Assembly: GCA_019247845.1 (NCBI GenBank)
Contig: JAFBAL010000010.1
Location: 1 to 64,000 of the forward strand
Length of the DNA: 64,000 nt
Direction: 5' to 3'
Origin: Alphaproteobacteria bacterium
GTDB taxonomy: Bacteria > Pseudomonadota > Alphaproteobacteria > Micropepsales > Micropepsaceae
In this document: one piece after another, positions 1 to 64,000 of the stretch
Numbering within the stretch: the stretch's first letter is position 1
How the letters are laid out: the number at the start of each line of letters is the position of its first letter
Notes under the pieces: generated by a model
Database searches by the model: none
Told to the model about the DNA's origin: nothing
What the model saw: the letters and a program-made list of their open reading frames with translations, nothing else
Translations under genes and position numbers: made by a program

Positions 1-102
1 ACTTGAGCGCGGTCTGCCGGCTAGCCGCCTGTGCAAGTCTCGCGTGCGGGTATCACACGAGGTGCGCCGAGCGTTTCGCATCCCTTGCGGGCACGAAAGA
101 AC

Positions 103-1311
103 TCATCCGCTCATGCGGATGGCGTCTGCGCTGAATGGCTTGCTCGGCGTGCCATCGATCATGAGCTTGAGATACAGGGAGTGGTTCGGCAGGTTCAGGA
201 CGTCCAAGACCTCGAATTTCGGCTGAAGCTCTTTAGCCAGGAGCGTCGCGTCCTCCGAACCAACACGGAACGAGATCAGGGTCGCGGCATTGCCGATGAC
301 CGCGTGCAGGATGTCCGACTCAAGCTGGTGTAGGTATTGATGCGCGAGCACGAGGCCCACGCCATACTTCCTAAGCTCGCTCATCATGTTCGCGAGCATG
401 AGCGTGGTGAAGTTGTGGAACTCGTCGAGATAGACGAAGAAGGGTTTGCGCTCGTCTGGCGCCTGTTCGGCGCGGCTGAAAGCCGCCAGCCCGAGCGTCG
501 AGACCACGAGGCTTCCGAGAAGTAGCGAGCTGTCCTCGCCAAGACGCCCCTTCGAGACGTTCACCAGCAGGATCAAGCCGTCGTCCATGATCGAGCGGAA
601 GTGCAGGTCTATCTCGGGCTCTACCAGAATGCGGTACAAGTTGGGGTCGGATAGCAGCGCGCCGAGCTTGTTCTGGATCGGCGCGCAAGCTTCGGCCCGG
701 AGGCGGGCGGGGTATTCGTTGAACTCGCTATCCCAGAACTTTTTGGCCACCTCATTGCGAATATCGCGCACGACCGCCTTTCGGTAGTCGTCGTCTGCAT
801 AGAGGCGGAGGATGTCGGGAAGCTTGGCGTCGTTTCTCTCTAGGAGCGTGTACAGCGTATTACGCAGGACGTGCTCCATGCGGACGCCCCAGGCGTCCGG
901 CCAGAGCTTCTTGAGGGTTTCGAGGAGACCCGAGACCGCGAGCGGTATCTTGTCATCCCGGACGCGACGGAGGGGGTTGTATCCGTATGGTTGGAAGGGG
1001 TTAGTGGCGTCCAAGTAGACCAGCCGCTCGGGATCGAGGGTAGCAATACCCGTGGCGAGCGGTTCGACCAGATCGCCATGCGGATCGACAAGCGCAAAGC
1101 CGCGACCGGCTTCAAAGTCTTGCAGCGCCAATGTCTCTAGCAGCGTGGACTTACCGACGCCGGTTTTGCCGATCACATACATGTGCGAAAGGCGATCCCG
1201 CTGCTTGATGCCGAAAGGCACATGCGTGTTCCGGTGGTTGGTGCGGGCGAAATACGAGACCTCATTGTTTGATGGCATGGCCCCATCGTCGTGCACCGCG
1301 CCCCGCGACAT
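103..1311 (-). CDS. VirD4/TraG-like conjugative coupling ATPase (AAA-type, HerA/FtsK superfamily)
   Basis: This 402-residue protein has a Walker A motif GKTGVGKST at residues 48 to 56 and a Walker B-type stretch FFVYLDEFHNF in the C-terminal third. The VDPHGD motif just after the P-loop is typical of type IV secretory system DNA-binding ATPases. Such proteins couple ATP hydrolysis to moving DNA through a membrane channel. No N-terminal membrane helices are present, so it is a soluble, shorter form of VirD4. A second ATG at 1278 (MPSNNEV) is an equally possible start, and neither has a strong ribosome binding site. It lies downstream of a serine recombinase gene in the same direction. The C-terminus looks complete. 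Confidence 0.8.
   Translation of the reverse strand: MSRGAVHDDGAMPSNNEVSYFARTNHRNTHVPFGIKQRDRLSHMYVIGKTGVGKSTLLETLALQDFEAGRGFALVDPHGDLVEPLATGIATLDPERLVYLDATNPFQPYGYNPLRRVRDDKIPLAVSGLLETLKKLWPDAWGVRMEHVLRNTLYTLLERNDAKLPDILRLYADDDYRKAVVRDIRNEVAKKFWDSEFNEYPARLRAEACAPIQNKLGALLSDPNLYRILVEPEIDLHFRSIMDDGLILLVNVSKGRLGEDSSLLLGSLVVSTLGLAAFSRAEQAPDERKPFFVYLDEFHNFTTLMLANMMSELRKYGVGLVLAHQYLHQLESDILHAVIGNAATLISFRVGSEDATLLAKELQPKFEVLDVLNLPNHSLYLKLMIDGTPSKPFSADAIRMSG
104..121 (-). terminator. Possible stem-loop terminator after the coupling ATPase gene
   Basis: CATCCGC and GCGGATG pair across a four-base loop at the very 3' end of the ATPase gene. On the minus strand the stem is followed by GAGTTCTTTCG, a weak T-rich tract. 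The stem overlaps the last codons, so it is only a weak candidate. Confidence 0.3.
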
Positions 1312-1363
1312 AAGGCGGGACTTCTTGACCTACCCTCATGTGTGCCGCGGCTCGGTCGAAACA

Positions 1364-1396
1364 CATGCGCGCCTTTGTTGATGGCAGGCGCGCATG
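1364..1396. repeat. Perfect 11-bp inverted repeat between recombinase and ATPase genes
   Basis: CATGCGCGCCT at 1364-1374 and AGGCGCGCATG at 1386-1396 are perfect reverse complements around an 11-base loop. The repeat sits in the 149-bp gap between the serine recombinase stop at 1461 and the ATPase start at 1311. It has no clear T-run on either side, so it could be an operator, an oriT-type hairpin or a transcript-end stem. Confidence 0.7.
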
Positions 1397-1460
1397 ATGC
1401 GGCCGGCCGCAGCACGATGACCGCTCCGTGGACGTGTGGACGTTGGGGATGTAGCGCCCA

Positions 1461-3023
1461 CTATATCGGCCGAGACGCTTTGCGCTTCGCCGCCTCACTC
1501 GGATTAACGACTGCACTACTTGAGCTCTGGTCAACCGCAAGGATTATATCGAGCAATTCCTTAGCCCGCTGACGAGGCGTGCCCCGACGCGGTGCACCGT
1601 TTAGCGTTTTTCGCCATTCCGCGATCTCTCGGAATGGAGATTTAAGCGTAATTACTGGCTTATTTCCCTCTGCGGAGAGGTTCGAGGTCACGTCGCCAAT
1701 GAACTCGCGCCGCTCGGGCACATTTGAAGCGATATACCCGCAGAACGCTGCATTTCCGAGTTCGAGTTTCTTGAGGGCTTTGCCTCGCGGCAGTTCACTA
1801 GCAGTAATCGCCGCAATCTGGTCGAGATAGCCTTGCTGCTCGCTCAAGAGCCCGTGCTTTCTCGCCTCGAAGGTTTCTCGATCTATCATCTGGTCGATAT
1901 AGGCGTCAGTGAGCCGGGAAAGCCTGTCTCTGCATGTCGTGAGCCTCAGATCGAGCGTAGCCCGCAGCTTACCAGCTTCCTCGTCGATATGTCGGCGCTC
2001 AACGTCCACTAAGTCCCTGAACTCCCTCAACTCCGCGTCGTCCGCGATGAGGAGCTTCATGGCCTTCTGAATGATGTCGTCCACGAACTCTTCGCGGATG
2101 CTTGTCCCCTGGCAGCCCTCGCTATGGCAGCGGTAATAGACATAGCGGCTCTTCTGCCGTTCGCCGATCAGGTGAAGTCCGCACTTCTTACACTCAATGA
2201 GACGCCGGAACGGGAAGTCATACTTGACCGACCGCAGCACGGTCTTGCCGTCAAGGATGGCCTGGACCCTATCGAACATCGCTTTGGTGACAAGCGGCGG
2301 ATGGGCGCCTTTGAAGGTTTCGCCGGTCCGCTTGAGATGGATGATCCCCATGTAGAAGGGGTTGCGCAGCATGATGGAGACGGCGTTCTTCGAGAGCGGC
2401 TTCCCGTCCTTCCCGTGGAGCCCTCGCTTGTGCATCTCCTTCCGCAGCTCTCGGAGGCTATGCCTATTCTGCGAGTACAGTTCGAAGGCGTCGCGGACCA
2501 AGGGGCCGTTCACAGGATCGATGGTCTTGGGATTGCCCTTTCCCTCGTTCCGGTAGCCGATAGGGGCGGGTAGCGGATAAACGCCCTGGTGAAGACGCCC
2601 ATAGAAGCCCTTACGAGCTTCTTGGCGATTGTTGCGGATGAAGTCCGCCGCCACGACGGCCAGCATGTCCGCAGACAGCCGCCCGCCACGGGTGCTCAGG
2701 TCTATCGGCTCATGGGCGAACTGGAAGTCAATGCCCCGGTCGTAGAGCTTGCTGAGCACGTTCCAGTCGTCGAGATTACGGGCGCTGCGGTCGATCTTGT
2801 GCATGACCACCCCGCGCGCTTCGCCTTTTTCAAGCCGGTCAAGCATGCCGGAAAATACGACGCGGCCTGCTTTAGCAGCGGTCTGAACCTCGACGAACCA
2901 GTCCACGATCTCGAAGCCGCGTTGCGTCGCGAACTTCGCGATATCGTTCTTCTGGACTTCGAGGGAGACGCCTTTTTCCTGCTTCTTATCGGAAACGCGG
3001 ATATAGCCGAAATATGGCTTCAT
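1461..3023 (-). CDS. Large serine recombinase (resolvase/invertase family)
   Basis: This 520-residue protein has an N-terminal resolvase domain with the YIRVSDKKQ motif, whose Ser11 is the expected nucleophile. A recombinase domain follows near residues 155 to 260, then a zinc beta-ribbon (CKKC then YRCHSEGC near residue 300) and a long C-terminal coiled coil. This layout is that of site-specific recombinases that integrate and excise mobile elements. The start at 3023 has no evident Shine-Dalgarno sequence, but the motif spacing from the N-terminus is normal. Its partner attachment sites were not identified. It is one of three recombinases in this island and is not next to the visible element edge. 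Confidence 0.9.
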   Translation of the reverse strand: MKPYFGYIRVSDKKQEKGVSLEVQKNDIAKFATQRGFEIVDWFVEVQTAAKAGRVVFSGMLDRLEKGEARGVVMHKIDRSARNLDDWNVLSKLYDRGIDFQFAHEPIDLSTRGGRLSADMLAVVAADFIRNNRQEARKGFYGRLHQGVYPLPAPIGYRNEGKGNPKTIDPVNGPLVRDAFELYSQNRHSLRELRKEMHKRGLHGKDGKPLSKNAVSIMLRNPFYMGIIHLKRTGETFKGAHPPLVTKAMFDRVQAILDGKTVLRSVKYDFPFRRLIECKKCGLHLIGERQKSRYVYYRCHSEGCQGTSIREEFVDDIIQKAMKLLIADDAELREFRDLVDVERRHIDEEAGKLRATLDLRLTTCRDRLSRLTDAYIDQMIDRETFEARKHGLLSEQQGYLDQIAAITASELPRGKALKKLELGNAAFCGYIASNVPERREFIGDVTSNLSAEGNKPVITLKSPFREIAEWRKTLNGAPRRGTPRQRAKELLDIILAVDQSSSSAVVNPSEAAKRKASRPI

Positions 3024-3066
3024 ATAAGCCGGTGGTTAGGCCGGTAATCTCGAATCTACCGCACCT

Positions 3067-3252
3067 CTACAATTCCGGCGAATCGTGGCGTTCCTGATCT
3101 TCGAGGGCCAGGCGCTCGTCTATGCGGACTAGGAGCGCCACAAGCGCGGTCAGGTTTGCGTAAGCCTCCTCGCGTGCCTCTTCGCTGGCACCGGGCATAT
3201 AGCGGTCGATAAAGCGTTCGCCGGGACGGCGCTCGGATTTGTTGTTTTCCAT
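3067..3252 (-). CDS. Small conserved hypothetical protein upstream of the serine recombinase
   Basis: This 61-residue, highly charged protein starts MENNKSERRP and contains an RYMPGASEEAREEAYANL segment followed by an amphipathic helix. It ends 43 bp before the recombinase start and points the same way, so the two probably share a transcript. From memory, short proteins with an RYMP-x(4,8)-EEAY-type helix often accompany recombinase genes in proteobacteria. No function can be assigned. A longer reading frame reaches back to 3402, but the residues upstream of 3252 look non-coding and overlap the divergent gene. Confidence 0.6.
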   Translation of the reverse strand: MENNKSERRPGERFIDRYMPGASEEAREEAYANLTALVALLVRIDERLALEDQERHDSPEL

Positions 3253-3346
3253 CCCGGCATCGTCGGCCACAGCGATAGTCTGCATAAGGCTGCACTTGTT
3301 GAGGTCAAAAGGTCCCGCCTTATGGCTATCGAGCCGTCGCCGCACC

Positions 3347-4654
3347 ATGGCCGACATGGACAACCAACAAATCACTAGCCCGGAAGTACGGCCAACACCC
3401 ACCGTCTCGCGGGTGTGCGAAGACCGGACGCTCGTCGAACTGGTCTATGACGCTGCGAAGCGAACAACGGGCCTGGCCGTATCCCGCTTCAACGGCCTTT
3501 GGAACATCGAGCGCGAGGTTCGCATCGAGACGGGTGAGTTGCTTGTGCCGTATTCGCCAAAGAACAACCTTATCGCCAACGAGTGCGTGTTGCTGCCCTC
3601 CGCTCCGGCAGAGAGTTTCACAAAGGAGGAGCTTGTCGCGGACATCGAGGCGTTTCTGTACCGCTACGCCGATCTGTCGCCGCTCTTCGCGAAAATTGCC
3701 TCGTACTATGTGCTCCTGACTTGGGTGCACGACGCCTTCAACGAGGTGCCGTATCTACGCCTGCGGGGCGACTACGGCACGGGCAAGACCCGCGCCCTCA
3801 TGACGATAGGGTCGCTCTGCTACAAGGCCTTCTCGGCAAGCGGTGCGTCTACGACCTCGCCCATCTTCCACACGCTCGACGCGTTCGGCGGCACGCTTCT
3901 CTTCGACGAGGCCGACCTGCCGTACAGCGACGCACGGGCGGACATCGTGAAGATCCTCAATAACGGGACGGTGCGAGGTATGCCGGTGCTTCGAACGGTC
4001 GTGAACCGCCACAAGGAGTTCAACCCGAAAGCCTTCAAGGTGTTTGGGCCGAAGATCGTCGCCATGCGCGGATCGTTCGATGACCGCGCCCTCGAAAGCC
4101 GCTTCTTCACCGAGGAGACGGGGAGATCGAGCCTCCGCGCGGATATCCCGATCCAATTGCCGGATGCCATGAAGGCCGAGGCGTTGGCGCTTCGAAACCG
4201 CCTGCTCCACTTCCGGTTCTGCAACCTCTTCTCGATCCAGGCTGACCCTACCGCGCTCATGGAGGGCGTCGAACCGCGCCTCAATCAGACGGCTGCGCCG
4301 CTCTTGAGCCTCATCGACGACCGCGCACTCCGCGCGGAAATCCAGCAGGCATTCGCAGACGCGCACCAAGCGACGCTCGCAGAGCGACGCGAGACGGTGG
4401 AAGCCCGGCTAGCAATAGCCGTTGCCGACGAGTTCGCATCAGCCAAAGGCGCGAATGTGAACCTCAAAGACGTTGCCGAGCGCTTCAACCGCGAGCATGG
4501 CGCGGAGTATGGTGGACCGAGATCGAGCCGCTGGGTCGGTCATATCGTCCGAACTCGCCTGCATCTCGCCACCCGCAAGAGCGTCGGGGTCTACACCATT
4601 CCAGCGACCGAGAAGTCGAAGGTGGAAGCTCTTGTGGCGCGGCTGCAAGCTTGA
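3347..4654 (+). CDS. P-loop ATPase of a replication/primase-helicase type, with C-terminal winged helix
   Basis: This 435-residue protein (from the MADMDNQQ start) has a Walker A motif GDYGTGKT near residue 141 and a Walker B motif LLFDEAD about 45 residues later. A lone MRGSF-x-DRALESR segment in the usual sensor/arginine-finger position follows. The pattern resembles helicase- or primase-associated ATPases of plasmids and phages, such as DUF3631-like proteins. The last 80 residues (NVNLKDVAERFNREHG onward) look like a winged-helix DNA-binding domain. It is divergent from the recombinase module. The ATG at 3356 is another possible start, and neither has a strong ribosome binding site. It probably acts in replication or maintenance of the element. 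Confidence 0.65.
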   Translation: MADMDNQQITSPEVRPTPTVSRVCEDRTLVELVYDAAKRTTGLAVSRFNGLWNIEREVRIETGELLVPYSPKNNLIANECVLLPSAPAESFTKEELVADIEAFLYRYADLSPLFAKIASYYVLLTWVHDAFNEVPYLRLRGDYGTGKTRALMTIGSLCYKAFSASGASTTSPIFHTLDAFGGTLLFDEADLPYSDARADIVKILNNGTVRGMPVLRTVVNRHKEFNPKAFKVFGPKIVAMRGSFDDRALESRFFTEETGRSSLRADIPIQLPDAMKAEALALRNRLLHFRFCNLFSIQADPTALMEGVEPRLNQTAAPLLSLIDDRALRAEIQQAFADAHQATLAERRETVEARLAIAVADEFASAKGANVNLKDVAERFNREHGAEYGGPRSSRWVGHIVRTRLHLATRKSVGVYTIPATEKSKVEALVARLQA

Positions 4655-4760
4655 GCGTGCGCTTGACTATCCCCGATTTCATTTCGTTTTGAGGAATATT
4701 TTATCTGCATCTAATGGCGAATATGTATAGTCGTTCCGTCAAGCAGGCTCGAGGTTCGGG

Positions 4761-4775
4761 TTGACAATAGGTCAA
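4761..4775. promoter_or_regulatory. Palindrome TTGAC-N5-GTCAA upstream of the XRE regulator gene
   Basis: TTGAC at 4761-4765 and GTCAA at 4771-4775 form a perfect inverted repeat around AATAG. The left arm doubles as a TTGACA-like -35 hexamer. It lies 86 bp before the start of an XRE-family regulator gene, which makes it a natural candidate for autoregulation. The 206-bp gap between 4654 and 4861 is otherwise AT-rich with -10-like stretches (TATTTTAT, TATAGT) near 4700 to 4732. Confidence 0.4.
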
Positions 4776-4820
4776 GAAGTGCCGCCTTACGCGGCGTTCC
4801 CCGTTTTGAGACGATGACGC

Positions 4821-4846
4821 CGGTCCCCCAGGACCGCTTTTATTTT
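4821..4846 (+). terminator. Rho-independent terminator or attenuator
   Basis: CGGTCC (4821-4826) pairs with GGACCG (4831-4836) around a CCCA loop and is followed by CTTTTATTTT. This is a standard intrinsic terminator for the ATPase gene ending at 4654. It ends only about 15 bases before the ATG of the next gene, which leaves no room for a separate promoter between them. Confidence 0.65.
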
Positions 4847-4860
4847 GCCCATCACTCACT

Positions 4861-5208
4861 ATGTCGCCCCTATTACCCAACTACCTCAGAACGCTTCGCA
4901 TGCACGCGGGGCTCACCCAGCCCGAACTCGCCTGGCTACTCGGCATTACCGAAAGCGCCCTATCCAAGTTCGAGAGCCTGGCGCTCGCGCCGACGAAGAA
5001 CCTCATCATCGGCGTGCAGGTCATCTTCGGCCAGGACGTGCGGCAGGCGTTCCCGGCGCTCTACGCGCAATCCGAGCGAAACGTCATGCGGCGCGCGGCG
5101 GCGTGGTCCGTGGAGCTAGAGCGGCGCAGCGATGCGGCCTCGAAGCGCAAGCGCCAGTTCATCACCGAAATGATCCAGCGCTCGGAGCCTAACAACAATC
5201 ACCTATGA
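4861..5208 (+). CDS. XRE-family helix-turn-helix DNA-binding protein
   Basis: This 115-residue protein has an N-terminal Cro/CI-type helix-turn-helix (LRTLRMHAGLTQPELAWLLG, then ITESALSKFES) in residues 8 to 45. The rest is a charged helical tail ending in a basic stretch (SDAASKRKRQF). It is probably a transcriptional regulator of the element. Its start has no Shine-Dalgarno sequence and lies just after an intrinsic terminator, so expression may depend on readthrough or leaderless initiation. Its stop codon overlaps the next start codon (ATGA, 5205-5208), so the two genes are probably translated together. Confidence 0.8.
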   Translation: MSPLLPNYLRTLRMHAGLTQPELAWLLGITESALSKFESLALAPTKNLIIGVQVIFGQDVRQAFPALYAQSERNVMRRAAAWSVELERRSDAASKRKRQFITEMIQRSEPNNNHL

Positions 5209-5732
5209 CCATCCATCGCAGCGAAGGCTTGGTGCTCGCTATTCACCCCACCTCGCGCGGCTTCGGATGGGCGCTCTTCGAGAACCCGATGCTGCCGGTG
5301 GATTGGGGGCTGGCGACGGTCAAGGCGGAGCGGAGCGTCCGGTCCCTCGCACGTTTTGTGCGACTTCTCGACAGATACGAGCCCGAGGTCGTGGTGTTTG
5401 AAGAATTCGAAGAGCGTCCCGCCCGACGCTACGAGCGCATACGGGAGCTTTGCGAGGACATGATCCAGCTGGCCAACGCACGGGGCATGCGCACGCCCGT
5501 CTACAGCCGAGAAACTGTGCGCAGTTGCTTCGCGCACACCGGAAGCAAGACGCGGCATGGCATTGCGCTCTCGATAGCGGATCAGATCGAGATATTCCGG
5601 CACCGCCTCCCGCGCGAACGCAAGCGATGGGGCGAGAGCGAGGACGTGCGCCAAAGCTTATTTGATGCCGTAGCGCTGGCGCTAACCCACTTCGCCATCT
5701 CTGGCAAAGCAGAAGATCCCAAAGCGTCCTAG
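5205..5732 (+). CDS. RuvC/RNase H-fold protein, first catalytic Asp replaced by His
   Basis: This 175-residue protein begins with a beta strand GLVLAIHPTSRGFGWALFE, which corresponds to the LxIDPG strand of RuvC-like nucleases but has His where the first catalytic Asp is expected. EVVVFEEFEE supplies an acidic second strand. DVRQSLFDAVALAL matches the C-terminal Asp-containing helix. RuvC nucleases cut Holliday junctions with four acidic residues, so the substitution leaves activity uncertain. It overlaps the XRE gene by four bases (ATGA). It may process DNA during transfer or act structurally. Confidence 0.6.
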   Translation: MTIHRSEGLVLAIHPTSRGFGWALFENPMLPVDWGLATVKAERSVRSLARFVRLLDRYEPEVVVFEEFEERPARRYERIRELCEDMIQLANARGMRTPVYSRETVRSCFAHTGSKTRHGIALSIADQIEIFRHRLPRERKRWGESEDVRQSLFDAVALALTHFAISGKAEDPKAS

Positions 5733-5739
5733 CTCCGGC

Positions 5740-5795
5740 CTCCCGCGCATTCGGGAGCGTCGGAATGGTCCGGCGCTCCCGGTGTGCACGGGAGG
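5740..5795 (+). promoter_or_regulatory. Mutually exclusive hairpins over the ardC ribosome binding site
   Basis: Four complementary segments lie between the RuvC-like and ArdC-like genes: CTCCCG (5740-5745), CGGGAG (5752-5757), CTCCCG (5776-5781) and CGGGAG (5789-5794). The last overlaps the Shine-Dalgarno GGGAGG at 5790-5795. Segment 3 with 4 would hide the ribosome binding site. Segment 2 with 3 extends to a 13-bp stem (5752-5764 with 5769-5781, one G-U pair) and would expose it. This is the layout of a translational switch. No ligand or trigger can be named from sequence. Confidence 0.55.
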
Positions 5796-5800
5796 TGTTC

Positions 5801-6709
5801 ATGGCACGCGCAGTTCTTTCAGCATCAAAGGTCAACGTGTACGAGGCCGTGACCGCTCAGATCGTCGCGGCCATCGAGAAGGGCGCGGGGAGCTGCGTCA
5901 TGCCCTGGCACGGCGGGGTCCTGCCTGTCACCATGCCGCTCAATGCCCTTACCGAGATGCCGTACCACGGCGTCAACGTCGTATCGCTCTGGGCGCAGGC
6001 GGCGACCAAGCTCTATCCGTCCGGCTATTGGGCGAGCTACGAGCAATGGAGAAAGCTCGGCGCCCAGGTGAGGAAGGGCGAGCGCGGGTCCGTCATCATC
6101 TTCTACAAGAAGCTCGATGGCGAGGAAGAGCCCGAGGCGGACGAAGCCGACGCGCCCCGCTTCGTGCTCCGACAGTCGCATGTCTTCAACTTCGCCCAGG
6201 TGGAAGGATGGGAGCTACCTGACACCGGCAGACGCGTGTCCCAGGTGATCCCGAACGAGCAGATCGCCGCGTTTGTCGAGGCCACCAATGCGGACGTGCG
6301 CCATGGTGGGCTTAAAGCCTGCTACCGGCGCAAGGACGACTACATTGCAATGCCGGCGCCGGAGATGTTCCGCGGCACGCCGACCAGCTCGCCGACCGAA
6401 GCATATTATGCGGTCCTCTTGCATGAGCTGACGCATTGGACCGGGGCACCGCATCGGCTCGACCGTGTGAAGGGAAAGCGGTTCGGAGATCGCGACTACG
6501 CGTTCGAGGAGCTGGTCGCAGAACTCGGAGCCGCGTTCCTCTGCTCGGCGTTCCGACTCGTGAATGAGACGCGACCGGATCACGCCGCCTATATCGCGCA
6601 CTGGCTTACAATGCTTAGCCGCGACAATCGCGCGATATTTGCGGCGGCAGCGCTCGCGCAGCAAGCGGTGGAATACCTTCGGACGATTGCAGGAGGAGCC
6701 ATAGTTTAA
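5801..6709 (+). CDS. ArdC-like antirestriction protein with zincin metallopeptidase motif
   Basis: This 302-residue protein starts with an N-terminal ssDNA-binding ArdC domain (NVYEAVTAQIVAAIEKG, then MPWH near residue 40, and the GYWASYEQW region). It then has a zincin domain with HELTHW near residue 205 and the downstream FEELVAELGAAFLC glutamate. ArdC proteins bind single-stranded DNA and protect incoming conjugative DNA from host restriction. The start is fixed by GGGAGG six bases upstream of ATG 5801. An in-frame ATG at 5765 lies in the loop of a predicted hairpin and is unlikely. It ends just before a bidirectional terminator. Confidence 0.85.
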   Translation: MARAVLSASKVNVYEAVTAQIVAAIEKGAGSCVMPWHGGVLPVTMPLNALTEMPYHGVNVVSLWAQAATKLYPSGYWASYEQWRKLGAQVRKGERGSVIIFYKKLDGEEEPEADEADAPRFVLRQSHVFNFAQVEGWELPDTGRRVSQVIPNEQIAAFVEATNADVRHGGLKACYRRKDDYIAMPAPEMFRGTPTSSPTEAYYAVLLHELTHWTGAPHRLDRVKGKRFGDRDYAFEELVAELGAAFLCSAFRLVNETRPDHAAYIAHWLTMLSRDNRAIFAAAALAQQAVEYLRTIAGGAIV

Positions 6710-6711
6710 TC

Positions 6712-6736
6712 CGAGCCCCGGCCATGCCGGGGCTCG
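6712..6736. terminator. Bidirectional stem-loop between convergent ardC-like and EamA genes
   Basis: CGAGCCCCGG and CCGGGGCTCG form a perfect 10-bp stem around CCATG. It is centred between the ends of two convergent genes (6709 and 6757). The plus-strand side is followed by CTCTTATCCC, a modest pyrimidine tract. Confidence 0.7.
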
Positions 6737-6756
6737 CTCTTATCCCTAAGATCGAC

Positions 6757-7677
6757 CTATTCCAATCTACGGAGCAACACATATGTGCCGATTGCTGTAA
6801 CTAAGATGGCGAGGCCCTTTTGCACGAAATCCCAACGCCGCGCTTTCTCGGGCAACAGCGCCGGAGCGATGGTGGTGAGGACCGCGCCGATCATGAGCGC
6901 GAAAAGCGCTTGGTACGAGTTCGCGAGCAGGATAACTGAGACCGGCGCAAGGAGATACGCGAACGCCATGACGATGTTAGCCGCGACATAGGCCAGCTCG
7001 TTCAAGGCGGCGAGGCCGACTATAGCGCGGGAGCAGCGACGGAGGGTATGCAAGCATGCGTCCCGATACGTGGGGATGATCAGCAGCCCGGTGCCGATCA
7101 CAGCCAGCACAAGGTGCTCCCAGAACAGAGACCGCACTACGCGCTCCTCAAGCGCGACTACCTTGAAGAGGACTGCCGCGAGCGCCCAACAGAGCGACGC
7201 GGCGAGCATGTAGAGCGCGGTGCGGGCGCGCAGCCGGAAGCGACGGGCTTCATCGAGATCGAAGGAGACGACGGACGTGCCAAGGAGGATGACGAGCATC
7301 GCGAAGAGCTGCCCGCGCGTCAGCGTCTCGCCAAGCACGAGATATCCGAGCCCGTACGCGAACACCGGGACGAGCTGGTAGAAGATGATGGCGGTCGCGA
7401 CATCCTCGGCCTGGAGCGCCTTCAGATAGAAGAGGAGCAGCAGGAAGTTCAGCACGCCGACGCCCGCGAGTGCGAGCATATGCGTGCCGCTCACCCGGAA
7501 CACCGTCGGATCGGCCGCAAAGAGGAGCGGCAGCGCGAGCGCGGAGAAGAGTGCCGAAAAGATTAGGATAACGGCCACGCTTCGCTCAGCCGCGTAGCGG
7601 TCAAGCAGCAGCTTGTCGAGGTAGTTGGTGACCGCGTAGAGGAGCGGTCCCACAAGCGCGAGAAGAAACCCGGCCAT
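6757..7677 (-). CDS. EamA/DMT-family membrane transporter
   Basis: This 306-residue protein has about ten hydrophobic segments arranged as two EamA repeats (GPLLYAVTNYLDKLLLDRY at the N-terminus, ALYMLAASLCWALAAVLFK in the middle). This is the drug/metabolite transporter fold of the inner membrane, and the substrate is unknown. Its start overlaps the previous stop codon by one base (TAATG at 7679 to 7675), so it is the last gene of a tightly coupled five-gene operon. Its place behind a DUF2156 acyltransferase-like gene suggests export of, or supply for, a lipid or amino-acid product. That link is inference. Confidence 0.8.
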   Translation of the reverse strand: MAGFLLALVGPLLYAVTNYLDKLLLDRYAAERSVAVILIFSALFSALALPLLFAADPTVFRVSGTHMLALAGVGVLNFLLLLFYLKALQAEDVATAIIFYQLVPVFAYGLGYLVLGETLTRGQLFAMLVILLGTSVVSFDLDEARRFRLRARTALYMLAASLCWALAAVLFKVVALEERVVRSLFWEHLVLAVIGTGLLIIPTYRDACLHTLRRCSRAIVGLAALNELAYVAANIVMAFAYLLAPVSVILLANSYQALFALMIGAVLTTIAPALLPEKARRWDFVQKGLAILVTAIGTYVLLRRLE

Positions 7678-8570
7678 TAAGACCGCCGCTCTACGCGATA
7701 TTTCCGCAGCGCCTCGATCGGCCGCAGCGCGAGCTTTGCGCTTCGGAGCGTTTCCTGTCCCAGGTCCTGTTGGACATTCATGCGGGTGTAGCCGCGAGCG
7801 ATGAGATCGCGTGCCGCCAAGCTGTCGAGCGCCGCATACACGCCGCGATACGCGGTGTCTGCCTTTGCAAACAGCGCATGCGCGCAGTCGCCCTCTGGAA
7901 GACTTGCGACGTGAAAGGCGACCAGCCGCCCTACGATCTTTATACCGATTGCCGCTAGGGGAAGTGCATGAGCAGCCTCGCATAAGCGTCTGTGAGCCTC
8001 AGGCTCACTCGTCTCCGGGCGCGTTTTCTTTTCGCGCCATCTCCGCCAGAGGTCTTCAATTTCCTCCCGTGTCTCGCGCGTCCGTAGATCGAGCGCGACC
8101 CGCTCCGCGCGCGGGAACGACCGCAGGAAGTGCGCGAGCTGCCGCCGCTGGGATTTCAAACACGGCTCGGCATATTCAAGGTGGCGGTCGAGCGCGCAGA
8201 CATAGTCGAGATGGTCGCGCTCCTCCTCGACCTGGAACTCATCCGGATCGAGGGCCTTGGCTGCGATCTCCGGGACAAGCCGCAGGCAGGCGTCGCAGCC
8301 GGGAGCACTGCCGGCAAGAAGCGTGCGCGCGGTCTTGTTCGCCGCGCTTGTGCCGAGGAAGGTCAGAAACGGCGTGCCGGTTTCGTAGTCGGTGAAGCGC
8401 ACGACGAGATTGCCGTAAAGCGCGGAGAGCGCCATCTCTCCCTTCACGTTCCATGACCACAGGTTCCCGAACTCGAAATCCGAATACGGCGGAAGGCGGC
8501 AGGTCTGCGCCGCGACCGCCTCTCGGTCGGCAAGTTCGAGGCTCTTGAACACCGGGTAGTCGGGGATCAT
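7677..8570 (-). CDS. DUF2156 (phosphatidylglycerol lysyltransferase C-terminal-like, GNAT-fold) protein
   Basis: This 297-residue protein resembles the cytosolic domain of MprF-like enzymes. The N-terminal pattern FKSLELADREAV, then PPYSDFEFGNLWSW, is characteristic of DUF2156. The C-terminal MNVQQDLGQETLRSAKLALRP matches the conserved QDLG-x(3)-LRxSK motif. Related enzymes move an amino acid from aminoacyl-tRNA to a lipid or other acceptor. It lacks the flippase membrane domain of MprF, and the adjacent EamA transporter could supply a membrane step. The start at 8570 is set by the four-base ATGA overlap with the porin gene. The substrate is unknown. Confidence 0.75.
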   Translation of the reverse strand: MIPDYPVFKSLELADREAVAAQTCRLPPYSDFEFGNLWSWNVKGEMALSALYGNLVVRFTDYETGTPFLTFLGTSAANKTARTLLAGSAPGCDACLRLVPEIAAKALDPDEFQVEEERDHLDYVCALDRHLEYAEPCLKSQRRQLAHFLRSFPRAERVALDLRTRETREEIEDLWRRWREKKTRPETSEPEAHRRLCEAAHALPLAAIGIKIVGRLVAFHVASLPEGDCAHALFAKADTAYRGVYAALDSLAARDLIARGYTRMNVQQDLGQETLRSAKLALRPIEALRKYRVERRS

Positions 8571-9334
8571 CGGCGATCGGGGTCGGAGCCCCAGAGCGGG
8601 ACGCGGTACGAGACCGACGCGAAAAACGCTGGTCTGCACCACGTCCTCCCGCCCTGGGTGAGAAGGCAGGCGTCTTCGTTCAGGCTTGCGCCGCCATAGC
8701 GCGCGTCGAGGGAGACTGGCCCGGAGGTCGCGGTAAGCCCGGCGTCCCAGTGCGCGTAGGGATAGCCGGAGCGGGCGGTATGGTTCCAGCCGCGGCTTCC
8801 TTGCTCCCCGAGCGTCCCGCTCGCGGAGAGCCAGTCCGTGATGCGGTACGATACGGTTCCTGCGATGTACCACGCCGGGCCGTCGCCGAAATAGCTTGGA
8901 GACCACGCCGCCGTCGCGGTCGCCGTGAAGCGTTCCCAGGTCCGGCTCGCCGAGCCGATGAACTCCAAGGAGCTGTAGCGCACGCTTCCTGGCTTCGGGC
9001 GATGATCGGGATAGGCGTAGTAGTTGGCGCTCAGGTCGAACGAGAGCCCGCGCCATTCCATGCGCCTGCCGCCATACAAGACCAGCTCGACGGACGTATC
9101 CTCATGGTCCTCGGGGTCCACGCCCGAGCCAAAGGCGCCCGCATACCAGCCGTCTGCGCCGGTCACGTCCAGCTCGCCTTGCAGCATCGGCTTTTCGTCG
9201 TTCTGGCTCACGCCCCGGAAGCGGTAGTCTGTAGCGACGGTGGCCGTTGCCGTGACAGTGTCGAGGTCGAACGCGGCGACGGGGTGTGCGGACGCCGTCA
9301 GAAGCGCATAAACGGCAACGAGGACGCGTCGCAT
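8567..9334 (-). CDS. TorF/Gcw_chp-family putative outer-membrane porin
   Basis: This 255-residue protein has an N-terminal signal peptide (MRRVLVAVYALLTASAHPVAA) followed by a beta-rich barrel. It begins with ATVATDYRFRGVSQNDEKP, the hallmark of the TorF/Gcw_chp family, and ends SVSYRVPLW. Alternating aromatic and small residues fit outer-membrane strands. A Shine-Dalgarno AGGACAGG precedes the ATG. It is the third gene of the envelope operon, with its stop overlapping the DUF2156 start. It probably forms a channel for a small substrate. Confidence 0.8.
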   Translation of the reverse strand: MRRVLVAVYALLTASAHPVAAFDLDTVTATATVATDYRFRGVSQNDEKPMLQGELDVTGADGWYAGAFGSGVDPEDHEDTSVELVLYGGRRMEWRGLSFDLSANYYAYPDHRPKPGSVRYSSLEFIGSASRTWERFTATATAAWSPSYFGDGPAWYIAGTVSYRITDWLSASGTLGEQGSRGWNHTARSGYPYAHWDAGLTATSGPVSLDARYGGASLNEDACLLTQGGRTWCRPAFFASVSYRVPLWGSDPDRR

Positions 9335-9340
9335 CCTGTC

Positions 9341-10048
9341 CTACGGCTTCCACACCGTCTGGCCGTCGAACTTCATGAGACGCCATTCGAGCGTCACGGG
9401 ATTCTGAATAAGCGCCAGCGACCACGTGAAAGTGCCGAACTTCACCGAAGGCGCGACCGCCGCAATCTGCGCGCTCGGAACGAAGGTAGCAGATACCCGG
9501 TAGCTGCGAGCCGTCGCCATGCCGCCCGAGCGGTCGTCCAGGGCCTTGAACTCGTTGATGCGCTCGATGGCGCTTACCTTGAAGTGGCCCCAATCGAAGT
9601 AGAACCAAGTTCGGCAGCCGTACCGATTGTTGCGAGCCCAGAAGCGGTATGCCTTCGCAAGAGAAGGAATCGGCACATAGAACTGGCCTTGCCGCACGAA
9701 CGCGGTGCCTTCGAGGCGCTGCAAGGCGCGCGCAGCCATCCATCGGTCGTCCTGGATGAAGTCGTGAGAGAAGATCCAGGGCTCGCACTTGGTCTTGGCC
9801 TCATCCCCCGTGTAATCCCCCCGGACAAGAGGCGTGGCGACGAAGCTCAGTTCTCGGTTGGCATCGAGATCGCTTGCGTAGATTCCTTGGGCGGACGCAA
9901 ATAGGAAGGGCTGTTCGATATCCGCAATGACGTTAGCAGCTGCCGCGTCGGGTGCAGTGTCCGCGCTCTTGTGCGCACCGTCTTGCTTTCCGCATCCCGT
10001 AATGACGCAGAGGACGACAAGCGCCGCCGTGGGAGCCGCGCCCCTCAC
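9341..10048 (-). CDS. Predicted lipoprotein of unknown function
   Basis: This 235-residue protein starts at a GTG whose last two bases overlap the upstream stop (GTGA). The N-terminus has a lipoprotein signal with lipobox VITGC, Cys19 being the predicted lipidation site. The mature part contains DKWM-free but aromatic-rich segments such as RFWARNNRYGCRTWFYF and a C-terminal LALIQNPVTLEWRLMKFDG. This gives a C-terminal beta-sheet look reminiscent of VirB8/NTF2-like folds, though that is weak. No family was recognised. It is the second gene of the envelope operon. Confidence 0.65.
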   Translation of the reverse strand: MRGAAPTAALVVLCVITGCGKQDGAHKSADTAPDAAAANVIADIEQPFLFASAQGIYASDLDANRELSFVATPLVRGDYTGDEAKTKCEPWIFSHDFIQDDRWMAARALQRLEGTAFVRQGQFYVPIPSLAKAYRFWARNNRYGCRTWFYFDWGHFKVSAIERINEFKALDDRSGGMATARSYRVSATFVPSAQIAAVAPSVKFGTFTWSLALIQNPVTLEWRLMKFDGQTVWKP

Positions 10049-10587
10049 GGCGTTACTTCCAGCCAGCTATCCCTCACATATCCGCGCCGGTCGAGCGCTG
10101 GCTGCGGATACCTCGCATCAAGGATCGGCGTCACGCCCTGACACACCCAGGATGCGGAGGTGTCGTTGGCTGCGTTCGGCACCGCTGTGTTGGGATACTG
10201 GGCGCAGTATCGGCGCAGGACAGCCGTCGGTTTGCGTACGGCTCTCGTCTTCATGCACGCGCGGCCCGTGGCGCCAAGGTAGCAGGCGTAGACGCGGCCG
10301 CCCATGCAGCGCCACACGCCGTTCTCGTCCATGCGCGGGTACTTCGCTTTGAGATCGGACATCACTTGCCCCGGCAGGTCAGGACCCTGGTATCGGGGAT
10401 CCGATACGCTTCCTTCCCCGCCCGAGTCGGCGTCGTTCACCGCGCGACAGAAGGAGAAGGGGTCATGGTACGTCGCATGAGGCCCAGCCTCCGCTCGGTT
10501 GGCAGGCAGAATTGCGGCCAGATATCCCGCTGCCAAAGTGGCAAGCAATCCCCGCAGACACGCGGTTGCGAACCCTGAGCGATCCAT
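10045..10587 (-). CDS. Secreted Cys-rich hypothetical protein
   Basis: This 180-residue protein has a signal peptide (LRGLLATLAAGYLAAILPANRAEAGP) and a mature part with several cysteines (FCRAV, WRCMGG, YACYLG, RACMK, RYCAQY, WVCQG). The even spacing suggests disulfides in the periplasm. MGGRVYACYLGATGRACMK resembles small periplasmic proteins of unknown function in alphaproteobacteria. The ATG is preceded by a GGGGG Shine-Dalgarno stretch. It is the first gene of the five-gene minus-strand operon, and its promoter region contains a 29-bp palindrome. Confidence 0.65.
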   Translation of the reverse strand: MDRSGFATACLRGLLATLAAGYLAAILPANRAEAGPHATYHDPFSFCRAVNDADSGGEGSVSDPRYQGPDLPGQVMSDLKAKYPRMDENGVWRCMGGRVYACYLGATGRACMKTRAVRKPTAVLRRYCAQYPNTAVPNAANDTSASWVCQGVTPILDARYPQPALDRRGYVRDSWLEVTP

Positions 10588-10601
10588 GCGAGCCCCCGAG
10601 A

Positions 10602-10630
10602 TTGAAACAATTTGGACTAAACTGTTTCAA
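10602..10630. repeat. 29-bp palindrome, copy 1 (TTGAAACA-N13-TGTTTCAA)
   Basis: TTGAAACA at 10602-10609 and TGTTTCAA at 10623-10630 are perfect reverse complements around ATTTGGACTAAAC. It lies 15 bp before the envelope operon start and 13 bp after the integrase stop. A second copy with the same arms and the same 13-bp spacer lies at 11329. It could be an operator or a recombinase core site. Confidence 0.75.
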
Positions 10631-10642
10631 ACGGCGGCGGCG

Positions 10643-11263
10643 CTATCGTCCGATCCCCTCAAGGAATCCCCGCCACATCCTCTCTGCTAGCTGCCGCTCC
10701 TCCGGTCCTACCACTGTCGTATAAATTGTAGTCGTCTTTATCTGTTTATGACCCAGCCAGCGCTGCACCATCGTCAGCGCCACGCTCTCCATCGTCGCTT
10801 CGACGCCAAACGCATGACGCAATGCCTTGGGCATAGCCACATATGACGGCGCGGACGCGATGCGCATGACTTTCTTCACGCGGCGCCAGCCCGTGGTGCG
10901 GCTCCAATCCCACAACCGCTCTTTAGCACGCTTAGGATCAGCTTGCGCCTCACGGTAGTGAAGGATGCCATCCAGGAACATCAGCACCTCACGGGGCACC
11001 GGCACGGCGCGCGTCGGTCGGATGGGGTTCTTTTGCTTCTTATTTTGCTTGAGGGTACGGAAGTTGATAGCGCTGTTCGCCTCGTCTATCCGCTCCGGCG
11101 TGAGCTGAAGCACTTCGGTGATGCGGGCTCCGGTGAGCGCGAGTATGACGCAGAAGCTCCCGGTCGGGCCTTTCACGTCGAGGCAAGCTTGCAGAAATCG
11201 CGTGCGTTCAACAGGAACGAGGTATTTCCGGCGCCCGTCGGCGTCGTAGAGCGAGTATTCCAT
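10643..11263 (-). CDS. Tyrosine recombinase (phage-type integrase, short form)
   Basis: This 206-residue protein consists of little more than the catalytic domain. Visible active-site residues are the GARITEVL Arg, KQNKKQKN lysines, ALRHAFG (RH-x-F; the usual His of HxxR is Lys, as in some integrase subfamilies), RWLGH and the TTTIYTTV tyrosine. Such enzymes cut and rejoin DNA at inverted core sites. The start at 11263 is chosen from a GAGGAG Shine-Dalgarno seven bases upstream. The frame also extends to 11347. The absence of a core-binding N-terminal domain is unusual. The gene is bracketed by two copies of a 29-bp palindrome. Confidence 0.85.
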   Translation of the reverse strand: MEYSLYDADGRRKYLVPVERTRFLQACLDVKGPTGSFCVILALTGARITEVLQLTPERIDEANSAINFRTLKQNKKQKNPIRPTRAVPVPREVLMFLDGILHYREAQADPKRAKERLWDWSRTTGWRRVKKVMRIASAPSYVAMPKALRHAFGVEATMESVALTMVQRWLGHKQIKTTTIYTTVVGPEERQLAERMWRGFLEGIGR

Positions 11264-11328
11264 AAGGCTCCTCTTGGTTGTTCGGAGCCACCTTGGTCTA
11301 CAATTCCTGATTGACTTGGCTAAGCGAG

Positions 11329-11357
11329 TTGAAACACTATAGTCCATACTGTTTCAG
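11329..11357. repeat. 29-bp palindrome, copy 2 (TTGAAACA-N13-TGTTTCAG)
   Basis: TTGAAACA at 11329-11336 and TGTTTCA at 11350-11356 flank CTATAGTCCATAC. Arms and spacing match the copy at 10602. The central GGACTA is present in the opposite orientation (TAGTCC on the plus strand). A TATAGT -10-like hexamer for the integrase gene lies inside it on the minus strand. Confidence 0.75.
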
Positions 11358-11589
11358 TTATTGTATACCCGCGCGCGGATAGCGCGAGTGCGCGTTCACA
11401 GAATGAATTCGTCCATTGAGGCCGCGATCGAATTTACGCCCCGTGCGACTTTCTTCCAGGTCAGCGGCAAGGCTACCGGAGAACCAGGCCGGGCCCGAGG
11501 CGAATATGCGCCCACGCCTGTCTGGCCTCTTCCGTTGCGGAGATAGTCAATGAAAAGACGTCCCGGTCTTTCGGATAGAGAGGCGGAGA
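11358..11589. other. Non-coding stretch between integrase promoter and Nudix relic
   Basis: About 230 bp upstream of the Nudix relic hold no convincing gene. Short frames exist on both strands but show no family resemblance and no ribosome binding site. The sequence may be degraded 5' Nudix DNA or island scar. Confidence 0.4.
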
Positions 11590-11814
11590 TTGTGTAGCGG
11601 CGATCTCGCTTCGCGAATGCAGACGCGAGACCTGGACCCTGCCACGTTGAAGAGCACCACGTTCAGCATGGTATGGCCGCCCCGGTCCGGCGTGGTTCAG
11701 AACTTCCCGGAAGCGGATCGCGGCGGTTGGTTCGGACGAGACGCGGCGTTGCGCAAGATCGTCGCCGGTCAGCACAGAGTCGTCGATGCCTTCTTTGAGT
11801 CGTCGCCGTCATGA
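11590..11814 (+). pseudogene. C-terminal relic of a Nudix hydrolase
   Basis: The last 60 residues of this frame match the tail of small Nudix hydrolases: DLDPATLKSTTF, then MVWPPRSGVVQNFPEADR, GGWFG, and ALRKIVAGQHRVVDAF. The Nudix box (GX5EX7REUXEEXGU), normally about 60 residues upstream, is absent. The N-terminal half is therefore lost. The relic overlaps the exonuclease gene by ATGA, so the pair was once a coupled Nudix/exonuclease operon. The upstream sequence does not restore the missing half in any frame. Confidence 0.6.
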
Positions 11815-12704
11815 AGATCGCCACCTTCAACATCAACAACGTCAACAAGCGCCTTGCTAACTTGCTTGCGTGGCTTCATGCCGCCAAGCCGGACATCGTT
11901 TGCCTTCAAGAGCTGAAAGCGGAAACGCGCGCCTTCCCGGTCCGCGAGATCGAGGAGGCCGGGTACTATGCGGTCTGGCAAGGACAGCGCACCTGGAACG
12001 GCGTCGCGATTCTCTCCAAGCGGGAACCCGTGCTAATCCGTCGGGCGCTGCCGGGCGACAAGAGCGACGAGCAGGCGCGCTACATCGAAGCGGCGGTGTC
12101 GGGCATCGTCATCGCCTGCATCTATCTACCCAACGGCAACCCGCAGCCCGGTCCCAAGTTCGACTACAAGCTCGCGTGGTTCGACCGGCTGATAAAGCAC
12201 GCGAAGACCTTCAATAAGGAGAATGTCCCCGCCGTGCTCGCGGGCGACTTCAACGTGGTGCCTGATCTCGCGATAGACATCTATCCGACGCGCTCGTGGG
12301 ACAAGGACGCGCTTACGCAGCCCGAGCCACGCGCGCGCTTCGGCAAGCTCCTGGGTGATGGATGGCTGGATAGTTTGCGGGCGAAGCACCCCAATGAGCG
12401 CATCTACACCTATTGGGACTACAAGAGGCAGCGCTGGGACCGAAACGGCGGATTGAGACTCGACCATCTGCTCTTGAACGAGCCGCTGCATCGACGGCTT
12501 ACGAGGGCTGGGGTTGACAAAGAAGTGCGCGGACAGGAAGGCGCGAGCGACCATGCGCCGACGTGGGTCGAACTTAAAACGCCGCGCGGTCAGAATTCCT
12601 CCATAGCAGCCCATCAGCAATGCGACCTTCAGTGCATTGAAAGGACACCAGCCATCCAAATGGCGGGGGGCGAAGGGCGGTCTCATTCGACGCACTCGTC
12701 ATAA
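11811..12704 (+). CDS. xth: Exodeoxyribonuclease III
   Basis: This 297-residue protein is an AP endonuclease/3'-5' exonuclease that acts in base excision repair. It has MKIATFNINNVNKR (metal-binding Asn), LQELK (catalytic Glu34), VACIYLPNG, AGDFNVVP (Asp-Phe-Asn), RLDHLLLN and the final GASDHAPTWVEL with catalytic His. Family members end close to that point, near residue 258. The remaining 35 or so residues (from RGQNSSIAAHQQ) look like readthrough into unrelated DNA. It overlaps the Nudix relic by four bases and precedes the AT-rich cassette. Confidence 0.9.
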   Translation: MKIATFNINNVNKRLANLLAWLHAAKPDIVCLQELKAETRAFPVREIEEAGYYAVWQGQRTWNGVAILSKREPVLIRRALPGDKSDEQARYIEAAVSGIVIACIYLPNGNPQPGPKFDYKLAWFDRLIKHAKTFNKENVPAVLAGDFNVVPDLAIDIYPTRSWDKDALTQPEPRARFGKLLGDGWLDSLRAKHPNERIYTYWDYKRQRWDRNGGLRLDHLLLNEPLHRRLTRAGVDKEVRGQEGASDHAPTWVELKTPRGQNSSIAAHQQCDLQCIERTPAIQMAGGEGRSHSTHSS

Positions 12705-12814
12705 CCGGCTGATGGCCGTCCAGATCGCTCAATTCTCGAATAGGTTGTACAGGTTTGGGGAATTGGCTAATCTGCGCAGCTCTAGGTCATTCGTGGTAAG
12801 GATTGCTCGCAGCG

Positions 12815-12839
12815 ACTATTATGCGCATTCGATAATAGT
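12815..12839. promoter_or_regulatory. 25-bp palindrome ACTATTAT-N9-ATAATAGT before the AT-rich cassette
   Basis: ACTATTAT at 12815-12822 and ATAATAGT at 12832-12839 are perfect reverse complements. The palindrome ends 18 bp before the ATG at 12858, just upstream of the GGGAG ribosome binding site, where a repressor or an RNA hairpin could block expression. The rest of the 153-bp gap from 12705 is AT-rich and likely carries the promoter. Confidence 0.6.
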
Positions 12840-12857
12840 GCTATTCGGGAGAAGCCT

Positions 12858-13823
12858 ATGGATCATCGAAGCGTACAGTCCGAACGCGACGCTCTATGTA
12901 ACAGCTTTGCACCTTTAATTGCTCAGTCCTATGCCGATCTTCAATCCCTATCCGGTCTTGATTCTTTTTTTGTGGAAGCAGGTCTGGACGCCATACGAAT
13001 TAAGAAGACACGTCATGGAGGACTGCTATTTGGCGAAGTTTTTCCACATCTAGCAACTGCTGGGCTATCACTATCTGACCATGATAGAAGGCGCTTGGCG
13101 GCTGCATGGATCGCACTATACAGCTATGTCTGCATTGTAGACGCCGAGCTGGATGTCGCCCACCATCTAGGTGTCAAGGCCTCCTTGGCATCAAGCAATT
13201 TACTAGCTTGGGGCGTCTCAACTCTTACGCGCTACACAGTGGGCACGCCGTTTGAAAGCGTAATGCAGGACAACATTAACAGAGCTTTTTTGGGGCAATA
13301 TCGAGACCTGCTTCTGCGGCCAATCGCAAACGCAGACAGGAGCGAAAGCGACATAGACAAGAACCGCGCAATTGTCGCTACAGTGGCGGCGTATTGCGCA
13401 GCTTCAGGTCACAATGACCTGCAACTTGTCGCGGCAACCGAGCAGCTGCTAGGTCCTTTCCAAGCACTCGATGATCTTCAGGACGTCTGGCAGGATTATC
13501 TTGAGGGTAATATCACGCGTTTCGTGCAAATCGCAAAAGCGGAACTTCGTCACAACGAGTTGGATTCTGCTTCAAAAGGTTACTACCGCGCTATTTTCAG
13601 AAGCCCCCATTTTTTGGTTATCTTACATGATATGGACCGCGCCATATCGAACGCAATCGGATGCCTAGATCCCGCACGAGATAGTGCGCTTCTTCGATAC
13701 TTTGGCTTTATGAGTAAAGGCGTTGCGGAGGTTCGTGAAGCATCGTCACGGCTGCACGCCGGTGAAGCAATTAGCGAACCCGATCTTGAGTTGCTTGTCG
13801 CAAAAATAGCCAATGCCAGCTAA
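12858..13823 (+). CDS. Class 1 isoprenoid-synthase-like enzyme
   Basis: This 321-residue, all-helical protein has two aspartate-rich motifs placed as in trans-prenyltransferases and terpene synthases. The first is CIVDAELDVAHH near residue 95. The second is LDDLQDVWQDYLEGN near residue 210, followed by a T-R segment matching GN-x-T. Between them is NRAFLGQYRDLL. Such enzymes ionise allylic diphosphates using Mg2+ held by Asp residues. The first motif is VDAELD rather than DDxxD, so the substrate is uncertain. A GGGAGAAG Shine-Dalgarno fixes the start. Base composition is visibly AT-richer than the rest of the island, pointing to separate transfer. Confidence 0.65.
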   Translation: MDHRSVQSERDALCNSFAPLIAQSYADLQSLSGLDSFFVEAGLDAIRIKKTRHGGLLFGEVFPHLATAGLSLSDHDRRRLAAAWIALYSYVCIVDAELDVAHHLGVKASLASSNLLAWGVSTLTRYTVGTPFESVMQDNINRAFLGQYRDLLLRPIANADRSESDIDKNRAIVATVAAYCAASGHNDLQLVAATEQLLGPFQALDDLQDVWQDYLEGNITRFVQIAKAELRHNELDSASKGYYRAIFRSPHFLVILHDMDRAISNAIGCLDPARDSALLRYFGFMSKGVAEVREASSRLHAGEAISEPDLELLVAKIANAS

Positions 13824-13834
13824 GGGGATGAGGC

Positions 13835-14413
13835 TTGGGAATTTCTGAGAACAGCAATCGGTGGGCATTTAGCGCGCTGCAAGCTATGGCGAACCCGTCA
13901 AGTATCGTCGCCGTTGCTGCACCAACTATCCTGTCGATAGTAGAACTCTTCTTTCTCATCAACGACTCAGGCCCGTACAATAAGGCACTGATTGACCCGA
14001 ATGTCTGCGCTCTCCTCGAGCACCGCACGCAGTTGTATACCTTGGTGGTGGCATATTTCTTTTTCACGCTCCAGTTTTCAAATATGGTGCATCGTCAGAT
14101 CGTCACCCGAAACGGCAGTTGGGAGTGGAAACGTGCAAAAGATCACAGCCACCTTGGTCACTGTACGGCATTGTTTGCCGCGCTAACGATATCCTTGGGA
14201 TATCTGTTTCTTTCAGGACGGATGATGACGACCACGGGGTTGGATGCTTATCGAAGCCTAAAGAGTTGCACCCATCATCAGATTTATGCCGTCGAACTTC
14301 CGCCGTTGGACGCTTGGGTCACAATTTGCCGCTTCCTTGTAGCTATAATAGCTTTTAGTGTCACATTGCTCGATCGCCGACATGTTTCAAAAAGCGCCGC
14401 TGGGGCCGTATAG
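13835..14413 (+). CDS. Hypothetical membrane protein, four predicted helices (TTG start)
   Basis: This 192-residue protein has hydrophobic segments near residues 18 to 40, 65 to 85, 105 to 125 and 160 to 180. The cytosolic-looking patches MVHRQIVTRNGSWEWKRAKDHSH and LLDRRHVSK separate them. The start is a TTG 12 bp after the isoprenoid gene, behind AAGGGGATGAGG. An ATG at 13828 in another frame reads only six codons. No family was recognised. Close spacing and shared AT-rich composition tie it to the genes on both sides. Confidence 0.6.
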   Translation: MGISENSNRWAFSALQAMANPSSIVAVAAPTILSIVELFFLINDSGPYNKALIDPNVCALLEHRTQLYTLVVAYFFFTLQFSNMVHRQIVTRNGSWEWKRAKDHSHLGHCTALFAALTISLGYLFLSGRMMTTTGLDAYRSLKSCTHHQIYAVELPPLDAWVTICRFLVAIIAFSVTLLDRRHVSKSAAGAV

Positions 14414-15062
14414 GCATCAGCTGATTTTGGGCGTAGTGCACCTGGGCGTCGGCGTTCTTATGAGCGCGGTGCTCTGCTTGTTCAATTTCGACTTCATTGC
14501 ATTCTTTAGACACGCAAACCTAGCATTGGGCCTGTCGGTTTTGGTTTTCGGGTTCGTAAAAGGTACATATGGAATTGGCTCGGTTTTCCCCGGGCAGACG
14601 CTGGTTCTGATCGCCATCATAGGACTGTCTTGCAACATGCAGGCATTGGGTCTGCCTTTGTTGCTTGTATGGTTAGGCGTTATGGCAGGGCTGATACTCA
14701 GCTATTCCATCGGCTGGGCAACACATTCGTTTCGCCAAAAGGGAGAGGCGGGGGCACGCGATGGCTTTAACTGGAAGGAAGTGGTGTTCGTCGTAACCCC
14801 GACAGCGGCAAGCACATATTTTTTCAATATGGGATATTGGAGGCGCTCCATTCTAGTTCGACTATTATGGTATGGCGTTGCTGGCGGACTATTGCTCGTC
14901 ACCTTGTCCTGCATGATGTGTATCGTGAAGAGTATCCTCGCCCCCCGAGTGGAAACACTATCCACGCTCTATTCTTTGGGCTTGGCCGCCTACGGCTTAC
15001 TCACAATTGTTTACGTCATTTGGCGATCTCAGAAGCAGGTCCCGGACGATAGAGCCGTATAA
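14382..15062 (+). CDS. DedA/VTT-like membrane protein
   Basis: This 226-residue multi-pass protein overlaps the previous gene by 32 bp. YGIGSVFPGQTLVLIAIIGL resembles the PGE-x-LL-x-AG motif of DedA/VTT proteins, with Gln for Glu. VTPTAASTYFFNMGYWRRSILVRLLWYG resembles the second half, where a Pro and an Arg follow the cytoplasmic loop. DedA-family proteins include undecaprenyl-phosphate translocases. That role would fit the nearby isoprenoid enzyme, but homology is remote and this is inference. A GTG at 14358 is an alternative start. Confidence 0.5.
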   Translation: MFQKAPLGPYRHQLILGVVHLGVGVLMSAVLCLFNFDFIAFFRHANLALGLSVLVFGFVKGTYGIGSVFPGQTLVLIAIIGLSCNMQALGLPLLLVWLGVMAGLILSYSIGWATHSFRQKGEAGARDGFNWKEVVFVVTPTAASTYFFNMGYWRRSILVRLLWYGVAGGLLLVTLSCMMCIVKSILAPRVETLSTLYSLGLAAYGLLTIVYVIWRSQKQVPDDRAV

Positions 15063-15240
15063 GTAGTGGCTTAGAAGCGCTGTGAGTTTGCGGGCGTGGT
15101 CGCCGCCACGATGCCGACGCAACGCGCCAGCGATCCACAACGCGATGAAAATAGGCGCCTGTATTGCGCGAAATTTGCTTTGAATAACGGCATAGGTGCC
15201 CATAGAATCTCTCGGCAAATATTCCGCAATTGAGAATTCC
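15063..15240. other. Gap between AT-rich cassette and second serine recombinase
   Basis: The 178 bp contain no recognisable gene. AT-rich stretches near 15170 to 15230 (ATTTGCTTTGAATAACGG, AAATATTCCGCAATTG) probably hold the recombinase promoter. Confidence 0.4.
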
Positions 15241-16875
15241 ATGAAATCCAAACCGGCCATTGCTTCGAGAGCAACCAATAAGCAGGTTGGCATCTGGATC
15301 AGAGTATCTACAGAAGACCAAGCGCAGGGCGATAGCCCCGCGCACCACGAGGCGCGCGCCCGACTGTACGCCCAGGCGAAAGGTTGGGATGTGCGCGAGG
15401 TGTATAACCTCGCGGGTGTGAGCGGCAAATCTGTTGCCGAGCATCCCGAAGCCAAGCGCATGCTCGCGGATATCACGTCGGGCCGCATCAGCGGGCTCAT
15501 CTTTTCAAAGCTTGCGCGCCTCGCCCGCAACACCCGCGAACTGCTCGACTTCTCCGATATGTTCCAGGCGCACGGCGCGGACCTCGTATCGCTTGAGGAA
15601 TCCATCGACACGAGTTCGCCTGCCGGGCGCATGTTCTATACGATGATCGCCGCCCTCTCGCAGTGGGAGCGGGAAGAGATCGCCGCCCGTGTGCGGGCGT
15701 CCGTCCCGATCCGCGCGAAGCTGGGGAAGCCGCTCTCCGGTCAACTGCCGTATGGGTACATGCGCAAGGACGGCAAGGTGGTCCCGAACCCGGACGAGGC
15801 GCCCGTCAGGAAGCTTATGTACGAGCTATTCGCGGAGACCCGCCGCAAGAAGGCTGTAGCGCGGCTCCTGAACGAGCGGGGGTACAAGTCGCCGGGCGGC
15901 AAAGCGTGGACCTACACGACCGTCAACCGGCTCCTGCGCGATCCTACGGCCAAGGGGCAGTACCGCCAGAACTACACCACTACAGGCGCCAAGCCCGGCT
16001 CCATCGAGTACAAGCCCGAAAGCGAATGGGTGGTGCACGAGGTCGAGCCCATCGTCTCGGTCGAGCTATGGGAGAGCTGCAACGCCATCCTCGAAGGCCA
16101 ACGGACGAGCCGGAAGGCGCCGGGCCGGTCCGCCCTCCACCTCTTCTCCGGCCTCACCTACTGCGCCGACTGCGACCAGAAAATGTATGTCCCGTCCCGG
16201 CAGCCGTATGCGTACCGCTGCTGGAAGTGCAACGTCCGCGTCCCGGCAGATGATCTCGAAACCATCTACCACGCCCAGCTCAAGGGCTTCCTGTTCTCGG
16301 ACCAGGACATCGCGGCCCAGATGGACGCCCTGGACGGCGTGATCTCCGCCAAGGAGGACGAGGTACGGCACCTGGAACGCGAGCGCGGGGCCGTCAAACG
16401 GGAAATGGACAAGGCATATCAGCTGTACCTCGCGGACGAGATTTCTGCCTCCGGCTTCGGGGAACGAAACCGGCCGCTCGAAGCCCGCCTTGCCAAGATC
16501 GACGAAGAGCTTCCCGCCGCTCAGGCGGCCATCGACGTACTGCGCATCAACCGCCTGTCCCGCGACCACATCCTGGCCGAAGCCCGGAGCCTCCATACCC
16601 GCTGGCCCGAGCTTCCGAGAGACCAGAAGCGCCAGATCGTCGAGACCATCACTGACCGCATCACCATCGGGAGAGAGGACATAGACATCCTCCTCCATTA
16701 CGTCCCGACAGTAGCTGTCGGGACGAACGGGCCGGACGGGCAAGCCGTCCAGCCCGGAAAACCAAGGGAAAGCGCCTCCGGCGCAAATGCGCTCAACAAG
16801 GCAACGCAGGAATTGGGCTTGGTTCGCGGAAAGCTCGGCGGTACGCGCACGATCTCGAAAGGCGGCGCGGCGTGA
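15241..16875 (+). CDS. Large serine recombinase, probable integrase of the element
   Basis: This 544-residue protein has a resolvase domain with IRVSTEDQ (Ser23), SGLIFSKLARLARNT and the SSPAGRMFYTMIAALSQWERE helix. The recombinase domain is near residues 165 to 275, then a zinc ribbon (CADC and YRCWKC near residues 305 and 325) and a coiled coil. It lies at the visible element edge, as integrases do. The last 15 to 20 codons run into the antisense strand of the interrupted glycosyltransferase gene, so the C-terminal tail is donated by the target DNA. The frame is open back to 15196 but ATG 15241 fits the family start better. Confidence 0.9.
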   Translation: MKSKPAIASRATNKQVGIWIRVSTEDQAQGDSPAHHEARARLYAQAKGWDVREVYNLAGVSGKSVAEHPEAKRMLADITSGRISGLIFSKLARLARNTRELLDFSDMFQAHGADLVSLEESIDTSSPAGRMFYTMIAALSQWEREEIAARVRASVPIRAKLGKPLSGQLPYGYMRKDGKVVPNPDEAPVRKLMYELFAETRRKKAVARLLNERGYKSPGGKAWTYTTVNRLLRDPTAKGQYRQNYTTTGAKPGSIEYKPESEWVVHEVEPIVSVELWESCNAILEGQRTSRKAPGRSALHLFSGLTYCADCDQKMYVPSRQPYAYRCWKCNVRVPADDLETIYHAQLKGFLFSDQDIAAQMDALDGVISAKEDEVRHLERERGAVKREMDKAYQLYLADEISASGFGERNRPLEARLAKIDEELPAAQAAIDVLRINRLSRDHILAEARSLHTRWPELPRDQKRQIVETITDRITIGREDIDILLHYVPTVAVGTNGPDGQAVQPGKPRESASGANALNKATQELGLVRGKLGGTRTISKGGAA

Positions 16876-17429
16876 CGTTCGGCGGCCGCGACGGTCTCGG
16901 CATCGTCGGCCTCGACCACCAGCAGGACCTGGAGACGCTCCTTCGGGTAATCGAGCGCGGCGAGCGCAGCCACCAGTCCCGGCACGACGGCCGCCTCGCG
17001 ATAGAGCGGCACCAGGACGGTATAGTCCGGCAGGTCGTCGCCTTGCGTGAGGGAAGCGGGCGCGATCGTCTCGGCAACACGCGGCCGCACGCCGAACCAG
17101 GCGAGGAAGGCGCGGAACAGCACGCTCGCCAGGAACACTGTCGACATCGCGTCCGCGAAAGCCGACATGGTCGCGCGCGGCCACAGGCACGATGCGGCGG
17201 CGAACCCTGCCGCCGCGAGCGCGAGCCCCGCCACCTGTCCGCGCGTGACGACCGTCTGCGCCGACAGCGCGGGGAACCGGCGCGCAAGGCCGTGGATCGC
17301 CTCGTCGGTGAGACGCTCGGGATCGAGGTGCCCCTGCCCGAGACGCGCGTCATCGTCGCCGCGCCCAAGGCGCGCGCCATCGCTTTCGCGCGGACGCCGC
17401 GCGCCATCACTCCCGTGGAAGGATGTCAT
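16818..17429 (-). pseudogene. Family 2 glycosyltransferase, truncated by element insertion
   Basis: About 200 authentic residues remain. There is an N-terminal cytosolic region, two hydrophobic helices (VAGLALAAAGFAAASCLW, then STVFLASVLFRAFLAWF), then the GT-A start LPDYTVLVPLYREAAVVPGLVAALAALDYP, LLVVEADD and VPPSFPRTKP. Family members continue with K-[AG]-x-N-x-[AG]-L and a DxD motif. Here the reading frame continues as unrelated codons to 16698. The catalytic half is missing and presumably lies beyond the other end of the element. Polysaccharide or glycolipid synthesis by this enzyme is therefore lost. Confidence 0.85.
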
Positions 17430-17625
17430 CCTGCCGCGAACCGGTTGGTTAGTTTCTCAAAGGAGGCTCAACAAGAACGAAGCGCCGGCGAGCTCCCACA
17501 CACCGCCAGCGCGTCACCGACGCAGCCCGTTCATCAAATGATGGATACGCGGACCTGCGAGAACTAAGACGAAATACAATCTAAGCGGCAATATACCACC
17601 GGTTGCAACGCTTAAGCAGATGTTC

Positions 17626-18921
17626 CTATGGCCGGCCCGGCTTGGCGTTCGGGTCGCTGAGCGGCACCGCGCCAGCTTCCGCGAAGCGCCGCGCGGATTC
17701 TTCGGACCGGGGATCGACTGGTGCCTGGCTGATCTGGCGGCCGAGCGCGATGACGTTGGGAATTTCGTCGTCGGCCAGCTCGCGCATTTTCGTTTTGCGC
17801 TTGAAAGCCTCGGCAATGAAGGGCGCCAGCTCCTCGTCCTTCTTCTTCTGGCGCTCGGCCTCGCGCTCCTTGAACTCGCCCATGATGTCGCGGCCGAAGA
17901 GCTCCAGCGCCTCGCAGATATGTTCGTGCCTGTTGCGGCCGCCCTGCTGGATGAACGCGACCTGGTCGACGCCGGCAGCGGCGAACTTGCGCAGATGCGC
18001 GCGCATCTCGTCGGGCGTACCCATGCCGCCCGAGCCGGGATTTGCGGGAAGATGATCGCGCGCCGCCTCGAAGGCCTTCCAGATGTCGGTGCGGCCGGGC
18101 TTGTGCTCGCCGAAGATGTAGTGGTGCCCGAGCGCGTAGCCGAAGAAGCGGAAGCCGTCGAGGCCGCGGCGCAGCGCCTCGTCATGGTCCCCGTGCACCG
18201 AGAAGCCGGTCACCATCGCGATATTGGCGTTCACCGCATGACCGATCGGCACGCATTCCTCTTTCAGGATGCGGTAGTAGTCGTCGACCCACTGCTTGGC
18301 CTCCTGCGGATCGACGAAGGCGAAGGTGAGCGCGCCGATGCCGAGCCTTGCGGCGAGCTTGATCGTCTCGCGGTTGGAACACGCGACCCACACCGGCGGA
18401 TGCGGCTTCTGCACCGGCTTCGGCACGACGTTGCGGCAGGGCATCTCGAAGAATTCGCCCTTGAAGCCCGGATAGGGATTCATCGCCATCATGTTCAGGC
18501 ATTGCTCGACGGTCTCGCGCCACATCTCGCGCTTCTTCTCGACCGGCACGCGATAACCGCCCAATTCGAGCAGCGCCGAGGATTCGCCGGTGCCGAACTC
18601 GACGCGGCCGTTCGAGACCAGGTCGAGGGTGGCGATGCGCTCGGCGACGCGCGCGGGATGATTGTAGCCCGGCGGCATCAAGACGATGCCGTGGCCGAGC
18701 CGGATGCTCTTGGTCCTTTGCGAGCAGGCGGCGAGGAACACCTCCGGCGCCGAGGAATGCGAATACTCCTCGAGGAAGTGGTGCTCCACCTCCCAGGCGT
18801 GATCGATGCCGAGCTTGTCGGCGAGCTCGACCTGGTCGAGCGCGTCCTGGAACAGCTTGAGCTCGTCGCCCTCGTTCCAGGGACGCGGCAGCTGGTGCTC
18901 GTAGAAGATGCCGAATTTCAT
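17626..18921 (-). CDS. LLM-class flavin-dependent monooxygenase (luciferase-like)
   Basis: This 431-residue protein starts MKFGIFYEHQLPRPW and shows HAWEVEHHF, RLGHGIVLMPPGYNHPARVAERIATLD and GRVEFGTGESSA. This is the standard bacterial luciferase-like TIM barrel that binds FMN or F420. It uses reduced flavin and oxygen to oxidise organic substrates. The C-terminus adds a charged helix (KEREAERQKKKDEE). It is the last gene of a minus-strand operon after a diiron-like protein and an SDR, 27 bp behind the SDR stop. The substrate is unknown. The whole operon probably answers to the upstream TetR regulator. Confidence 0.85.
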   Translation of the reverse strand: MKFGIFYEHQLPRPWNEGDELKLFQDALDQVELADKLGIDHAWEVEHHFLEEYSHSSAPEVFLAACSQRTKSIRLGHGIVLMPPGYNHPARVAERIATLDLVSNGRVEFGTGESSALLELGGYRVPVEKKREMWRETVEQCLNMMAMNPYPGFKGEFFEMPCRNVVPKPVQKPHPPVWVACSNRETIKLAARLGIGALTFAFVDPQEAKQWVDDYYRILKEECVPIGHAVNANIAMVTGFSVHGDHDEALRRGLDGFRFFGYALGHHYIFGEHKPGRTDIWKAFEAARDHLPANPGSGGMGTPDEMRAHLRKFAAAGVDQVAFIQQGGRNRHEHICEALELFGRDIMGEFKEREAERQKKKDEELAPFIAEAFKRKTKMRELADDEIPNVIALGRQISQAPVDPRSEESARRFAEAGAVPLSDPNAKPGRP

Positions 18922-18948
18922 GGCGCGGACTCGCTTGCGGATGGTCTC

Positions 18949-19836
18949 TTAAGGCTTTGGCGTGAGCAGGGTCGTGGGGTTGTGGTCCTTGACGCTGGCG
19001 AGCGCGGGCGAGTTCGCGGCCGCGTCGAAGCCCTGCAGGATCGCGGCGAAGCGCATCTCGACGAAGGAGCGCATCGCGGGATGGGTGAAGATGTAGAGCT
19101 CGCCGTTCTGCACCGCCTCGACCACGCGGTTGCCGACGATGTCGGGATCGATGCCGTTCAAGACGTTCTGCGCCGCTTCCTCGCGCGTCGCCGCGACGCC
19201 CGGATCGACGTCGCCGATGCCGCCGTACTTGTCCTGGCGCGCGCGGCCGCTTTCATGGATGCGCGTCTTGACGAAGCCCGGGCACAGCACCGACACGCCG
19301 ATGCCCATCGGCGCCAATTGCCCGTACCAGCCCTCGCTCATCGCGACGACCGCGAACTTGGTCGCGCAATAGGGCTCGAGCCCGGGCGGCGAGACCATGC
19401 CGGCCATCGAGGCGGTGTTGACGAAATGGCCGCCTTCGCCATGGCTCTTGATCAGCGGCACGAAGACTTCCGTGCCGTAGACGACGCCCTTCAGGTTGAC
19501 GTCGAGGATCCAGTCCCAGTCGCGGTCCTTGACCATGCCCAGCTGGCCGCCGACGGCGACGCCGGCATTGTTGCAAACGACGTGGACCTTGCCGAAGGCG
19601 GCGATCGCTTCCAGCGCGGCCTCGCGCACGCTGCCCCGCTCGCTGACGTCGCAGCGCACCGGCACCGCCTTGATCTGCTCGCTGGCGAGGCGGTCGGCGG
19701 CGGCCCCAGCCGTCGCCATGTCGAGATCGGCCAGCACGACATTCATGCCGGCGCGGCCGAAAGCGCGCGCCATCGATAGTCCGATGCCCGATGCGCCGCC
19801 GGTCACGAACGCCGTCTTGCCCCTGAAGTCCTTCAT
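18949..19836 (-). CDS. Short-chain dehydrogenase/reductase (SDR)
   Basis: This 295-residue protein has the NAD(P)-binding TGGASGIG near residue 12, the NNAG motif, the catalytic Ser in NTASMAG, and YCATK (Tyr-x3-Lys). VLCPGFVKT follows. It is a Rossmann-fold oxidoreductase of alcohol/ketone substrates. The C-terminal 50 residues (PDIVGNRVVEAVQNGELYIFTHP) match SDRs annotated as putative cyclohexanol-type or fatty-acyl dehydrogenases. The start at 19836 overlaps the previous stop by one base (TGATG). It may process the same substrate as the adjacent monooxygenase. Confidence 0.9.
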   Translation of the reverse strand: MKDFRGKTAFVTGGASGIGLSMARAFGRAGMNVVLADLDMATAGAAADRLASEQIKAVPVRCDVSERGSVREAALEAIAAFGKVHVVCNNAGVAVGGQLGMVKDRDWDWILDVNLKGVVYGTEVFVPLIKSHGEGGHFVNTASMAGMVSPPGLEPYCATKFAVVAMSEGWYGQLAPMGIGVSVLCPGFVKTRIHESGRARQDKYGGIGDVDPGVAATREEAAQNVLNGIDPDIVGNRVVEAVQNGELYIFTHPAMRSFVEMRFAAILQGFDAAANSPALASVKDHNPTTLLTPKP

Positions 19837-20855
19837 CACGCGGCTTCCTTCCGTTCCAGGCTGTCGAAGCGGCCGAGCAACGCCCGGCCGTCGGGGCGCG
19901 CGCTGAACAGCTTCTCGAATTCCTTGCGCGTCTCGGCGCGCCCCCAATCGACATTGGTGACCGCGTGCCATTCGACCATGCCGCGCCAGACGGGATCGAT
20001 GAACTGGGCACCTTTCACGCGGGCGCCGTCCGCGGTGCGATAGGTGAAGCTGCGCAGCTCGGAGATCACGGCGGTCAGATATCCTACGTGCGAGGCCTCG
20101 TCCTGGCGGATGCGGTCGACGAGATCGGCGGCATGAATCGCGACTGCGCGGCGGTCCGTGAAATTGCCCGGATCGCGCATCACCGCGGTACAGAAATTGA
20201 AGAAGTTCTCCGCGCGGATCTCGATCATCAGCACGTTCATCAAGAGCAGGATCCAGCGCTCGTGATCGGCCGGGACCTCGGGCATCTGCCGGCCGAGATC
20301 GGGCTTGGACAGCGACTCCGGCACTTCGGCATGCGCAAAGGCATGGCGCCCGAACAGCATGTCGCGCACCGCGAACCACATCTTGTCGTGGCCGCCGATC
20401 TCGCCGTCGCCGCCTTCGTCGAGGCCATGCGCGCGCAACAGCCCCTTGTTCAAGTGACCGGTCGCGGTGGCGCAGATGTCCTCGTCCACGACCGTCTGGA
20501 AATCCGGCGCCTCGACGGTGGCGAGCATGCGGCCCCGCGCCTCGACCACGCCGGTGACGCTTAAAGAGTCCCACAGCGTCTGGCCGAAGCCGTTCGCGAG
20601 CAGGAAACTCTGCTGCTCCACATTGGGGAAATTGCCGCGCACCATCAACGCCTGAGAGGAATCGACCACATCGTGACCGCGCGACGCCAAGACTTCCGTC
20701 CAGGCGCGGATCGCGGACCCGCGGTTCAGCATGCGCGGCGAGACGTAACGGCCCTCGACGTCGAAACCGCCATGCAGCCGGTAACCGGCCTCGACATGCG
20801 GCTTGTCATAGGCGTGGTCGGCGAGCAGTTCTTCGGCCGTATAGACGAGCTTCAT
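19836..20855 (-). CDS. Ferritin-like (probable diiron) hypothetical protein
   Basis: This 339-residue helical protein has acid/His motifs spaced as in diiron four-helix bundles. They include EIRAENFFNFC near residue 215 and RQDEASHVGYLTAV near residue 250, with DEDICATATGHL and GHDKMWF further upstream. A diiron oxygenase or oxidase role is plausible beside a flavin monooxygenase, but no named family was recognised. An AGGGAGG Shine-Dalgarno sits nine bases before the ATG. It is the first structural gene behind a palindromic operator. Confidence 0.55.
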   Translation of the reverse strand: MKLVYTAEELLADHAYDKPHVEAGYRLHGGFDVEGRYVSPRMLNRGSAIRAWTEVLASRGHDVVDSSQALMVRGNFPNVEQQSFLLANGFGQTLWDSLSVTGVVEARGRMLATVEAPDFQTVVDEDICATATGHLNKGLLRAHGLDEGGDGEIGGHDKMWFAVRDMLFGRHAFAHAEVPESLSKPDLGRQMPEVPADHERWILLLMNVLMIEIRAENFFNFCTAVMRDPGNFTDRRAVAIHAADLVDRIRQDEASHVGYLTAVISELRSFTYRTADGARVKGAQFIDPVWRGMVEWHAVTNVDWGRAETRKEFEKLFSARPDGRALLGRFDSLERKEAA

Positions 20856-20872
20856 GCTGCGCCCTCCCTAGA

Positions 20873-20889
20873 ACTGATAATTTGTCAGT
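20873..20889. promoter_or_regulatory. TetR-type operator palindrome ACTGA-N7-TCAGT
   Basis: ACTGATAATTTGTCAGT is a 17-bp near-palindrome located 18 bp upstream of the ferritin-like gene start and 29 bp after the tetR gene. CTGAC/GTCAG half-sites are typical of several TetR-family operators. Binding here would cover the promoter of the three downstream genes. Confidence 0.6.
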
Positions 20890-20917
20890 CAGGAAGCGAA
20901 GTCAATCGCCCGCGGGA

Positions 20918-21532
20918 TCACGGCCGCAGCGCCCGCACCAGGAAGCGCGTGACGTTGTCGATCAGGTCCTGGCGCTTGCGGCCGGAGCGATAGCCTTCGT
21001 CGCTGGTCTGGTGGATGGCGCCCAGGATGGCTTGGCCGATGATATTGACGTCGTAGTCCGACGCGACGTCGCCGGCCTCCGCGGCGCGGCGCACCTGGTC
21101 GGCCCAATCGCGGCCCCAGCGCACCAGAAGCGGCGTCGCCTGCACGCCCTCGGCGTCGATCACGGCCTCGTCCGTCATCGCCGCGCCGAGCACGCCCGGA
21201 TGGGTTTCCGAGTAGTCGTAGATCGCGTTCAGGGTCTCGGCGATGGTGCGCTCGAGCGTGCCGTCGCTGCGGGCCACCCGCGCATCGACGTAATCCTGCA
21301 GCTCGAGCCGCGCGTCCTCCACGAAGCTCAGGAAGCAGGCGCGCTTGTCGTCGTAATGCAGATAGAAGGTGCCGTGGCCCAGGCCCGCCTCGCGGGCGAT
21401 GTCCTGGGGCCTCGTGGCGTGATAGCCGCGCTCGACGAAGAGCTTGCGCGCCGCTTTCTTGAGCTTGGCGAGGCTTTCGGGTTTGCGGCGCGCCGGGCGC
21501 GTCTCGGTCTTGGCGAGGGTGTCGGAATCCAT
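20918..21532 (-). CDS. TetR-family transcriptional regulator
   Basis: This 204-residue protein has an N-terminal TetR DNA-binding domain (LAKLKKAARKLFVERGYHATRPQDIAREAGLGHGTFYLHYDDKRACFLSF, split here at the turn) in residues 25 to 75. A ligand-binding helical domain follows. ATG 21532 is chosen because the family N-terminal tail is about 25 residues, although the frame is open to 21568. It lies upstream of the ferritin/SDR/monooxygenase genes in the same direction, with a palindromic operator between them. It therefore probably represses them until the pathway substrate binds. Confidence 0.9.
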   Translation of the reverse strand: MDSDTLAKTETRPARRKPESLAKLKKAARKLFVERGYHATRPQDIAREAGLGHGTFYLHYDDKRACFLSFVEDARLELQDYVDARVARSDGTLERTIAETLNAIYDYSETHPGVLGAAMTDEAVIDAEGVQATPLLVRWGRDWADQVRRAAEAGDVASDYDVNIIGQAILGAIHQTSDEGYRSGRKRQDLIDNVTRFLVRALRP

Positions 21533-21587
21533 GGGACGATTTTCCTCCGGCCAAAGGCGCCAAGTCAAACCGGGACAACTTGGACGG

Positions 21588-21606
21588 TTATCGAATTTTG
21601 CGATAA
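21588..21606. promoter_or_regulatory. Palindrome TTATCG-N7-CGATAA
   Basis: A perfect 6-bp inverted repeat around AATTTTG lies 31 bp before the start of the TPR-protein gene, in the divergent gap shared with tetR. It does not match the ACTGA/TCAGT operator, so a different regulator or a simple promoter element is likely. Confidence 0.4.
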
Positions 21607-21636
21607 GCTCGCAACTGGAGAAAAGGGAGGACGATC

Positions 21637-22233
21637 ATGCGTAAGACCTTGCTTTTCGCGGTCGCGGCGGCGGCGCTCGTCGCGAGCGGTCCCGCAATGG
21701 CCATGGCGGGCGGCGGTGGGGGCGGCTACGGCAACTTCAATTCGACCCCGACGCCGACCTTCGACGATTACACCGTCGCCAAGCGGCTCATCCGTCACGA
21801 GGAATATGCCAAAGCCATCCCGCATTTGATGACGGCGCTGCAGCAGCACCCGAAGGACGCCGATATCCTCAACTACCTCGGCTACACGCATCGCATGGTG
21901 GGCGTGAGCGAGGCCGATGCGGCGCGCGACAACGATTTCAATCTGTCGCTGTCGTTCTACCAGGCGGCGCTGTCGATCGATCCCGGGCACCGGGGCGTGC
22001 ACGAATATCTGGGCGAGCTGTTCCTGGCGATGAACAACCTCAACGCCGCCCATCACGAGATGAACGAGCTCGTGATCCTGTGTCCCGACGGCTGCGACGA
22101 GCGCGCGGCGCTGGACAAGGCGCTTGGCGCCTACGTCGCAGCACCCGCTGCGGCAGCGGCGCCGGCTGCGCCTGCAGCACCCGCTGCGGCAACGGCGCCG
22201 GCTGCGCCTTCGGCACCGGTCGTGAACCCGTAG
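21637..22233 (+). CDS. Secreted TPR-repeat protein with Ala/Pro tail
   Basis: This 198-residue protein has a signal peptide (MRKTLLFAVAAAALVASGPAMA), a Gly-rich spacer, and one to two tetratricopeptide repeats (YAKAIPHLMTALQQHPKDADILNYLGYTHR, broken into helices A and B; SLSFYQAALSIDPGHRGVHEYLGELFL). A pair of cysteines (ILCPDGCDE) follows, then a low-complexity Ala/Pro tail. TPRs mediate protein contacts, probably in the periplasm here. A strong AAGGGAGGA ribosome binding site precedes the ATG. Confidence 0.75.
   Translation: MRKTLLFAVAAAALVASGPAMAMAGGGGGGYGNFNSTPTPTFDDYTVAKRLIRHEEYAKAIPHLMTALQQHPKDADILNYLGYTHRMVGVSEADAARDNDFNLSLSFYQAALSIDPGHRGVHEYLGELFLAMNNLNAAHHEMNELVILCPDGCDERAALDKALGAYVAAPAAAAAPAAPAAPAAATAPAAPSAPVVNP
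22138..22209 (+). repeat. Two tandem 36-bp units encoding the Ala/Pro tail
   Basis: The segments 22138-22173 and 22174-22209 are identical except for one base. They encode APAAAAAPAAPA-type repeats at the C-terminus of the TPR protein. Copy number could vary between strains. Confidence 0.85.
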
Positions 22234-22236
22234 GCG

Positions 22237-22530
22237 TCAGCGGGCGCGCTGGCACTGCGCCTTGTAGTCGTGCGCGCTCAGCCCGCCCGTCGTGCCGTTC
22301 GACACCGCCTCGTGCCATTTGGCGTCGCAGGCGCGCGTCCTGGCGGTGTAATTCTCGCCGCGCAGATCCGACGCGGTCGCGGTCGGATTGGCGGTGGCGT
22401 GCGGCCCGTCCTGCATCATGTCGCCGGAACCGTGCAAGGTATTCGGCACACCGCTGTTGGAGCCCTGCGCATAGGCGGAAAGGCTCAAGGCAAACGTAAC
22501 CGCGGCGGCCGCGAAAACCGTCTTCGTCAT
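22237..22530 (-). CDS. Small secreted hypothetical protein
   Basis: This 97-residue protein has a signal peptide (MTKTVFAAAAVTFALSLSAYAQ) and a mature part with two cysteines (RACDAKWHEAV and YKAQCQRAR). DAKWHEA resembles the small periplasmic proteins, often labelled PsiF-like or hypothetical, that end in KxQCQ. An AAGGAG Shine-Dalgarno eight bases upstream fixes the start. It converges with the TPR gene and lies downstream of the zinc-ribbon gene. Confidence 0.65.
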   Translation of the reverse strand: MTKTVFAAAAVTFALSLSAYAQGSNSGVPNTLHGSGDMMQDGPHATANPTATASDLRGENYTARTRACDAKWHEAVSNGTTGGLSAHDYKAQCQRAR

Positions 22531-22580
22531 TGGCAAACTCCTTGTCGCCAACGTTAACGGCGCAAGGAAGCGCAAGTTCC

Positions 22581-23408
22581 CTATTCCGGCAGGCTGCACT
22601 CGCTCAGCATCGGGGCCGAGATCACCTCGGTGATCGACGTGCAGCGCACCGTGATCTCCTGGCCTTTGCTCAGTGCACTGACCTTCTGGCTGTAGCTCTG
22701 GTCGAAAGTCGCCTGGACGGGCAGGAACTCGTTGACGCCTTCCATCTCGACGACGGGATTGTTGAAGATGTCGAGCTTCACGCCGGTGATGGTGCCGGTG
22801 ACGTCGAGCGTCTTGCCGCCATAGGTGTTCTGCGCATTGACTTCGTTGGCGTTGTAGGCGCGCGCGAGCTCCACCGACGATACCGCGGTGGCGTCGGCCT
22901 GTTCCGAGCCGCCGGAATTGTCGCCTTGCGCCGCGCCCTGCCCGGCATCGCCGGTATCACCCGAGCCGGTGCCGGAAGAGCTGCCCGGCGACGTCGACGT
23001 GCCGGCATTGACGGCCTGCTTGGCATCGCCGCCGTCTTGCGGGCCGACCGCGAGCCCGATGATCGCCAGCACCACGATGACGCCCAGGATCGCGGCCAGC
23101 ACGATGAACAGCGTGCGCCCCTTCGCCGGCGGGTCGGACGTCATCTGTTGCGGCGGCGGCGAATAGGGCCTGGGGGTGACCGGCATGGGCGGTTGCGCCG
23201 GCGCGGGCGGTTGCGCCGGCGTGGGCTGTATCGGCGCGGGCTGCACGGGGGCGGGCTGCGGCGCGGAAGCCGGTTGCGGCGCGGGACTGCCGGGCGCCGG
23301 GACCGGCTGCTCGCTGGCGGGGAATTCGTAGCCGCAATGCTTGCAGACCTTGGCCGCCATCTTCACGGTTTCGGCGCAGCGCGGGCAAATCTTCTCGTCC
23401 GCGTCCAT
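22581..23408 (-). CDS. Zinc-ribbon membrane protein with C-terminal OB-like domain
   Basis: This 275-residue protein starts with a zinc ribbon (CPRC near residue 8, CKHC near residue 24). A Pro/Gln-rich linker, a single transmembrane helix (TLFIVLAAILGVIVVLAIIGLAV near residue 105) and a Gly/Ser-rich stretch follow. The last 85 residues (NEVNAQNTYGGKTLDVTGTI then GQEITVRC) resemble tRNA_anti-like OB folds. The ATG at 23408 follows a GGGGGAA ribosome binding site. Its function is unknown. The layout suggests a cytosolic sensor or adaptor tethered to a periplasmic domain. Confidence 0.7.
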   Translation of the reverse strand: MDADEKICPRCAETVKMAAKVCKHCGYEFPASEQPVPAPGSPAPQPASAPQPAPVQPAPIQPTPAQPPAPAQPPMPVTPRPYSPPPQQMTSDPPAKGRTLFIVLAAILGVIVVLAIIGLAVGPQDGGDAKQAVNAGTSTSPGSSSGTGSGDTGDAGQGAAQGDNSGGSEQADATAVSSVELARAYNANEVNAQNTYGGKTLDVTGTITGVKLDIFNNPVVEMEGVNEFLPVQATFDQSYSQKVSALSKGQEITVRCTSITEVISAPMLSECSLPE

Positions 23409-23508
23409 TTCCCCCAATCCCCGAAGATCCCCGCGCGGAGCCTAGAGCAAACCCATCCGTCCGCCAACGGTTACGGAACTTTGCGCGCGCCTCGCCGTTT
23501 GAGAAGCC

Positions 23509-23673
23509 ATGCGCAAACTGATCCTCGCCACCTTGGGCCTGCTCGCCTTCGCCGCGCTCTGGAAGAAAGAAGCGGAAGAAGACGGCACGGGCGTCGCTTT
23601 GTCGCCGTTCATCGGCGCACTGGCCGTCGAGTTCGCGGTATTCCTGCTGAGCCGGCCGCGGATTTCGCGCTAA
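23509..23673 (+). CDS. Small hypothetical membrane protein (54 aa)
   Basis: The frame runs from ATG 23509 to TAA 23673 and encodes a 54-residue protein. It has a hydrophobic start (MRKLILATLGLLAFAALW), a charged KKEAEEDG middle and a second hydrophobic segment (FIGALAVEFAVFLLSRP). GAGAAG upstream may serve as ribosome binding site. It fills the gap between two minus-strand genes. No family was recognised. Confidence 0.45.
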   Translation: MRKLILATLGLLAFAALWKKEAEEDGTGVALSPFIGALAVEFAVFLLSRPRISR

Positions 23674-23736
23674 CCGCGAACCTTTGTCTTAAGCAAGCGC
23701 GCGACGCTCGCTTACATTTCGTCCGTCGCTGGAATA

Positions 23737-26055
23737 TTACGCCGCCGTTCTTTTTTCCCGGATCGCGCGCCACACCTTTTCCGGCGTCACCGGCATGTCG
23801 ATGTGGTCGATGTCGAGCGCGTCGGCGACCGCGCTGACCAGCGCCGGCAGGGCGCCGACCGTGCCCGCCTCGCCGCAGCCCTTGGCGCCCATCTCGTGCG
23901 TCTTGCACGGGATCTCTTCGTAAGCGAACCGGATGTCGGGCACGTCCTCGGCGCGCGGCATCGCATAGTCGGTGAACGAGGCGCTGATCGCCTGGCCGGT
24001 GTCGCGGTCGTAGATCATGTGCTCGCACAAGGCCTGGCCGAGGCCCTGCACCACGCCGCCATGGACCTGTCCCGCCACCAGCATCGGGTTGATGACGCGG
24101 CCGAAATCGTCGAGCACGGAATAGGAGACGATGTCGACCTTGCCGGTGTCGGAATCGATCTCCACCTCGCAGACGTGACAGCCGTTCGGGAAGGTCGAGG
24201 CCGCGCCGTTGAAGGTCGCGTCGCTGTCGAGGCCATGCTCGAAGCCCGGAAGCTTCTCGCGCTTCAAGGTGACGGCCAGCTCGCCGACCGTGATCGCGCG
24301 CTCGCCGTTGCCGACGCGGAAGGTGCCGATGCCGTCCACGACCTCGAAGCCGACCGCTTCGCCGCCGGCCTGCAGCACCTGGCCCGCCGCGGTCTTGCCT
24401 TTGCGGATCACCTCGTCCGAGGCGCCGAGCAGCGCGCCGCCCGACATGTTGAGCGAGCGCGAGCCGCCGGTGCCGCCGCCGTTGACCCAATCGGTGTCGC
24501 CCTGCTTCACCGTGATGCTTTCGAACGGCACGCCGAGCTTTTCCGAGACGAGCTGCGCGAAGGCGGTCTCGTGGCCCTGGCCGTTGGACTGCGTGCCGAC
24601 ATAGAGCTCGACGCCGCCGTTCTCGGTGAAGGCGACGCGCGCGGGCTCGGCGCCGACCGCGAAGGTGATCTCGACGTAATAGGCGATGCCCATCCCGCGC
24701 AGCTTGCCCTTCGCGGCCGAACGCGCCTTGCGCGCGGCGAAGCCTGTCGCGTCGGCGCGCTCGAGCGCCGTGTCCAGCATGCGCGGATAGTCGCCCGAAT
24801 CGAACGCGACACCGAACCAGTTCTTGTAGGGAAGCTCGTCGGGACCGGGCAGGTTGCGCCGACGCAGCTCGACGCGATCGATGCCGGTCTTGCGCGCGGC
24901 GACGTCCATCAGCCGCTCCATCAGGTACGCCGCTTCGGGCCGGCCCGCGCCGCGATAGGCGTCGAGCGGACCCGAGTTCGAGAAGTACCCCTTCACATGC
25001 GCGAACACCGTCGGCACGCGGTAGACGCCGCCGAAGATGCGCCCGCCCGCAAGCGTCGCGATGAACGGATTGAACTGAGAGAGATAGCCGCCCATGTTGG
25101 CGCTGCCGGTGACGCGCATCGCGAGGATCCTGCCGTCGGCATCGAGCGCGAGCTCGCCCTTCACGATCATGTCGCGGCCGTGATTGTCGGTGAGGAACGC
25201 CTCGGTGCGGTCGGACGACCAGCGCACGATGCGACCGCACTTCTTCGCCGCGATGAGCACCAGCGGCTGCTCGGGATACATGAAGCCCTTCATGCCGAAG
25301 CCGCCGCCGACGTCCTTGTTGACGACGCGCATCTTCTCGGGCGGAAGGTTGAGCACCGCCTTGCCGACGCGCTGTCGCAGCCCGTCCGAACCCTGGTTGC
25401 CGCTGTAGAGCGTGTAGAAGTCCTTGTCCGCGTCGTATTGGCCGATGGCGTTGCGCGTTTCCATCGAGGTCGGCGCGACGCGGTTCTGCACCGTGTCGAC
25501 GCTCACCACGTGGGCCGCGCGCGCGAAGGCGGCGTTGCAGGCTTCTTCGTTGCCCCCGGCCCAGTCGAAGCATTCGTTGCCGGGAGAGCTCTCCCAGATC
25601 TGCGGGCCTTCCGGCGCGCCGTCCAACGTGCCCACCGCGTCCAGCGGGTCGTAGTCGATCGCGACCAGCTCGGCCGCATCGACGGCCTGCGCGTAGGTCT
25701 CGGCCACCACCATCGCGACCGCTTCGCCGGTGAAGGTCACCTTGCCCTTGGCGAGCAGGCATTTGGGCGATTGCCGCACGTCGCTGCCGTCGCGGCTCTT
25801 GAGCGGCGCCATGCACGGCATCGGGTTGGCGCCGAAGGCTTCGACGTCGGCATGGGTGAGCACCGCGACGACTCCCGGCGCGGCTTCGGCCGCCGCGGTG
25901 TCGATCGACAGGATGCGCGCATGCGCATGGGGCGAGCGCGCGAAGGCGGCATGCGCCTCGCCCTCGAACTTCAGATCGTCCGTGTACTGACCCTGTCCGG
26001 TGACGAAGCGGATATCCTCCGTGCGCCGCACGGACTGGCCGATGCCGAATTTCAT
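23737..26055 (-). CDS. Molybdenum hydroxylase large subunit (CoxL-like form II / xanthine dehydrogenase family)
   Basis: This 772-residue protein has the full length of a molybdopterin-cytosine-dinucleotide-binding subunit. GGGFGMKGF marks the cofactor loop. The AYRGAGRPEAAY motif is the form II signature, not the AYRCSFR of true CO dehydrogenase. GCGEAGTVGALP near the C-terminus holds the expected catalytic Glu. These enzymes hydroxylate aldehydes, purines or aromatics. The partner FAD and Fe-S subunits are not adjacent, which is unusual. It is followed upstream by a class II aldolase gene in the same direction. Confidence 0.9.
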   Translation of the reverse strand: MKFGIGQSVRRTEDIRFVTGQGQYTDDLKFEGEAHAAFARSPHAHARILSIDTAAAEAAPGVVAVLTHADVEAFGANPMPCMAPLKSRDGSDVRQSPKCLLAKGKVTFTGEAVAMVVAETYAQAVDAAELVAIDYDPLDAVGTLDGAPEGPQIWESSPGNECFDWAGGNEEACNAAFARAAHVVSVDTVQNRVAPTSMETRNAIGQYDADKDFYTLYSGNQGSDGLRQRVGKAVLNLPPEKMRVVNKDVGGGFGMKGFMYPEQPLVLIAAKKCGRIVRWSSDRTEAFLTDNHGRDMIVKGELALDADGRILAMRVTGSANMGGYLSQFNPFIATLAGGRIFGGVYRVPTVFAHVKGYFSNSGPLDAYRGAGRPEAAYLMERLMDVAARKTGIDRVELRRRNLPGPDELPYKNWFGVAFDSGDYPRMLDTALERADATGFAARKARSAAKGKLRGMGIAYYVEITFAVGAEPARVAFTENGGVELYVGTQSNGQGHETAFAQLVSEKLGVPFESITVKQGDTDWVNGGGTGGSRSLNMSGGALLGASDEVIRKGKTAAGQVLQAGGEAVGFEVVDGIGTFRVGNGERAITVGELAVTLKREKLPGFEHGLDSDATFNGAASTFPNGCHVCEVEIDSDTGKVDIVSYSVLDDFGRVINPMLVAGQVHGGVVQGLGQALCEHMIYDRDTGQAISASFTDYAMPRAEDVPDIRFAYEEIPCKTHEMGAKGCGEAGTVGALPALVSAVADALDIDHIDMPVTPEKVWRAIREKRTAA

Positions 26056-26112
26056 TCTGACCTCACCATGGCCGGGCAGCGCGAGCGCGACCCGGCCATC
26101 TCACGCCGCTTG

Positions 26113-26919
26113 TTAGTGCCTATAGCTGGGATCGATCCGGTCGAGCTTGCGCAGCAGCGCGGGCCAGGCGAGCATTCCCAGGATCCCTTCGAACGCCATC
26201 GAGCCCTGGCTCGCCGTCTTTTCCGGCACGCCCTGGTTCGGCCAATTGGGCTTGGCGCCGCCGGCCAGCGCGCGCACCTGCATCGTGCAGGCGCGCTCGA
26301 GATAGTACATGCGCATGAAGGCGTCGGCGCAGCTCTTGCCCAAGGTCAGCGTGCCGTGGTTGCGCAGCATCATCACGTGCTTGTCGCTGCCGATATCGGC
26401 GACGAGACGGTCGCGCTCGTCGAGGTCGAGCGCGATGCCCTCATAGTCGTGATAGGCGATGTCGCCGGTGACCAGCATCGCGTGCTGATCGAGCGGCAGG
26501 AGCCCGTCGGCCTGCGCCGATACCGCCACGCCGTCGTCGGTGTGCAGATGGATGACGCAATGCGCGTCGTCGCGGTTCATGTGCAGCGCGGAGTGGATGG
26601 TGAAGCCCGCCGGGTTCACCGGATAGGGGCTGTCGACCACCTTGTGGCCGTCGACGTCGATCTTGACCAGGCTCGACGCCGTGATCTCCTCGAACAGCAG
26701 CCCGTAAGGATTGATCAGGAAGTGATGCTCCGGCCCCGGCACGCGGGCGGAGATATGGGTGAAGATCATGTCGTCCCAGCCGTACATCGCCACCAGCCGA
26801 TAGGTCGCGGCGAGATCGACGCGCAGCTGCCACTCCTCGGCCGACACCTGTCCCTCCAGCGAGGGGATGCTGTGCGCGGCGGGCGCGCGGACGTTTTCCA
26901 TGCTTTCCCGGAAATTCAT
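26113..26919 (-). CDS. Class II aldolase/adducin-family protein
   Basis: This 268-residue protein has the family layout: THISARVPGPEHHFLINPYGLLFEEI split over residues 50 to 80, then HLHTDDGVAVSAQ and MLRNHG, with metal-binding His residues in VIHLHT and LRNHG. Class II aldolases use a divalent metal to split or decarboxylate sugar- or keto-acid-like substrates. The ATG at 26919 is chosen because residues upstream look non-coding and lie in the promoter region shared with the divergent MFS gene. It is 57 bp upstream of the CoxL-type gene and probably cotranscribed. Confidence 0.85.
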   Translation of the reverse strand: MNFRESMENVRAPAAHSIPSLEGQVSAEEWQLRVDLAATYRLVAMYGWDDMIFTHISARVPGPEHHFLINPYGLLFEEITASSLVKIDVDGHKVVDSPYPVNPAGFTIHSALHMNRDDAHCVIHLHTDDGVAVSAQADGLLPLDQHAMLVTGDIAYHDYEGIALDLDERDRLVADIGSDKHVMMLRNHGTLTLGKSCADAFMRMYYLERACTMQVRALAGGAKPNWPNQGVPEKTASQGSMAFEGILGMLAWPALLRKLDRIDPSYRH

Positions 26920-27022
26920 GGGCCTGCTCCATTCGAAATAGCGTGGACCAAGAGTGGTCCCGCGGCGCCGGGGTGTCAAACGGCGCGGAATCGGCTTAGC
27001 TGACGCGGCCATGGGGGACGGG

Positions 27023-28231
27023 ATGAGCGCAAAAGCCGGCACGCTTCGCACCACCACGACGATCGCGTTGTGCTGTCTCACCGCGGTGCTGGAGGGTTAT
27101 GACGTCCAGGCTTTCGGCGTCGCGGCGCCGAAGCTCGTGGCAGCCATGGGCCTCGATCCGTTCGAGCAGGGGCTGGCGGCGAGCCTTGCGATGGTGGGTT
27201 TGGTGTTCGGCGCCTTCCTGGGCGGGCGGACGGCGGACCGTTTCGGCCGCAAGCCCATCCTGCTGAGCGCCGCCGCGATCTTCGGGCTGTGCTCGATCTG
27301 GACCGGGCTCAGCGCGCACTTCACCGAGCTTCTGCTGGCGCGCTTTGCGACCGGCATCGGCTTCGGCGGCGCCTTTCCGGTGCTGATCGCGATCGCCGCC
27401 GAGGTGGCGCCGCCCACGCGGCGCGCGACGGTCAACAACCTGATCTTCTGCGGCTTCCCGGCGGGGGGTGCGCTGGTCTCGCTGCTGGTGCACCAGGCCG
27501 GCGCCGCGCTCGACTGGCGGATGATTTTCCTGACCGGCGGCGCCCTGCCGTTGATCCTGCTGCCGCTGTTGTGGCTGCTTCTGCCGGAGACGCGGCCCGA
27601 GCGCGGCAGCCAAGACGCCACCGGCCTGCACGACGCGCTGTTCGCGGGCGGCCGCGCGCTCGCCACCGTGCTGCTGGCCGGGGCGAGCTTCCTGATCGTG
27701 ATGCTGCTCTACATGATCCTGAACTGGCTGCCGTCGCTGGTCATCGCCAAAGGTCTCGACCCCGCCAGCGGTGCCGCGGCCGCCTTTGCGTTCAATATCG
27801 CCGGAGTGTGCGGCACGGCGTTGCTGGGTTTCGTCATCGACCTCATCGGCGCGCCGCGGACGTTCCTGATCGGCTATGCGGCGCTGTTCGCGGCGGTGTT
27901 CCTGCTGGGCGCGGCGACCTCGGCCGGCGCGACCGAGGGTTTCTCGGCCGTCACCGGCTTCTTCACCGTCGGCATCTCCTGCGCGCTCTATGCGCTGGCA
28001 CCGGCCTGTTATCCGGCAAGCCTGCGCGCGGAGGCTTGCGGCGTCATCGTGGGCATCGGCCGGTTGGGAACGATCGCTGGACCCCTGCTGGCAGGTCAGC
28101 TGCGCCAAGCGGGCTGGTCGGCCGATCACGTCATCGAGGCGATGCTGCCGGTCGTGCTGATCGGAGGATCGGCGGCCTTGTTCCTGACCTGGCGGCTTCA
28201 GCCGCAGCTCACGTCCAAAGCTGCAGCATAG
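27023..28231 (+). CDS. MFS transporter, aromatic acid:H+ symporter-like
   Basis: This 402-residue protein has twelve hydrophobic segments with the MFS motif GGRTADRFGRKP between helices 2 and 3. The N-terminal LEGYDVQAFGVAAP corresponds to the DGxD region of the AAHS family. It imports organic acids with protons across the inner membrane. GGGGGAC before ATG 27023 supports the start. It is divergent from the aldolase/CoxL genes, so the three could handle one aromatic or carboxylic substrate. Its 3' end overlaps the convergent small gene by 23 bp. Confidence 0.85.
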   Translation: MSAKAGTLRTTTTIALCCLTAVLEGYDVQAFGVAAPKLVAAMGLDPFEQGLAASLAMVGLVFGAFLGGRTADRFGRKPILLSAAAIFGLCSIWTGLSAHFTELLLARFATGIGFGGAFPVLIAIAAEVAPPTRRATVNNLIFCGFPAGGALVSLLVHQAGAALDWRMIFLTGGALPLILLPLLWLLLPETRPERGSQDATGLHDALFAGGRALATVLLAGASFLIVMLLYMILNWLPSLVIAKGLDPASGAAAAFAFNIAGVCGTALLGFVIDLIGAPRTFLIGYAALFAAVFLLGAATSAGATEGFSAVTGFFTVGISCALYALAPACYPASLRAEACGVIVGIGRLGTIAGPLLAGQLRQAGWSADHVIEAMLPVVLIGGSAALFLTWRLQPQLTSKAAA

Positions 28232-28409
28232 TGTAGCCGACGTAGCACATGATCCCGAGGATGAAGACGGTCGAGATCAGCCGCATCACGCCCACGCCGT
28301 CCAGGCTGCCTTTGCTCAACAGGCGCAGGACCTGCCACACACCCAATCCGATCATTGCGGTGTAGAACAGGCCGGCGAAAATCATCTCTCTGGCGGCTTG
28401 ATCATCCAT
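28209..28409 (-). CDS. Small two-helix membrane protein (66 aa)
   Basis: This 66-residue protein starts MDDQAAREMIF and has two hydrophobic helices (AGLFYTAMIGLGVWQVLRLL and LISTVFILGIMCYVGYTML). A GGAGA ribosome binding site lies upstream. It sits 56 bp after the glycerol kinase gene and may share its transcript. No function is known. Confidence 0.6.
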   Translation of the reverse strand: MDDQAAREMIFAGLFYTAMIGLGVWQVLRLLSKGSLDGVGVMRLISTVFILGIMCYVGYTMLQLWT

Positions 28410-28465
28410 CGCGCGTCTCCTGGAGCTCGCTCCTCCAGCGTAACCGGCGATGGTCCACAATTCGT

Positions 28466-29932
<1,467 letters not shown>

Positions 29933-29947
29933 CGGTGCAATGCCCGC

Positions 29948-29976
29948 GGGCCCCGCACGAAGCTAGCGCGGGGCCC
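29948..29976. terminator. Strong stem-loop after the Ser-rich protein gene
   Basis: GGGCCCCGC and GCGGGGCCC form a perfect 9-bp stem around an 11-base loop, between the end of the 30003 gene and the glpK start. No T-run follows on the minus strand, so it may be a terminator of the weak type or an RNA-stabilising end. Confidence 0.5.
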
Positions 29977-30002
29977 GGGCCTGCGCGACAAAAACTTGAA
30001 TG

Positions 30003-30452
30003 CTAGTGCATGCCGCTCATGGCCTTGCGCATGTGGGACATGCAGGACGCGTCCTGTCCCTTGGCTTGCGCCTGCTGGGCCAGCTTGAGCTCGCGCTTGG
30101 ACGTCGAAGACTGCGTTCCGCTCATCCCGGTCATCTGATCCATCATGCCCTGGCAGGTGTTGGGCGAGTAGGACGCCGACGAGGTGCTGCCCGAGCTGCC
30201 CGGCGACGAGGACATGGACGAGTTCGACATGTTGCTGCTGTCGTTCGCGCCGACGCCGCTGGGGCTCGACTGGCCGGTGACGCCGGTGCCGGAATTGTTC
30301 GGCGCGGTTTCGGGCGTGCCGGTGCTGCTGGGACCGGAGTTCTGCATGGCGCCGGTTCCCGTGCTCGATCCGCTGCTGGAACCGCTGGTCTGCGCGAAGC
30401 TCGGCGCGGCAAGCGCAACGATCGCCGCGAAGCTAACAAAGGCGAGTTTCAT
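30003..30452 (-). CDS. Secreted Ser/Gly/Thr-rich hypothetical protein
   Basis: This 149-residue protein has a signal peptide (MKLAFVSFAAIVALAAPSFAQ), then about 75 residues of Ser/Gly/Thr/Pro low complexity. The C-terminal helix has two cysteines (NTCQGMMDQMTGM and ASCMSHMRKAM). The helix plus Cys pair resembles other small periplasmic proteins in this window, such as the one at 22237. GGAGAA precedes the ATG. No function was recognised. Confidence 0.6.
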   Translation of the reverse strand: MKLAFVSFAAIVALAAPSFAQTSGSSSGSSTGTGAMQNSGPSSTGTPETAPNNSGTGVTGQSSPSGVGANDSSNMSNSSMSSSPGSSGSTSSASYSPNTCQGMMDQMTGMSGTQSSTSKRELKLAQQAQAKGQDASCMSHMRKAMSGMH

Positions 30453-30533
30453 GGTCGTGTTCTCCTACGCTGTTGAGTAACCAACCCAACACGTAGGGAC
30501 AGGCTTCGTTCCTGCTTGCATCAATTGAGAAAC

Positions 30534-30566
30534 GCGGTAGCGGCAGCTGTTCATTGCCGCCACCGC
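30534..30566 (-). terminator. Intrinsic terminator of the secreted protease-like gene
   Basis: GCGGTAGCGGCA (30534-30545) pairs with TGCCGCCACCGC (30555-30566) with one mismatch around a 9-base loop. On the minus strand GTTTCTC follows. It lies just downstream of the gene ending at 30579. Confidence 0.6.
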
Positions 30567-30578
30567 AAACGCTGAAAT

Positions 30579-31727
30579 TCAATGTGCGGGCATGAAGGCG
30601 GCGTGCTGCGCTCCGCCGCTCGGCGGCTGACCCGGGCAGGTTCCTGTGAGGTCGTTCTGGAAGCTGTACCAGCCGTTGACCGGACCCGACGTTGGCGCAC
30701 CGAAATAATCGATGAAGACCAACGACTGAAGATTATAAGTGAAGCCGTTGAGCGTGTATGGGAAACCGCCGTAATTGGGATTGTTCTCGATCGGGTCGCC
30801 GTTTTCCATGATCGAGTTGTCGAGGCAGTTTACCGAATTGTCGACGAACGGGTCGTCCATCCATTCGCCGAGCTCGTGCGACATGGCCGATACGTCCTGC
30901 GAGAACGAGCCCGCCTCGTCCTCATACGTCGTATAGGCATAAGTCTGGCCGTTGGGCTGGCTGGCGACGGCCGAATGATAGCCGCCGATGCAGCAGCCCG
31001 TCAGCGGCGCCTCGGTCAGGAAAGTATCGTAAGTGATGAACAGCGGCAGCACGTTGGGTGTGATCTTCCTGATCCCGCTCATGATGGTGAGTATCTGGCT
31101 GTCGAAGTCGTTGACGTACATCTCACCCGCCGGTTTGGTGCCGAACGGATTGGTGACCACCTTGCCTTGGTTGACGTTGACCGTGATCGTCTGCTCGGGC
31201 AGCACCGTGGGGTTGACGAACTTGACATGGTACTGGGTGTTGGTGCTCACCGAGGACCAGAAGTTGGCGCGCTGATAGGCGTCGATGTACTGGCCGAATC
31301 CCACCTTCACGCCGCCCTGCTTGAACTTGGTGCCAGGCGCGAATAGCGGCGAAGCCAGGACGTTCTCGATCAGGGTGCGGCCGTTCGGCAGCGTCACGGC
31401 TAGCGGATCGAACGTCATGTTGCCGTTGGTTGCGCCGAACACCATTTTGATGGGAATGATGAACACGCGGATCTTCGTGGTGGTATTGGTCGTCGCCGGG
31501 TCGCCGCCGACCATCGTGTAGTTTACGGTCTGCCCGAGCTTGTCGGTGAAGCTCCCGTTCCACTGCGCCAGCGGCGTCACCGGCGCGCGCGCCGGCAGCG
31601 TGCCGTGGACCGGCAGCGCCAGGAACTTGGGCTTGGGGTTCAGGGGGCGTTCCGGTCGGGCACCGGCCCCGGACAAGAGTGACGTACCGGCCAGCAGTGC
31701 CAGCGAGGCGAATAAAACCACGCGCAT
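30579..31727 (-). CDS. Secreted metalloprotease-like protein (HELGEW family)
   Basis: This 382-residue protein has a signal peptide (MRVVLFASLALLAGTSLLSGAGA) and a beta-rich extracellular part. It contains MSHELGEWMDDPFVDN near residue 265. The HE-x2-E-W helix is seen in a group of secreted bacterial and fungal proteins whose metal-dependent activity is not established; it is not a classical HExxH motif. NCLDNSIMENGDPIENNPNY follows. A GGGAGGG ribosome binding site sits upstream of ATG 31727. It probably acts outside the cell. Confidence 0.6.
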   Translation of the reverse strand: MRVVLFASLALLAGTSLLSGAGARPERPLNPKPKFLALPVHGTLPARAPVTPLAQWNGSFTDKLGQTVNYTMVGGDPATTNTTTKIRVFIIPIKMVFGATNGNMTFDPLAVTLPNGRTLIENVLASPLFAPGTKFKQGGVKVGFGQYIDAYQRANFWSSVSTNTQYHVKFVNPTVLPEQTITVNVNQGKVVTNPFGTKPAGEMYVNDFDSQILTIMSGIRKITPNVLPLFITYDTFLTEAPLTGCCIGGYHSAVASQPNGQTYAYTTYEDEAGSFSQDVSAMSHELGEWMDDPFVDNSVNCLDNSIMENGDPIENNPNYGGFPYTLNGFTYNLQSLVFIDYFGAPTSGPVNGWYSFQNDLTGTCPGQPPSGGAQHAAFMPAH

Positions 31728-31980
31728 GTCAATGCCCTCCCCGGGCGTTCTCGAAATTTCGTCGAAGTGATCCCATCCCCTGTTCGATCGCTTGGATCGC
31801 GACCTTCCGCGACAACGCGCGCGGATCGTCATGGTTCCCACCGCGTTAACTGCGGCTGCGAATTTGCCGGCTGACTTGCAAATGATACTCAAGAAAAGCG
31901 ATGCACATGGTTAGTGCAAATCACCCTTAACACGCTGTTAACGCCGGTTTGCTACTGCTGCCCGCTCGACGGGGGAGCGA
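31728..31980. other. 253-bp divergent intergenic region
   Basis: This gap separates the secreted protein gene (minus strand) from the DUF2336 gene (plus strand). It has AT-rich promoter-like DNA near 31870 to 31930 and a CtrA-type box at 31927. No small gene was found in it. Confidence 0.6.
31927..31942 (+). promoter_or_regulatory. CtrA-type binding site TTAA-N7-TTAAC
   Basis: TTAACACGCTGTTAAC matches the consensus TTAA-N7-TTAAC of the alphaproteobacterial cell-cycle regulator CtrA exactly. It lies 39 bp upstream of the DUF2336 gene start, in the promoter zone. Binding by CtrA is inferred from the motif only. Confidence 0.65.
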
Positions 31981-33078
31981 ATGGGGCGCGATTTGGGACT
32001 GACCGCACGCGACATGAGCGACATGGGACGCCTGGCCGAGCTCGCCGCCAATCCGCAAGGCACGACGCGGGAGGAGATCTTCCTCGCGGTCGCCTCGCTC
32101 TATCGCCTTCAGGGCGGCTATCTGAATGAGCGCGAGCGCGCGCTGATGCAGGACATCCTGCGCATGCTGGCGCGCGACGTCGAGATGGCGATCCGCATCG
32201 CGCTGGCCGAACGGCTGGCCGACGACACCACCGCGCCGCACGACCTGATCCTTCTTCTGGCCGACGACCGCATCGAGGTCGCCCGCCCGGTGATCCTGAG
32301 AAGCCCGCTGCTCACCGAAGCCGACGTGCTCAAGATGATCGCCGAAGCCGGCCACGAGCATCACGCGGCCGTCGCCAGCCGCGCCAATATCGGCGAGCCG
32401 GTGACCGATGCTCTCGTCAAGCTCGACGCCGAGCCGGTGCTGACCGCGCTGGTGCGCAACGTTACCGCCCGCATCTCGCCCACGGGCTTCGAAACGCTGG
32501 TCGAGAAGTCCAAGCTGATCGCCGGCCTTCAGGATCCGCTGGCCCGCCGCGCCGACCTTCCGCCCGAGCTTGCGAGCCGGATGTGCGAATGGGTCTCCGA
32601 CGCGCTGAAGCAATTCATCGTGCGCAACTACAGGATCGAGCCGGCGAGGCTCGACAAGGCGCTGACCGCCGCCGAGGTGGTGGTGAAAAGCGAGCCCCAG
32701 GCGCCGCAATCGCCGCCGGCCGAAAGCGCGCAGAAACTGATCGACAAGCTCTCGGCCTCGGGCCAGCTCAAGGCGGGGTTTCTGCTGCGCGTGCTGCATC
32801 AGGGACAGATCGACCTCTTCGACCTCGCTTTCGCCAAGCTTCTGGGGCTTTCGCTCGTGGACGCGCGCCGCAAGCTTTACGAGCTGGGACCCAAGCCCGT
32901 GGCGCTGGCCTGCCGCGCGGTCGGCATCGACCGCTGCGTCTTCGCGACCGTGTTCAACCTGTCGCGCCAGGCCCGCAACATGCGCCCCGTTCTCACGCCT
33001 GCGGAACTCGGCGAGGTGCAGAAGGTGTTCGCCGAATTCACGAAACCGGCCGCGCTCAGCGCGCTGCGCACGATCTAA
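31981..33078 (+). CDS. DUF2336 domain-containing protein
   Basis: This 365-residue helical protein matches the alphaproteobacterial DUF2336 family. Helix pairs such as EIFLAVASLYRLQGGYLNERER, DILRMLARDVEMAIRIALAERLA and VARPVILRSPLLTEADVL form the N-terminal HEAT-like array. The family is often linked to motility and cell-cycle regulation, but its biochemical role is not settled. GGGGGAG precedes the ATG. An exact CtrA box lies upstream. It is followed 38 bp later by moaA. Confidence 0.8.
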   Translation: MGRDLGLTARDMSDMGRLAELAANPQGTTREEIFLAVASLYRLQGGYLNERERALMQDILRMLARDVEMAIRIALAERLADDTTAPHDLILLLADDRIEVARPVILRSPLLTEADVLKMIAEAGHEHHAAVASRANIGEPVTDALVKLDAEPVLTALVRNVTARISPTGFETLVEKSKLIAGLQDPLARRADLPPELASRMCEWVSDALKQFIVRNYRIEPARLDKALTAAEVVVKSEPQAPQSPPAESAQKLIDKLSASGQLKAGFLLRVLHQGQIDLFDLAFAKLLGLSLVDARRKLYELGPKPVALACRAVGIDRCVFATVFNLSRQARNMRPVLTPAELGEVQKVFAEFTKPAALSALRTI

Positions 33079-33116
33079 GTTGATGAAATAGCGGGCCGAC
33101 CTGCTAAACTGCGGCC

Positions 33117-34103
33117 ATGCAGGACAGCTTCGGCCGGCACATCACCTATCTGCGAGTCTCGGTCACCGACCGCTGCGACTTCCGCTGCGTCTATTGCATG
33201 GCGGAGCACATGACGTTCCTGCCCAAGGCAGAGCTTCTGACGCTGGAGGAGCTGGAACGGCTCTGCGGCGCCTTCATCGCCAAGGGCGTGGAGCGGTTGC
33301 GCATCACCGGCGGCGAGCCGCTGGTGCGCAAGGACGTGATGCGGCTGATCGAGCGGCTGGGCGCCCGCCTGGGCCGTGGCCTGAAGGAACTGACGCTGAC
33401 GACCAACGGCTCGCAGCTCGCCCGCTTCGCGCGCGACCTGAAGGCTTCAGGCATCGAGCGCATCAACGTCTCGCTCGACACCCGCGATCCGGAAAAGTTC
33501 CGCGCGGTCACGCGCTGGGGCGACCTGAACAAGGTCCTGGCCGGCATCGACGCGGCGCTGGAGGCGGGCCTCAAGCTCAAGATCAACATGGTGGCGCTGC
33601 GCGATCTCAATCGCGACGAGATCCCCGACATGCTCGAATGGGCGCATTCCAAGGGCATGGACCTGACCCTGATCGAGACCATGCCGCTGGGCGAGGTCGA
33701 TGCCGACCGCGTCGCGCAATACCTGCCGCTGTCGCTGGTGCGCGCCGATCTCGCGCACCGCTACACCCTGGCCGAAAGCGACCACCGCACCGGCGGGCCG
33801 GCGCGCTATATGCAGGTGGCGGAGACCGGCGGACGGCTGGGCTTCATCACGCCGCTGACCCATAATTTCTGCGAGAGCTGCAACCGCGTGCGCGTGACCT
33901 GCACCGGGACGCTCTATATGTGCCTGGGCCAGAACGACGACGCCGATCTGCGCACGCCGTTGCGCGCCTCGAAGGACGACGCGCTGCTCGGCGCCGCCAT
34001 CGACCGCGCCATCGCGAGGAAGCCTTTGGGCCACGACTTCGTCATCGACCGCCGCCACAGCAAGCCGGCGCTCGCCCGCACCATGTCGCTGACGGGCGGC
34101 TGA
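33117..34103 (+). CDS. moaA: GTP 3',8-cyclase (molybdenum cofactor biosynthesis)
   Basis: This 328-residue radical SAM enzyme has the cluster motif CDFRCVYC near residues 22 to 29 and the C-terminal second cluster ([22 protein letters not shown]). GGEPLVRKD binds SAM. It converts GTP to 3',8-cyclo-7,8-dihydro-GTP in the first step of molybdopterin synthesis, which the CoxL-type hydroxylase nearby needs. The terminal GG typical of MoaA is present (SLTGG). Its stop overlaps the next start (TGATG). Confidence 0.95.
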
Positions 34104-34858
34104 TGAAGATCCATTTCGTCGCCGCCGACGTGTCCGACGCGCAGTCCGCGCTCACCCTGCTGCGCGAGCGCTACCGCGACGCCGGACCCAAGGATTGCGA
34201 CGTCATCGTGGCGCTGGGCGGCGACGGCTTCATGCTGCAGACTCTGCACGAGTTCCTGGATTGCGGCCGGCCGATCTACGGCATGAACCTGGGCTCGGTC
34301 GGCTTCCTGATGAACGAGTTCCGCGAGGAGGCGCTCGAGGAACGGCTGGCAAAGGCCGAGTCCGCGAAGATCCATCCGCTCAGCATGCGCGCGACCAATG
34401 CCCAGGGCACCAGGCAGGCGCGCGCCTTCAACGAAGTCTCGCTGCTGCGCCAGACGCGTCAGGCCGCCAAGATCCGCATCCTGGTCGACGACAAGGAGCG
34501 CACCGCCGAGCTGATCTGCGACGGCGTGCTCGTCTCCACCCCCGCCGGCAGCACGGCTTATAATCTCTCGGCGCACGGCCCGATCCTGCCCATCGACGCT
34601 GACCTGCTCGCGCTCACCCCGATCAGCGCGTTCCGGCCCCGGCGCTGGCGCGGCGCGCTGCTCTCCCATCGCGCGCGGGTGCGTTTCGAGATCCTCGAAG
34701 CCGCCAAGCGGCCCGTGAGCGCGGTGGCCGACGACCTCGAGGTGCGCGAGGTCACCAGCGTCGACATCGCCGAGGACCGTTCGATCTCGGTGACCATGCT
34801 GTTCGACGCCGGCCACAGCCTGGATGAACGAATCCTTGCGGAGCAGTTCGTCGATTAA
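34103..34858 (+). CDS. nadK: NAD kinase
   Basis: This 251-residue protein has the GGDGFMLQ motif near residue 36, [10 protein letters not shown], and the conserved [23 protein letters not shown] region. It phosphorylates NAD to NADP in the cytosol. The start is the ATG overlapping the moaA stop by one base, so the two genes are probably translated together. Length is normal for alphaproteobacterial short NAD kinases. Confidence 0.95.
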
Positions 34859-34877
34859 CCTCCCGCTTCACCGGCCG

Positions 34878-34892
34878 TTAAGCCGCGTTAAG
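34878..34892 (+). promoter_or_regulatory. CtrA-like half-sites with 6-bp spacing
   Basis: TTAAGCCGCGTTAAG has two TTAA half-sites separated by six bases instead of seven, 15 bp upstream of the response regulator gene. It resembles, but does not match, the CtrA consensus. Confidence 0.3.
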
Positions 34893-34906
34893 TAAGGTTC
34901 GCGGCG

Positions 34907-35416
34907 ATGAGCGGGTATCGTTTCGACAGGCTGAAGATTCTCGTGGTCGACGACAGCGCCCATATGCGCAAGCTCGTCACCACCATCCTTCAGGCTTTCG
35001 GCATCATCCAGATCTACGAGGCCGGCGAAGGCGACCGCGCCTGGACGGTATTGCGCGACGCCAATCCCGACGTGGTCATCCTGGACTGGATGATGGAAGG
35101 CATGTCGGGGCTCGACCTCGTCAAGCTCATCCGCACCTCGGCGCAGACGCCCAACCCCTTCGTGCCGGTGATCATGCTGACCGGCTACACCCATATCGAC
35201 CGCGTGCGCCAGGCACGCGATGCCGGCGTCAACGAGTTCCTGGCCAAGCCCGTGTCGGTGAAGGCGATCCTGTCGCGGCTGATCTCGGTGATCGAGCATC
35301 CGCGGCCCTTCGTGCGCACCAAATCCTATTTCGGCCCCTGCCGCAGGCGGCGCGGCGCCGACGAATATCGCGGTCCCGAACGGCGCGTCACCGCCGATAT
35401 CGCAGCAGTGGGGTAG
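34907..35416 (+). CDS. CheY-like response regulator
   Basis: This 169-residue protein has a single receiver domain. KILVVDDSAHMRK gives the acidic pair near residue 15, VVILDWMMEGMSG gives the phosphorylated Asp near residue 61, and MLTGYT and AKPVS give the Thr and Lys switches. A 40-residue tail (RRRRGADEYRGPERR) follows without an output domain. The tail motif GPERR recurs in alphaproteobacterial receiver proteins. It is three bases before an Hpt gene, suggesting a phosphorelay pair. Confidence 0.9.
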   Translation: MSGYRFDRLKILVVDDSAHMRKLVTTILQAFGIIQIYEAGEGDRAWTVLRDANPDVVILDWMMEGMSGLDLVKLIRTSAQTPNPFVPVIMLTGYTHIDRVRQARDAGVNEFLAKPVSVKAILSRLISVIEHPRPFVRTKSYFGPCRRRRGADEYRGPERRVTADIAAVG

Positions 35417-35419
35417 AAG

Positions 35420-35908
35420 ATGTCGAAGGAACATCCGATCGAGCTTTTCATGCCGCCAAACATGCTGAAGGCCAAGGTCGGCGGCTCGATCGGCGGGCTG
35501 GACATGGCCGCGATCAAGCGTGCCGAAGCCGCGGTCGAGACGCTGAAATCCGATTTCGCCGGCTGGGTGGGCGACGACGTCGAGCGGCTCTCGGCCTGCC
35601 GCGACCGCTTCGCCAAGAAGCAGGATGCCGCGGCGCGCGACGATCTGTTCCGCGCCGGCCACGACATCAAGGGCCAGGCGACGACCTTCGAGTTCCCGCT
35701 GGTCGCGCGCGTCGCTTCTTCGCTGTGCAAGCTGATGGACGCGGTGACCGCGCCCGGCGACGTCCCGCTCCATCTCGTCGACGCCCATGTGAGCGCGATC
35801 CGCATCATCTTCCGCGACGGGATCAAGGATTCGTCGAACCGCATGGCGATCGAGCTGGCCGAAGAGCTGGAAGCGCGCGTCGTCGAGACCTGCGAGCTGG
35901 CGGCTTAA
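35420..35908 (+). CDS. Hpt-domain phosphotransfer protein
   Basis: This 162-residue helical protein has a phosphotransfer motif AGHDIKGQATTF near residue 78, whose His accepts phosphate. A second long helix (ARVASSLCKLMDAV) completes the bundle. It passes phosphate between histidine kinases and response regulators. It starts three bases after the response regulator gene and probably works with it. No kinase is adjacent. Confidence 0.85.
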   Translation: MSKEHPIELFMPPNMLKAKVGGSIGGLDMAAIKRAEAAVETLKSDFAGWVGDDVERLSACRDRFAKKQDAAARDDLFRAGHDIKGQATTFEFPLVARVASSLCKLMDAVTAPGDVPLHLVDAHVSAIRIIFRDGIKDSSNRMAIELAEELEARVVETCELAA

Positions 35909-36678
35909 AGCGCCTCTTTCAACTTCACCGAAGTCTGCGCGTAACCGGCGTCCTCGCGGATACGCAGGATGGGGCCGTCCGCGCCTTGTTCCACCCAGGG
36001 CGTGACGCAGAGGGGTGCCGCGGCGCGCGCTCTTGCGACGGCGTCGTCGACGGTTCGCGTCTCGGCCAGCTTCATCAGGTTGAGCTTGGTCGGGAAGACG
36101 ACGTTCCAGCTCTTGCGGTCGGCAATGGCGCGCTCCGGCGCGATCCACACCGAGTCCACGCTCTCGCGGCCGTCATGGCTGCCCGCATGGCCCACCGGCG
36201 ACCGCGCGATGAAGAAGATCGTGTCGAAGCGCTTGGGCATGTGCTCGGGCGTCACCCAATGCGCGAAGGTCGCCAGCTGGTCGAGCGCGAGCCGCAGGCC
36301 CTCCTTGCGCAGGAGATCGAGGATGCCGATCTCGTGCTTGTCGAGCGCCTGGCGATAATGCGACAGGCTTGCGAGCCGGTCGGCATCGACGAAGCCGTTC
36401 GCATCGCGCGCGAGCAGGATGCCCGATTCCTCGAAGGCTTCGCGGATCGCGCAGGCGCCGAGCGCGCGCATCTCGTCGCTCCAGCCTTCGCCGCCGTCGG
36501 AATGTTCGCCCAAGCCCTGGGCGCGGTCGGTCTTGTCGACCTTGCCGCCCGGAAACACCAGGGCGCCCGAAACGAAATCGACCTGGTGATGGCGTTTGAC
36601 CATGAAGACCTCGAGCGTGTCGGACGCATCGCGCACGATGAGGATGGTCGCGGCCGGAACAGGGATCGCTGCGGTCAT
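35905..36678 (-). CDS. Nudix hydrolase
   Basis: This 257-residue protein has the Nudix strand and box VFPGGKVD ... CAIREAFEESGILLA near residues 45 to 95. The box is stretched by a 25-residue insertion between GGKVD and REAFEESG, typical of the NUDT19/RppH-unlike subgroup. It hydrolyses a nucleoside-diphosphate-linked substrate such as a CoA or sugar nucleotide. The ATG at 36678 is preferred over the GTG at 36684. It is convergent with the Hpt gene, overlapping it by four bases. Confidence 0.85.
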   Translation of the reverse strand: MTAAIPVPAATILIVRDASDTLEVFMVKRHHQVDFVSGALVFPGGKVDKTDRAQGLGEHSDGGEGWSDEMRALGACAIREAFEESGILLARDANGFVDADRLASLSHYRQALDKHEIGILDLLRKEGLRLALDQLATFAHWVTPEHMPKRFDTIFFIARSPVGHAGSHDGRESVDSVWIAPERAIADRKSWNVVFPTKLNLMKLAETRTVDDAVARARAAAPLCVTPWVEQGADGPILRIREDAGYAQTSVKLKEAL

Positions 36679-36716
36679 GCGCACATTGTGGGAGCGCGAC
36701 AGCGCCTGCGCAACGC

Positions 36717-37562
36717 TTACCTATGGGAAGGCGCGACCTGCGAGAGAAGATCCATCACGCCGGGCGTCAGCAGGAACGGCTTGACCGGAACCGACGACGT
36801 GTCGTCGTCGCCATCGTCGAGTGCGGAGAAGCTCGGACGGCTCGGCGACCAGGCGAGCACGCTGTTCAGAAGATCGTCCGGCACCGCATTGTCGTAAGAC
36901 ACGGCGCGCGGCGCTTCGGCCTTCGCTGTCTTCACCGGCGCTGACGCGGTGTCGGCGTTCGGCTGCTTGAGCGCCCAGTTGTAGACCTCGCGCACCGACT
37001 TGGGCGTCCCGTCGGCGTGATAGAAGACGCTGCGGTTGGCGTCGGCGGCCTGCGGGAAGCACTGCGCGGCGCGCGCATCGGGGTTGGCCTCGTTCATCTG
37101 GATGAGCTTGGTCGCCGCGGCTGGTCCTAAGAAATGCGCCGCATAGAGCTCGCCCTCGCAAACGTCGCGGCCGAGCGAGCCGATCAGGGCGGCCTTGGTC
37201 TTGTTGGTGAACTCGCCGGCCATCAGGGCGGCGATCTTGGGGTCCTTGCGCAGGGCAAGAATTGCCTCCCGCGCCTGCCCGTCGGCGACGCGAAAATGCC
37301 CATCGCCGTCGGCCGTGATCTGGGCCGCCTGGGCGGCCAGGCCGTATTTGGCGCCATGCTGCTTGATCAGGCCGAGCCAGGTCTGGCCGACGAATTGGAA
37401 CAGGCCGCAGGCGGACGAAGTACCTGATTGCGCTTGAGTTTTCAGCCCGCTCTCGCGCATCGCGGTGCCCAGCAGATAGTGGAAATCGCTGCCCGTGGCG
37501 GCGCTGGCCTGCCTGAGCGCGGCGATGACCTGGGACTTGTCGGTGACGGCTTCTGCCAACAT
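36717..37562 (-). CDS. Lytic transglycosylase-like protein
   Basis: This 281-residue protein opens with an SLT-type domain. ATGSDFHYLLGTAMRESGLK holds the catalytic Glu near residue 38, and SSACGLFQFVGQTWLGLIKQHG the Gly-Leu-Phe-Gln-Phe core. These enzymes cleave peptidoglycan glycan strands. There is no clear signal peptide, so export is uncertain. The C-terminal 80 residues are low-complexity and acidic (DDGDDDTSS). A GGGAGAA ribosome binding site precedes ATG 37562. Confidence 0.8.
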   Translation of the reverse strand: MLAEAVTDKSQVIAALRQASAATGSDFHYLLGTAMRESGLKTQAQSGTSSACGLFQFVGQTWLGLIKQHGAKYGLAAQAAQITADGDGHFRVADGQAREAILALRKDPKIAALMAGEFTNKTKAALIGSLGRDVCEGELYAAHFLGPAAATKLIQMNEANPDARAAQCFPQAADANRSVFYHADGTPKSVREVYNWALKQPNADTASAPVKTAKAEAPRAVSYDNAVPDDLLNSVLAWSPSRPSFSALDDGDDDTSSVPVKPFLLTPGVMDLLSQVAPSHR

Positions 37563-37611
37563 GGAACGGGTTCTCCCGTCCTTACGGGAGCAACCACCGT
37601 GCCAGGATCGG

Positions 37612-38013
37612 TTAAAGGCCGTTCACCAGTCGGCGCACGAAATCCTCGAGCGCGCCCGGCGCATGGGCGACCGCCGTCCCCTGCCCCCAGACCGGCCCGG
37701 GCCAGGCCGCGTCGCCCGGATTGCGCGCGACGACGTGGACGTGAAGCTGCGGCACCAGATTGCCCAGCGCGCCGATATTGATCTTGGAGGCGTCGCTCAG
37801 CCGCTTGAGGCCCTGGGCGGCGCGCGCGACCTCTTCGACGAGTACGGCCCGATCCTTTTCGTCGAGGTCGAAGACCTCCACCGCCTCGCGGCGCGGCACC
37901 AGGACCGCCCAAGGATAGCGCGCATCGCGCATCGCCAGCACGCGGCAAAGCGGCCAATCGACGACGAAGGCCGTATCGGCGTCCAATCGGGGGTGAAGGA
38001 TGAAACCGCTCAT
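37612..38013 (-). CDS. HIT-family protein
   Basis: This 133-residue protein has the histidine-triad segment LVPQLHVHVVAR near residue 90, with Gln at the first His position as in an alphaproteobacterial subgroup. DAAWPGPVWG follows. HIT proteins hydrolyse nucleotide conjugates. It lies between the transglycosylase and a divergent monooxygenase gene. Confidence 0.85.
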   Translation of the reverse strand: MSGFILHPRLDADTAFVVDWPLCRVLAMRDARYPWAVLVPRREAVEVFDLDEKDRAVLVEEVARAAQGLKRLSDASKINIGALGNLVPQLHVHVVARNPGDAAWPGPVWGQGTAVAHAPGALEDFVRRLVNGL

Positions 38014-38056
38014 CCGGTCATACTAGAATCTCGGTCGCTCAGCGCACAGGGGCTTC

Positions 38057-39247
38057 ATGCGCATCGGCATCATCGGTTGCGGCGTCGCGGGCCAAGCCGC
38101 CGCCATCGCGCTGTCCCGCGCGGGGCATGCGGTCGACGTGTTCGAGCGTTTCGCCACGGCGCGGCCGCTGGGCGCGGGCCTTCTGCTGCAGCCGTCGGGG
38201 CTCGCCGTGCTGGAGCGCCTGGGCCTGCGCCAAGCCGCGGAGAGCTTCGGCGCTCCCGTGCACCGGATCGACGGTCGCATTCCCAGCGGGCGGTGCGTGT
38301 TCGACCTGCGCTATCCGCAGGGCCAGCACGGGCTCGGCATCCACCGCGGCGCACTGTTCCAGCTTCTGCATGACGCGATGGGCGCCGCCGGCGCCGCGCT
38401 TCACCTCGACTTCGAGGTCGAGAGCATCGATGCGCTCGCAAGACCCATCGTCGTGTCGAAGGCGGGAAAGCGCGAAGGTCCGTTCGACCTGCTGATCGAT
38501 TGCGCGGGCGCGCACGACCGGCTGCGCGACGGCCTGGGCCTCAAGGTGCGCGCGCCGCTCTATCCCTGGGGCGCGTTGTGGACCGCTTGCCCCGACCGCG
38601 ACGGAGGCTTCGCCGGCACCCTGCACCAGATGTACAAGCGCGCGCATACCATGATGGGCATCCTTCCCATCGGGCGGCGGCCCGGCGGCGACGAGCAGCT
38701 GGTCGCGTTCTTCTGGAGCCTGAAGCTCGAGGATTTCGAGGCGCAGCGCGCGGCGGGTCTGGACGTGCTCAAGCAACGCGCGCTCGACGTGTGGCCCGAG
38801 GCCGGGCCGATCGTGCGGGAGATCGAGCGCTTCGAGGATTTCTCGCTCGCCTCCTATCGCGACGTCAGCATCCGCCCGTATCGCAAAGGGCGCGTGCTCG
38901 TCATCGGCGATGCGGCGCATGGGACCAGCCCACAGCTCGGCCAGGGCGCGAACCTGGCGCTGATCGATGCGCTGATGCTGGCTTATCATTTGACGGACGA
39001 GGACACCGACCGCGCGCTCGCCGCCTTCGAGCGCGCGCGCAAGCCGCATGTTGATTTCTATCGCCTGGCGTCGCGTGGGCTGACGCCGATGTTCCAATCG
39101 GACGGCGTTTTTCTACCTTGGGCACGCGACACCTTCCTGCGCGGCGCGAACTGGCTGCCCGCCGGACGTCACGTCATGGGAACGACACTGTCCGGCACGC
39201 GAAAATTGCCGCTCGGCCTATGGCGGCCACCCCCAAGCCGTGACTAA
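38057..39247 (+). CDS. FAD-dependent monooxygenase (PHBH-like)
   Basis: This 396-residue flavoprotein has the N-terminal FAD fold MRIGIIGCGVAGQAAAIALSRAG, the DG-like LLIDCAGAHDRLR region and the C-terminal GDAAHGTSPQLGQGANLALIDA motif. It belongs to the p-hydroxybenzoate hydroxylase class that adds oxygen to aromatics using NAD(P)H. The substrate is unknown. It is divergent from the HIT gene by 43 bp. Confidence 0.85.
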   Translation: MRIGIIGCGVAGQAAAIALSRAGHAVDVFERFATARPLGAGLLLQPSGLAVLERLGLRQAAESFGAPVHRIDGRIPSGRCVFDLRYPQGQHGLGIHRGALFQLLHDAMGAAGAALHLDFEVESIDALARPIVVSKAGKREGPFDLLIDCAGAHDRLRDGLGLKVRAPLYPWGALWTACPDRDGGFAGTLHQMYKRAHTMMGILPIGRRPGGDEQLVAFFWSLKLEDFEAQRAAGLDVLKQRALDVWPEAGPIVREIERFEDFSLASYRDVSIRPYRKGRVLVIGDAAHGTSPQLGQGANLALIDALMLAYHLTDEDTDRALAAFERARKPHVDFYRLASRGLTPMFQSDGVFLPWARDTFLRGANWLPAGRHVMGTTLSGTRKLPLGLWRPPPSRD

Positions 39248-39279
39248 AATCGTGGCGGGCGTCCCTTGAGGAGACTGTC

Positions 39280-40623
39280 ATGCTCGCGCGTTCGATCCTG
39301 ACTTGCGGCGCGCTGCTTGCGCTCTGCGTTCCGGCTTCCGCCTATACGCAGCACACGCTGCACAGCTTCTGCTCCGAGGCCAATTGCGCCGACGGCAAGT
39401 TCCCCAATGGCGGACTGGTGCAGGACGCTGCCGGGAACCTGTTCGGCACGGCGTCGGCCGGCGGCGCATCGGGTACCGCCGGCGTCGCGTTCGAGCTGGT
39501 CGCCAACGAGGCGCATACCGCCTGGACCTATAAGGTGATCCACGACTTCTGCAGCGCCGACGCCTGTTCCGACGGCGCCGGCCCGGTGTCGGGCGTGATC
39601 ATCGACACCGCCGGCAACCTCTACGGCACGGCCCTGGGCGGCGGCGCCAACAACGGCGGCGTGGTCTACAAGCTTTCGCCCGGCGCCACGCAGAGCGATC
39701 CCTGGACCATCGCCACGCTGCACGATTTCTGCGCGCCGGGGGACAACGGCTGCGCCGACGGATATCAGCCGGCCGCCAGTCTCAGCTATGCGGGCGCCGC
39801 GACAGGGGCGCCTTACGACGGCGCCGCGACACTCTACGGGACGACGTCGAACGGCGGCGCGCATGGCGGCGGCAACGTCTATGCCTTGACGCTGAAGCAC
39901 GGCGTTTGGAGCGAGAAGCCGCTCTATCAATTCTGCGCGGTCGCGCACTGCGCCGACGGCATCGATGCGCAGGGCGGCGTGACGGTTGGCGGCGACGGCA
40001 AGCTCTACGGCACGACCTTCGAAGGCGGCGCCGAGCGCAGCCATGGCATCGCTTTCCAGCTGACGCGCCAACGCGGCGGCGGGCTGTGGCGCGAACGGAT
40101 ATTGCAGCAATTCGTCCCCAAGGACGGCATCAATCCCGCGGCCGCGCCGGCGCTGGATGCGGCGGGCGATCTCCTGGGCACGACCTATTACGGCGGCATG
40201 GGCGCGCAATGTCCGGACAAGCATGGCCTGCCGGGCTCGAAGAAGTGCGGTGCGGTCTACAAGCTGACGCGCGCGGGCAACCGCTATAGCGAGACGGTCC
40301 TGCACCGTTTCTGCAGCGATGCGGACTGCGCCGACGGCCGCAACCCGAACAGCGGCGTGCTGCTGGACGCGGACGGGAACCTGTTCGGCGCGGCGACGGC
40401 TGGCGGCGGCGGCCACAATCGCGTGGGCGATATCGGCGGCGGCGTCGTCTATGAATTCAGCGACACCTATCACGTGCTCTACGACTTCTGCAGCGAGAGC
40501 AACTGCGCCGACGGCTCCGCGCCCGCCGCGCCCATCATGGACGCGTCGGGCAACCTGTTCGGCACGACGAACGGCAGCAGCCAGGCCTCGATTGCGGGAA
40601 CGGTCTACGAGCTGACGCCTTAG
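39280..40623 (+). CDS. Secreted tandem GloVer-type repeat protein, Cys-containing form
   Basis: This 447-residue protein has a signal peptide (LTCGALLALCVPASAY) and about eight repeats built on LYGTT-x2-GG with a preceding LH-x-FCS. Many repeats carry a paired Cys element (FCSEANCADG, FCSADACSDG, FCSDADCADG). The repeats should fold as a beta-propeller outside the cytoplasm, with disulfides between the two Cys. GAGGAG precedes the ATG. A Cys-free relative is encoded at 46254. Function is unknown, possibly surface or polysaccharide binding. Confidence 0.8.
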   Translation: MLARSILTCGALLALCVPASAYTQHTLHSFCSEANCADGKFPNGGLVQDAAGNLFGTASAGGASGTAGVAFELVANEAHTAWTYKVIHDFCSADACSDGAGPVSGVIIDTAGNLYGTALGGGANNGGVVYKLSPGATQSDPWTIATLHDFCAPGDNGCADGYQPAASLSYAGAATGAPYDGAATLYGTTSNGGAHGGGNVYALTLKHGVWSEKPLYQFCAVAHCADGIDAQGGVTVGGDGKLYGTTFEGGAERSHGIAFQLTRQRGGGLWRERILQQFVPKDGINPAAAPALDAAGDLLGTTYYGGMGAQCPDKHGLPGSKKCGAVYKLTRAGNRYSETVLHRFCSDADCADGRNPNSGVLLDADGNLFGAATAGGGGHNRVGDIGGGVVYEFSDTYHVLYDFCSESNCADGSAPAAPIMDASGNLFGTTNGSSQASIAGTVYELTP

Positions 40624-41606
40624 CCGAGCCCGATCATCTGCGGCGTCACCAGTCCCTGCCGCCAGGCCAGGAACACGAGATAGCCTGCGTAAGAGGCGAG
40701 CAGCAGCGCGCCGCGCGGCCGCGACAGCCGCCAGCGCGAGACGAGCAGCGGCACGATCAGGGCGCTCGCCGTCGCGAGCACCAGAAGATCGCTGGCCAGC
40801 GCCGGCTCGACCTTGAGGGGCACCAGCGCCGCGGTGGCGCCGAGCGCGCCCAGCGCATTGAACACGTTCGAGCCGATGAGATGGCCGATCGCGAGCTGCG
40901 TCTCGCCGCGCGCGGCGGCGACGAGGGTGACGAACAGCTCGGGGACCGAGGCGCCGAAGGCGACGACGGTGAGGCCGATCATCCATTGCGGCAGCTGGAA
41001 TTCGCGTGCCACCGCCTCGGCGCCGGCGACGGTGAAATGCGCGCCGACCGCGAGACCCACAAGCCCGAAGAGCAGCGTGAACAATCCCGCCGCGCCCGAC
41101 CGCGCCGCGCCGTTCTCCAGCCGCTGCAATGCGCGCGCGCAAGGCACCGAATGCTCCGCCGAGCGGCGCCAGTCGCTGAAGAAGGTGAGCGCCAGATAGA
41201 GGACGAAGGCCGCGAGCATCGCCACGCCTTGAAGCCGGGTGATCGCCCCGCCGTGCGCCATCAGCGCCAGCGCCGCCGCCGACAACAGCATCGCGCCGCC
41301 GTCGCGCAGCACAACCTTGGGCGACGACGGCAACGGACGGATCAGCGCGGCCAGGCCCAGGATCAACAGCAGGTTCAGGATATTGCTGCCCACGACATTG
41401 GCCAGCGCGATGTCCGGGGCGCCGGCAAGGGCGGCTTGCACCGAGACGGCGAATTCCGGCGCCGAGGTGCCGGCGGTGATGACCAGGAGGCCGATGACCA
41501 GCGGCGACAGGCCCAGACCGCGAGAGATCGCGACGCCGCCGCGCACGATGGCTTCGCTGCCGAACAGCAACAGCACCAGCCCGCCGCCCAAGAACCAGTA
41601 CGCCAT
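40620..41606 (-). CDS. Calcium/sodium antiporter family protein
   Basis: This 328-residue membrane protein has two CaCA alpha-repeats: GLLVITAGTSAPEFAVSVQAAL near residue 45 and GLTVVAFGASVPELFVTLVAA near residue 215. The Glu in GTSAPE and GASVPE coordinates the cation. It exchanges Ca2+ or Na+ across the inner membrane. A TTG at 41621 is an alternative start five codons earlier. It overlaps the convergent GloVer gene by four bases. Confidence 0.9.
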   Translation of the reverse strand: MAYWFLGGGLVLLLFGSEAIVRGGVAISRGLGLSPLVIGLLVITAGTSAPEFAVSVQAALAGAPDIALANVVGSNILNLLLILGLAALIRPLPSSPKVVLRDGGAMLLSAAALALMAHGGAITRLQGVAMLAAFVLYLALTFFSDWRRSAEHSVPCARALQRLENGAARSGAAGLFTLLFGLVGLAVGAHFTVAGAEAVAREFQLPQWMIGLTVVAFGASVPELFVTLVAAARGETQLAIGHLIGSNVFNALGALGATAALVPLKVEPALASDLLVLATASALIVPLLVSRWRLSRPRGALLLASYAGYLVFLAWRQGLVTPQMIGLG

Positions 41607-41658
41607 GGCGAAATTACTCAAGGCCCCCCAGGCCCCGACGCGGATTCGTTAACGAACG

Positions 41659-42742
41659 TCAAGCGACGGTGCAAGCGCCAAAGCGGCGCGGATCGAAAGC
41701 CGTGATGTCGCTCGAACGTTCCAGAACGGAACGCGTCAGGATCTCGGCCACCAGCGGTGCAAATAGAATGCCGTTGCGATACTGGCCCGAGGCGACGAAC
41801 AGGCCCTCCACCGCGCTGGGACCGAGCAGCGGCAAGCCGTCGGGCGAGCCCGGACGCAGGCCCGACCAGTGCTCGTCGATGCGCCATTGCCGCAGCGCGG
41901 GCATGAGGCCGAGCGCGCGGTCGCAGAGGAAATCCTCCGCCGCACGGGTCAGCGCGGTATCGAAGCCCGCCGCGCTCAGGGTCGCGCCGATCAGCAACCG
42001 GCCTTTGCGCGGCACGAGATATACGCCGTTCCCCCACACCATATGCGCCGGCAGGGCCGCGGCCACAGGCGGCACCAGGGCCAGCATCTCGCCCTTGATG
42101 GGACTCACCGGCGGGACGGCCTCGGGCGGCAGGCCCGCGATCGTGCCGCTCCAGGCACCGGCAGCGAGCACGAACGCATCGGCCTCGACCCGCTTGTAAG
42201 GCGTGATCGCGGCCCGGGCGCGCCCGCCCTCGACATCGATATGCACGACCGGCTCGTGTGCGAGCAGCTTGCCGCCCGCACGCCGGACCGCCAGCGCGAG
42301 CGCATCGCCGAGCGCGCGGTTGTCGACCTGCGCTTCCTTCGGCGCCCACACCGCGCCTTGGACGTCGGGCGCGAGCAGCGGCTCCATCGCGCGTGCTTGC
42401 CGGGCCGTGAGCGCGGAAACATCGTCGCCCGCGGGCAGATGCGCCACGTCCTGCGCGCGCATCGCGACCATCAGCGCGCCCGATTGCGCGTAGCCGATGA
42501 TCCGCCCCGATGCCTCCTCGATTTCGCGCGCGAATTCGGGCCAGGCGGCGCGGCAGGTGCGGGCGAACGCGGCCTCGGGCGCATCGCCATCTTCGGATGC
42601 GGCCGATCATTCCGGCCGCCGCCCAGCTTGCGCTGCGTGCCGGCTGCGCGCGGTCGAGCAGGGTCACCGCGGCGCCGCGCTGCGCGAGCCGCCAGCCGAT
42701 GGCGAGCCCCGCCACGCCGGCGCCGATGACGACGATCCTCAC
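41659..42742 (-). pseudogene. thiO: Glycine oxidase ThiO, frameshifted
   Basis: The N-terminal FAD fold (VRIVVIGAGVAGLAIGWRLAQRGAAVTLLDR) runs from GTG 42742 to AAGMIG near 42604. The remainder is in another frame: ASEDGDAPEAAFART and on to the end at 41659, including LMVAMRAQ, SPIKGEMLAL and LRPGSPDGLPLLG. One extra base in GGCC at 42601-42604 explains the shift. Without it the protein would be about 360 residues, the normal length. ThiO makes the imine precursor of the thiamine thiazole. GTGA overlap with the upstream gene suggests coupling. A sequencing error cannot be excluded. Confidence 0.85.
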
Positions 42743-43221
42743 GCGGATCTCGCCAACCGCGTCCCGGCAAGGACGAAGCAGGCGATGCCGAGCGCGTATG
42801 CGATCGGGCTGAACCAGCCGGGCGCGATGCAAGCGAGCGCGAAGGCAAGCATCGCCACGAGCTGCTCCGGCGCCTCGACACGGCGCACGGCCGCGACCGC
42901 GACGAAGCCGAAGAGGAGAAAGCACGCCGCCACCGCGCGGCTTGGATCGGCGAGCGCGAAGGCGAAGGGCAGGCCCGCGAAACCGATCAGCGCAAGCGCG
43001 CGGGCGACATCGTCGCGCCCGTCGCTGCCCACCAGTGCGACGGCGCGCCCGACGAGAAGAACCGCCAGCCCGATCCAGAAATGTCCCTTGGCGATCAGCG
43101 GCAGCGCGATCAGCCCGACGACGAATCCCGCGACCGCCAAGGTCGCGGCGCCGGCGCCGAACGCCGCGGCGCGCGCGGCCAGGCGCGCACGAACGGTCTC
43201 GACGAAGGAAAGCCCCGGCAT
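42739..43221 (-). CDS. Reduced CDP-alcohol phosphatidyltransferase-like membrane protein
   Basis: This 160-residue protein has about five hydrophobic helices. The order of segments (AVAGFVVGLIALPLIAKG, then LLVGRAVALVGSDGRDDVARA, then FALADPSRAV) follows the small CDP-alcohol phosphatidyltransferases. The catalytic DG-x2-AR-x8-G-x3-D-x3-D pattern is only partly kept (SDGRDDVAR). The enzyme may be inactive or differ in chemistry. It overlaps the ThiO gene by GTGA. Confidence 0.5.
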   Translation of the reverse strand: MPGLSFVETVRARLAARAAAFGAGAATLAVAGFVVGLIALPLIAKGHFWIGLAVLLVGRAVALVGSDGRDDVARALALIGFAGLPFAFALADPSRAVAACFLLFGFVAVAAVRRVEAPEQLVAMLAFALACIAPGWFSPIAYALGIACFVLAGTRLARSA

Positions 43222-43353
43222 GCGGACCGCTTAGGCGCCCGGCTGCGTCCCGTCAATCGCCCGCCCCTTAAGCATGGCAGTTGTCAAACCGCGCGCCAAC
43301 GGTCAATCTGCGGCATCCAAGCTCCGGTCAAGCCCAAGGAAAAGCGGCAGAAA

Positions 43354-43923
43354 ATGCGTTTCAAGGCTGCGTCTTCGTTAATCCTGGCCGCCTCGGCGCT
43401 GGCCTGGACCTCTGCCGCGGAAGCGGAAAGTCCCTGGTCCGCGACCCTCTATGCCGGCCCGTCCTCGACCAAGTTCGTGACCCAGATCCTGGGCGGCGAC
43501 TTCGAGGTGAACGGCGGCATGGCGGGACTCGCCATCGACCGCGGGCTGTTCAAGCTGGGCTCGGGCATCTCGTTCGGGGCCGAGCTGCAGCTCACGCAGT
43601 TCTTCGGCGACTACACCTACAACACCGGCGGCATCGGCGTGGGCTTCCGCTTCGACGAGTTTCCGTGGAGCGACAGCCTGCCCACCACCTTCGCGATCTA
43701 TAGCGGTCCGTCCTATGCGCCGAACGCGCCCATCATCAAGGACCCGGTGCCGCACCAGGACCCGAAGTTCCTGAACTATGTGAGCGTCGAGGCCGGAGTC
43801 GGCATCGGCCGCCGCTGGGACGCGGTGCTGCGCATCTACCACCGCTCCGGCGCCTGGGGCACCTACAGCAACACCGCCGACGTCGGCACCATGATCGGGT
43901 TGGGACTTCGCCGCCGCTTCTGA
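43354..43923 (+). CDS. Outer-membrane beta-barrel protein (PagL-like candidate)
   Basis: This 189-residue protein has a signal peptide (MRFKAASSLILAASALAWTSAAEA) and a barrel of amphipathic strands ending in GLGLRRRF, a C-terminal aromatic typical of outer-membrane proteins. RIYHRSGAWG near residue 160 has the His-Ser-like pair seen in lipid A deacylase-like barrels. That is suggestive only. An AAGGA sits about 16 bases upstream of the ATG. Confidence 0.65.
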   Translation: MRFKAASSLILAASALAWTSAAEAESPWSATLYAGPSSTKFVTQILGGDFEVNGGMAGLAIDRGLFKLGSGISFGAELQLTQFFGDYTYNTGGIGVGFRFDEFPWSDSLPTTFAIYSGPSYAPNAPIIKDPVPHQDPKFLNYVSVEAGVGIGRRWDAVLRIYHRSGAWGTYSNTADVGTMIGLGLRRRF

Positions 43924-43956
43924 TCCGCGGACCGTCCCCCGGAAAAGGAGAACGAG

Positions 43957-44445
43957 ATGGAAAAGGCCACTTTCGGCGCCGGATGCTTCTGGGGCGTCGA
44001 GCACTTCTTCGCCGAGGTGCCGGGCGTGATCGATGCGGTGTCGGGCTATGCCGGCGGCCAGGCCGACAATCCCAGCTATCGCCAGGTCTGCACGGGCGCG
44101 ACCAACCACGCCGAAGTCGTCGAGGCGACCTTCGATCCGGCCAAGGTCTCCTATGCAACGCTGGTCGACCTGTTCTTCAAGATGCACGATCCCACGACCT
44201 TGAACCGCCAGGGGCCGGACGTCGGCACGCAGTACCGCTCCGTGATCTTCACCCATTCGCCGGAGCAGGAGCGCGTCGCGCGCGAGGAGCTGGAGAAGGC
44301 GCGGCCGCGCTTTTCGAAGCCCATCGTCACGACGATCGAGCCGGCGCCGACCTTCTGGAAGGCTGAAGACTATCACCAGGACTACTTCGAGAAGAACCAC
44401 GGCCATTCGTGCCATGTGACCTACAAGGAGCTGGCGAACTCATGA
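43957..44445 (+). CDS. msrA: Peptide-methionine (S)-S-oxide reductase
   Basis: This 162-residue protein begins MEKATFGAGCFWGVEHFF, with the catalytic Cys in GCFWG, and has NHAEVVE and GTQYRSVIF as in the family. It repairs oxidised methionine using thioredoxin. An AAAAGGAG ribosome binding site precedes the ATG. Its stop overlaps the next gene's start by four bases (ATGA at 44442). Confidence 0.95.
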   Translation: MEKATFGAGCFWGVEHFFAEVPGVIDAVSGYAGGQADNPSYRQVCTGATNHAEVVEATFDPAKVSYATLVDLFFKMHDPTTLNRQGPDVGTQYRSVIFTHSPEQERVAREELEKARPRFSKPIVTTIEPAPTFWKAEDYHQDYFEKNHGHSCHVTYKELANS

Positions 44446-46210
44446 AGCTATCAGGGGGGATTGCGGCACTCGTCATGGCTACGACCATTCTTTCCAATAC
44501 GGCTTACGGCCAGGTGAGCCGCGGCGACCGCTATTCGGGCGCCACCTGGGCGACGCGCTCGCCGGTGCTGGCACAGCACGGCATGGCCGCGACGGAGCAG
44601 CCGCTGGCCTCCGAGATCGCTGTCGGGATTCTCAAGAAAGGCGGCAGCGCGGTCGACGCCGCCATCGCCGCGAATGCCGCCATCGGATTGATGCAGCCGG
44701 TGCTGAACGGCATCGGCGGCGACCTTTTCGCCATCGTCTACGATCCCAAGACCAAGAAGCTCTACGGCTACAACGGCTCAGGCCGCTCGGCCGCGGGCCG
44801 CGACCTCGCGAAGATGAAGGCCGAGGTCGAGGCGGCCTACAAAAAGGCCGGCCAGGAGCCCAAGGCGCATATCCCGCCCGTGGGGTCGCTGCCCATCACC
44901 GTGCCCGGCGCGGTCGATGCCTGGTTCGCGCTGCATGCCAAGTTCGGCAGGCTCAAGATGGAGGACGACCTCGCCCCCGCCATCCACTACGCGACCGACG
45001 GCTTTCCGGTGACGCAGCTCATCGCGAGCTATTGGAAGGCAACATGGCCGCGTTCGAGAAGAACAAGGGCCTGATCGAAGAGAGCGACAACGCGCGGCAT
45101 ACGTACATGCCGAACGGCCATACGCCCGCCGAGGGCGAGATCTTCAAGAACCCCGATCTCGCGCGCACCTATGCGATGCTCGCCAAGGACGGACGCGACG
45201 CCTATTACAAAGGCGCGATCGCGCACACCATCGACGCGTATTTCAAGCGCATCGGCGGCGACCTGCGCTACGAGGACTTCGCAAGCCATCACGGCGAATG
45301 GGTCGATCCGCTGTCGGTGAACTATCGCGGCTACGACGTCTACGAGCTGCCGCCCAACGGCCAGGGCGCCGCCGTGCTCGAGATGCTGCAGATCCTGAAA
45401 GCCTATGACCTGAAGAAGATGGGCGCAGGGAGCGCCGACACGCTGACCGCGCTGATCGAATCCAAGCGGCTGGCCTACGAGGACCTCGCCAGATGGTATG
45501 CCGACCCGGCTTTCGTGCACGTGCCGATGAAGGGCCTGTTGTCGGACGCCTATGCCGACGAGCGCCGCAAGCTGATCGATCCCACCAAGGTCAACCCGAA
45601 CATCGGCCCGGGCGAACCCAAGCTGCATGACGGCGACACGATCTATCTGACCGCGGCCGACAAGGACGGCATGATGGTGTCGCTGATCCAGTCGAACTAT
45701 CGCGGCATGGGGTCGGGGCTGGTCGCGGACGGGCTGGGCTTCATGTTCCAGGATCGCGGCGAGCTCTATTCGCTTGAGGACGGCGCGGCCAACGTCTATG
45801 CGCCGGGCAAGCGGCCGTTCCAGACCATCATCCCCGCCTTCATCATGAAGGACGGCCAGCCATTCATGTCCTTCGGTCTGATGGGCGGCGACATGCAGCC
45901 GCAAGGCCACGTACAGATCATCACCAACATGATCGATTTCGGCATGAACGTGCAGGAGGCCGGCGACGCCGCGCGCTGGCGCCACTTCGGCAATGCCGAG
46001 CCCACCGGCGAGGCGAGCCAGGGCATCGGCACGGTCGAGATGGAGTCGGGCTTCGATCCCGCGGTGAAGGCCGAGCTCGCCAAGCGCGGCTATAAGGTCG
46101 CGCCGGGCACGGGCGGCTTCGGCGGCTATCAGGCGATCATGCGTGGCGACAACGGCGTCTATTGGGGCGCCAGCGAGATGCGCAAGGACGGGGAAGTAAT
46201 CGGGTACTGA
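44442..46210 (+). pseudogene. ggt: Gamma-glutamyltransferase family protein, frameshifted
   Basis: The first part (residues 1 to about 198) has a signal peptide, HGMAATEQPLASEIAVGILKKGGSAVDAAIAANA and VGSLPITVPGAVDAWF. It ends in frame at PVTQLIASYWK near 45036. The rest, GNMAAFEKNKGL onward, is in another frame and includes the catalytic-Thr region GDTIYLTAADKDGMMVSLIQSNY and GTGGFGGYQAI. One missing G in the AAGG run at 45036-45039 explains it. The intact protein would be about 589 residues and periplasmic. It would cleave or transfer gamma-glutamyl groups. It follows msrA by a four-base overlap. Confidence 0.85.
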
Positions 46211-46215
46211 GAAAC

Positions 46216-46239
46216 CCCTCTCCCCTTGAGGGGAGAGGG
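46216..46239. terminator. Bidirectional terminator hairpin
   Basis: CCCTCTCCCC and GGGGAGAGGG form a perfect 10-bp stem with a TTGA tetraloop. It lies between two convergent gene ends, and the minus-strand side is followed by GTTTCTC. This hairpin type is scattered through many alphaproteobacterial genomes. Confidence 0.8.
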
Positions 46240-46253
46240 ATTGCCGTCGTCTG

Positions 46254-47498
46254 CTATTTCCTGGTCACGCTGAACACGACGCCGTTCGAATGGGCGCCGA
46301 ACGATTGCGTCGTCCCGTAGAGCGTGCCTTTGTTCTTGATCACGCCGGCGGAGTAGCCGCCGCCGTCGTTGCCGGAGAAGGCATGGAGCACGTTCTCGGT
46401 GCCCTTGGCCGTGATCTGATAGACCACGCCGCACTGGCAGGACGGATCGCCGCCTTCGCTGGCCGCGCTGTACAGGTTGCTGCCGGCCACCAGCATGTCG
46501 CCCTCGGGCGAGCCGCCGTCGGCGCCGCCGGTGAAGTTGTAGATCGTGCTCAAGGTCCCGTCGGTCGCGATCTTGAACACGGTGCCGTGGCCGTTGGCGC
46601 CGCCGTCGACGGTGCTGCCGTAGAGGTTGCCGTCCTTGTCGATGTCCAACCCGCCATAGAGGAAGCCGCCGTCGTCGCCGCCGGTGAAGCTGTGCAGCGT
46701 GGTCAGGGTTCCGTCGGTGGCGAGCTTGTAGACCGAGCCGTTGTCGCTGGCGCCGCCGAAGGCGGTGACGCCGTAGAGATTGCCGTCGCGGTCACGGACC
46801 ACGCCGTGCTCCGGGAACTCGCCGTCGGCGCCGTTGAACGTATGCAGCACGCTGAACGTGCCGTCGAAGCCGTATTTGAAGACCGTGCCGTCGCCGTTGG
46901 CGCCGCCGAACAGGGCGGTTCCATAGAGGTTGCCCTCCTTGTCGCGGATCAGGTCGCCGCGGATGAACGAGCCGTCGTTGCTGCTGAAGTTGTGCAGCAC
47001 CTTGTACGTCCCGCTCTTCGAAATCTTGAAGATGACGCCGTTGCCGCCCGCGCCGCCGCTGCCCGTGGTGCCGTAGATCGTGCCGCTCGGCATGAGGATC
47101 ACGCCGCCGTCGGGACCCATGCCGTCGTTGCCGGCGAAGGAATGCAGAAGCGTCTGCGTGCCGTCCGGCGCCAGCTTGAAGACCACGCCGTCGCCATGGG
47201 TGCCGCCGAAATCGGCCGTTCCATAGATGTTGCCGGCATCGTCGAGCGTGACGTTTGCGCCGGGACCGGCGCCATCATTGGCATTCGAGGTGAAATCGTG
47301 CAGGTCGGTATAGGTCGGATCCGTCGCGCCGAAGCTGCTTTTGCCCTGCCGCGAGGCGAGCGGATGTTTTCCCTGGACCGCGAGCATCCGCTTCATGTCG
47401 GCGCGCGACTGGTTTCCAGCAGCCGCCGGCGTCAGAGTGGCGAGCGCGAGCGCCGAGCCGAGCAGGGCGCAGCGGAACAGCATGTGACCATTGAGCAT
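46254..47498 (-). CDS. Secreted tandem GloVer-type repeat protein, mostly Cys-free form
   Basis: This 414-residue protein has a signal peptide and about nine repeats of the type LH-x-F-x7-DG then G-x-LYGT-x3-GG. Unlike the relative at 39280, the repeats lack the FC-x5-CADG pair; one DPSCQCG pair is near the C-terminus. A strong GGGAGGAG ribosome binding site precedes ATG 47498. Two 12-bp direct repeats lie upstream. It should fold as a beta-propeller outside the cytoplasm. Confidence 0.8.
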   Translation of the reverse strand: MLNGHMLFRCALLGSALALATLTPAAAGNQSRADMKRMLAVQGKHPLASRQGKSSFGATDPTYTDLHDFTSNANDGAGPGANVTLDDAGNIYGTADFGGTHGDGVVFKLAPDGTQTLLHSFAGNDGMGPDGGVILMPSGTIYGTTGSGGAGGNGVIFKISKSGTYKVLHNFSSNDGSFIRGDLIRDKEGNLYGTALFGGANGDGTVFKYGFDGTFSVLHTFNGADGEFPEHGVVRDRDGNLYGVTAFGGASDNGSVYKLATDGTLTTLHSFTGGDDGGFLYGGLDIDKDGNLYGSTVDGGANGHGTVFKIATDGTLSTIYNFTGGADGGSPEGDMLVAGSNLYSAASEGGDPSCQCGVVYQITAKGTENVLHAFSGNDGGGYSAGVIKNKGTLYGTTQSFGAHSNGVVFSVTRK

Positions 47499-47514
47499 TG
47501 AAACTCCTCCCATA

Positions 47515-47542
47515 GTTTTTACCGGCCTGTGTTTTTACCGGC
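47515..47542. promoter_or_regulatory. Two direct repeats of GTTTTTACCGGC
   Basis: GTTTTTACCGGC occurs at 47515-47526 and 47531-47542, with 16-bp spacing, just upstream of the GloVer gene ribosome binding site on the minus strand. The spacing is about 1.5 helical turns. It may be a regulator site or part of the promoter. Confidence 0.5.
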
Positions 47543-47614
47543 TTTCCGAAGGCGCATTAGGCCAACTGCGCGGGGCCGTTGCAACCGCGCGGGAGAAATT
47601 CGTCGAAAGGTATC

Positions 47615-48919
47615 TCAGCTGACGAAAACGCGATCGAAGATCGTGTCGACGTGCTTGAAGTGGTAGTCGAGGTCGAACAGCGCCTCGAGCTCTTTATGTG
47701 ACAGCGCCTGTGTCACTTCGGGATCGGCCTTCAGCAGGCCGAGCAGCGCGCCCTCGCCGTTCCAGGTGCGCATCGCGTTGCGCTGCACAAGGCGATAGGA
47801 ATCCTCGCGGCTCACGCCCTTTTGCGTCAGCGCGAGCAGCACGCGCTGGCTGTGCACCAGGCCTTGCGTGCGATCCAGGTTGTCCTGCATGCGCTTCGGG
47901 TAGACGACCAGCTTCTCGACCACGCCGGCCATGCGCATCAGCGCGAAGTCGAGCGTGACCGTGGCGTCCGGGCCGATATAGCGCTCGACCGAGGAATGCG
48001 AGATGTCGCGCTCGTGCCAGAGCGCCACGTTCTCCATCGCCGGCAGCGCGAAGGCGCGCACCATGCGGGCGAGCCCGGTGACGTTCTCGGTCAGCACGGG
48101 GTTGCGCTTGTGCGGCATCGCCGACGAGCCCTTCTGGCCCGCGGAGAAGAACTCTTCCGCCTCGAGCACCTCGGTGCGCTGAAGATGCCGGATCTCGGTC
48201 GCGAGCCGCTCGAGCGAGCTCGCCACCACGCCCAGCGCCGCGAAATAGGCCGCGTGCCGGTCGCGCGGGATGACCTGGGTCGACACCGGCTCGACCTTGA
48301 GGCCGAGCTTCGCCGCGACATGCTCTTCCACGCGGGGATCGATATTGGCGAAGGAGCCGATGGCGCCCGAGATGGCGCAGGTCGCGATCTCGTCGCGCGC
48401 CGTGACCAGCCGCGCCCGCGCGCGCGCGAACTCGGCATAATATCCCGCGAGCTTCACGCCGAAGGTCGTGGGCTCTGCGTGGATGCCGTGGCTGCGGCCG
48501 ATGGTGGGCGTCGTCTTGTATTCGAAGGCGCGCGTCTTGAGCGCGGCGAGCAGCGCGTCGACGTCGGCGATGAGGATGTCGGCGGCGCGCTTGAGCTGCA
48601 CCGACAGGCAGGTGTCGAGCACGTCCGACGAGGTCATGCCCTGATGCACGAAGCGCGCGTCGGGGCCGATGAACTCGGCCAAGTGAGTGAGGAAGGCGAT
48701 GACGTCGTGCTTGACCTCGCGCTCGATGGCGTCGATGCGCGCGACGTCGAAGGTGGCGGCGCCCCCCTTCTCCCAGATGACGGCGGCCGCTTCTTTCGGG
48801 ATGACGCCAAGCTCGGCCAGCGCGTCGGCGGCATGCGCCTCGATCTCGAACCAGATGCGGAACTTGGTTCCGGGCGACCAGATCGCCGTCATCTCGGGGC
48901 GGGAATAGCGCGGAATCAT
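47615..48919 (-). CDS. purB: Adenylosuccinate lyase
   Basis: This 434-residue enzyme has the superfamily signature GSSAMPHKRNPV near residue 260 and the conserved TSSDVLDT and GRSHGIHAEPTTFG segments. It acts twice in purine synthesis, forming AICAR and AMP. It lies 10 bp after an ABC transporter ATPase gene in the same direction, so it may ride on that transcript. Length is normal. Confidence 0.95.
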   Translation of the reverse strand: MIPRYSRPEMTAIWSPGTKFRIWFEIEAHAADALAELGVIPKEAAAVIWEKGGAATFDVARIDAIEREVKHDVIAFLTHLAEFIGPDARFVHQGMTSSDVLDTCLSVQLKRAADILIADVDALLAALKTRAFEYKTTPTIGRSHGIHAEPTTFGVKLAGYYAEFARARARLVTARDEIATCAISGAIGSFANIDPRVEEHVAAKLGLKVEPVSTQVIPRDRHAAYFAALGVVASSLERLATEIRHLQRTEVLEAEEFFSAGQKGSSAMPHKRNPVLTENVTGLARMVRAFALPAMENVALWHERDISHSSVERYIGPDATVTLDFALMRMAGVVEKLVVYPKRMQDNLDRTQGLVHSQRVLLALTQKGVSREDSYRLVQRNAMRTWNGEGALLGLLKADPEVTQALSHKELEALFDLDYHFKHVDTIFDRVFVS

Positions 48920-48929
48920 GGCCGGACTT

Positions 48930-50480
48930 CTAGACCAAGCAGGCAGCCTCGACCAGCGCTTTCGTGACCGCGTCCTTGGGCGCCTGCGCCAGGCTCGTCA
49001 CGGCGCCGCGCTCGACCATCCGGCCCTTGTCGAAGACCATGACTTCGTCGCAAAGCGCCTCGGCGACGGCGAAATCGCTGGTGATCACGACGAAGGCCGC
49101 CTGGCTTTCGACGCGGAACTCGGCGAGCAGGTCGCGCATGGTCGTCTGCGCGACGGCGTCGAGCCCGCGCAACGGCTCGTCGATCACCACCATCAGCGGC
49201 GCGGCAACGATGGCGCGCGCGACCTGGAGCCTGCGCTTGTCGAAGGGCGGCAGCGTGGCGACGGTGCGCCGTCCCTCGTAGGACGCGAGCCCCACGCGCT
49301 TCAGCGCCGTGTCGCGATAGCCCGCGGTGAGCTCGCGGCTGAGCTTCAGATGCGCGCGCAAGGGCTCGTCGACCGTGTCCCAGATCGTCATGCGCGGATC
49401 GAGCGCGGCGTCGTTCGAGGTCACGAAGGCGACGCGGCGGCGCAAGCGCAAGGTCATCGCCTCGGACAAAAGATTGAGATCGACCGCGTCGAACAGGATG
49501 CGCCCCGGCCGCCGCTCCAGGCCCAAGACGGCGCGCAGCAAGGTGTGCCGGCCCGAGCCGGTCTCGCCGAGCAGCGCCAGCGACGCGCCGCGACGCAGCT
49601 CGAAACCCATCATGTCGCGCTGGCGCGGCGTCTTGCGCGGCTCGGGCGACAGCACCAGTCCTTGCACCTGCAGCAGCGGCTCGCCGCGCACCGTGCGCGA
49701 CGGCTTGGCGACGGGCCGGGGCAGCGCACGAAACAGCGACTGGGTATAGGCATGGGTTTCCGTGGCCATCAGATGCGCGGCTTCGCCCTCTTCCACCACC
49801 CGGCCCTGGCGCAGGACGATGGTACGCGCCTTCAGCCGCGCCACGGCCTGCGGCTCGCGCGCGGCGCACAGCATCGCAAAGCCTAGACGCGCCTGCTCCT
49901 CGACCAGCGCCTTGCTGAGCGCGTTGGCCGCGACCGGCGACATGTCGGCGAAAGGATGATCGCAGAGCACGAGCTCCGGCGTGGACGCGACCGCGGCGGC
50001 GAGAAGGCCCCACGCGACCGTCACGGTATCGAGCGCGCCCGCCGGCGCATCCAGGATCTCGACCGAAGGCGCGCCGACGAAGCGGGCGAGCGCGCCGCGC
50101 AGCTCTTCGCGCGCCGCGCCCTTGGGACAGGAAAGCCTGCGCGCGATCACGCGGGCGAGCTGCGAGGCGGCGCCGACCAGCGGATCGAGCGGCCGCTGGG
50201 CAGCGCCCGGCAGATAGGCGACGCGCAGAGGCACGCGCATCCTGGGCGCCACCGGCCGTGCCTCGCTTTCGCCGACGCGCAGCGTTCCGGCAACCTCGTC
50301 TGCCCGGTCGACGAGGCCGTCGAGCAGGCGCAGCACCGCGTCCTTGCCGCTACCCGCCTCGCCCAGCAGGATCACCGTCTCGCCCGCGTTCAGCGTCAGC
50401 GAAAAGCGGTCGATCTCGGCGCGGCCGTCGCGGGCGACCGAGAGATCCTTGATCTCGAGGATGGGGCGCGCGTCGCTCAT
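48930..50480 (-). CDS. Tandem-NBD ABC transporter ATP-binding protein with altered ATP sites
   Basis: This 516-residue protein has two ABC domains as in DppD/DppF-type oligopeptide or SapDF-type systems. Its first P-loop is GEAGSGKD (Asp replaces Ser/Thr) and the second GETGSGRH (Arg replaces Lys). Neither domain has a clear LSGGQ signature. The first Walker B reads LVLCDHP, lacking the catalytic Glu, while the second (VVIDEP) is normal. ATP binding or hydrolysis is probably impaired at both sites. It overlaps the upstream permease gene by ATGA. It is the only ATPase gene in the operon. Confidence 0.75.
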   Translation of the reverse strand: MSDARPILEIKDLSVARDGRAEIDRFSLTLNAGETVILLGEAGSGKDAVLRLLDGLVDRADEVAGTLRVGESEARPVAPRMRVPLRVAYLPGAAQRPLDPLVGAASQLARVIARRLSCPKGAAREELRGALARFVGAPSVEILDAPAGALDTVTVAWGLLAAAVASTPELVLCDHPFADMSPVAANALSKALVEEQARLGFAMLCAAREPQAVARLKARTIVLRQGRVVEEGEAAHLMATETHAYTQSLFRALPRPVAKPSRTVRGEPLLQVQGLVLSPEPRKTPRQRDMMGFELRRGASLALLGETGSGRHTLLRAVLGLERRPGRILFDAVDLNLLSEAMTLRLRRRVAFVTSNDAALDPRMTIWDTVDEPLRAHLKLSRELTAGYRDTALKRVGLASYEGRRTVATLPPFDKRRLQVARAIVAAPLMVVIDEPLRGLDAVAQTTMRDLLAEFRVESQAAFVVITSDFAVAEALCDEVMVFDKGRMVERGAVTSLAQAPKDAVTKALVEAACLV

Positions 50481-51298
50481 GGCCGCTCGCCCTCGTCCAA
50501 GCCTGCGGCCAGGCGCGCCAGCAGGATCAGCAGCATCAATGCCAGCGCCGGAAACGCCACGGTCCACCAGGCCTCGAGATAGCTTGTCCTCGCCGCGGCG
50601 ATCATCAGGCCCAGATCGCGATGCGGCGGCAGCGCACCGAAGCCCAGGAAGCTCATCGTCGAGAGGATGATGGCGACGGCGGCAAGCGCGCGCGCCAAGG
50701 TCGGGAGCAACGTGTCGCGGAACTCGTACGCCAAGTCGCGGTTCAGCAGCGCCGAGGCCGAGATGCCGGTGGCGCGCGCGTATTCCGCATGGCCGAGGCG
50801 GCCTGCGGCACGCGCGCGGTCGAAGGCGCGCACGAAAGCGAGCGGCGCGGCGGCGAGGCCCGCAGCCAATCCCGCATAGCCGCGGGCCGTGAGCGCCACC
50901 ATGGCAAGCGCGAGCAAGAGCGCCGGTATCGCCGCGAAGGCGCCGATCGCCCAGCGCAAAACGTTGCCGGCCGGTCTCGGTAGATGGGCGCAGACGAAGC
51001 CGAGCAGGCCGCCCGCGAGCAGCGCCAGCACGGCGGCCTCGCCGGCCTGGGCGACGGTGGTGCTGAGGCCGTAAAGCGTTTCGCTGAACATGTCGCGGCC
51101 GAGCAGGTCGGTGCCGAACGGGAAGGCCTCGGACGGCGCCGCAAGAACCGGCCCGGTATGCGCAGCCCCCAGCGGCGCGCGCGCGAGGAAATCGGCGAGC
51201 ATGACCGCGATGGCGATGAGCCCCAGCCCCGACCAGCCCGCCGCCGCGAGGATGCGGCGCAGGCGCGTGAGCTCGGGCGTGAGCATCCCCACGCTCAT
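50477..51298 (-). CDS. ABC transporter permease (DppC-like)
   Basis: This 273-residue protein has six hydrophobic helices. The N-terminal FPFGTDLLGRDMFSETLYGLSTTV is the conserved DppC/OppC opening. ARATGISASALLNRDLAYEFRDTLLPTL resembles the coupling EAA loop. It forms half of a peptide-type channel with the next permease. It overlaps both neighbours by four bases. Confidence 0.85.
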   Translation of the reverse strand: MSVGMLTPELTRLRRILAAAGWSGLGLIAIAVMLADFLARAPLGAAHTGPVLAAPSEAFPFGTDLLGRDMFSETLYGLSTTVAQAGEAAVLALLAGGLLGFVCAHLPRPAGNVLRWAIGAFAAIPALLLALAMVALTARGYAGLAAGLAAAPLAFVRAFDRARAAGRLGHAEYARATGISASALLNRDLAYEFRDTLLPTLARALAAVAIILSTMSFLGFGALPPHRDLGLMIAAARTSYLEAWWTVAFPALALMLLILLARLAAGLDEGERP

Positions 51299-52119
51299 GA
51301 CGCCGCCCGCATCAGGACGCGCGAGCCGACGCGGCCCAGGAACTCGGCCGTGCAGGTGAGCGCGGCAAAGACCAGCAGGATGGGTGCGGCCATGCTCCAA
51401 TCGTGCAGCGCGACCGATTTCACGAACAGCTCGGCGATGCCGTGGCTTTGGAACACCCACTCCGCCACCACCGCGGCGGACAGCAGCGTCAGCATGACCT
51501 CGCCCAGGCTTTCGAGCAGGCCCGCGAAGATCTGCGGCGCGACGTAGACGCGCTCGATCTCCATGGCGGTGAGGCCGAGCCGGCGGAGGCCGAGACGGAA
51601 CGGCGAGTCTTGCGCCAGCGACGCGGCACGGCGCAGGGCCATCTGCACCGCCGCGGTGCCCGCCAACCCCACGGCGACGGTCGGCAGGAACAGCGTCGTG
51701 ACCCGCGAGGCCGTGTCCGGTCTGATCCCGAAGAGATGGAAGGCGGCATAGGCGAGTGCGAGGCAGGCGCAGAACACCGGCGCCGCCGAGACGATCTGGA
51801 TGACGGGCGCCGTCGCCCGGCGCATCCCGCCCGTCCCCAAAAGAAGCCCGAGCGGCAGGCCCAGCATCAGCGCCATCAGCGCGCCCAGGAGCACCACGTC
51901 GGCCGTCGCCGGGCCGTGCATGGCAAGCTCGCGCGCCGCCGGCAATCCGCTGATCGTGCTTCTGCCCGGGTCCAGGCTCAGGAAGGCCATGAGCCGGTTG
52001 CCGAAGGCGGCGAGATAGGGGCCCGGGTCGGCCAGGGCCGACAGCGCGGCCGCGATCAGGAGCGCGCCGAAAAGGGCGAGCACCCATTTCCCGCCTTCCT
52101 TCAGCGCAAACCGCCACAT
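51295..52119 (-). CDS. ABC transporter permease (DppB-like)
   Basis: This 274-residue protein has an N-terminal helix and a five-helix permease core. ADVVLLGALMALMLGLPLGLLLG and ASLAQDSPFRLGLRRLGLTAMEIERVYVAPQ (EAA-type loop) are visible. It pairs with the DppC-like permease. It is the first gene of the operon, and no substrate-binding protein gene lies nearby. The usual DppB N-terminal R-x3 helix region is shortened. Confidence 0.8.
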   Translation of the reverse strand: MWRFALKEGGKWVLALFGALLIAAALSALADPGPYLAAFGNRLMAFLSLDPGRSTISGLPAARELAMHGPATADVVLLGALMALMLGLPLGLLLGTGGMRRATAPVIQIVSAAPVFCACLALAYAAFHLFGIRPDTASRVTTLFLPTVAVGLAGTAAVQMALRRAASLAQDSPFRLGLRRLGLTAMEIERVYVAPQIFAGLLESLGEVMLTLLSAAVVAEWVFQSHGIAELFVKSVALHDWSMAAPILLVFAALTCTAEFLGRVGSRVLMRAAS

Positions 52120-52174
52120 GCCGCCGTCCCACCGCTCCCCGGCGGGACTATAGCAGCCTTCCGAGTAACAATTG

Positions 52175-54079
52175 CTAGTGCATGCCGTGCATCGGCGGCG
52201 CGTTCTTGGCCGCCAGGCATACCTTGTCGCCCGGCTTGCAGATCTGGATCTTCTGCATCATGCCGGTGTCCTCGTGGTCGAGGATGTGACAATGCAGCAC
52301 GAACACGCCGTCGTAGCGTTCGTAGTGCGTGCGCATCACGACCTTGTAGCCGGGCTTGATGAAGATCGTATCCTTCCACTGGTCCTTGAGATCGGCATAT
52401 TGCATGTCGCCGGGCTCGCCGGTGACGCTGACGTCCTTGCCGCTCGGGTCGAGAATCTCGACGATCTGGTAGGGATTGACGTGGATATGGAAGGGGTGGC
52501 CGCCGGAGAGCGCGGTCAGCGTCCACTGGTCCGTGGTCCCCAAGGTCAGCGAGCGTGACATCGTGCCGTTATAGGGCACGGCATCCGAGCCGCTCAGCTG
52601 GTTGCCCACCGCGCCTTCGCCGTCATCGGTGAAAGTGAACGACAGATCCTGCTTGCCGACGTTCGGCTCGCCGGTCAGGCTTTTGTGCGGCTGGAACATG
52701 GTGATCCGCATGCCGTTCATGAGATCGGCCTGCACCTTGCCCGCCACCGGAGCGGGATAGGCGAAGGACGCCGCACCCATCAGCTGGTTCTGCAGATAGT
52801 TGTGCTGATCGCCGACATTGGTGCCGGCGGCCACGTTGACGACGCCGAGCAGCGCGCGGTTCTCGGGCCCCTGACCGGCGCCGAAAGAGCTCGCCGTATC
52901 GATCACGCAATACAGGCCCGGCTTCGGAAAGGTCAGAAGCACGTCCTCGCGATAGCCGGGCTGCATGGTCGTCGCCCTGTCGGCGCCGCGGTCCACGATG
53001 CGCGAGCGCGTCAGCCCGTCCGCGGCATAGGCGAACTGGTGCACGACGTCCTCGACGCAGTTGTCGGAGACCCATTTTCCGGCCTGGTCCGGCGAAAGCG
53101 TGGGCGGCAGCACGGCGCCGGCCTTGGCCTTGCGGATGAAGACGTAGAGCGAGTTGGCGATGCCGCCGTGAATCATGCGCCAGCGCTCGGTCTTGCCGGC
53201 GACGGCGCCGGGGAATTCCGGCAGCACCTGGCCGTTGATCGAGGTGAAGCGGCCGGACTCCGTCCACTTGCTTTTCCCGATCTGGTCATAGCCGTCGATG
53301 GTTCCGGTCTGGCCGGGCGCGCAGGCCCACACCACCTTGCCGTCCTTGCGGCCGCAAGCATAGGAGATCTGCTGGAACAGCAGGATGCGCTCCTTCGGGT
53401 TGACCTTCGCGAGCAGCGTGTCGATGTCGCCGTTCGTCGTCAGCGTCGGCGGGCGGTCGCCGCGGATGATGATCGCGCCCGACATGCCGCTCGCCACCTG
53501 GATCGCGGTCGAGCCGTGCACATGCGCGTGGTACCAGAACGTGCCCGCGGGATGATCGGGCGGGAGATTGAACCGGTAAGCCTGGTTGGCGCCGACGTCG
53601 AGCGTGATCATCACGTTGTCGCCCTGCGTGCCGTCGGGGTTCTGCCCCGGCGTGACCCAGAAGCCGTGGGTGTGGAAGTTGGTGAGGTCGAAGCATTTGG
53701 GGACGTTGTGATTGTCGGGCTTGCAGCCGGGATTTCCCTCCAGCTTGTTGTGCAGCTCGACCGCGACAGTCTGGCCCGGCTTGGTCTCGATCGTGGGGCC
53801 GACCAGCGGCGAGTTGGGCGCCGAGCCGCCCGAGTTCATCCAATAGGTGCGCAGGCGCACCTGGTCGTTGCTGCCGGTGTTGGGGTTGTAGAGATAGTAG
53901 TTCGTCATCTGCGTGTTGAGGTCGTAGACCTGCTGCGCGTTCGGCTTGGCCGCGGGCGGGTTGGCCAGAACGCGCCGGTGCGAGACGGTCGGCCCGGCGG
54001 CATGCGCGCTCGCGCTCGCGAGCGCTGCCAGAGCCAGTACCGAAAGAGTTGTACGAAGACGCGGCGTGCAACCGGCCAT
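52175..54079 (-). CDS. Multicopper oxidase
   Basis: This 634-residue protein has a signal peptide (TTLSVLALAALASASAHA). The copper motifs are FHTHGFW, WYHAHVHG, HPFHIHVNPYQ and HCHILDHEDTGMM, giving the T1, T2 and T3 ligands. It oxidises substrates such as phenols or metals while reducing O2 to water, in the periplasm. The C-terminal HGMH tail is His-rich. It is upstream of, and in line with, the ABC operon but separated by 55 bp. Confidence 0.9.
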   Translation of the reverse strand: MAGCTPRLRTTLSVLALAALASASAHAAGPTVSHRRVLANPPAAKPNAQQVYDLNTQMTNYYLYNPNTGSNDQVRLRTYWMNSGGSAPNSPLVGPTIETKPGQTVAVELHNKLEGNPGCKPDNHNVPKCFDLTNFHTHGFWVTPGQNPDGTQGDNVMITLDVGANQAYRFNLPPDHPAGTFWYHAHVHGSTAIQVASGMSGAIIIRGDRPPTLTTNGDIDTLLAKVNPKERILLFQQISYACGRKDGKVVWACAPGQTGTIDGYDQIGKSKWTESGRFTSINGQVLPEFPGAVAGKTERWRMIHGGIANSLYVFIRKAKAGAVLPPTLSPDQAGKWVSDNCVEDVVHQFAYAADGLTRSRIVDRGADRATTMQPGYREDVLLTFPKPGLYCVIDTASSFGAGQGPENRALLGVVNVAAGTNVGDQHNYLQNQLMGAASFAYPAPVAGKVQADLMNGMRITMFQPHKSLTGEPNVGKQDLSFTFTDDGEGAVGNQLSGSDAVPYNGTMSRSLTLGTTDQWTLTALSGGHPFHIHVNPYQIVEILDPSGKDVSVTGEPGDMQYADLKDQWKDTIFIKPGYKVVMRTHYERYDGVFVLHCHILDHEDTGMMQKIQICKPGDKVCLAAKNAPPMHGMH

Positions 54080-54188
54080 GCGAGCCTCCCCATTTTTCCG
54101 CGTGGGCACGCGGAATCCCTGCCGGCGCATCCTATGTTGAACTAGCTCGACCTTCAATAGAATGTGCTCGAAATCGATCAGAGATGGA

Positions 54189-54926
54189 CTAAAGCAGGCC
54201 GAGCGACTTGAAGCTCGCATGGCCGTTGCGGCCGATCACGATATGGTCGTGCACCGCGATGCCCAGCGGCTTGGCCGCGTCCTGGATCTGGCGCGTCATC
54301 TCGATGTCGGCGCGGCTCGGGGTGGGGTCGCCGCTCGGATGGTTGTGGACCAGGATCACCGCCGACGCCGCATGCTCGAGCGCGCGCTTGACGATCTCGC
54401 GCGGATAGACCGGCGTGTGGTCGATCGTGCCGGCGCTCTGCACCTCGTCGGCGACCAGGATGTTCTTGCGGTCCAGGAACAGGACGCGGAACTCCTCGCG
54501 CGGCGAGCGCGCCATCGCCGCGGCGCAATAATCGAGCAGCGCCGCCCAGGAGGAGAGCGCCGGCCGGCCCAGCAGCCGCGTCCTGGACAGCCGCAGGGCT
54601 GCGGCCTCGATCACCTTGAGCTGCGTCACCACGCCCTCGCCGATGCCGTCGATCTCGAGCAGCCGCTCGTGCGGCGCCGCGATGACCTCCGCGAAGCCGC
54701 CGAAGCGGGCGAGCAGCGCCTTGGCGAGCGGCTTGACGTCGCGCCGCGGGATCGCGGCGAAGAGCACGAGCTCCATCAATTCGTAGTCGGGCAGGGTTTC
54801 GGCGCCGCCTGCCAGGAAGCGCTCGCGCAGCCGGTCGCGATGGCCGAGATAGTGCGGCTCGGCCTCGCCGTCGATGAAGGGCTGGGCTGCGTCGCGCACG
54901 CCCCGGGTCTTGGTCTTGGACGCCAT
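54189..54926 (-). CDS. radC: RadC-family protein (JAMM/MPN domain)
   Basis: This 245-residue protein has an N-terminal helix-hairpin-helix ([28 protein letters not shown]) and a C-terminal JAMM domain with [15 protein letters not shown]. The Glu of [10 protein letters not shown]-type context is upstream. RadC proteins are widespread, with an unclear role in DNA repair. Length is normal. Confidence 0.95.
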
Positions 54927-55011
54927 CGCGGAGGATAATCGACGGGCTGCGGCGCACAGCCTAACGTTGCCGCCGCCCGTTGCAATAGGCGCGGTTGTCA
55001 GGCGCCCCCGG

Positions 55012-55854
55012 TCAGGCGCCCATGTAAGGCGGCTTGTCGAGGCCCAAAGGCGAGCCGGTGAAGATCTCGACCCCGTCCTCGGTCACGCCGACCGTGTGCT
55101 CGAACTGGGCGGAAAGCGAGCGGTCGCGCGTCACCGCGGTCCAGCCGTCGTTCAGCACCTTCACGCCGTAGCCGCCCAGGTTGATCATCGGCTCGATGGT
55201 GAAGAACATGCCGGGCTTGAGCGCGATGCCGTGGCCGGGCTTGCCGTAATGGACGATGTTGGGCAGCGCGTGAAACACCTTGCCGACGCCGTGGCCGCAG
55301 AAGTCGCGCACCACCGCGCAGCGCTCCTGCCCTTCGGCATAGGACTGGATCGCGTGGCCGATATCGCCCGTGGTGCCGCCCGGCTTCACCTGGGCGATGC
55401 CGCGCATCATGCATTCGTAGGTGATGTCGACCAAGCGGCGCGCCTTGAGCTTGACGTCGCCCACCAGATACATGCGGCTGGTATCGCCGTGATAGCCGTC
55501 GACGATCACGGTGACGTCGATATTGACGATGTCGCCGTCGCGCAGGGGCTTGTCGTTGGGGATGCCGTGGCAGACGACGTGATTGATCGAGGTGCACAGC
55601 GTATGGCGATAGCCGCGATAGCCGAGGCATGCCGGGATCGCGCCATGCGCCGTCACATAGTCGAAGGCGAGCTTGTCGAGATGGCCCGTGGTGACGCCCG
55701 GCTTCACCTCGGGCACCAGGAGATCGAGCACTTCGGCGGCCAGGCGCCCGGCACGGCGCATGCCTTCGAAATCCTCGTTTCCGTGCAAGGTCACCGCGAA
55801 ATGGGCGCGCTTGACGGGTTCGAACACATCGGCTTCGGGCATGATGGACATCAT
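55012..55854 (-). CDS. map: Methionine aminopeptidase, type I
   Basis: This 280-residue enzyme has the metal ligands in [36 protein letters not shown] and [17 protein letters not shown]. It removes the initiator methionine from nascent proteins. Two adjacent ATGs (55854 and 55851) are possible starts, preceded by GGGGA. The N-terminal extension of about 25 residues is longer than in E. coli. Confidence 0.95.
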
Positions 55855-55886
55855 ATCCCCGATATAATCCCGCCGGCGGTTAATTC

Positions 55887-56327
55887 CTAGTCTTGTACGC
55901 CGACCCTGTATTTGTAGACGAGCTGGCCGCCCTGCCAACCGTTGAAGACCAGCAGCAGCGCGACCGCGAGCGAAAGCCAGACATAGGCGCGAGAACCCGC
56001 CTCGGGCCCGACCTCGTAACGCAGCACCCAATCCAGGACCGACACCAGCGACATCACGATGTTGCCGCCCAGATGCCACCACGCGGCCGATATGTCGCGG
56101 ATCGCAGGCTCGAACAGGAAATCGATCAGCCCGATGGTCGCCGCGACCGCGGAGGCGATGATGCCGCCGGCGATCAGCCAGAACGCCGCATTCGCCCAGA
56201 ACGGATCGTAGGTCCCTTTGTAGATCAGGTCCGCCAGGAAGGCGCCCATATAGGACGCGATCACAAAAGGCACGATCATCGGATGTACGGGATGGCCGGC
56301 GATCCGGACCGTCGAGCGGGGATTCAT
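55887..56327 (-). CDS. DUF2231 membrane protein
   Basis: This 146-residue protein has four hydrophobic helices and starts with the DUF2231 pattern IAGHPVHPMIVPF. GAFLADLIY and WLIAGGIIASAVAATIGLIDF follow. DUF2231 proteins are inner-membrane proteins of unknown function. GAGGAG precedes the ATG at a spacing of about nine bases. It is divergent from the CinA-like gene. Confidence 0.85.
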   Translation of the reverse strand: MNPRSTVRIAGHPVHPMIVPFVIASYMGAFLADLIYKGTYDPFWANAAFWLIAGGIIASAVAATIGLIDFLFEPAIRDISAAWWHLGGNIVMSLVSVLDWVLRYEVGPEAGSRAYVWLSLAVALLLVFNGWQGGQLVYKYRVGVQD

Positions 56328-56393
56328 AATTGATGTTCTCCTCGCGTAATAAACGTGTGGGCGAGCCCGATGTTCCGCGCTAGAAGCGTGCGC

Positions 56394-57137
56394 ATGAGCG
56401 ACAATCCGACCGCCGCGGTCCTCGTCATCGGCGACGAAATCCTCTCCGGCCGCACGCAGGACACCAACACCAACTATATCGCCAAGCTGCTGGGCACGCT
56501 GGGCATCGACCTGCGCGAGGCCCGCGTGGTGGGCGACGTCGAGGACGAGATCGTCGCGGCGCTCGACGCGTTGCGCAGGCGCTACACCTATGTGTTCACC
56601 ACCGGCGGCATCGGGCCGACGCATGACGACATCACGGTCGACGCGGTGGCGAAGGCTTTCGGCGTCGGCGTCGAATATCATCCCGAGGCGTTGGCGATGC
56701 TGACCGCGCGCTACCGGCCCGGCGAGTTCAACGACACGCGCAAGCGCATGGCGCGCGTGCCGCGGGGCGCGGAGCTGGTCCGCAACGAAGCCTCGGTCGC
56801 GCCGGGCATTCGTATCGGCAACGTCTTCGTGATGGCCGGCGTGCCGACGATCATGCGCGCGATGATGGAAGACGTCGCCCCGAAGCTCGCGCGCGGCGCC
56901 GTCGTCCATAGCGCGACCGTCGGCGCGCGCGTCGGCGAAGGCAGGATCGCAGAGGGTCTCGCGCGCATCGCCCGCGCCTTCCCCGAACTCTCGATCGGCT
57001 CCTATCCCTTCTATCGCGACGACGGCTACGGCACCCAGCTGGTCGCCCGTGGCCGCGACGCGGCGCGGGTGGAGGAGGCCGCGCGCGAAATCGAGTCGCT
57101 GGTCAGGGCCGAAGGGGCCGCGCCCGAGCGCATTTGA
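56394..57137 (+). CDS. CinA-like molybdopterin-binding (MoCF) domain protein
   Basis: This 247-residue protein has LVIGDEILSGRTQDTNTNYIA, FTTGGIGPTHDDITVDAVA and the GVPTIMRAMM region of the MoCF/CinA family. The C-terminal amidase domain of full CinA is missing, so it is the short form common in alphaproteobacteria. It may hydrolyse ADP-ribose or related nucleotides. ATG 56394 is preferred over upstream in-frame codons. Confidence 0.9.
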   Translation: MSDNPTAAVLVIGDEILSGRTQDTNTNYIAKLLGTLGIDLREARVVGDVEDEIVAALDALRRRYTYVFTTGGIGPTHDDITVDAVAKAFGVGVEYHPEALAMLTARYRPGEFNDTRKRMARVPRGAELVRNEASVAPGIRIGNVFVMAGVPTIMRAMMEDVAPKLARGAVVHSATVGARVGEGRIAEGLARIARAFPELSIGSYPFYRDDGYGTQLVARGRDAARVEEAAREIESLVRAEGAAPERI

Positions 57138-57298
57138 GGAAAATTGGCGCCTCGCGCCCAACCTTCGTGCCAGCATGCCGGCAGATGCGGGCTGTCACAC
57201 GCATGACAAACGGCTCGGGTTTGTATATCGTATCCAGTGGGGAGAGGGCCGGTCGCAATGAACGCTGGTCCCTTCCGGGGCGTGGTACGGGTGTCGGC

Positions 57299-57571
57299 AT
57301 GAAAATCACCAGCATCATCGGCGCGGCGGTCGCGGGCCTCATCGTGGCCGCGGGCGTCGCCGTGGCGGGGAACTTCTCCTCCAGCCACCGCACCGATTTC
57401 TATGCCTCGGGCACGCATCAGTTCTATGTGTGGTGCCAAGCCTCGCCCGATTACATGGCGACGGAAAGCGGCGCTTCCGCCTCCGATGCGCAGATGAAGC
57501 TCTATGCCAAGGCCAAGGCGTCCGGGAAACCCAACTGCTGGCCGGTGTGGCAGGGCCGCGTCTCGGGCTGA
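57299..57571 (+). CDS. Small secreted hypothetical protein
   Basis: This 90-residue protein has a signal peptide (MKITSIIGAAVAGLIVAAGVAVAG) and a mature part with FYVWCQASPDY and KPNCWPVWQG, two cysteines that may pair. No function was recognised. The 161 bp upstream show no other gene and should hold its promoter. It converges with the ccmI gene. Confidence 0.65.
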   Translation: MKITSIIGAAVAGLIVAAGVAVAGNFSSSHRTDFYASGTHQFYVWCQASPDYMATESGASASDAQMKLYAKAKASGKPNCWPVWQGRVSG

Positions 57572-57586
57572 CCGCTTTTCAGCCGA

Positions 57587-58462
57587 TCACTTCTTCAGCT
57601 TGAGCTCTTTCGCCTCGACGTCGAGCGCGGCCAACGCGGCTGCGTCCTTCGCCATCGCCGCACGCGCCCGCGCGAGCGCATCCTCGGCCTTTTCTCCGTC
57701 GTTCAGAACGGCATAGGCGCGGATGAGCTTCATCCATCCGTCGGGATCGTCGGGTTGCTTGCGCAGGCGCGCATCGAGGCCCGCCACCATCGCGCCGATA
57801 TCGGGCATCGTCCCGCCCTGCGCCTTGAGCCTTGCGATGCGGTCGACCAGCTCCTGGCGGAACGGCGCGTTCCTGGGCGCTTCGTCGAGCAGCGTCTGCC
57901 AGAACGCGATGGCGGCATCGGCCTCGCCCCGCGCGGCGCTGGCATAGCCCAGGAAATACAGCGACGCGGCGTCCTTCGGATCCAGCATCAGCGCGAAGCG
58001 GAAGGCCTGCTCGGCTTCCGGCGGCACGGCGCCGGCGGAGGTCGAGACCACGGCGAGCCCATAGTCGGAATAGAGACCGGCCGATATGTCGCCTTTCGCG
58101 CGCGCGACCTGGATGGCGCGGCCGAGCGCCTTGAGCGCGTCGGCGCCGTCGCCGGCGTCGAGATAGGCGCGGCCCAGCACGCGCCAGCCGCGCAGATCGT
58201 CCGGCGCGTCCTTCAAATGATGGGCCGCGACCGCGATCATGCCGTTCATGTCGCGCGTGTCCTTGCCTTCGAGCCCGCGCACCGCCAGAGCCGGCCGGCC
58301 AAGGCAGAGATAGGCGCCGAGCCCGACGCCCGCCACCAGAAGCGCCAGCGCGCCGACCAGAAGCCAGCGCGACCGCCCCTTGCCGCGCAGCAACGGCCAG
58401 GCCGCGAACGCCGCCGCCAGAAGCACCAGACCGGCGAAGATCAGCACGGCCAGCGCGGTCAT
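57587..58462 (-). CDS. ccmI: CcmI/CycH-type cytochrome c biogenesis TPR protein
   Basis: This 291-residue protein has two N-terminal membrane helices ([24 protein letters not shown] and LLVGALALLVAGVGLGAYLC), a loop, and TPR helices such as RGWRVLGRAYLDAGD and ASLYFLGYASAARGE. CcmI brings apocytochrome c to the heme ligation machinery. No other ccm genes are in view, although a nearby frame upstream may hold the end of another gene. Start 58462 overlaps the trmJ stop by four bases. Confidence 0.75.
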   Translation of the reverse strand: MTALAVLIFAGLVLLAAAFAAWPLLRGKGRSRWLLVGALALLVAGVGLGAYLCLGRPALAVRGLEGKDTRDMNGMIAVAAHHLKDAPDDLRGWRVLGRAYLDAGDGADALKALGRAIQVARAKGDISAGLYSDYGLAVVSTSAGAVPPEAEQAFRFALMLDPKDAASLYFLGYASAARGEADAAIAFWQTLLDEAPRNAPFRQELVDRIARLKAQGGTMPDIGAMVAGLDARLRKQPDDPDGWMKLIRAYAVLNDGEKAEDALARARAAMAKDAAALAALDVEAKELKLKK

Positions 58463-59202
58463 GGCTTGGTCACCCGGTGCTTGCCCTTGGCCAGCGCCAC
58501 GATCATGCCGCGCAGGGTCTGAACCTCCTGATATGTCAGCCGCGCGCGATGCAACGTCGCGCGGGTGGCGCGCACCATGTGATCGCGTTTGTCCGGCGGG
58601 AACAGGAAGCCGGATTCGGTCAGCTCGCGCTCCAGATGCTCGAACAGCGAGAACATCTCCTCGCGCGTCGGCATGCGATGGACGGGATTGTGCTCGATGC
58701 GCGCGGGCGGCGTGGCATCGGCGGCGAGGAACCATTCGTAGCAGGTGAGCAGCACCGCCTGCCCCAGGTTGATCGAGGCGAATTCCGAGGTCGGGATGGT
58801 GATCACCGCGTCGGCGAACGAAACCTCCTCGTTGGTGAGACCGGCGCGTTCGTTGCCGAACAGGATGCCGGTCTTCAGCCCCGTGGCCTGGGCCTCGCGC
58901 AGCCGCCGCGACGCTTCCTTCGGCGTCAGGATCTCCTTGGTCGTGCCGCGGTCGCGCGCCGTCGTCGCATAGACGAGATTGAGATCGCCCAGCGCCGCCT
59001 TGACGTCGGGGAACAGCCGCGCGCCCTTGACCACGTCGAGCGCGCCCGCCGCCATCATCCAGGCGCGGTCGTTGGGCCAGCCGTCGCGCGGATGCACCAG
59101 GCGCAGATCCGACAACCCGAAATTGGCCATCGCGCGCGCGGCGGCGCCGATGTTCTCGCCGAGCTGCGGAAAGGAAAGGATGACGGCGGGCGTGGCGCTC
59201 AT
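58459..59202 (-). CDS. trmJ: TrmJ-like tRNA/rRNA 2'-O-methyltransferase
   Basis: This 247-residue SPOUT enzyme starts [22 protein letters not shown] and contains [19 protein letters not shown] and [16 protein letters not shown], the knot-forming motifs. It methylates the ribose of position 32 in tRNA with SAM. Length is normal. It is divergent from icd by 65 bp and overlaps ccmI by four bases. Confidence 0.9.
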
Positions 59203-59267
59203 TCGTCTCTTTGACGGTGGATCACCGCCCCGCTATACCCCCCGCCAGCAAAAATTCCGAGGCCCCC

Positions 59268-60482
59268 ATGGACAAGATCAAAGTCGCCAACCCCGTCGTC
59301 GAGCTCGACGGCGACGAGATGACCCGCATCATCTGGGACCTGATCAAGAAGAAGCTGATCCTGCCCTATCTGGACGTGAAGCTCGAATATTACGACCTCG
59401 GCATCGAGCACCGCGACGCCACCAACGACCAGGTCACGGTCGACGCGGCGCATGCCATCCAGAAGCACGGCGTCGGCGTCAAATGCGCCACCATCACCCC
59501 CGACGAGGCGCGGGTGAAAGAGTTCAATCTGAAAGAGATGTGGAAGTCGCCCAACGGCACGATCCGCAACATCCTGGGCGGCGTGATCTTCCGCGAGCCG
59601 ATCATCGCGAAGAACGTGCCCCGGCTGGTGCCCGGCTGGACGCAGCCCATCGTGGTCGGCCGCCACGCTTTCGGCGACCAGTACCGCGCGACCGATTTCC
59701 GCTATCCGGGCAAGGGCGTGCTGACGATCAAGTTCGTCGGCGAGGACGGCGCCGTCATCGAGCGCGAAGTGTTCAAGGCGCCGGGCTCGGGCGTCGCGAT
59801 GGCGATGTACAATCTCGACGACTCGATCCGCGATTTCGCGCGCGCCTCGATGAACTACGGATTGGCGCGAAAGTATCCGGTCTACCTCTCGACCAAGAAC
59901 ACGATCCTCAAAGCCTATGACGGCCGCTTCAAGGACATCTTCCAGGAGATCTTCGACAAGGAGTTCGCCGATCAGTTCAAGACCGCCGGCATCACCTATG
60001 AGCACCGGCTGATCGACGACATGGTCGCCTCGGCGCTGAAATGGGAAGGCGGCTATGTCTGGGCCTGCAAGAACTACGACGGGGACGTGCAGTCCGACAC
60101 CGTGGCGCAGGGCTTCGGCTCGCTCGGCCTGATGACCTCGGTGCTCACCACGCCCGACGGCAGGATCGTCGAGGCCGAGGCAGCGCACGGCACGGTCACG
60201 CGTCACTATCGCGAGCATCAGAAGGGCAAGGCGACCTCGACCAACTCGATCGCCTCGATCTTCGCCTGGACGCGCGGGCTTGCCCATCGCGCCAAGCTCG
60301 ACGGCAACGACGCGCTGACCAGGTTCGCGCACACGCTCGAGAAGGTCTGCGTCGATACCGTCGAAGCCGGCTTCATGACCAAGGACCTGGCGCTTCTGGT
60401 CGGCCCCGACCAGAAATGGCTCTCGACCGAAGGCTTCCTCGACAAGGTCGACGAGAACCTGAAGAAGGCGATGGCGGCGTAG
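59268..60482 (+). CDS. icd: NADP-dependent isocitrate dehydrogenase
   Basis: This 404-residue enzyme starts [23 protein letters not shown] and has [24 protein letters not shown] and [15 protein letters not shown]. It is the eukaryotic-like dimeric subtype found in alphaproteobacteria and works in the TCA cycle. The start at 59268 fits homologous N-termini, although the frame is open from 59211. An IS element sits just downstream. Confidence 0.95.
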
Positions 60483-60521
60483 GCGCACGCCACGCGGTCC
60501 AAGGTGCCGGGCCGCGTGCGC
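60483..60521 (+). terminator. Stem-loop after icd
   Basis: GCGCACGC (60483-60490) and GCGTGCGC (60514-60521) are perfect complements immediately after the icd stop. No T-run follows. The IS481 element begins only seven bases later, so any T-run downstream may have been displaced by the insertion. Confidence 0.5.
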
Positions 60522-60528
60522 GCCTAGC

Positions 60529-61559
60529 TGTGAGCTTTCAATAGGTTGTCCATCCGGTTCCGGCCGAGGAAGATGAGGTTGCGAGGCTTCAACTTCTTCA
60601 GGAGAGGAACCGGATGAACGTGCACAAGAATGCCCGTTTGACGCCGCGCGGTCGAGAGTGGGTCGTGAGCCAGGCTGCGAGCGGGCAAACGCCGAAGGCC
60701 ATCGCGGGCGCCGTAGGCGTTTGCCCGCGGACGGTGCGCAAATGGAGCAGGCGTCACGCGAGCGAAGGCGTTGCTGGCTTGGCCGACCGCAGCTCGCGGC
60801 CGCATCGGCTCTACCGGCCGACGCCGCAGGCTGTGGTGGAGCGTATCGAGGCGCTGCGCCGCGAACGCATGACCGGCAAGGCGATCGCCGCCGAGGTCGG
60901 CGTCTCGTCGGCGACCGTGAGCCGTGTTCTCAAGCGGCTGGGCCTGAACAAGCTCAAGATGCTGGAGCCGGCCGAGCCGGTGCGGCGCTACGAGCGCGAG
61001 CACCCCGGTGAGCTCATCCATCTCGACATCAAAAAGCTGGGCAAGTTCAAACGGATCGGTCATCGCATCACCGGTCAGCGCCAGGGCTGCCGCAACATCG
61101 GCGCCGGCTGGGAGTACGTCCATGTCTGCATCGACGACGCCTCGCGCATCGCCTTCACCAAGGTGATGAAGAACGAGCGCAAGGAATGCGCTGTCGCCTT
61201 CCTCAAAGCGGCCGTCGCCTATTATGCGAGCCTGGGCGTCACGGTCCTGCGCGTCATGACCGACAACGGCTCCTGCTATCGTTCCAAAGCCTTCAGGAAG
61301 GCCTGCACGAAGCTGGGCCTCAAGCACATCCGCACCAAACCCTACACGCCCAAGACCAACGGCAAGGCCGAGCGCTTCATCCAGACAGCTTTGAGAGAAT
61401 GGGCCTATGCAAGGGCCTACGACACTTCAAAGCAACGGGCCGCAGAACTGCCGTTCTGGACACACCGCTACAATTGGCATCGTCCCCATGGCAGTATCGA
61501 TTCCAAGCCGCCCATCAGCCGTCTCGGCCTGACCGGGAACAACCTGTTGAGGCTCCACA
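60529..61559 (+). mobile_element. IS481-family insertion sequence
   Basis: The element is 1031 bp and bounded by 21-bp imperfect inverted repeats. The left end is TGTGAGCTTTCAATAGGTTG (60529 on) and the right end, read inward, is TGTGGAGCCTCAACAGGTTG (61559 back), with 15 of 21 positions identical over the full length. It is flanked by CTAG on both sides (60524-60527 and 61561-61564), matching the NCTAGN target preference of IS481. It carries one transposase gene. The transposase stop codon lies in the right target copy. Confidence 0.9.
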
Positions 61560-61564
61560 TCTAG
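60614..61564 (+). CDS. IS481-family transposase
   Basis: This 316-residue DDE transposase has an N-terminal HTH (GQTPKAIAGAVGVCPRTVRKW), then a second HTH (GKAIAAEVGVSSATVSRVL). The rve integrase core shows LIHLDIKKLGKF (first Asp), RVMTDNGSCYRS (second Asp) and KPYTPKTNGKAERFIQT (Glu). GGAGAGG precedes the ATG. The last codons are CAC ATC TAG, and the TAG at 61562-61564 is outside the inverted repeat in the duplicated target. The gene looks intact. Confidence 0.95.
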   Translation: MNVHKNARLTPRGREWVVSQAASGQTPKAIAGAVGVCPRTVRKWSRRHASEGVAGLADRSSRPHRLYRPTPQAVVERIEALRRERMTGKAIAAEVGVSSATVSRVLKRLGLNKLKMLEPAEPVRRYEREHPGELIHLDIKKLGKFKRIGHRITGQRQGCRNIGAGWEYVHVCIDDASRIAFTKVMKNERKECAVAFLKAAVAYYASLGVTVLRVMTDNGSCYRSKAFRKACTKLGLKHIRTKPYTPKTNGKAERFIQTALREWAYARAYDTSKQRAAELPFWTHRYNWHRPHGSIDSKPPISRLGLTGNNLLRLHI

Positions 61565-62034
61565 CGCGCGGCGAAGGCCTCCGCAGCGATCGGGCGCGGC
61601 ACGACATTGCCGTCGGCATGGGCCTGGAGCGTATAGGCCAAGGTGCCCGGAAAGCCGAACATGTTCGTCTCGAGCGTTTCCGCGTCGGGGAATTCCGCCG
61701 CCCTGAGGAAGCGCGCGAAGCCGGTGCAGCGCCGGTTCAGCGCGCGGCCATACGCGAACTGCACGCGATAGGTCCCGTCGGGAAGCGCGCGATATCCCGC
61801 ACTCGTCCCGTGCGCGACGAAGAACGCGACCAGCAGGCTGCCGGTCGCGCCGTCGCGGATCTTGACGATGGCGTCGTCCGCGGACTGGTTGTGGATCTCG
61901 ACGGTGTTCGCGGCCTCGCTCCAATGCGCATTGTCCGTGAGCACCCGTCCGCTGCCGGCGGTGCAGGCCGCGGCGGGACCGGCGAGCAGCGCCGCCAGCG
62001 CGAAGTATCGAGCCCGAAGCAGAACCCGCCCCAC
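61561..62034 (-). CDS. Secreted hypothetical protein next to the IS element
   Basis: This protein is about 157 residues from the GTG at 62034, with a signal peptide (LLRARYFALAALLAGPAAACT) and a beta-rich mature part (ANTVEIHNQSADDAIVKIRDG, YRALPDGTYRVQFAYG). The frame extends upstream through a 14-bp tandem repeat, but the signal peptide favours the GTG. Its stop codon TAG (61563-61561) is made by the CTAG target of the IS element. Function is unknown. Confidence 0.55.
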   Translation of the reverse strand: MGRVLLRARYFALAALLAGPAAACTAGSGRVLTDNAHWSEAANTVEIHNQSADDAIVKIRDGATGSLLVAFFVAHGTSAGYRALPDGTYRVQFAYGRALNRRCTGFARFLRAAEFPDAETLETNMFGFPGTLAYTLQAHADGNVVPRPIAAEAFAAR

Positions 62035-62036
62035 CT

Positions 62037-62085
62037 TCGTCCGCCCCCTTTCGTCCGCCCCCTTTCGTCCGCCCCCTTTCGTCCG
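62037..62085. repeat. Tandem repeat, 14-bp unit TCGTCCGCCCCCTT
   Basis: The 14-bp unit starts at 62037, 62051, 62065 and 62079 (three full copies and a partial fourth). It lies between a minus-strand gene starting at about 62034 and a plus-strand MFS gene starting at 62114. On the minus strand the unit reads AAGGGGGCGGACGA, which contains a ribosome-binding-like purine run. Copy number could vary. Confidence 0.9.
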
Positions 62086-62113
62086 ACTGTACAGCGCGTA
62101 TGCTTGCGCTTCC

Positions 62114-63286
62114 ATGACCGACAACAGCTTCGACAAGAAGAACGCGCTCGCCTTCATCGTCGCCTTCGGCATCGTCAGCCTGTTCGCCGACATGGCCTAT
62201 GAAGGCATGCGCGGCATCGCCGGGCCCTATCTCGCCCTTCTCGGCGCCAGCGGCACCGCGGTCGGCATCATCGCCGGCACCGGGGAGCTTGCGGGCTATC
62301 TGCTGCGCCTGGCATCGGGACGATTGGTCCAGCGCACGCAGGCCTATTGGGCGATCACCCTGGCCGGCTACGCGCTGCAGATGCTGGCCGTGCCGCTGAT
62401 GGCGCTGGCCGGGCAATGGTGGATCGCCGCAGGCTTCATCATCGCGGAACGCACCGGCAAGGCGCTGCGCAATCCCGCCGCCAACACCATGCTGTCGCGC
62501 GCCGGCGAGAAGATAGGCCAGGGCTGGGCCTTCGGCCTGCACGAGGCCCTGGACCAGACCGGCGCGCTGGCCGGGCCGTTGATCACCGCCTTGGTGCTGG
62601 CGCGGCATGGCCAATACACCACCGCCTTCCTGTGGCTGGGCGTGCCGGCGCTGATCACGCTCGCCATCGTGGTCGGCGTCTCGCTCGCCTATCCCTGGGC
62701 CGGACGCGCGACGCCGCCGGCTGCCAAGGACGACGGCGGCACCGCCCTGCCCCGCGCCTTCTGGCTTTATGCGGCGACCTCGGCGCTGGTCGCCTTCGGC
62801 TTCGCCGACTGGCCGCTGATCGCCTATCACTTCGCGCAGGCCAAGGTCGTCTCGCCGACCCTGGTGCCGGTCCTCTATGCGGGCGCGATGGGGGCCGCGG
62901 GCGCGGCCGCGCTGATCTTCGGCCGCCTGTTCGACAGGATCGGCTTCGTCATCATCGTGCCCGCGATCCTGATCGCCGCCGTGAGCGCGCCGCTCGCGTT
63001 CTTAGGCAACGAGACGCTGGCCATCGTCGGCGCGATTTGCTGGGGCGCGGCGCTGGGGGTCGAGACCTCCGCGCTCAATGCCGGTGTGGCCAAGTTCGTG
63101 CCCGACCGCGCACGGGCGAACGCCTTCGGCATCTTCTCGGCCGTCTTCGGCATCGCCTGGTTCGCGGGAAGCGCCGCGATGGGCGCGCTCTACGACGTCT
63201 CGGCGACCGCGCTGGTCGCGGTGTCGATCGCGGCCGAGACGGTCGCGCTGGTCCCGCTCGTGCTGCTGATCAGGGAGCGCGCGTGA
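62114..63286 (+). CDS. MFS transporter
   Basis: This 390-residue protein has twelve hydrophobic segments and starts MTDNSFDKKNALAFIVAFGIVSLFAD. GRLVQRTQAYW and AERTGKALRNPAANTMLSRAG lie in the N-half loops, as in a group of MFS proteins related to drug or nucleoside carriers. The substrate is unknown. A tandem repeat sits 29 bp upstream. It overlaps the convergent secreted-protein gene by 17 bp. Confidence 0.8.
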   Translation: MTDNSFDKKNALAFIVAFGIVSLFADMAYEGMRGIAGPYLALLGASGTAVGIIAGTGELAGYLLRLASGRLVQRTQAYWAITLAGYALQMLAVPLMALAGQWWIAAGFIIAERTGKALRNPAANTMLSRAGEKIGQGWAFGLHEALDQTGALAGPLITALVLARHGQYTTAFLWLGVPALITLAIVVGVSLAYPWAGRATPPAAKDDGGTALPRAFWLYAATSALVAFGFADWPLIAYHFAQAKVVSPTLVPVLYAGAMGAAGAAALIFGRLFDRIGFVIIVPAILIAAVSAPLAFLGNETLAIVGAICWGAALGVETSALNAGVAKFVPDRARANAFGIFSAVFGIAWFAGSAAMGALYDVSATALVAVSIAAETVALVPLVLLIRERA

Positions 63287-63650
63287 GCGTGCCGTGCAGC
63301 ACGCCCGCCGTGCGCATGGTCGATTTGAGGCGCAGCTGCAGGTCGTAAACCATCTCTCCCGCGGCGGGCGGCTGCAGCGTGATCTCGATGTAGTGGGTCG
63401 GCGTTTCGTAGTCCGCCACCAGCGTGTCGCCCATCATGACCGCGCCGTTCACGCCCCAATCGACGTCGGGCTGGCCCCAGCCATGGACCTTGGCCGAGAC
63501 ATAGCTGGGCGATGCGATCTCGAGCCTGGCGACGTCGCCGGCCGAGGGCGCGGGATTGCGCCAAATGCCGAGGAACGGGTCGACCCTGTCGGCCATGGCC
63601 GGCCCCGCCAATGCCACGACGAAGAAAACCGCCCCGACCGGGCCTTTCAT
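63270..63650 (-). CDS. Secreted hypothetical protein
   Basis: This 126-residue protein has a signal peptide ([20 protein letters not shown]) and a lipocalin-like beta-rich mature domain starting [14 protein letters not shown]. It continues with [24 protein letters not shown]. The opening FLGIWRNP resembles DUF2147-type or lipocalin-like folds but is not diagnostic. The start at 63650 is divergent from lepA. The 91-bp gap to lepA shows nothing else. Confidence 0.65.
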
Positions 63651-63741
63651 GCGCCTCTCCCTCGAAAATCCTCGGGCGGAGATTGCCCGCTCGGGGCCGG
63701 GATTGCGAGCCGGACGGAGCGCCGGTATACCCCGCCCCCTC

Positions 63742-64000
63742 ATGACCGACCTCGCCCATATCCGCAATTTCTCCATCGTCGCCCATATCGACCATGGGAA
63801 GTCGACGCTCGCCGACCGCCTGATCCAGACCACGGGCGGGCTTTCCACGCGCGAGATGAAGGACCAGGTCCTCGACTCCATGGAGATCGAGCGCGAGCGC
63901 GGCATCACAATCAAGGCGCAGACCGTGCGGCTGGCCTACAAGGCCAAGAACGGCGAGACCTATGTCCTGAACCTGATGGACACGCCCGGCCATGTCGACT
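63742..64000 (+). CDS. lepA: Elongation factor 4 (partial, runs off the window)
   Basis: The first 86 residues are present: [28 protein letters not shown] with the G1 P-loop [25 protein letters not shown] (switch I) and [10 protein letters not shown] (G3 DTPGH) follow. LepA is a ribosome-associated GTPase that promotes back-translocation. The gene continues beyond the window end. Confidence 0.95.

Follow-up and report, generated by a model that had tools for sequence, protein, structure and literature searches.

Organisation of the locus

The window (the whole stretch of DNA analysed, 64,000 nucleotides) is the first 64 kb of contig C31 in a genome of 3.9 Mb, which its gene content suggests is that of an alphaproteobacterium. 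It contains three closely spaced plus-strand genes, P1–P3, which lie between a nuclease-family gene and the integrase of a mobile element (Table 1). The ORF calls agree with a preliminary description of this DNA on the number, strand, and order of the genes. The TTG start of P2 stands 11 bp past the end of P1, rather than the 12 bp given previously, and the reported 32-bp overlap of P2 with P3 holds if P3 starts at the ATG at 14382 and becomes 56 bp if it starts at the GTG at 14358. The longest stop-free stretches between 12705 and 15195 measure 345, 236, and 193 codons, and a frame of at least 321 codons occurred in none of 300 dinucleotide shuffles of this region. P1–P3 are real genes with an operon-like layout. 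As had been noted, the cassette is richer in AT than both flanks (G+C of 0.50 for P1, 0.50 for P2, and 0.52 for P3, compared to 0.61 for the nuclease gene, 0.63 for the recombinase, and 0.67 further downstream); the nuclease-family gene is probably cargo separate from P1–P3. The palindrome previously described before the first start is present 18 bp from P1 and is a possible candidate for an operator or promoter element, though a weak feature, as an equally good inverted repeat arises in 21 of 1,000 shuffles (2.1%) of the 153-bp stretch 5′ of P1.

Table 1. Position and character of the features at the cassette locus.
Feature	Position	Strand	Description
Exo_endo_phos gene	11811–12704	+	exonuclease/endonuclease/phosphatase family; PF03372, E 1.2e-27
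Variable cargo slot	11348–15168	.	tyrosine-integrase gene to large serine recombinase; G013 similarity absent 11265–15168
Inverted repeat, 8 bp	12815–12839	.	ACTATTAT-9-ATAATAGT; arms 12815–12822 and 12832–12839; 5′ of P1
P1	12858–13823	+	ORF, 321 aa; predicted soluble, all-helical, class I isoprenoid-synthase-like; DAELD 95–99, FQALDDLQDVWQDYLEGNIT 201–220
P2	13835–14413	+	ORF, 192 aa; TTG start; hydrophobic, 3–4 predicted membrane helices; no family match
P3	14358–15062	+	ORF, 234 aa from GTG, 226 aa from ATG 14382; VTT/DedA-like, without the DedA acidic and basic functional residues
Large serine recombinase	15196–16875	+	element integrase; PF00239/PF07508; PHROG 95 integrase, E 7e-114
Right attachment junction	16805–16822, about 16812/16813	.	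in glycosyltransferase gene; ACCAAGCCCAA / TTCC

A variable cargo slot beside the integrase

A related element was found in a genome of the same genus (G013). Its DNA matches the window (87% identity, blastn) from position 15169, just past P3 and 27 bp 5′ of the recombinase frame, and the match extends across the recombinase as far as the junction in the glycosyltransferase gene. Upstream, DNA similarity is scattered and the genes of the two elements correspond in order (a second serine recombinase, an RuvC-sized gene, an ArdC-type gene, and a tyrosine integrase). From the tyrosine integrase to the large recombinase, the two elements share no sequence. The slot in G013 is occupied by a BpsA_C-domain gene (weak mad2 match), an IrrE-type peptidase (weak capP match), an HTH gene, and a transporter-like gene. 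The related element occupies the same site with other genes as its cargo; the comparison thus shows a variable slot of which P1–P3 are one filling, and supports the proposal that they are cargo of an integrative element. Like the slots of known integrative elements with large serine recombinases, this one has the recombinase at one end, a fixed attachment site, and swapped neighbouring cargo; it differs in that the P1–P3 cargo has no match in any collection searched.

The attachment site was located by comparison with intact glycosyltransferase genes. The fragment in the window (16698–17429) is aligned by the intact genes of relatives only to residue 207–208 of 243 (tblastn), compared to a match running to the last residue for the same fragment in G013. 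At the junction, the window and G013 both have ACCAAGCCCAA followed by TTCC, where most intact genes have GG instead; the element side is common to these two, and intact relatives share the gene side alone. The remaining half of the interrupted gene was absent from the assembly search, which returned only a 29% identical paralogue. In genome G100, a more distant recombinase (59% identity) lies at the same place in the same gene, with an FGE-sulfatase-domain gene 5′ of it. More generally, a large serine recombinase family of the genus enters a conserved ACCAAGCCCAA-like stretch of the glycosyltransferase gene, with differing cargo in two related elements (L148 and L137).

Homology searches

The trio had not been recognised as a described system, and the database searches bear this out. 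For P1–P3, no Pfam or NCBIfam family was returned (for P1, at E-values up to 10), the only PADLOC match was a weak one of P3 to a 4TM effector (E 0.019), matches to PHROGs were at chance level, and sequence searches of solved structures returned nothing. No homologue was found among plasmids and phages (tblastn; the single match, to P2 at E 3, is at chance). Searches of about 750 whole genomes, sampling species (100 relatives, 289 genomes from the class, 398 from the phylum, and 96 from the order), likewise gave none, and neither did scans for sequence patterns in viral contigs and, in two rounds, in the genomes of 85,000 species. Some of these scans used alignments (A1–A3) of P1 with script-made synthetic motif-variant rows, which are not homologues and only widened the patterns. 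The four best weak matches to P1 in the genomes were unrelated genes or antisense-looking frames. Because a pattern scan picks up only proteins that have a short peptide in common, and because the genomes searched are a sample of species, distant relatives of P1–P3 may exist. Structure prediction without homologues (AlphaFold) gave unusable models for P1 (all helix, but pLDDT 47 and pTM 0.34) and P3 (pLDDT 52), and Foldseek and VIA-align are uninformative on models of such low confidence.

Resemblance of P1 to class I isoprenoid synthases

P1 has two Asp-rich motifs, V94-D95-A-E-L-D99 and D205-D206-L-Q-D209, which stand in the order, at the separation (about 100–140 residues), and in the sequence context that mark class I enzymes, although the first is of the DxxxD rather than the DDxxD type and is missing the second Asp. 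The resemblance was scored with three ungapped blocks (one for the helix that leads into the first Asp motif, one for the second Asp motif itself, and one for the stretch that follows the second motif) built from alphaproteobacterial polyprenyl synthases (n = 30 for two blocks, n = 13 for the third). The best placement in P1 fell on D95 and D205 (RRLAAAWIALYSYVCIVDAELDV; LLGPFQALDDLQDV; DVWQDYLEGNITRFVQI) with a score of 58.3, 5.5 s.d. above plain shuffles (mean, 21.2; sd, 6.8; maximum, 56.0; 0 of 5,000 reach P1) and beyond all local shuffles (0 of 2,000; maximum, 51.9) and background ORFs (0 of 294; maximum, 42.3), with a true significance below these raw counts because the blocks were chosen after the motifs had been seen, adjacent blocks share two P1 residues, and simpler tests were weak. 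A two-block test run earlier led to the same conclusion. Squalene synthases, which are true distant relatives, score up to 63.7 on the same blocks, so that P1 is level with them; the score is 89 for a divergent polyprenyl synthase encoded in the same genome.

The simpler tests comprised single-motif PSSM and softer two-motif scores, which were matched by about 0.04 of shuffles with the squalene-synthase set and 0.2 with the polyprenyl set, and pairwise BLAST of P1 to synthases, which was within chance (39 of 500 shuffles). There was no signal for P1 with hhalign against polyprenyl and squalene synthase profiles (with the polyprenyl profile, the positive control was recovered) or with hmmsearch --max, and P1 was not listed in a PF00494 search of its own genome at E 10. 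The preliminary description of P1 as class 1 isoprenoid-synthase-like is thus supported by the block test, but not by family libraries, hhalign, or structure prediction, and P1 appears isoprenoid-synthase-like in sequence while belonging to no recognised family.

With the trans-polyprenyl diphosphate synthases (PF00348), P1 shares an LAAA-x11-D helix before the first Asp motif, an FQxxDDxxD second motif, and D-x-x-E-G-x-(I/V)-T after it; it differs in having DAELD in place of DDxxD, no RR following, a loop past the second motif that is about 11 residues shorter, and no Pfam or profile match. With the squalene/phytoene synthases (PF00494), P1 shares a DxxxD-type first motif in an (I/L)Y(A/S)(F/Y)-like helix, best placed on D95, and the D-4-D-4-G spacing of the second motif, but has DDLQD where that family has N-I-x-R-D. 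Read by eye, P1 combines a DxxxD-type first motif with a second motif that is polyprenyl-synthase-like and is followed by a short spacing like that of squalene synthases. The same genome also encodes, distinct from P1, a divergent 332-codon polyprenyl-synthase-like gene (L082; G000:C17:21044–21496, minus strand).

Resemblance of P3 to VTT/DedA proteins

P3 has PGQ at residues 78–80. In two genomes of the same genus, the protein that it matched best, though weakly, was a VTT-PAP2 fusion; the two fusions are orthologous and align with P3 in register (39% identity over 85 aa; FPGQTLVL/FPGETIVL and GVMAGLILSYSIG/GAIAGDGISYWLG). Two matches of this level among the 96 order genomes searched are about the chance expectation, and what gives them weight is that both are VTT proteins and that the alignment coincides with the motif. 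In pairwise comparison, P3 scored above all 1,000 plain and 1,000 local shuffles. In a two-block VTT test (the first reentrant helix and the following helix), the score of P3 was reached by 0 of 5,000 plain and 2 of 3,000 local shuffles; of 867 background ORFs, one scored higher, and that one is VTT-like in its motifs. A search with P3 did not return PF09335 at E-values up to 10, the VTT HMM gave no signal, and hhalign of P3 was only slightly above shuffles. The shared features are the FPGQ-TLV/FPGE-TIV reentrant tip and the GxxAGxxxSYxxG helix; the predicted helix order would fit reentrant-TM-reentrant-TM-TM at low confidence. Overall, the earlier assignment of P3 as DedA/VTT-like holds up on the block test, the pairwise score, and the in-register alignment.

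In the DedA protein YghB (COG0586), an acidic pair (E39, D51) and a basic pair (R130, R136) are described as essential for undecaprenyl-phosphate flippase activity (PMC10127716). The corresponding acidic positions in P3 are K68 and Q80 in the alignment to the VTT-PAP2 protein, and the arginine positions at the second tip are V and A when the TP of P3 is hand-anchored on that of its relatives, the program alignment being gapped there. P3 lacks both pairs, which weakens the previously raised link to undecaprenyl phosphate. Other VTT subfamilies are likewise devoid of these acidic and basic residues, so a different lipid is possible for P3.

Proposed function and alternatives

The best reading, to which we give a probability of about 40%, is that the trio forms a mobile cassette for making or handling a prenyl lipid at the membrane. 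From the observed genes and their matches we infer a fold, catalysis, substrate, partnership, and trait as follows. P1, as a highly divergent class I isoprenoid synthase-like protein, would bind a prenyl diphosphate via Mg2+ between D95/D99 and D205/D206/D209; P3 would be a VTT-type membrane protein shifting lipid between leaflets, with P2 as its small membrane partner. Jointly, the three proteins would synthesise or modify a prenyl lipid and deliver it to the envelope, and the host would gain a surface or membrane trait. The tight gene spacing and overlap, the variable slot, and the block matches of P1 and P3 favour this reading; set against it are the lack of any family or profile match, usable model, or homologue, and a first P1 motif without its second Asp. 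If true, mobile elements bring their own isoprenoid-lipid enzyme plus a lipid mover, a combination not found in the literature searched, the class I synthase and VTT families are both extended, and mobile cargo is tied to envelope lipids. P1 and P3 are in addition good test cases for proteins missed by current family libraries. A more specific version, of doubtful standing, would have an undescribed mobile-element membrane system in which a new class I isoprenoid synthase branch acts together with a VTT transporter that has lost the undecaprenyl-phosphate residues and so carries a different, perhaps uncharged, prenyl lipid, altering the envelope and possibly blocking phages.

Similarly doubtful is that the three are unrelated orphan genes of the mobile element, with resemblances to prenyl synthases and DedA that are due to chance or mark inactive remnants. 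The missing homologues, library matches, and confident fold are what would be expected of such genes, as are the two-motif and pairwise tests of P1, weak or within chance, but the multi-block scores of P1 and P3 each beat all 5,000 plain shuffles and the frames are intact and overlapping. A defence or abortive-infection role, in which P1 would sense or bind a prenyl diphosphate (e.g., undecaprenyl diphosphate) and P2 and P3 would act as membrane effectors that disturb the envelope upon phage infection, is a possibility drawn from location rather than from direct support, and we regard it as unlikely. The slot adjoins the integrase, a soluble protein is encoded beside two membrane proteins, and the G013 slot holds an ImmA/IrrE-type peptidase (capP-like) and a methyltransferase-type gene (mad2-like); against this, the G013 matches are weak, PADLOC offers the trio only the weak 4TM match, and the literature searched held no paper tying isoprenoid synthases to anti-phage defence. 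Class I enzymes often make terpene or prenyl products, and the three-block evidence for P1 would also fit a small terpenoid-metabolite cassette. That P1 makes such a product and P2 and P3 handle or export it is nonetheless quite improbable, as tailoring enzymes are absent beside the trio and characterised VTT proteins act on lipids, not as metabolite exporters (PMC10127716).

Other genes of the related elements

In the window, the ArdC-type gene seems to be separated from the tyrosine integrase by a second variable slot (6757–10587; compare L148:5559–7954), which holds an EamA-like transporter-type frame (identified by eye), a phosphatidylglycerol lysyltransferase-C-like gene, and a Gcw_chp outer-membrane gene. 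Further upstream, on the minus strand, are the second serine recombinase (1461–3023), to which a gene in G013 corresponds, and a TrwB/TraD-like coupling ATPase (103–1311) that also matches PADLOC mad8 (E 3.9e-16). In G013, the BpsA_C gene, an unassigned 222-codon gene, and the IrrE-type peptidase (L148:8919–12547) could be a defence module. In G100, the FGE-sulfatase-domain protein that forms the cargo next to the related recombinase (L137:6383–7804, minus strand) has no assignment for its N-terminal half.
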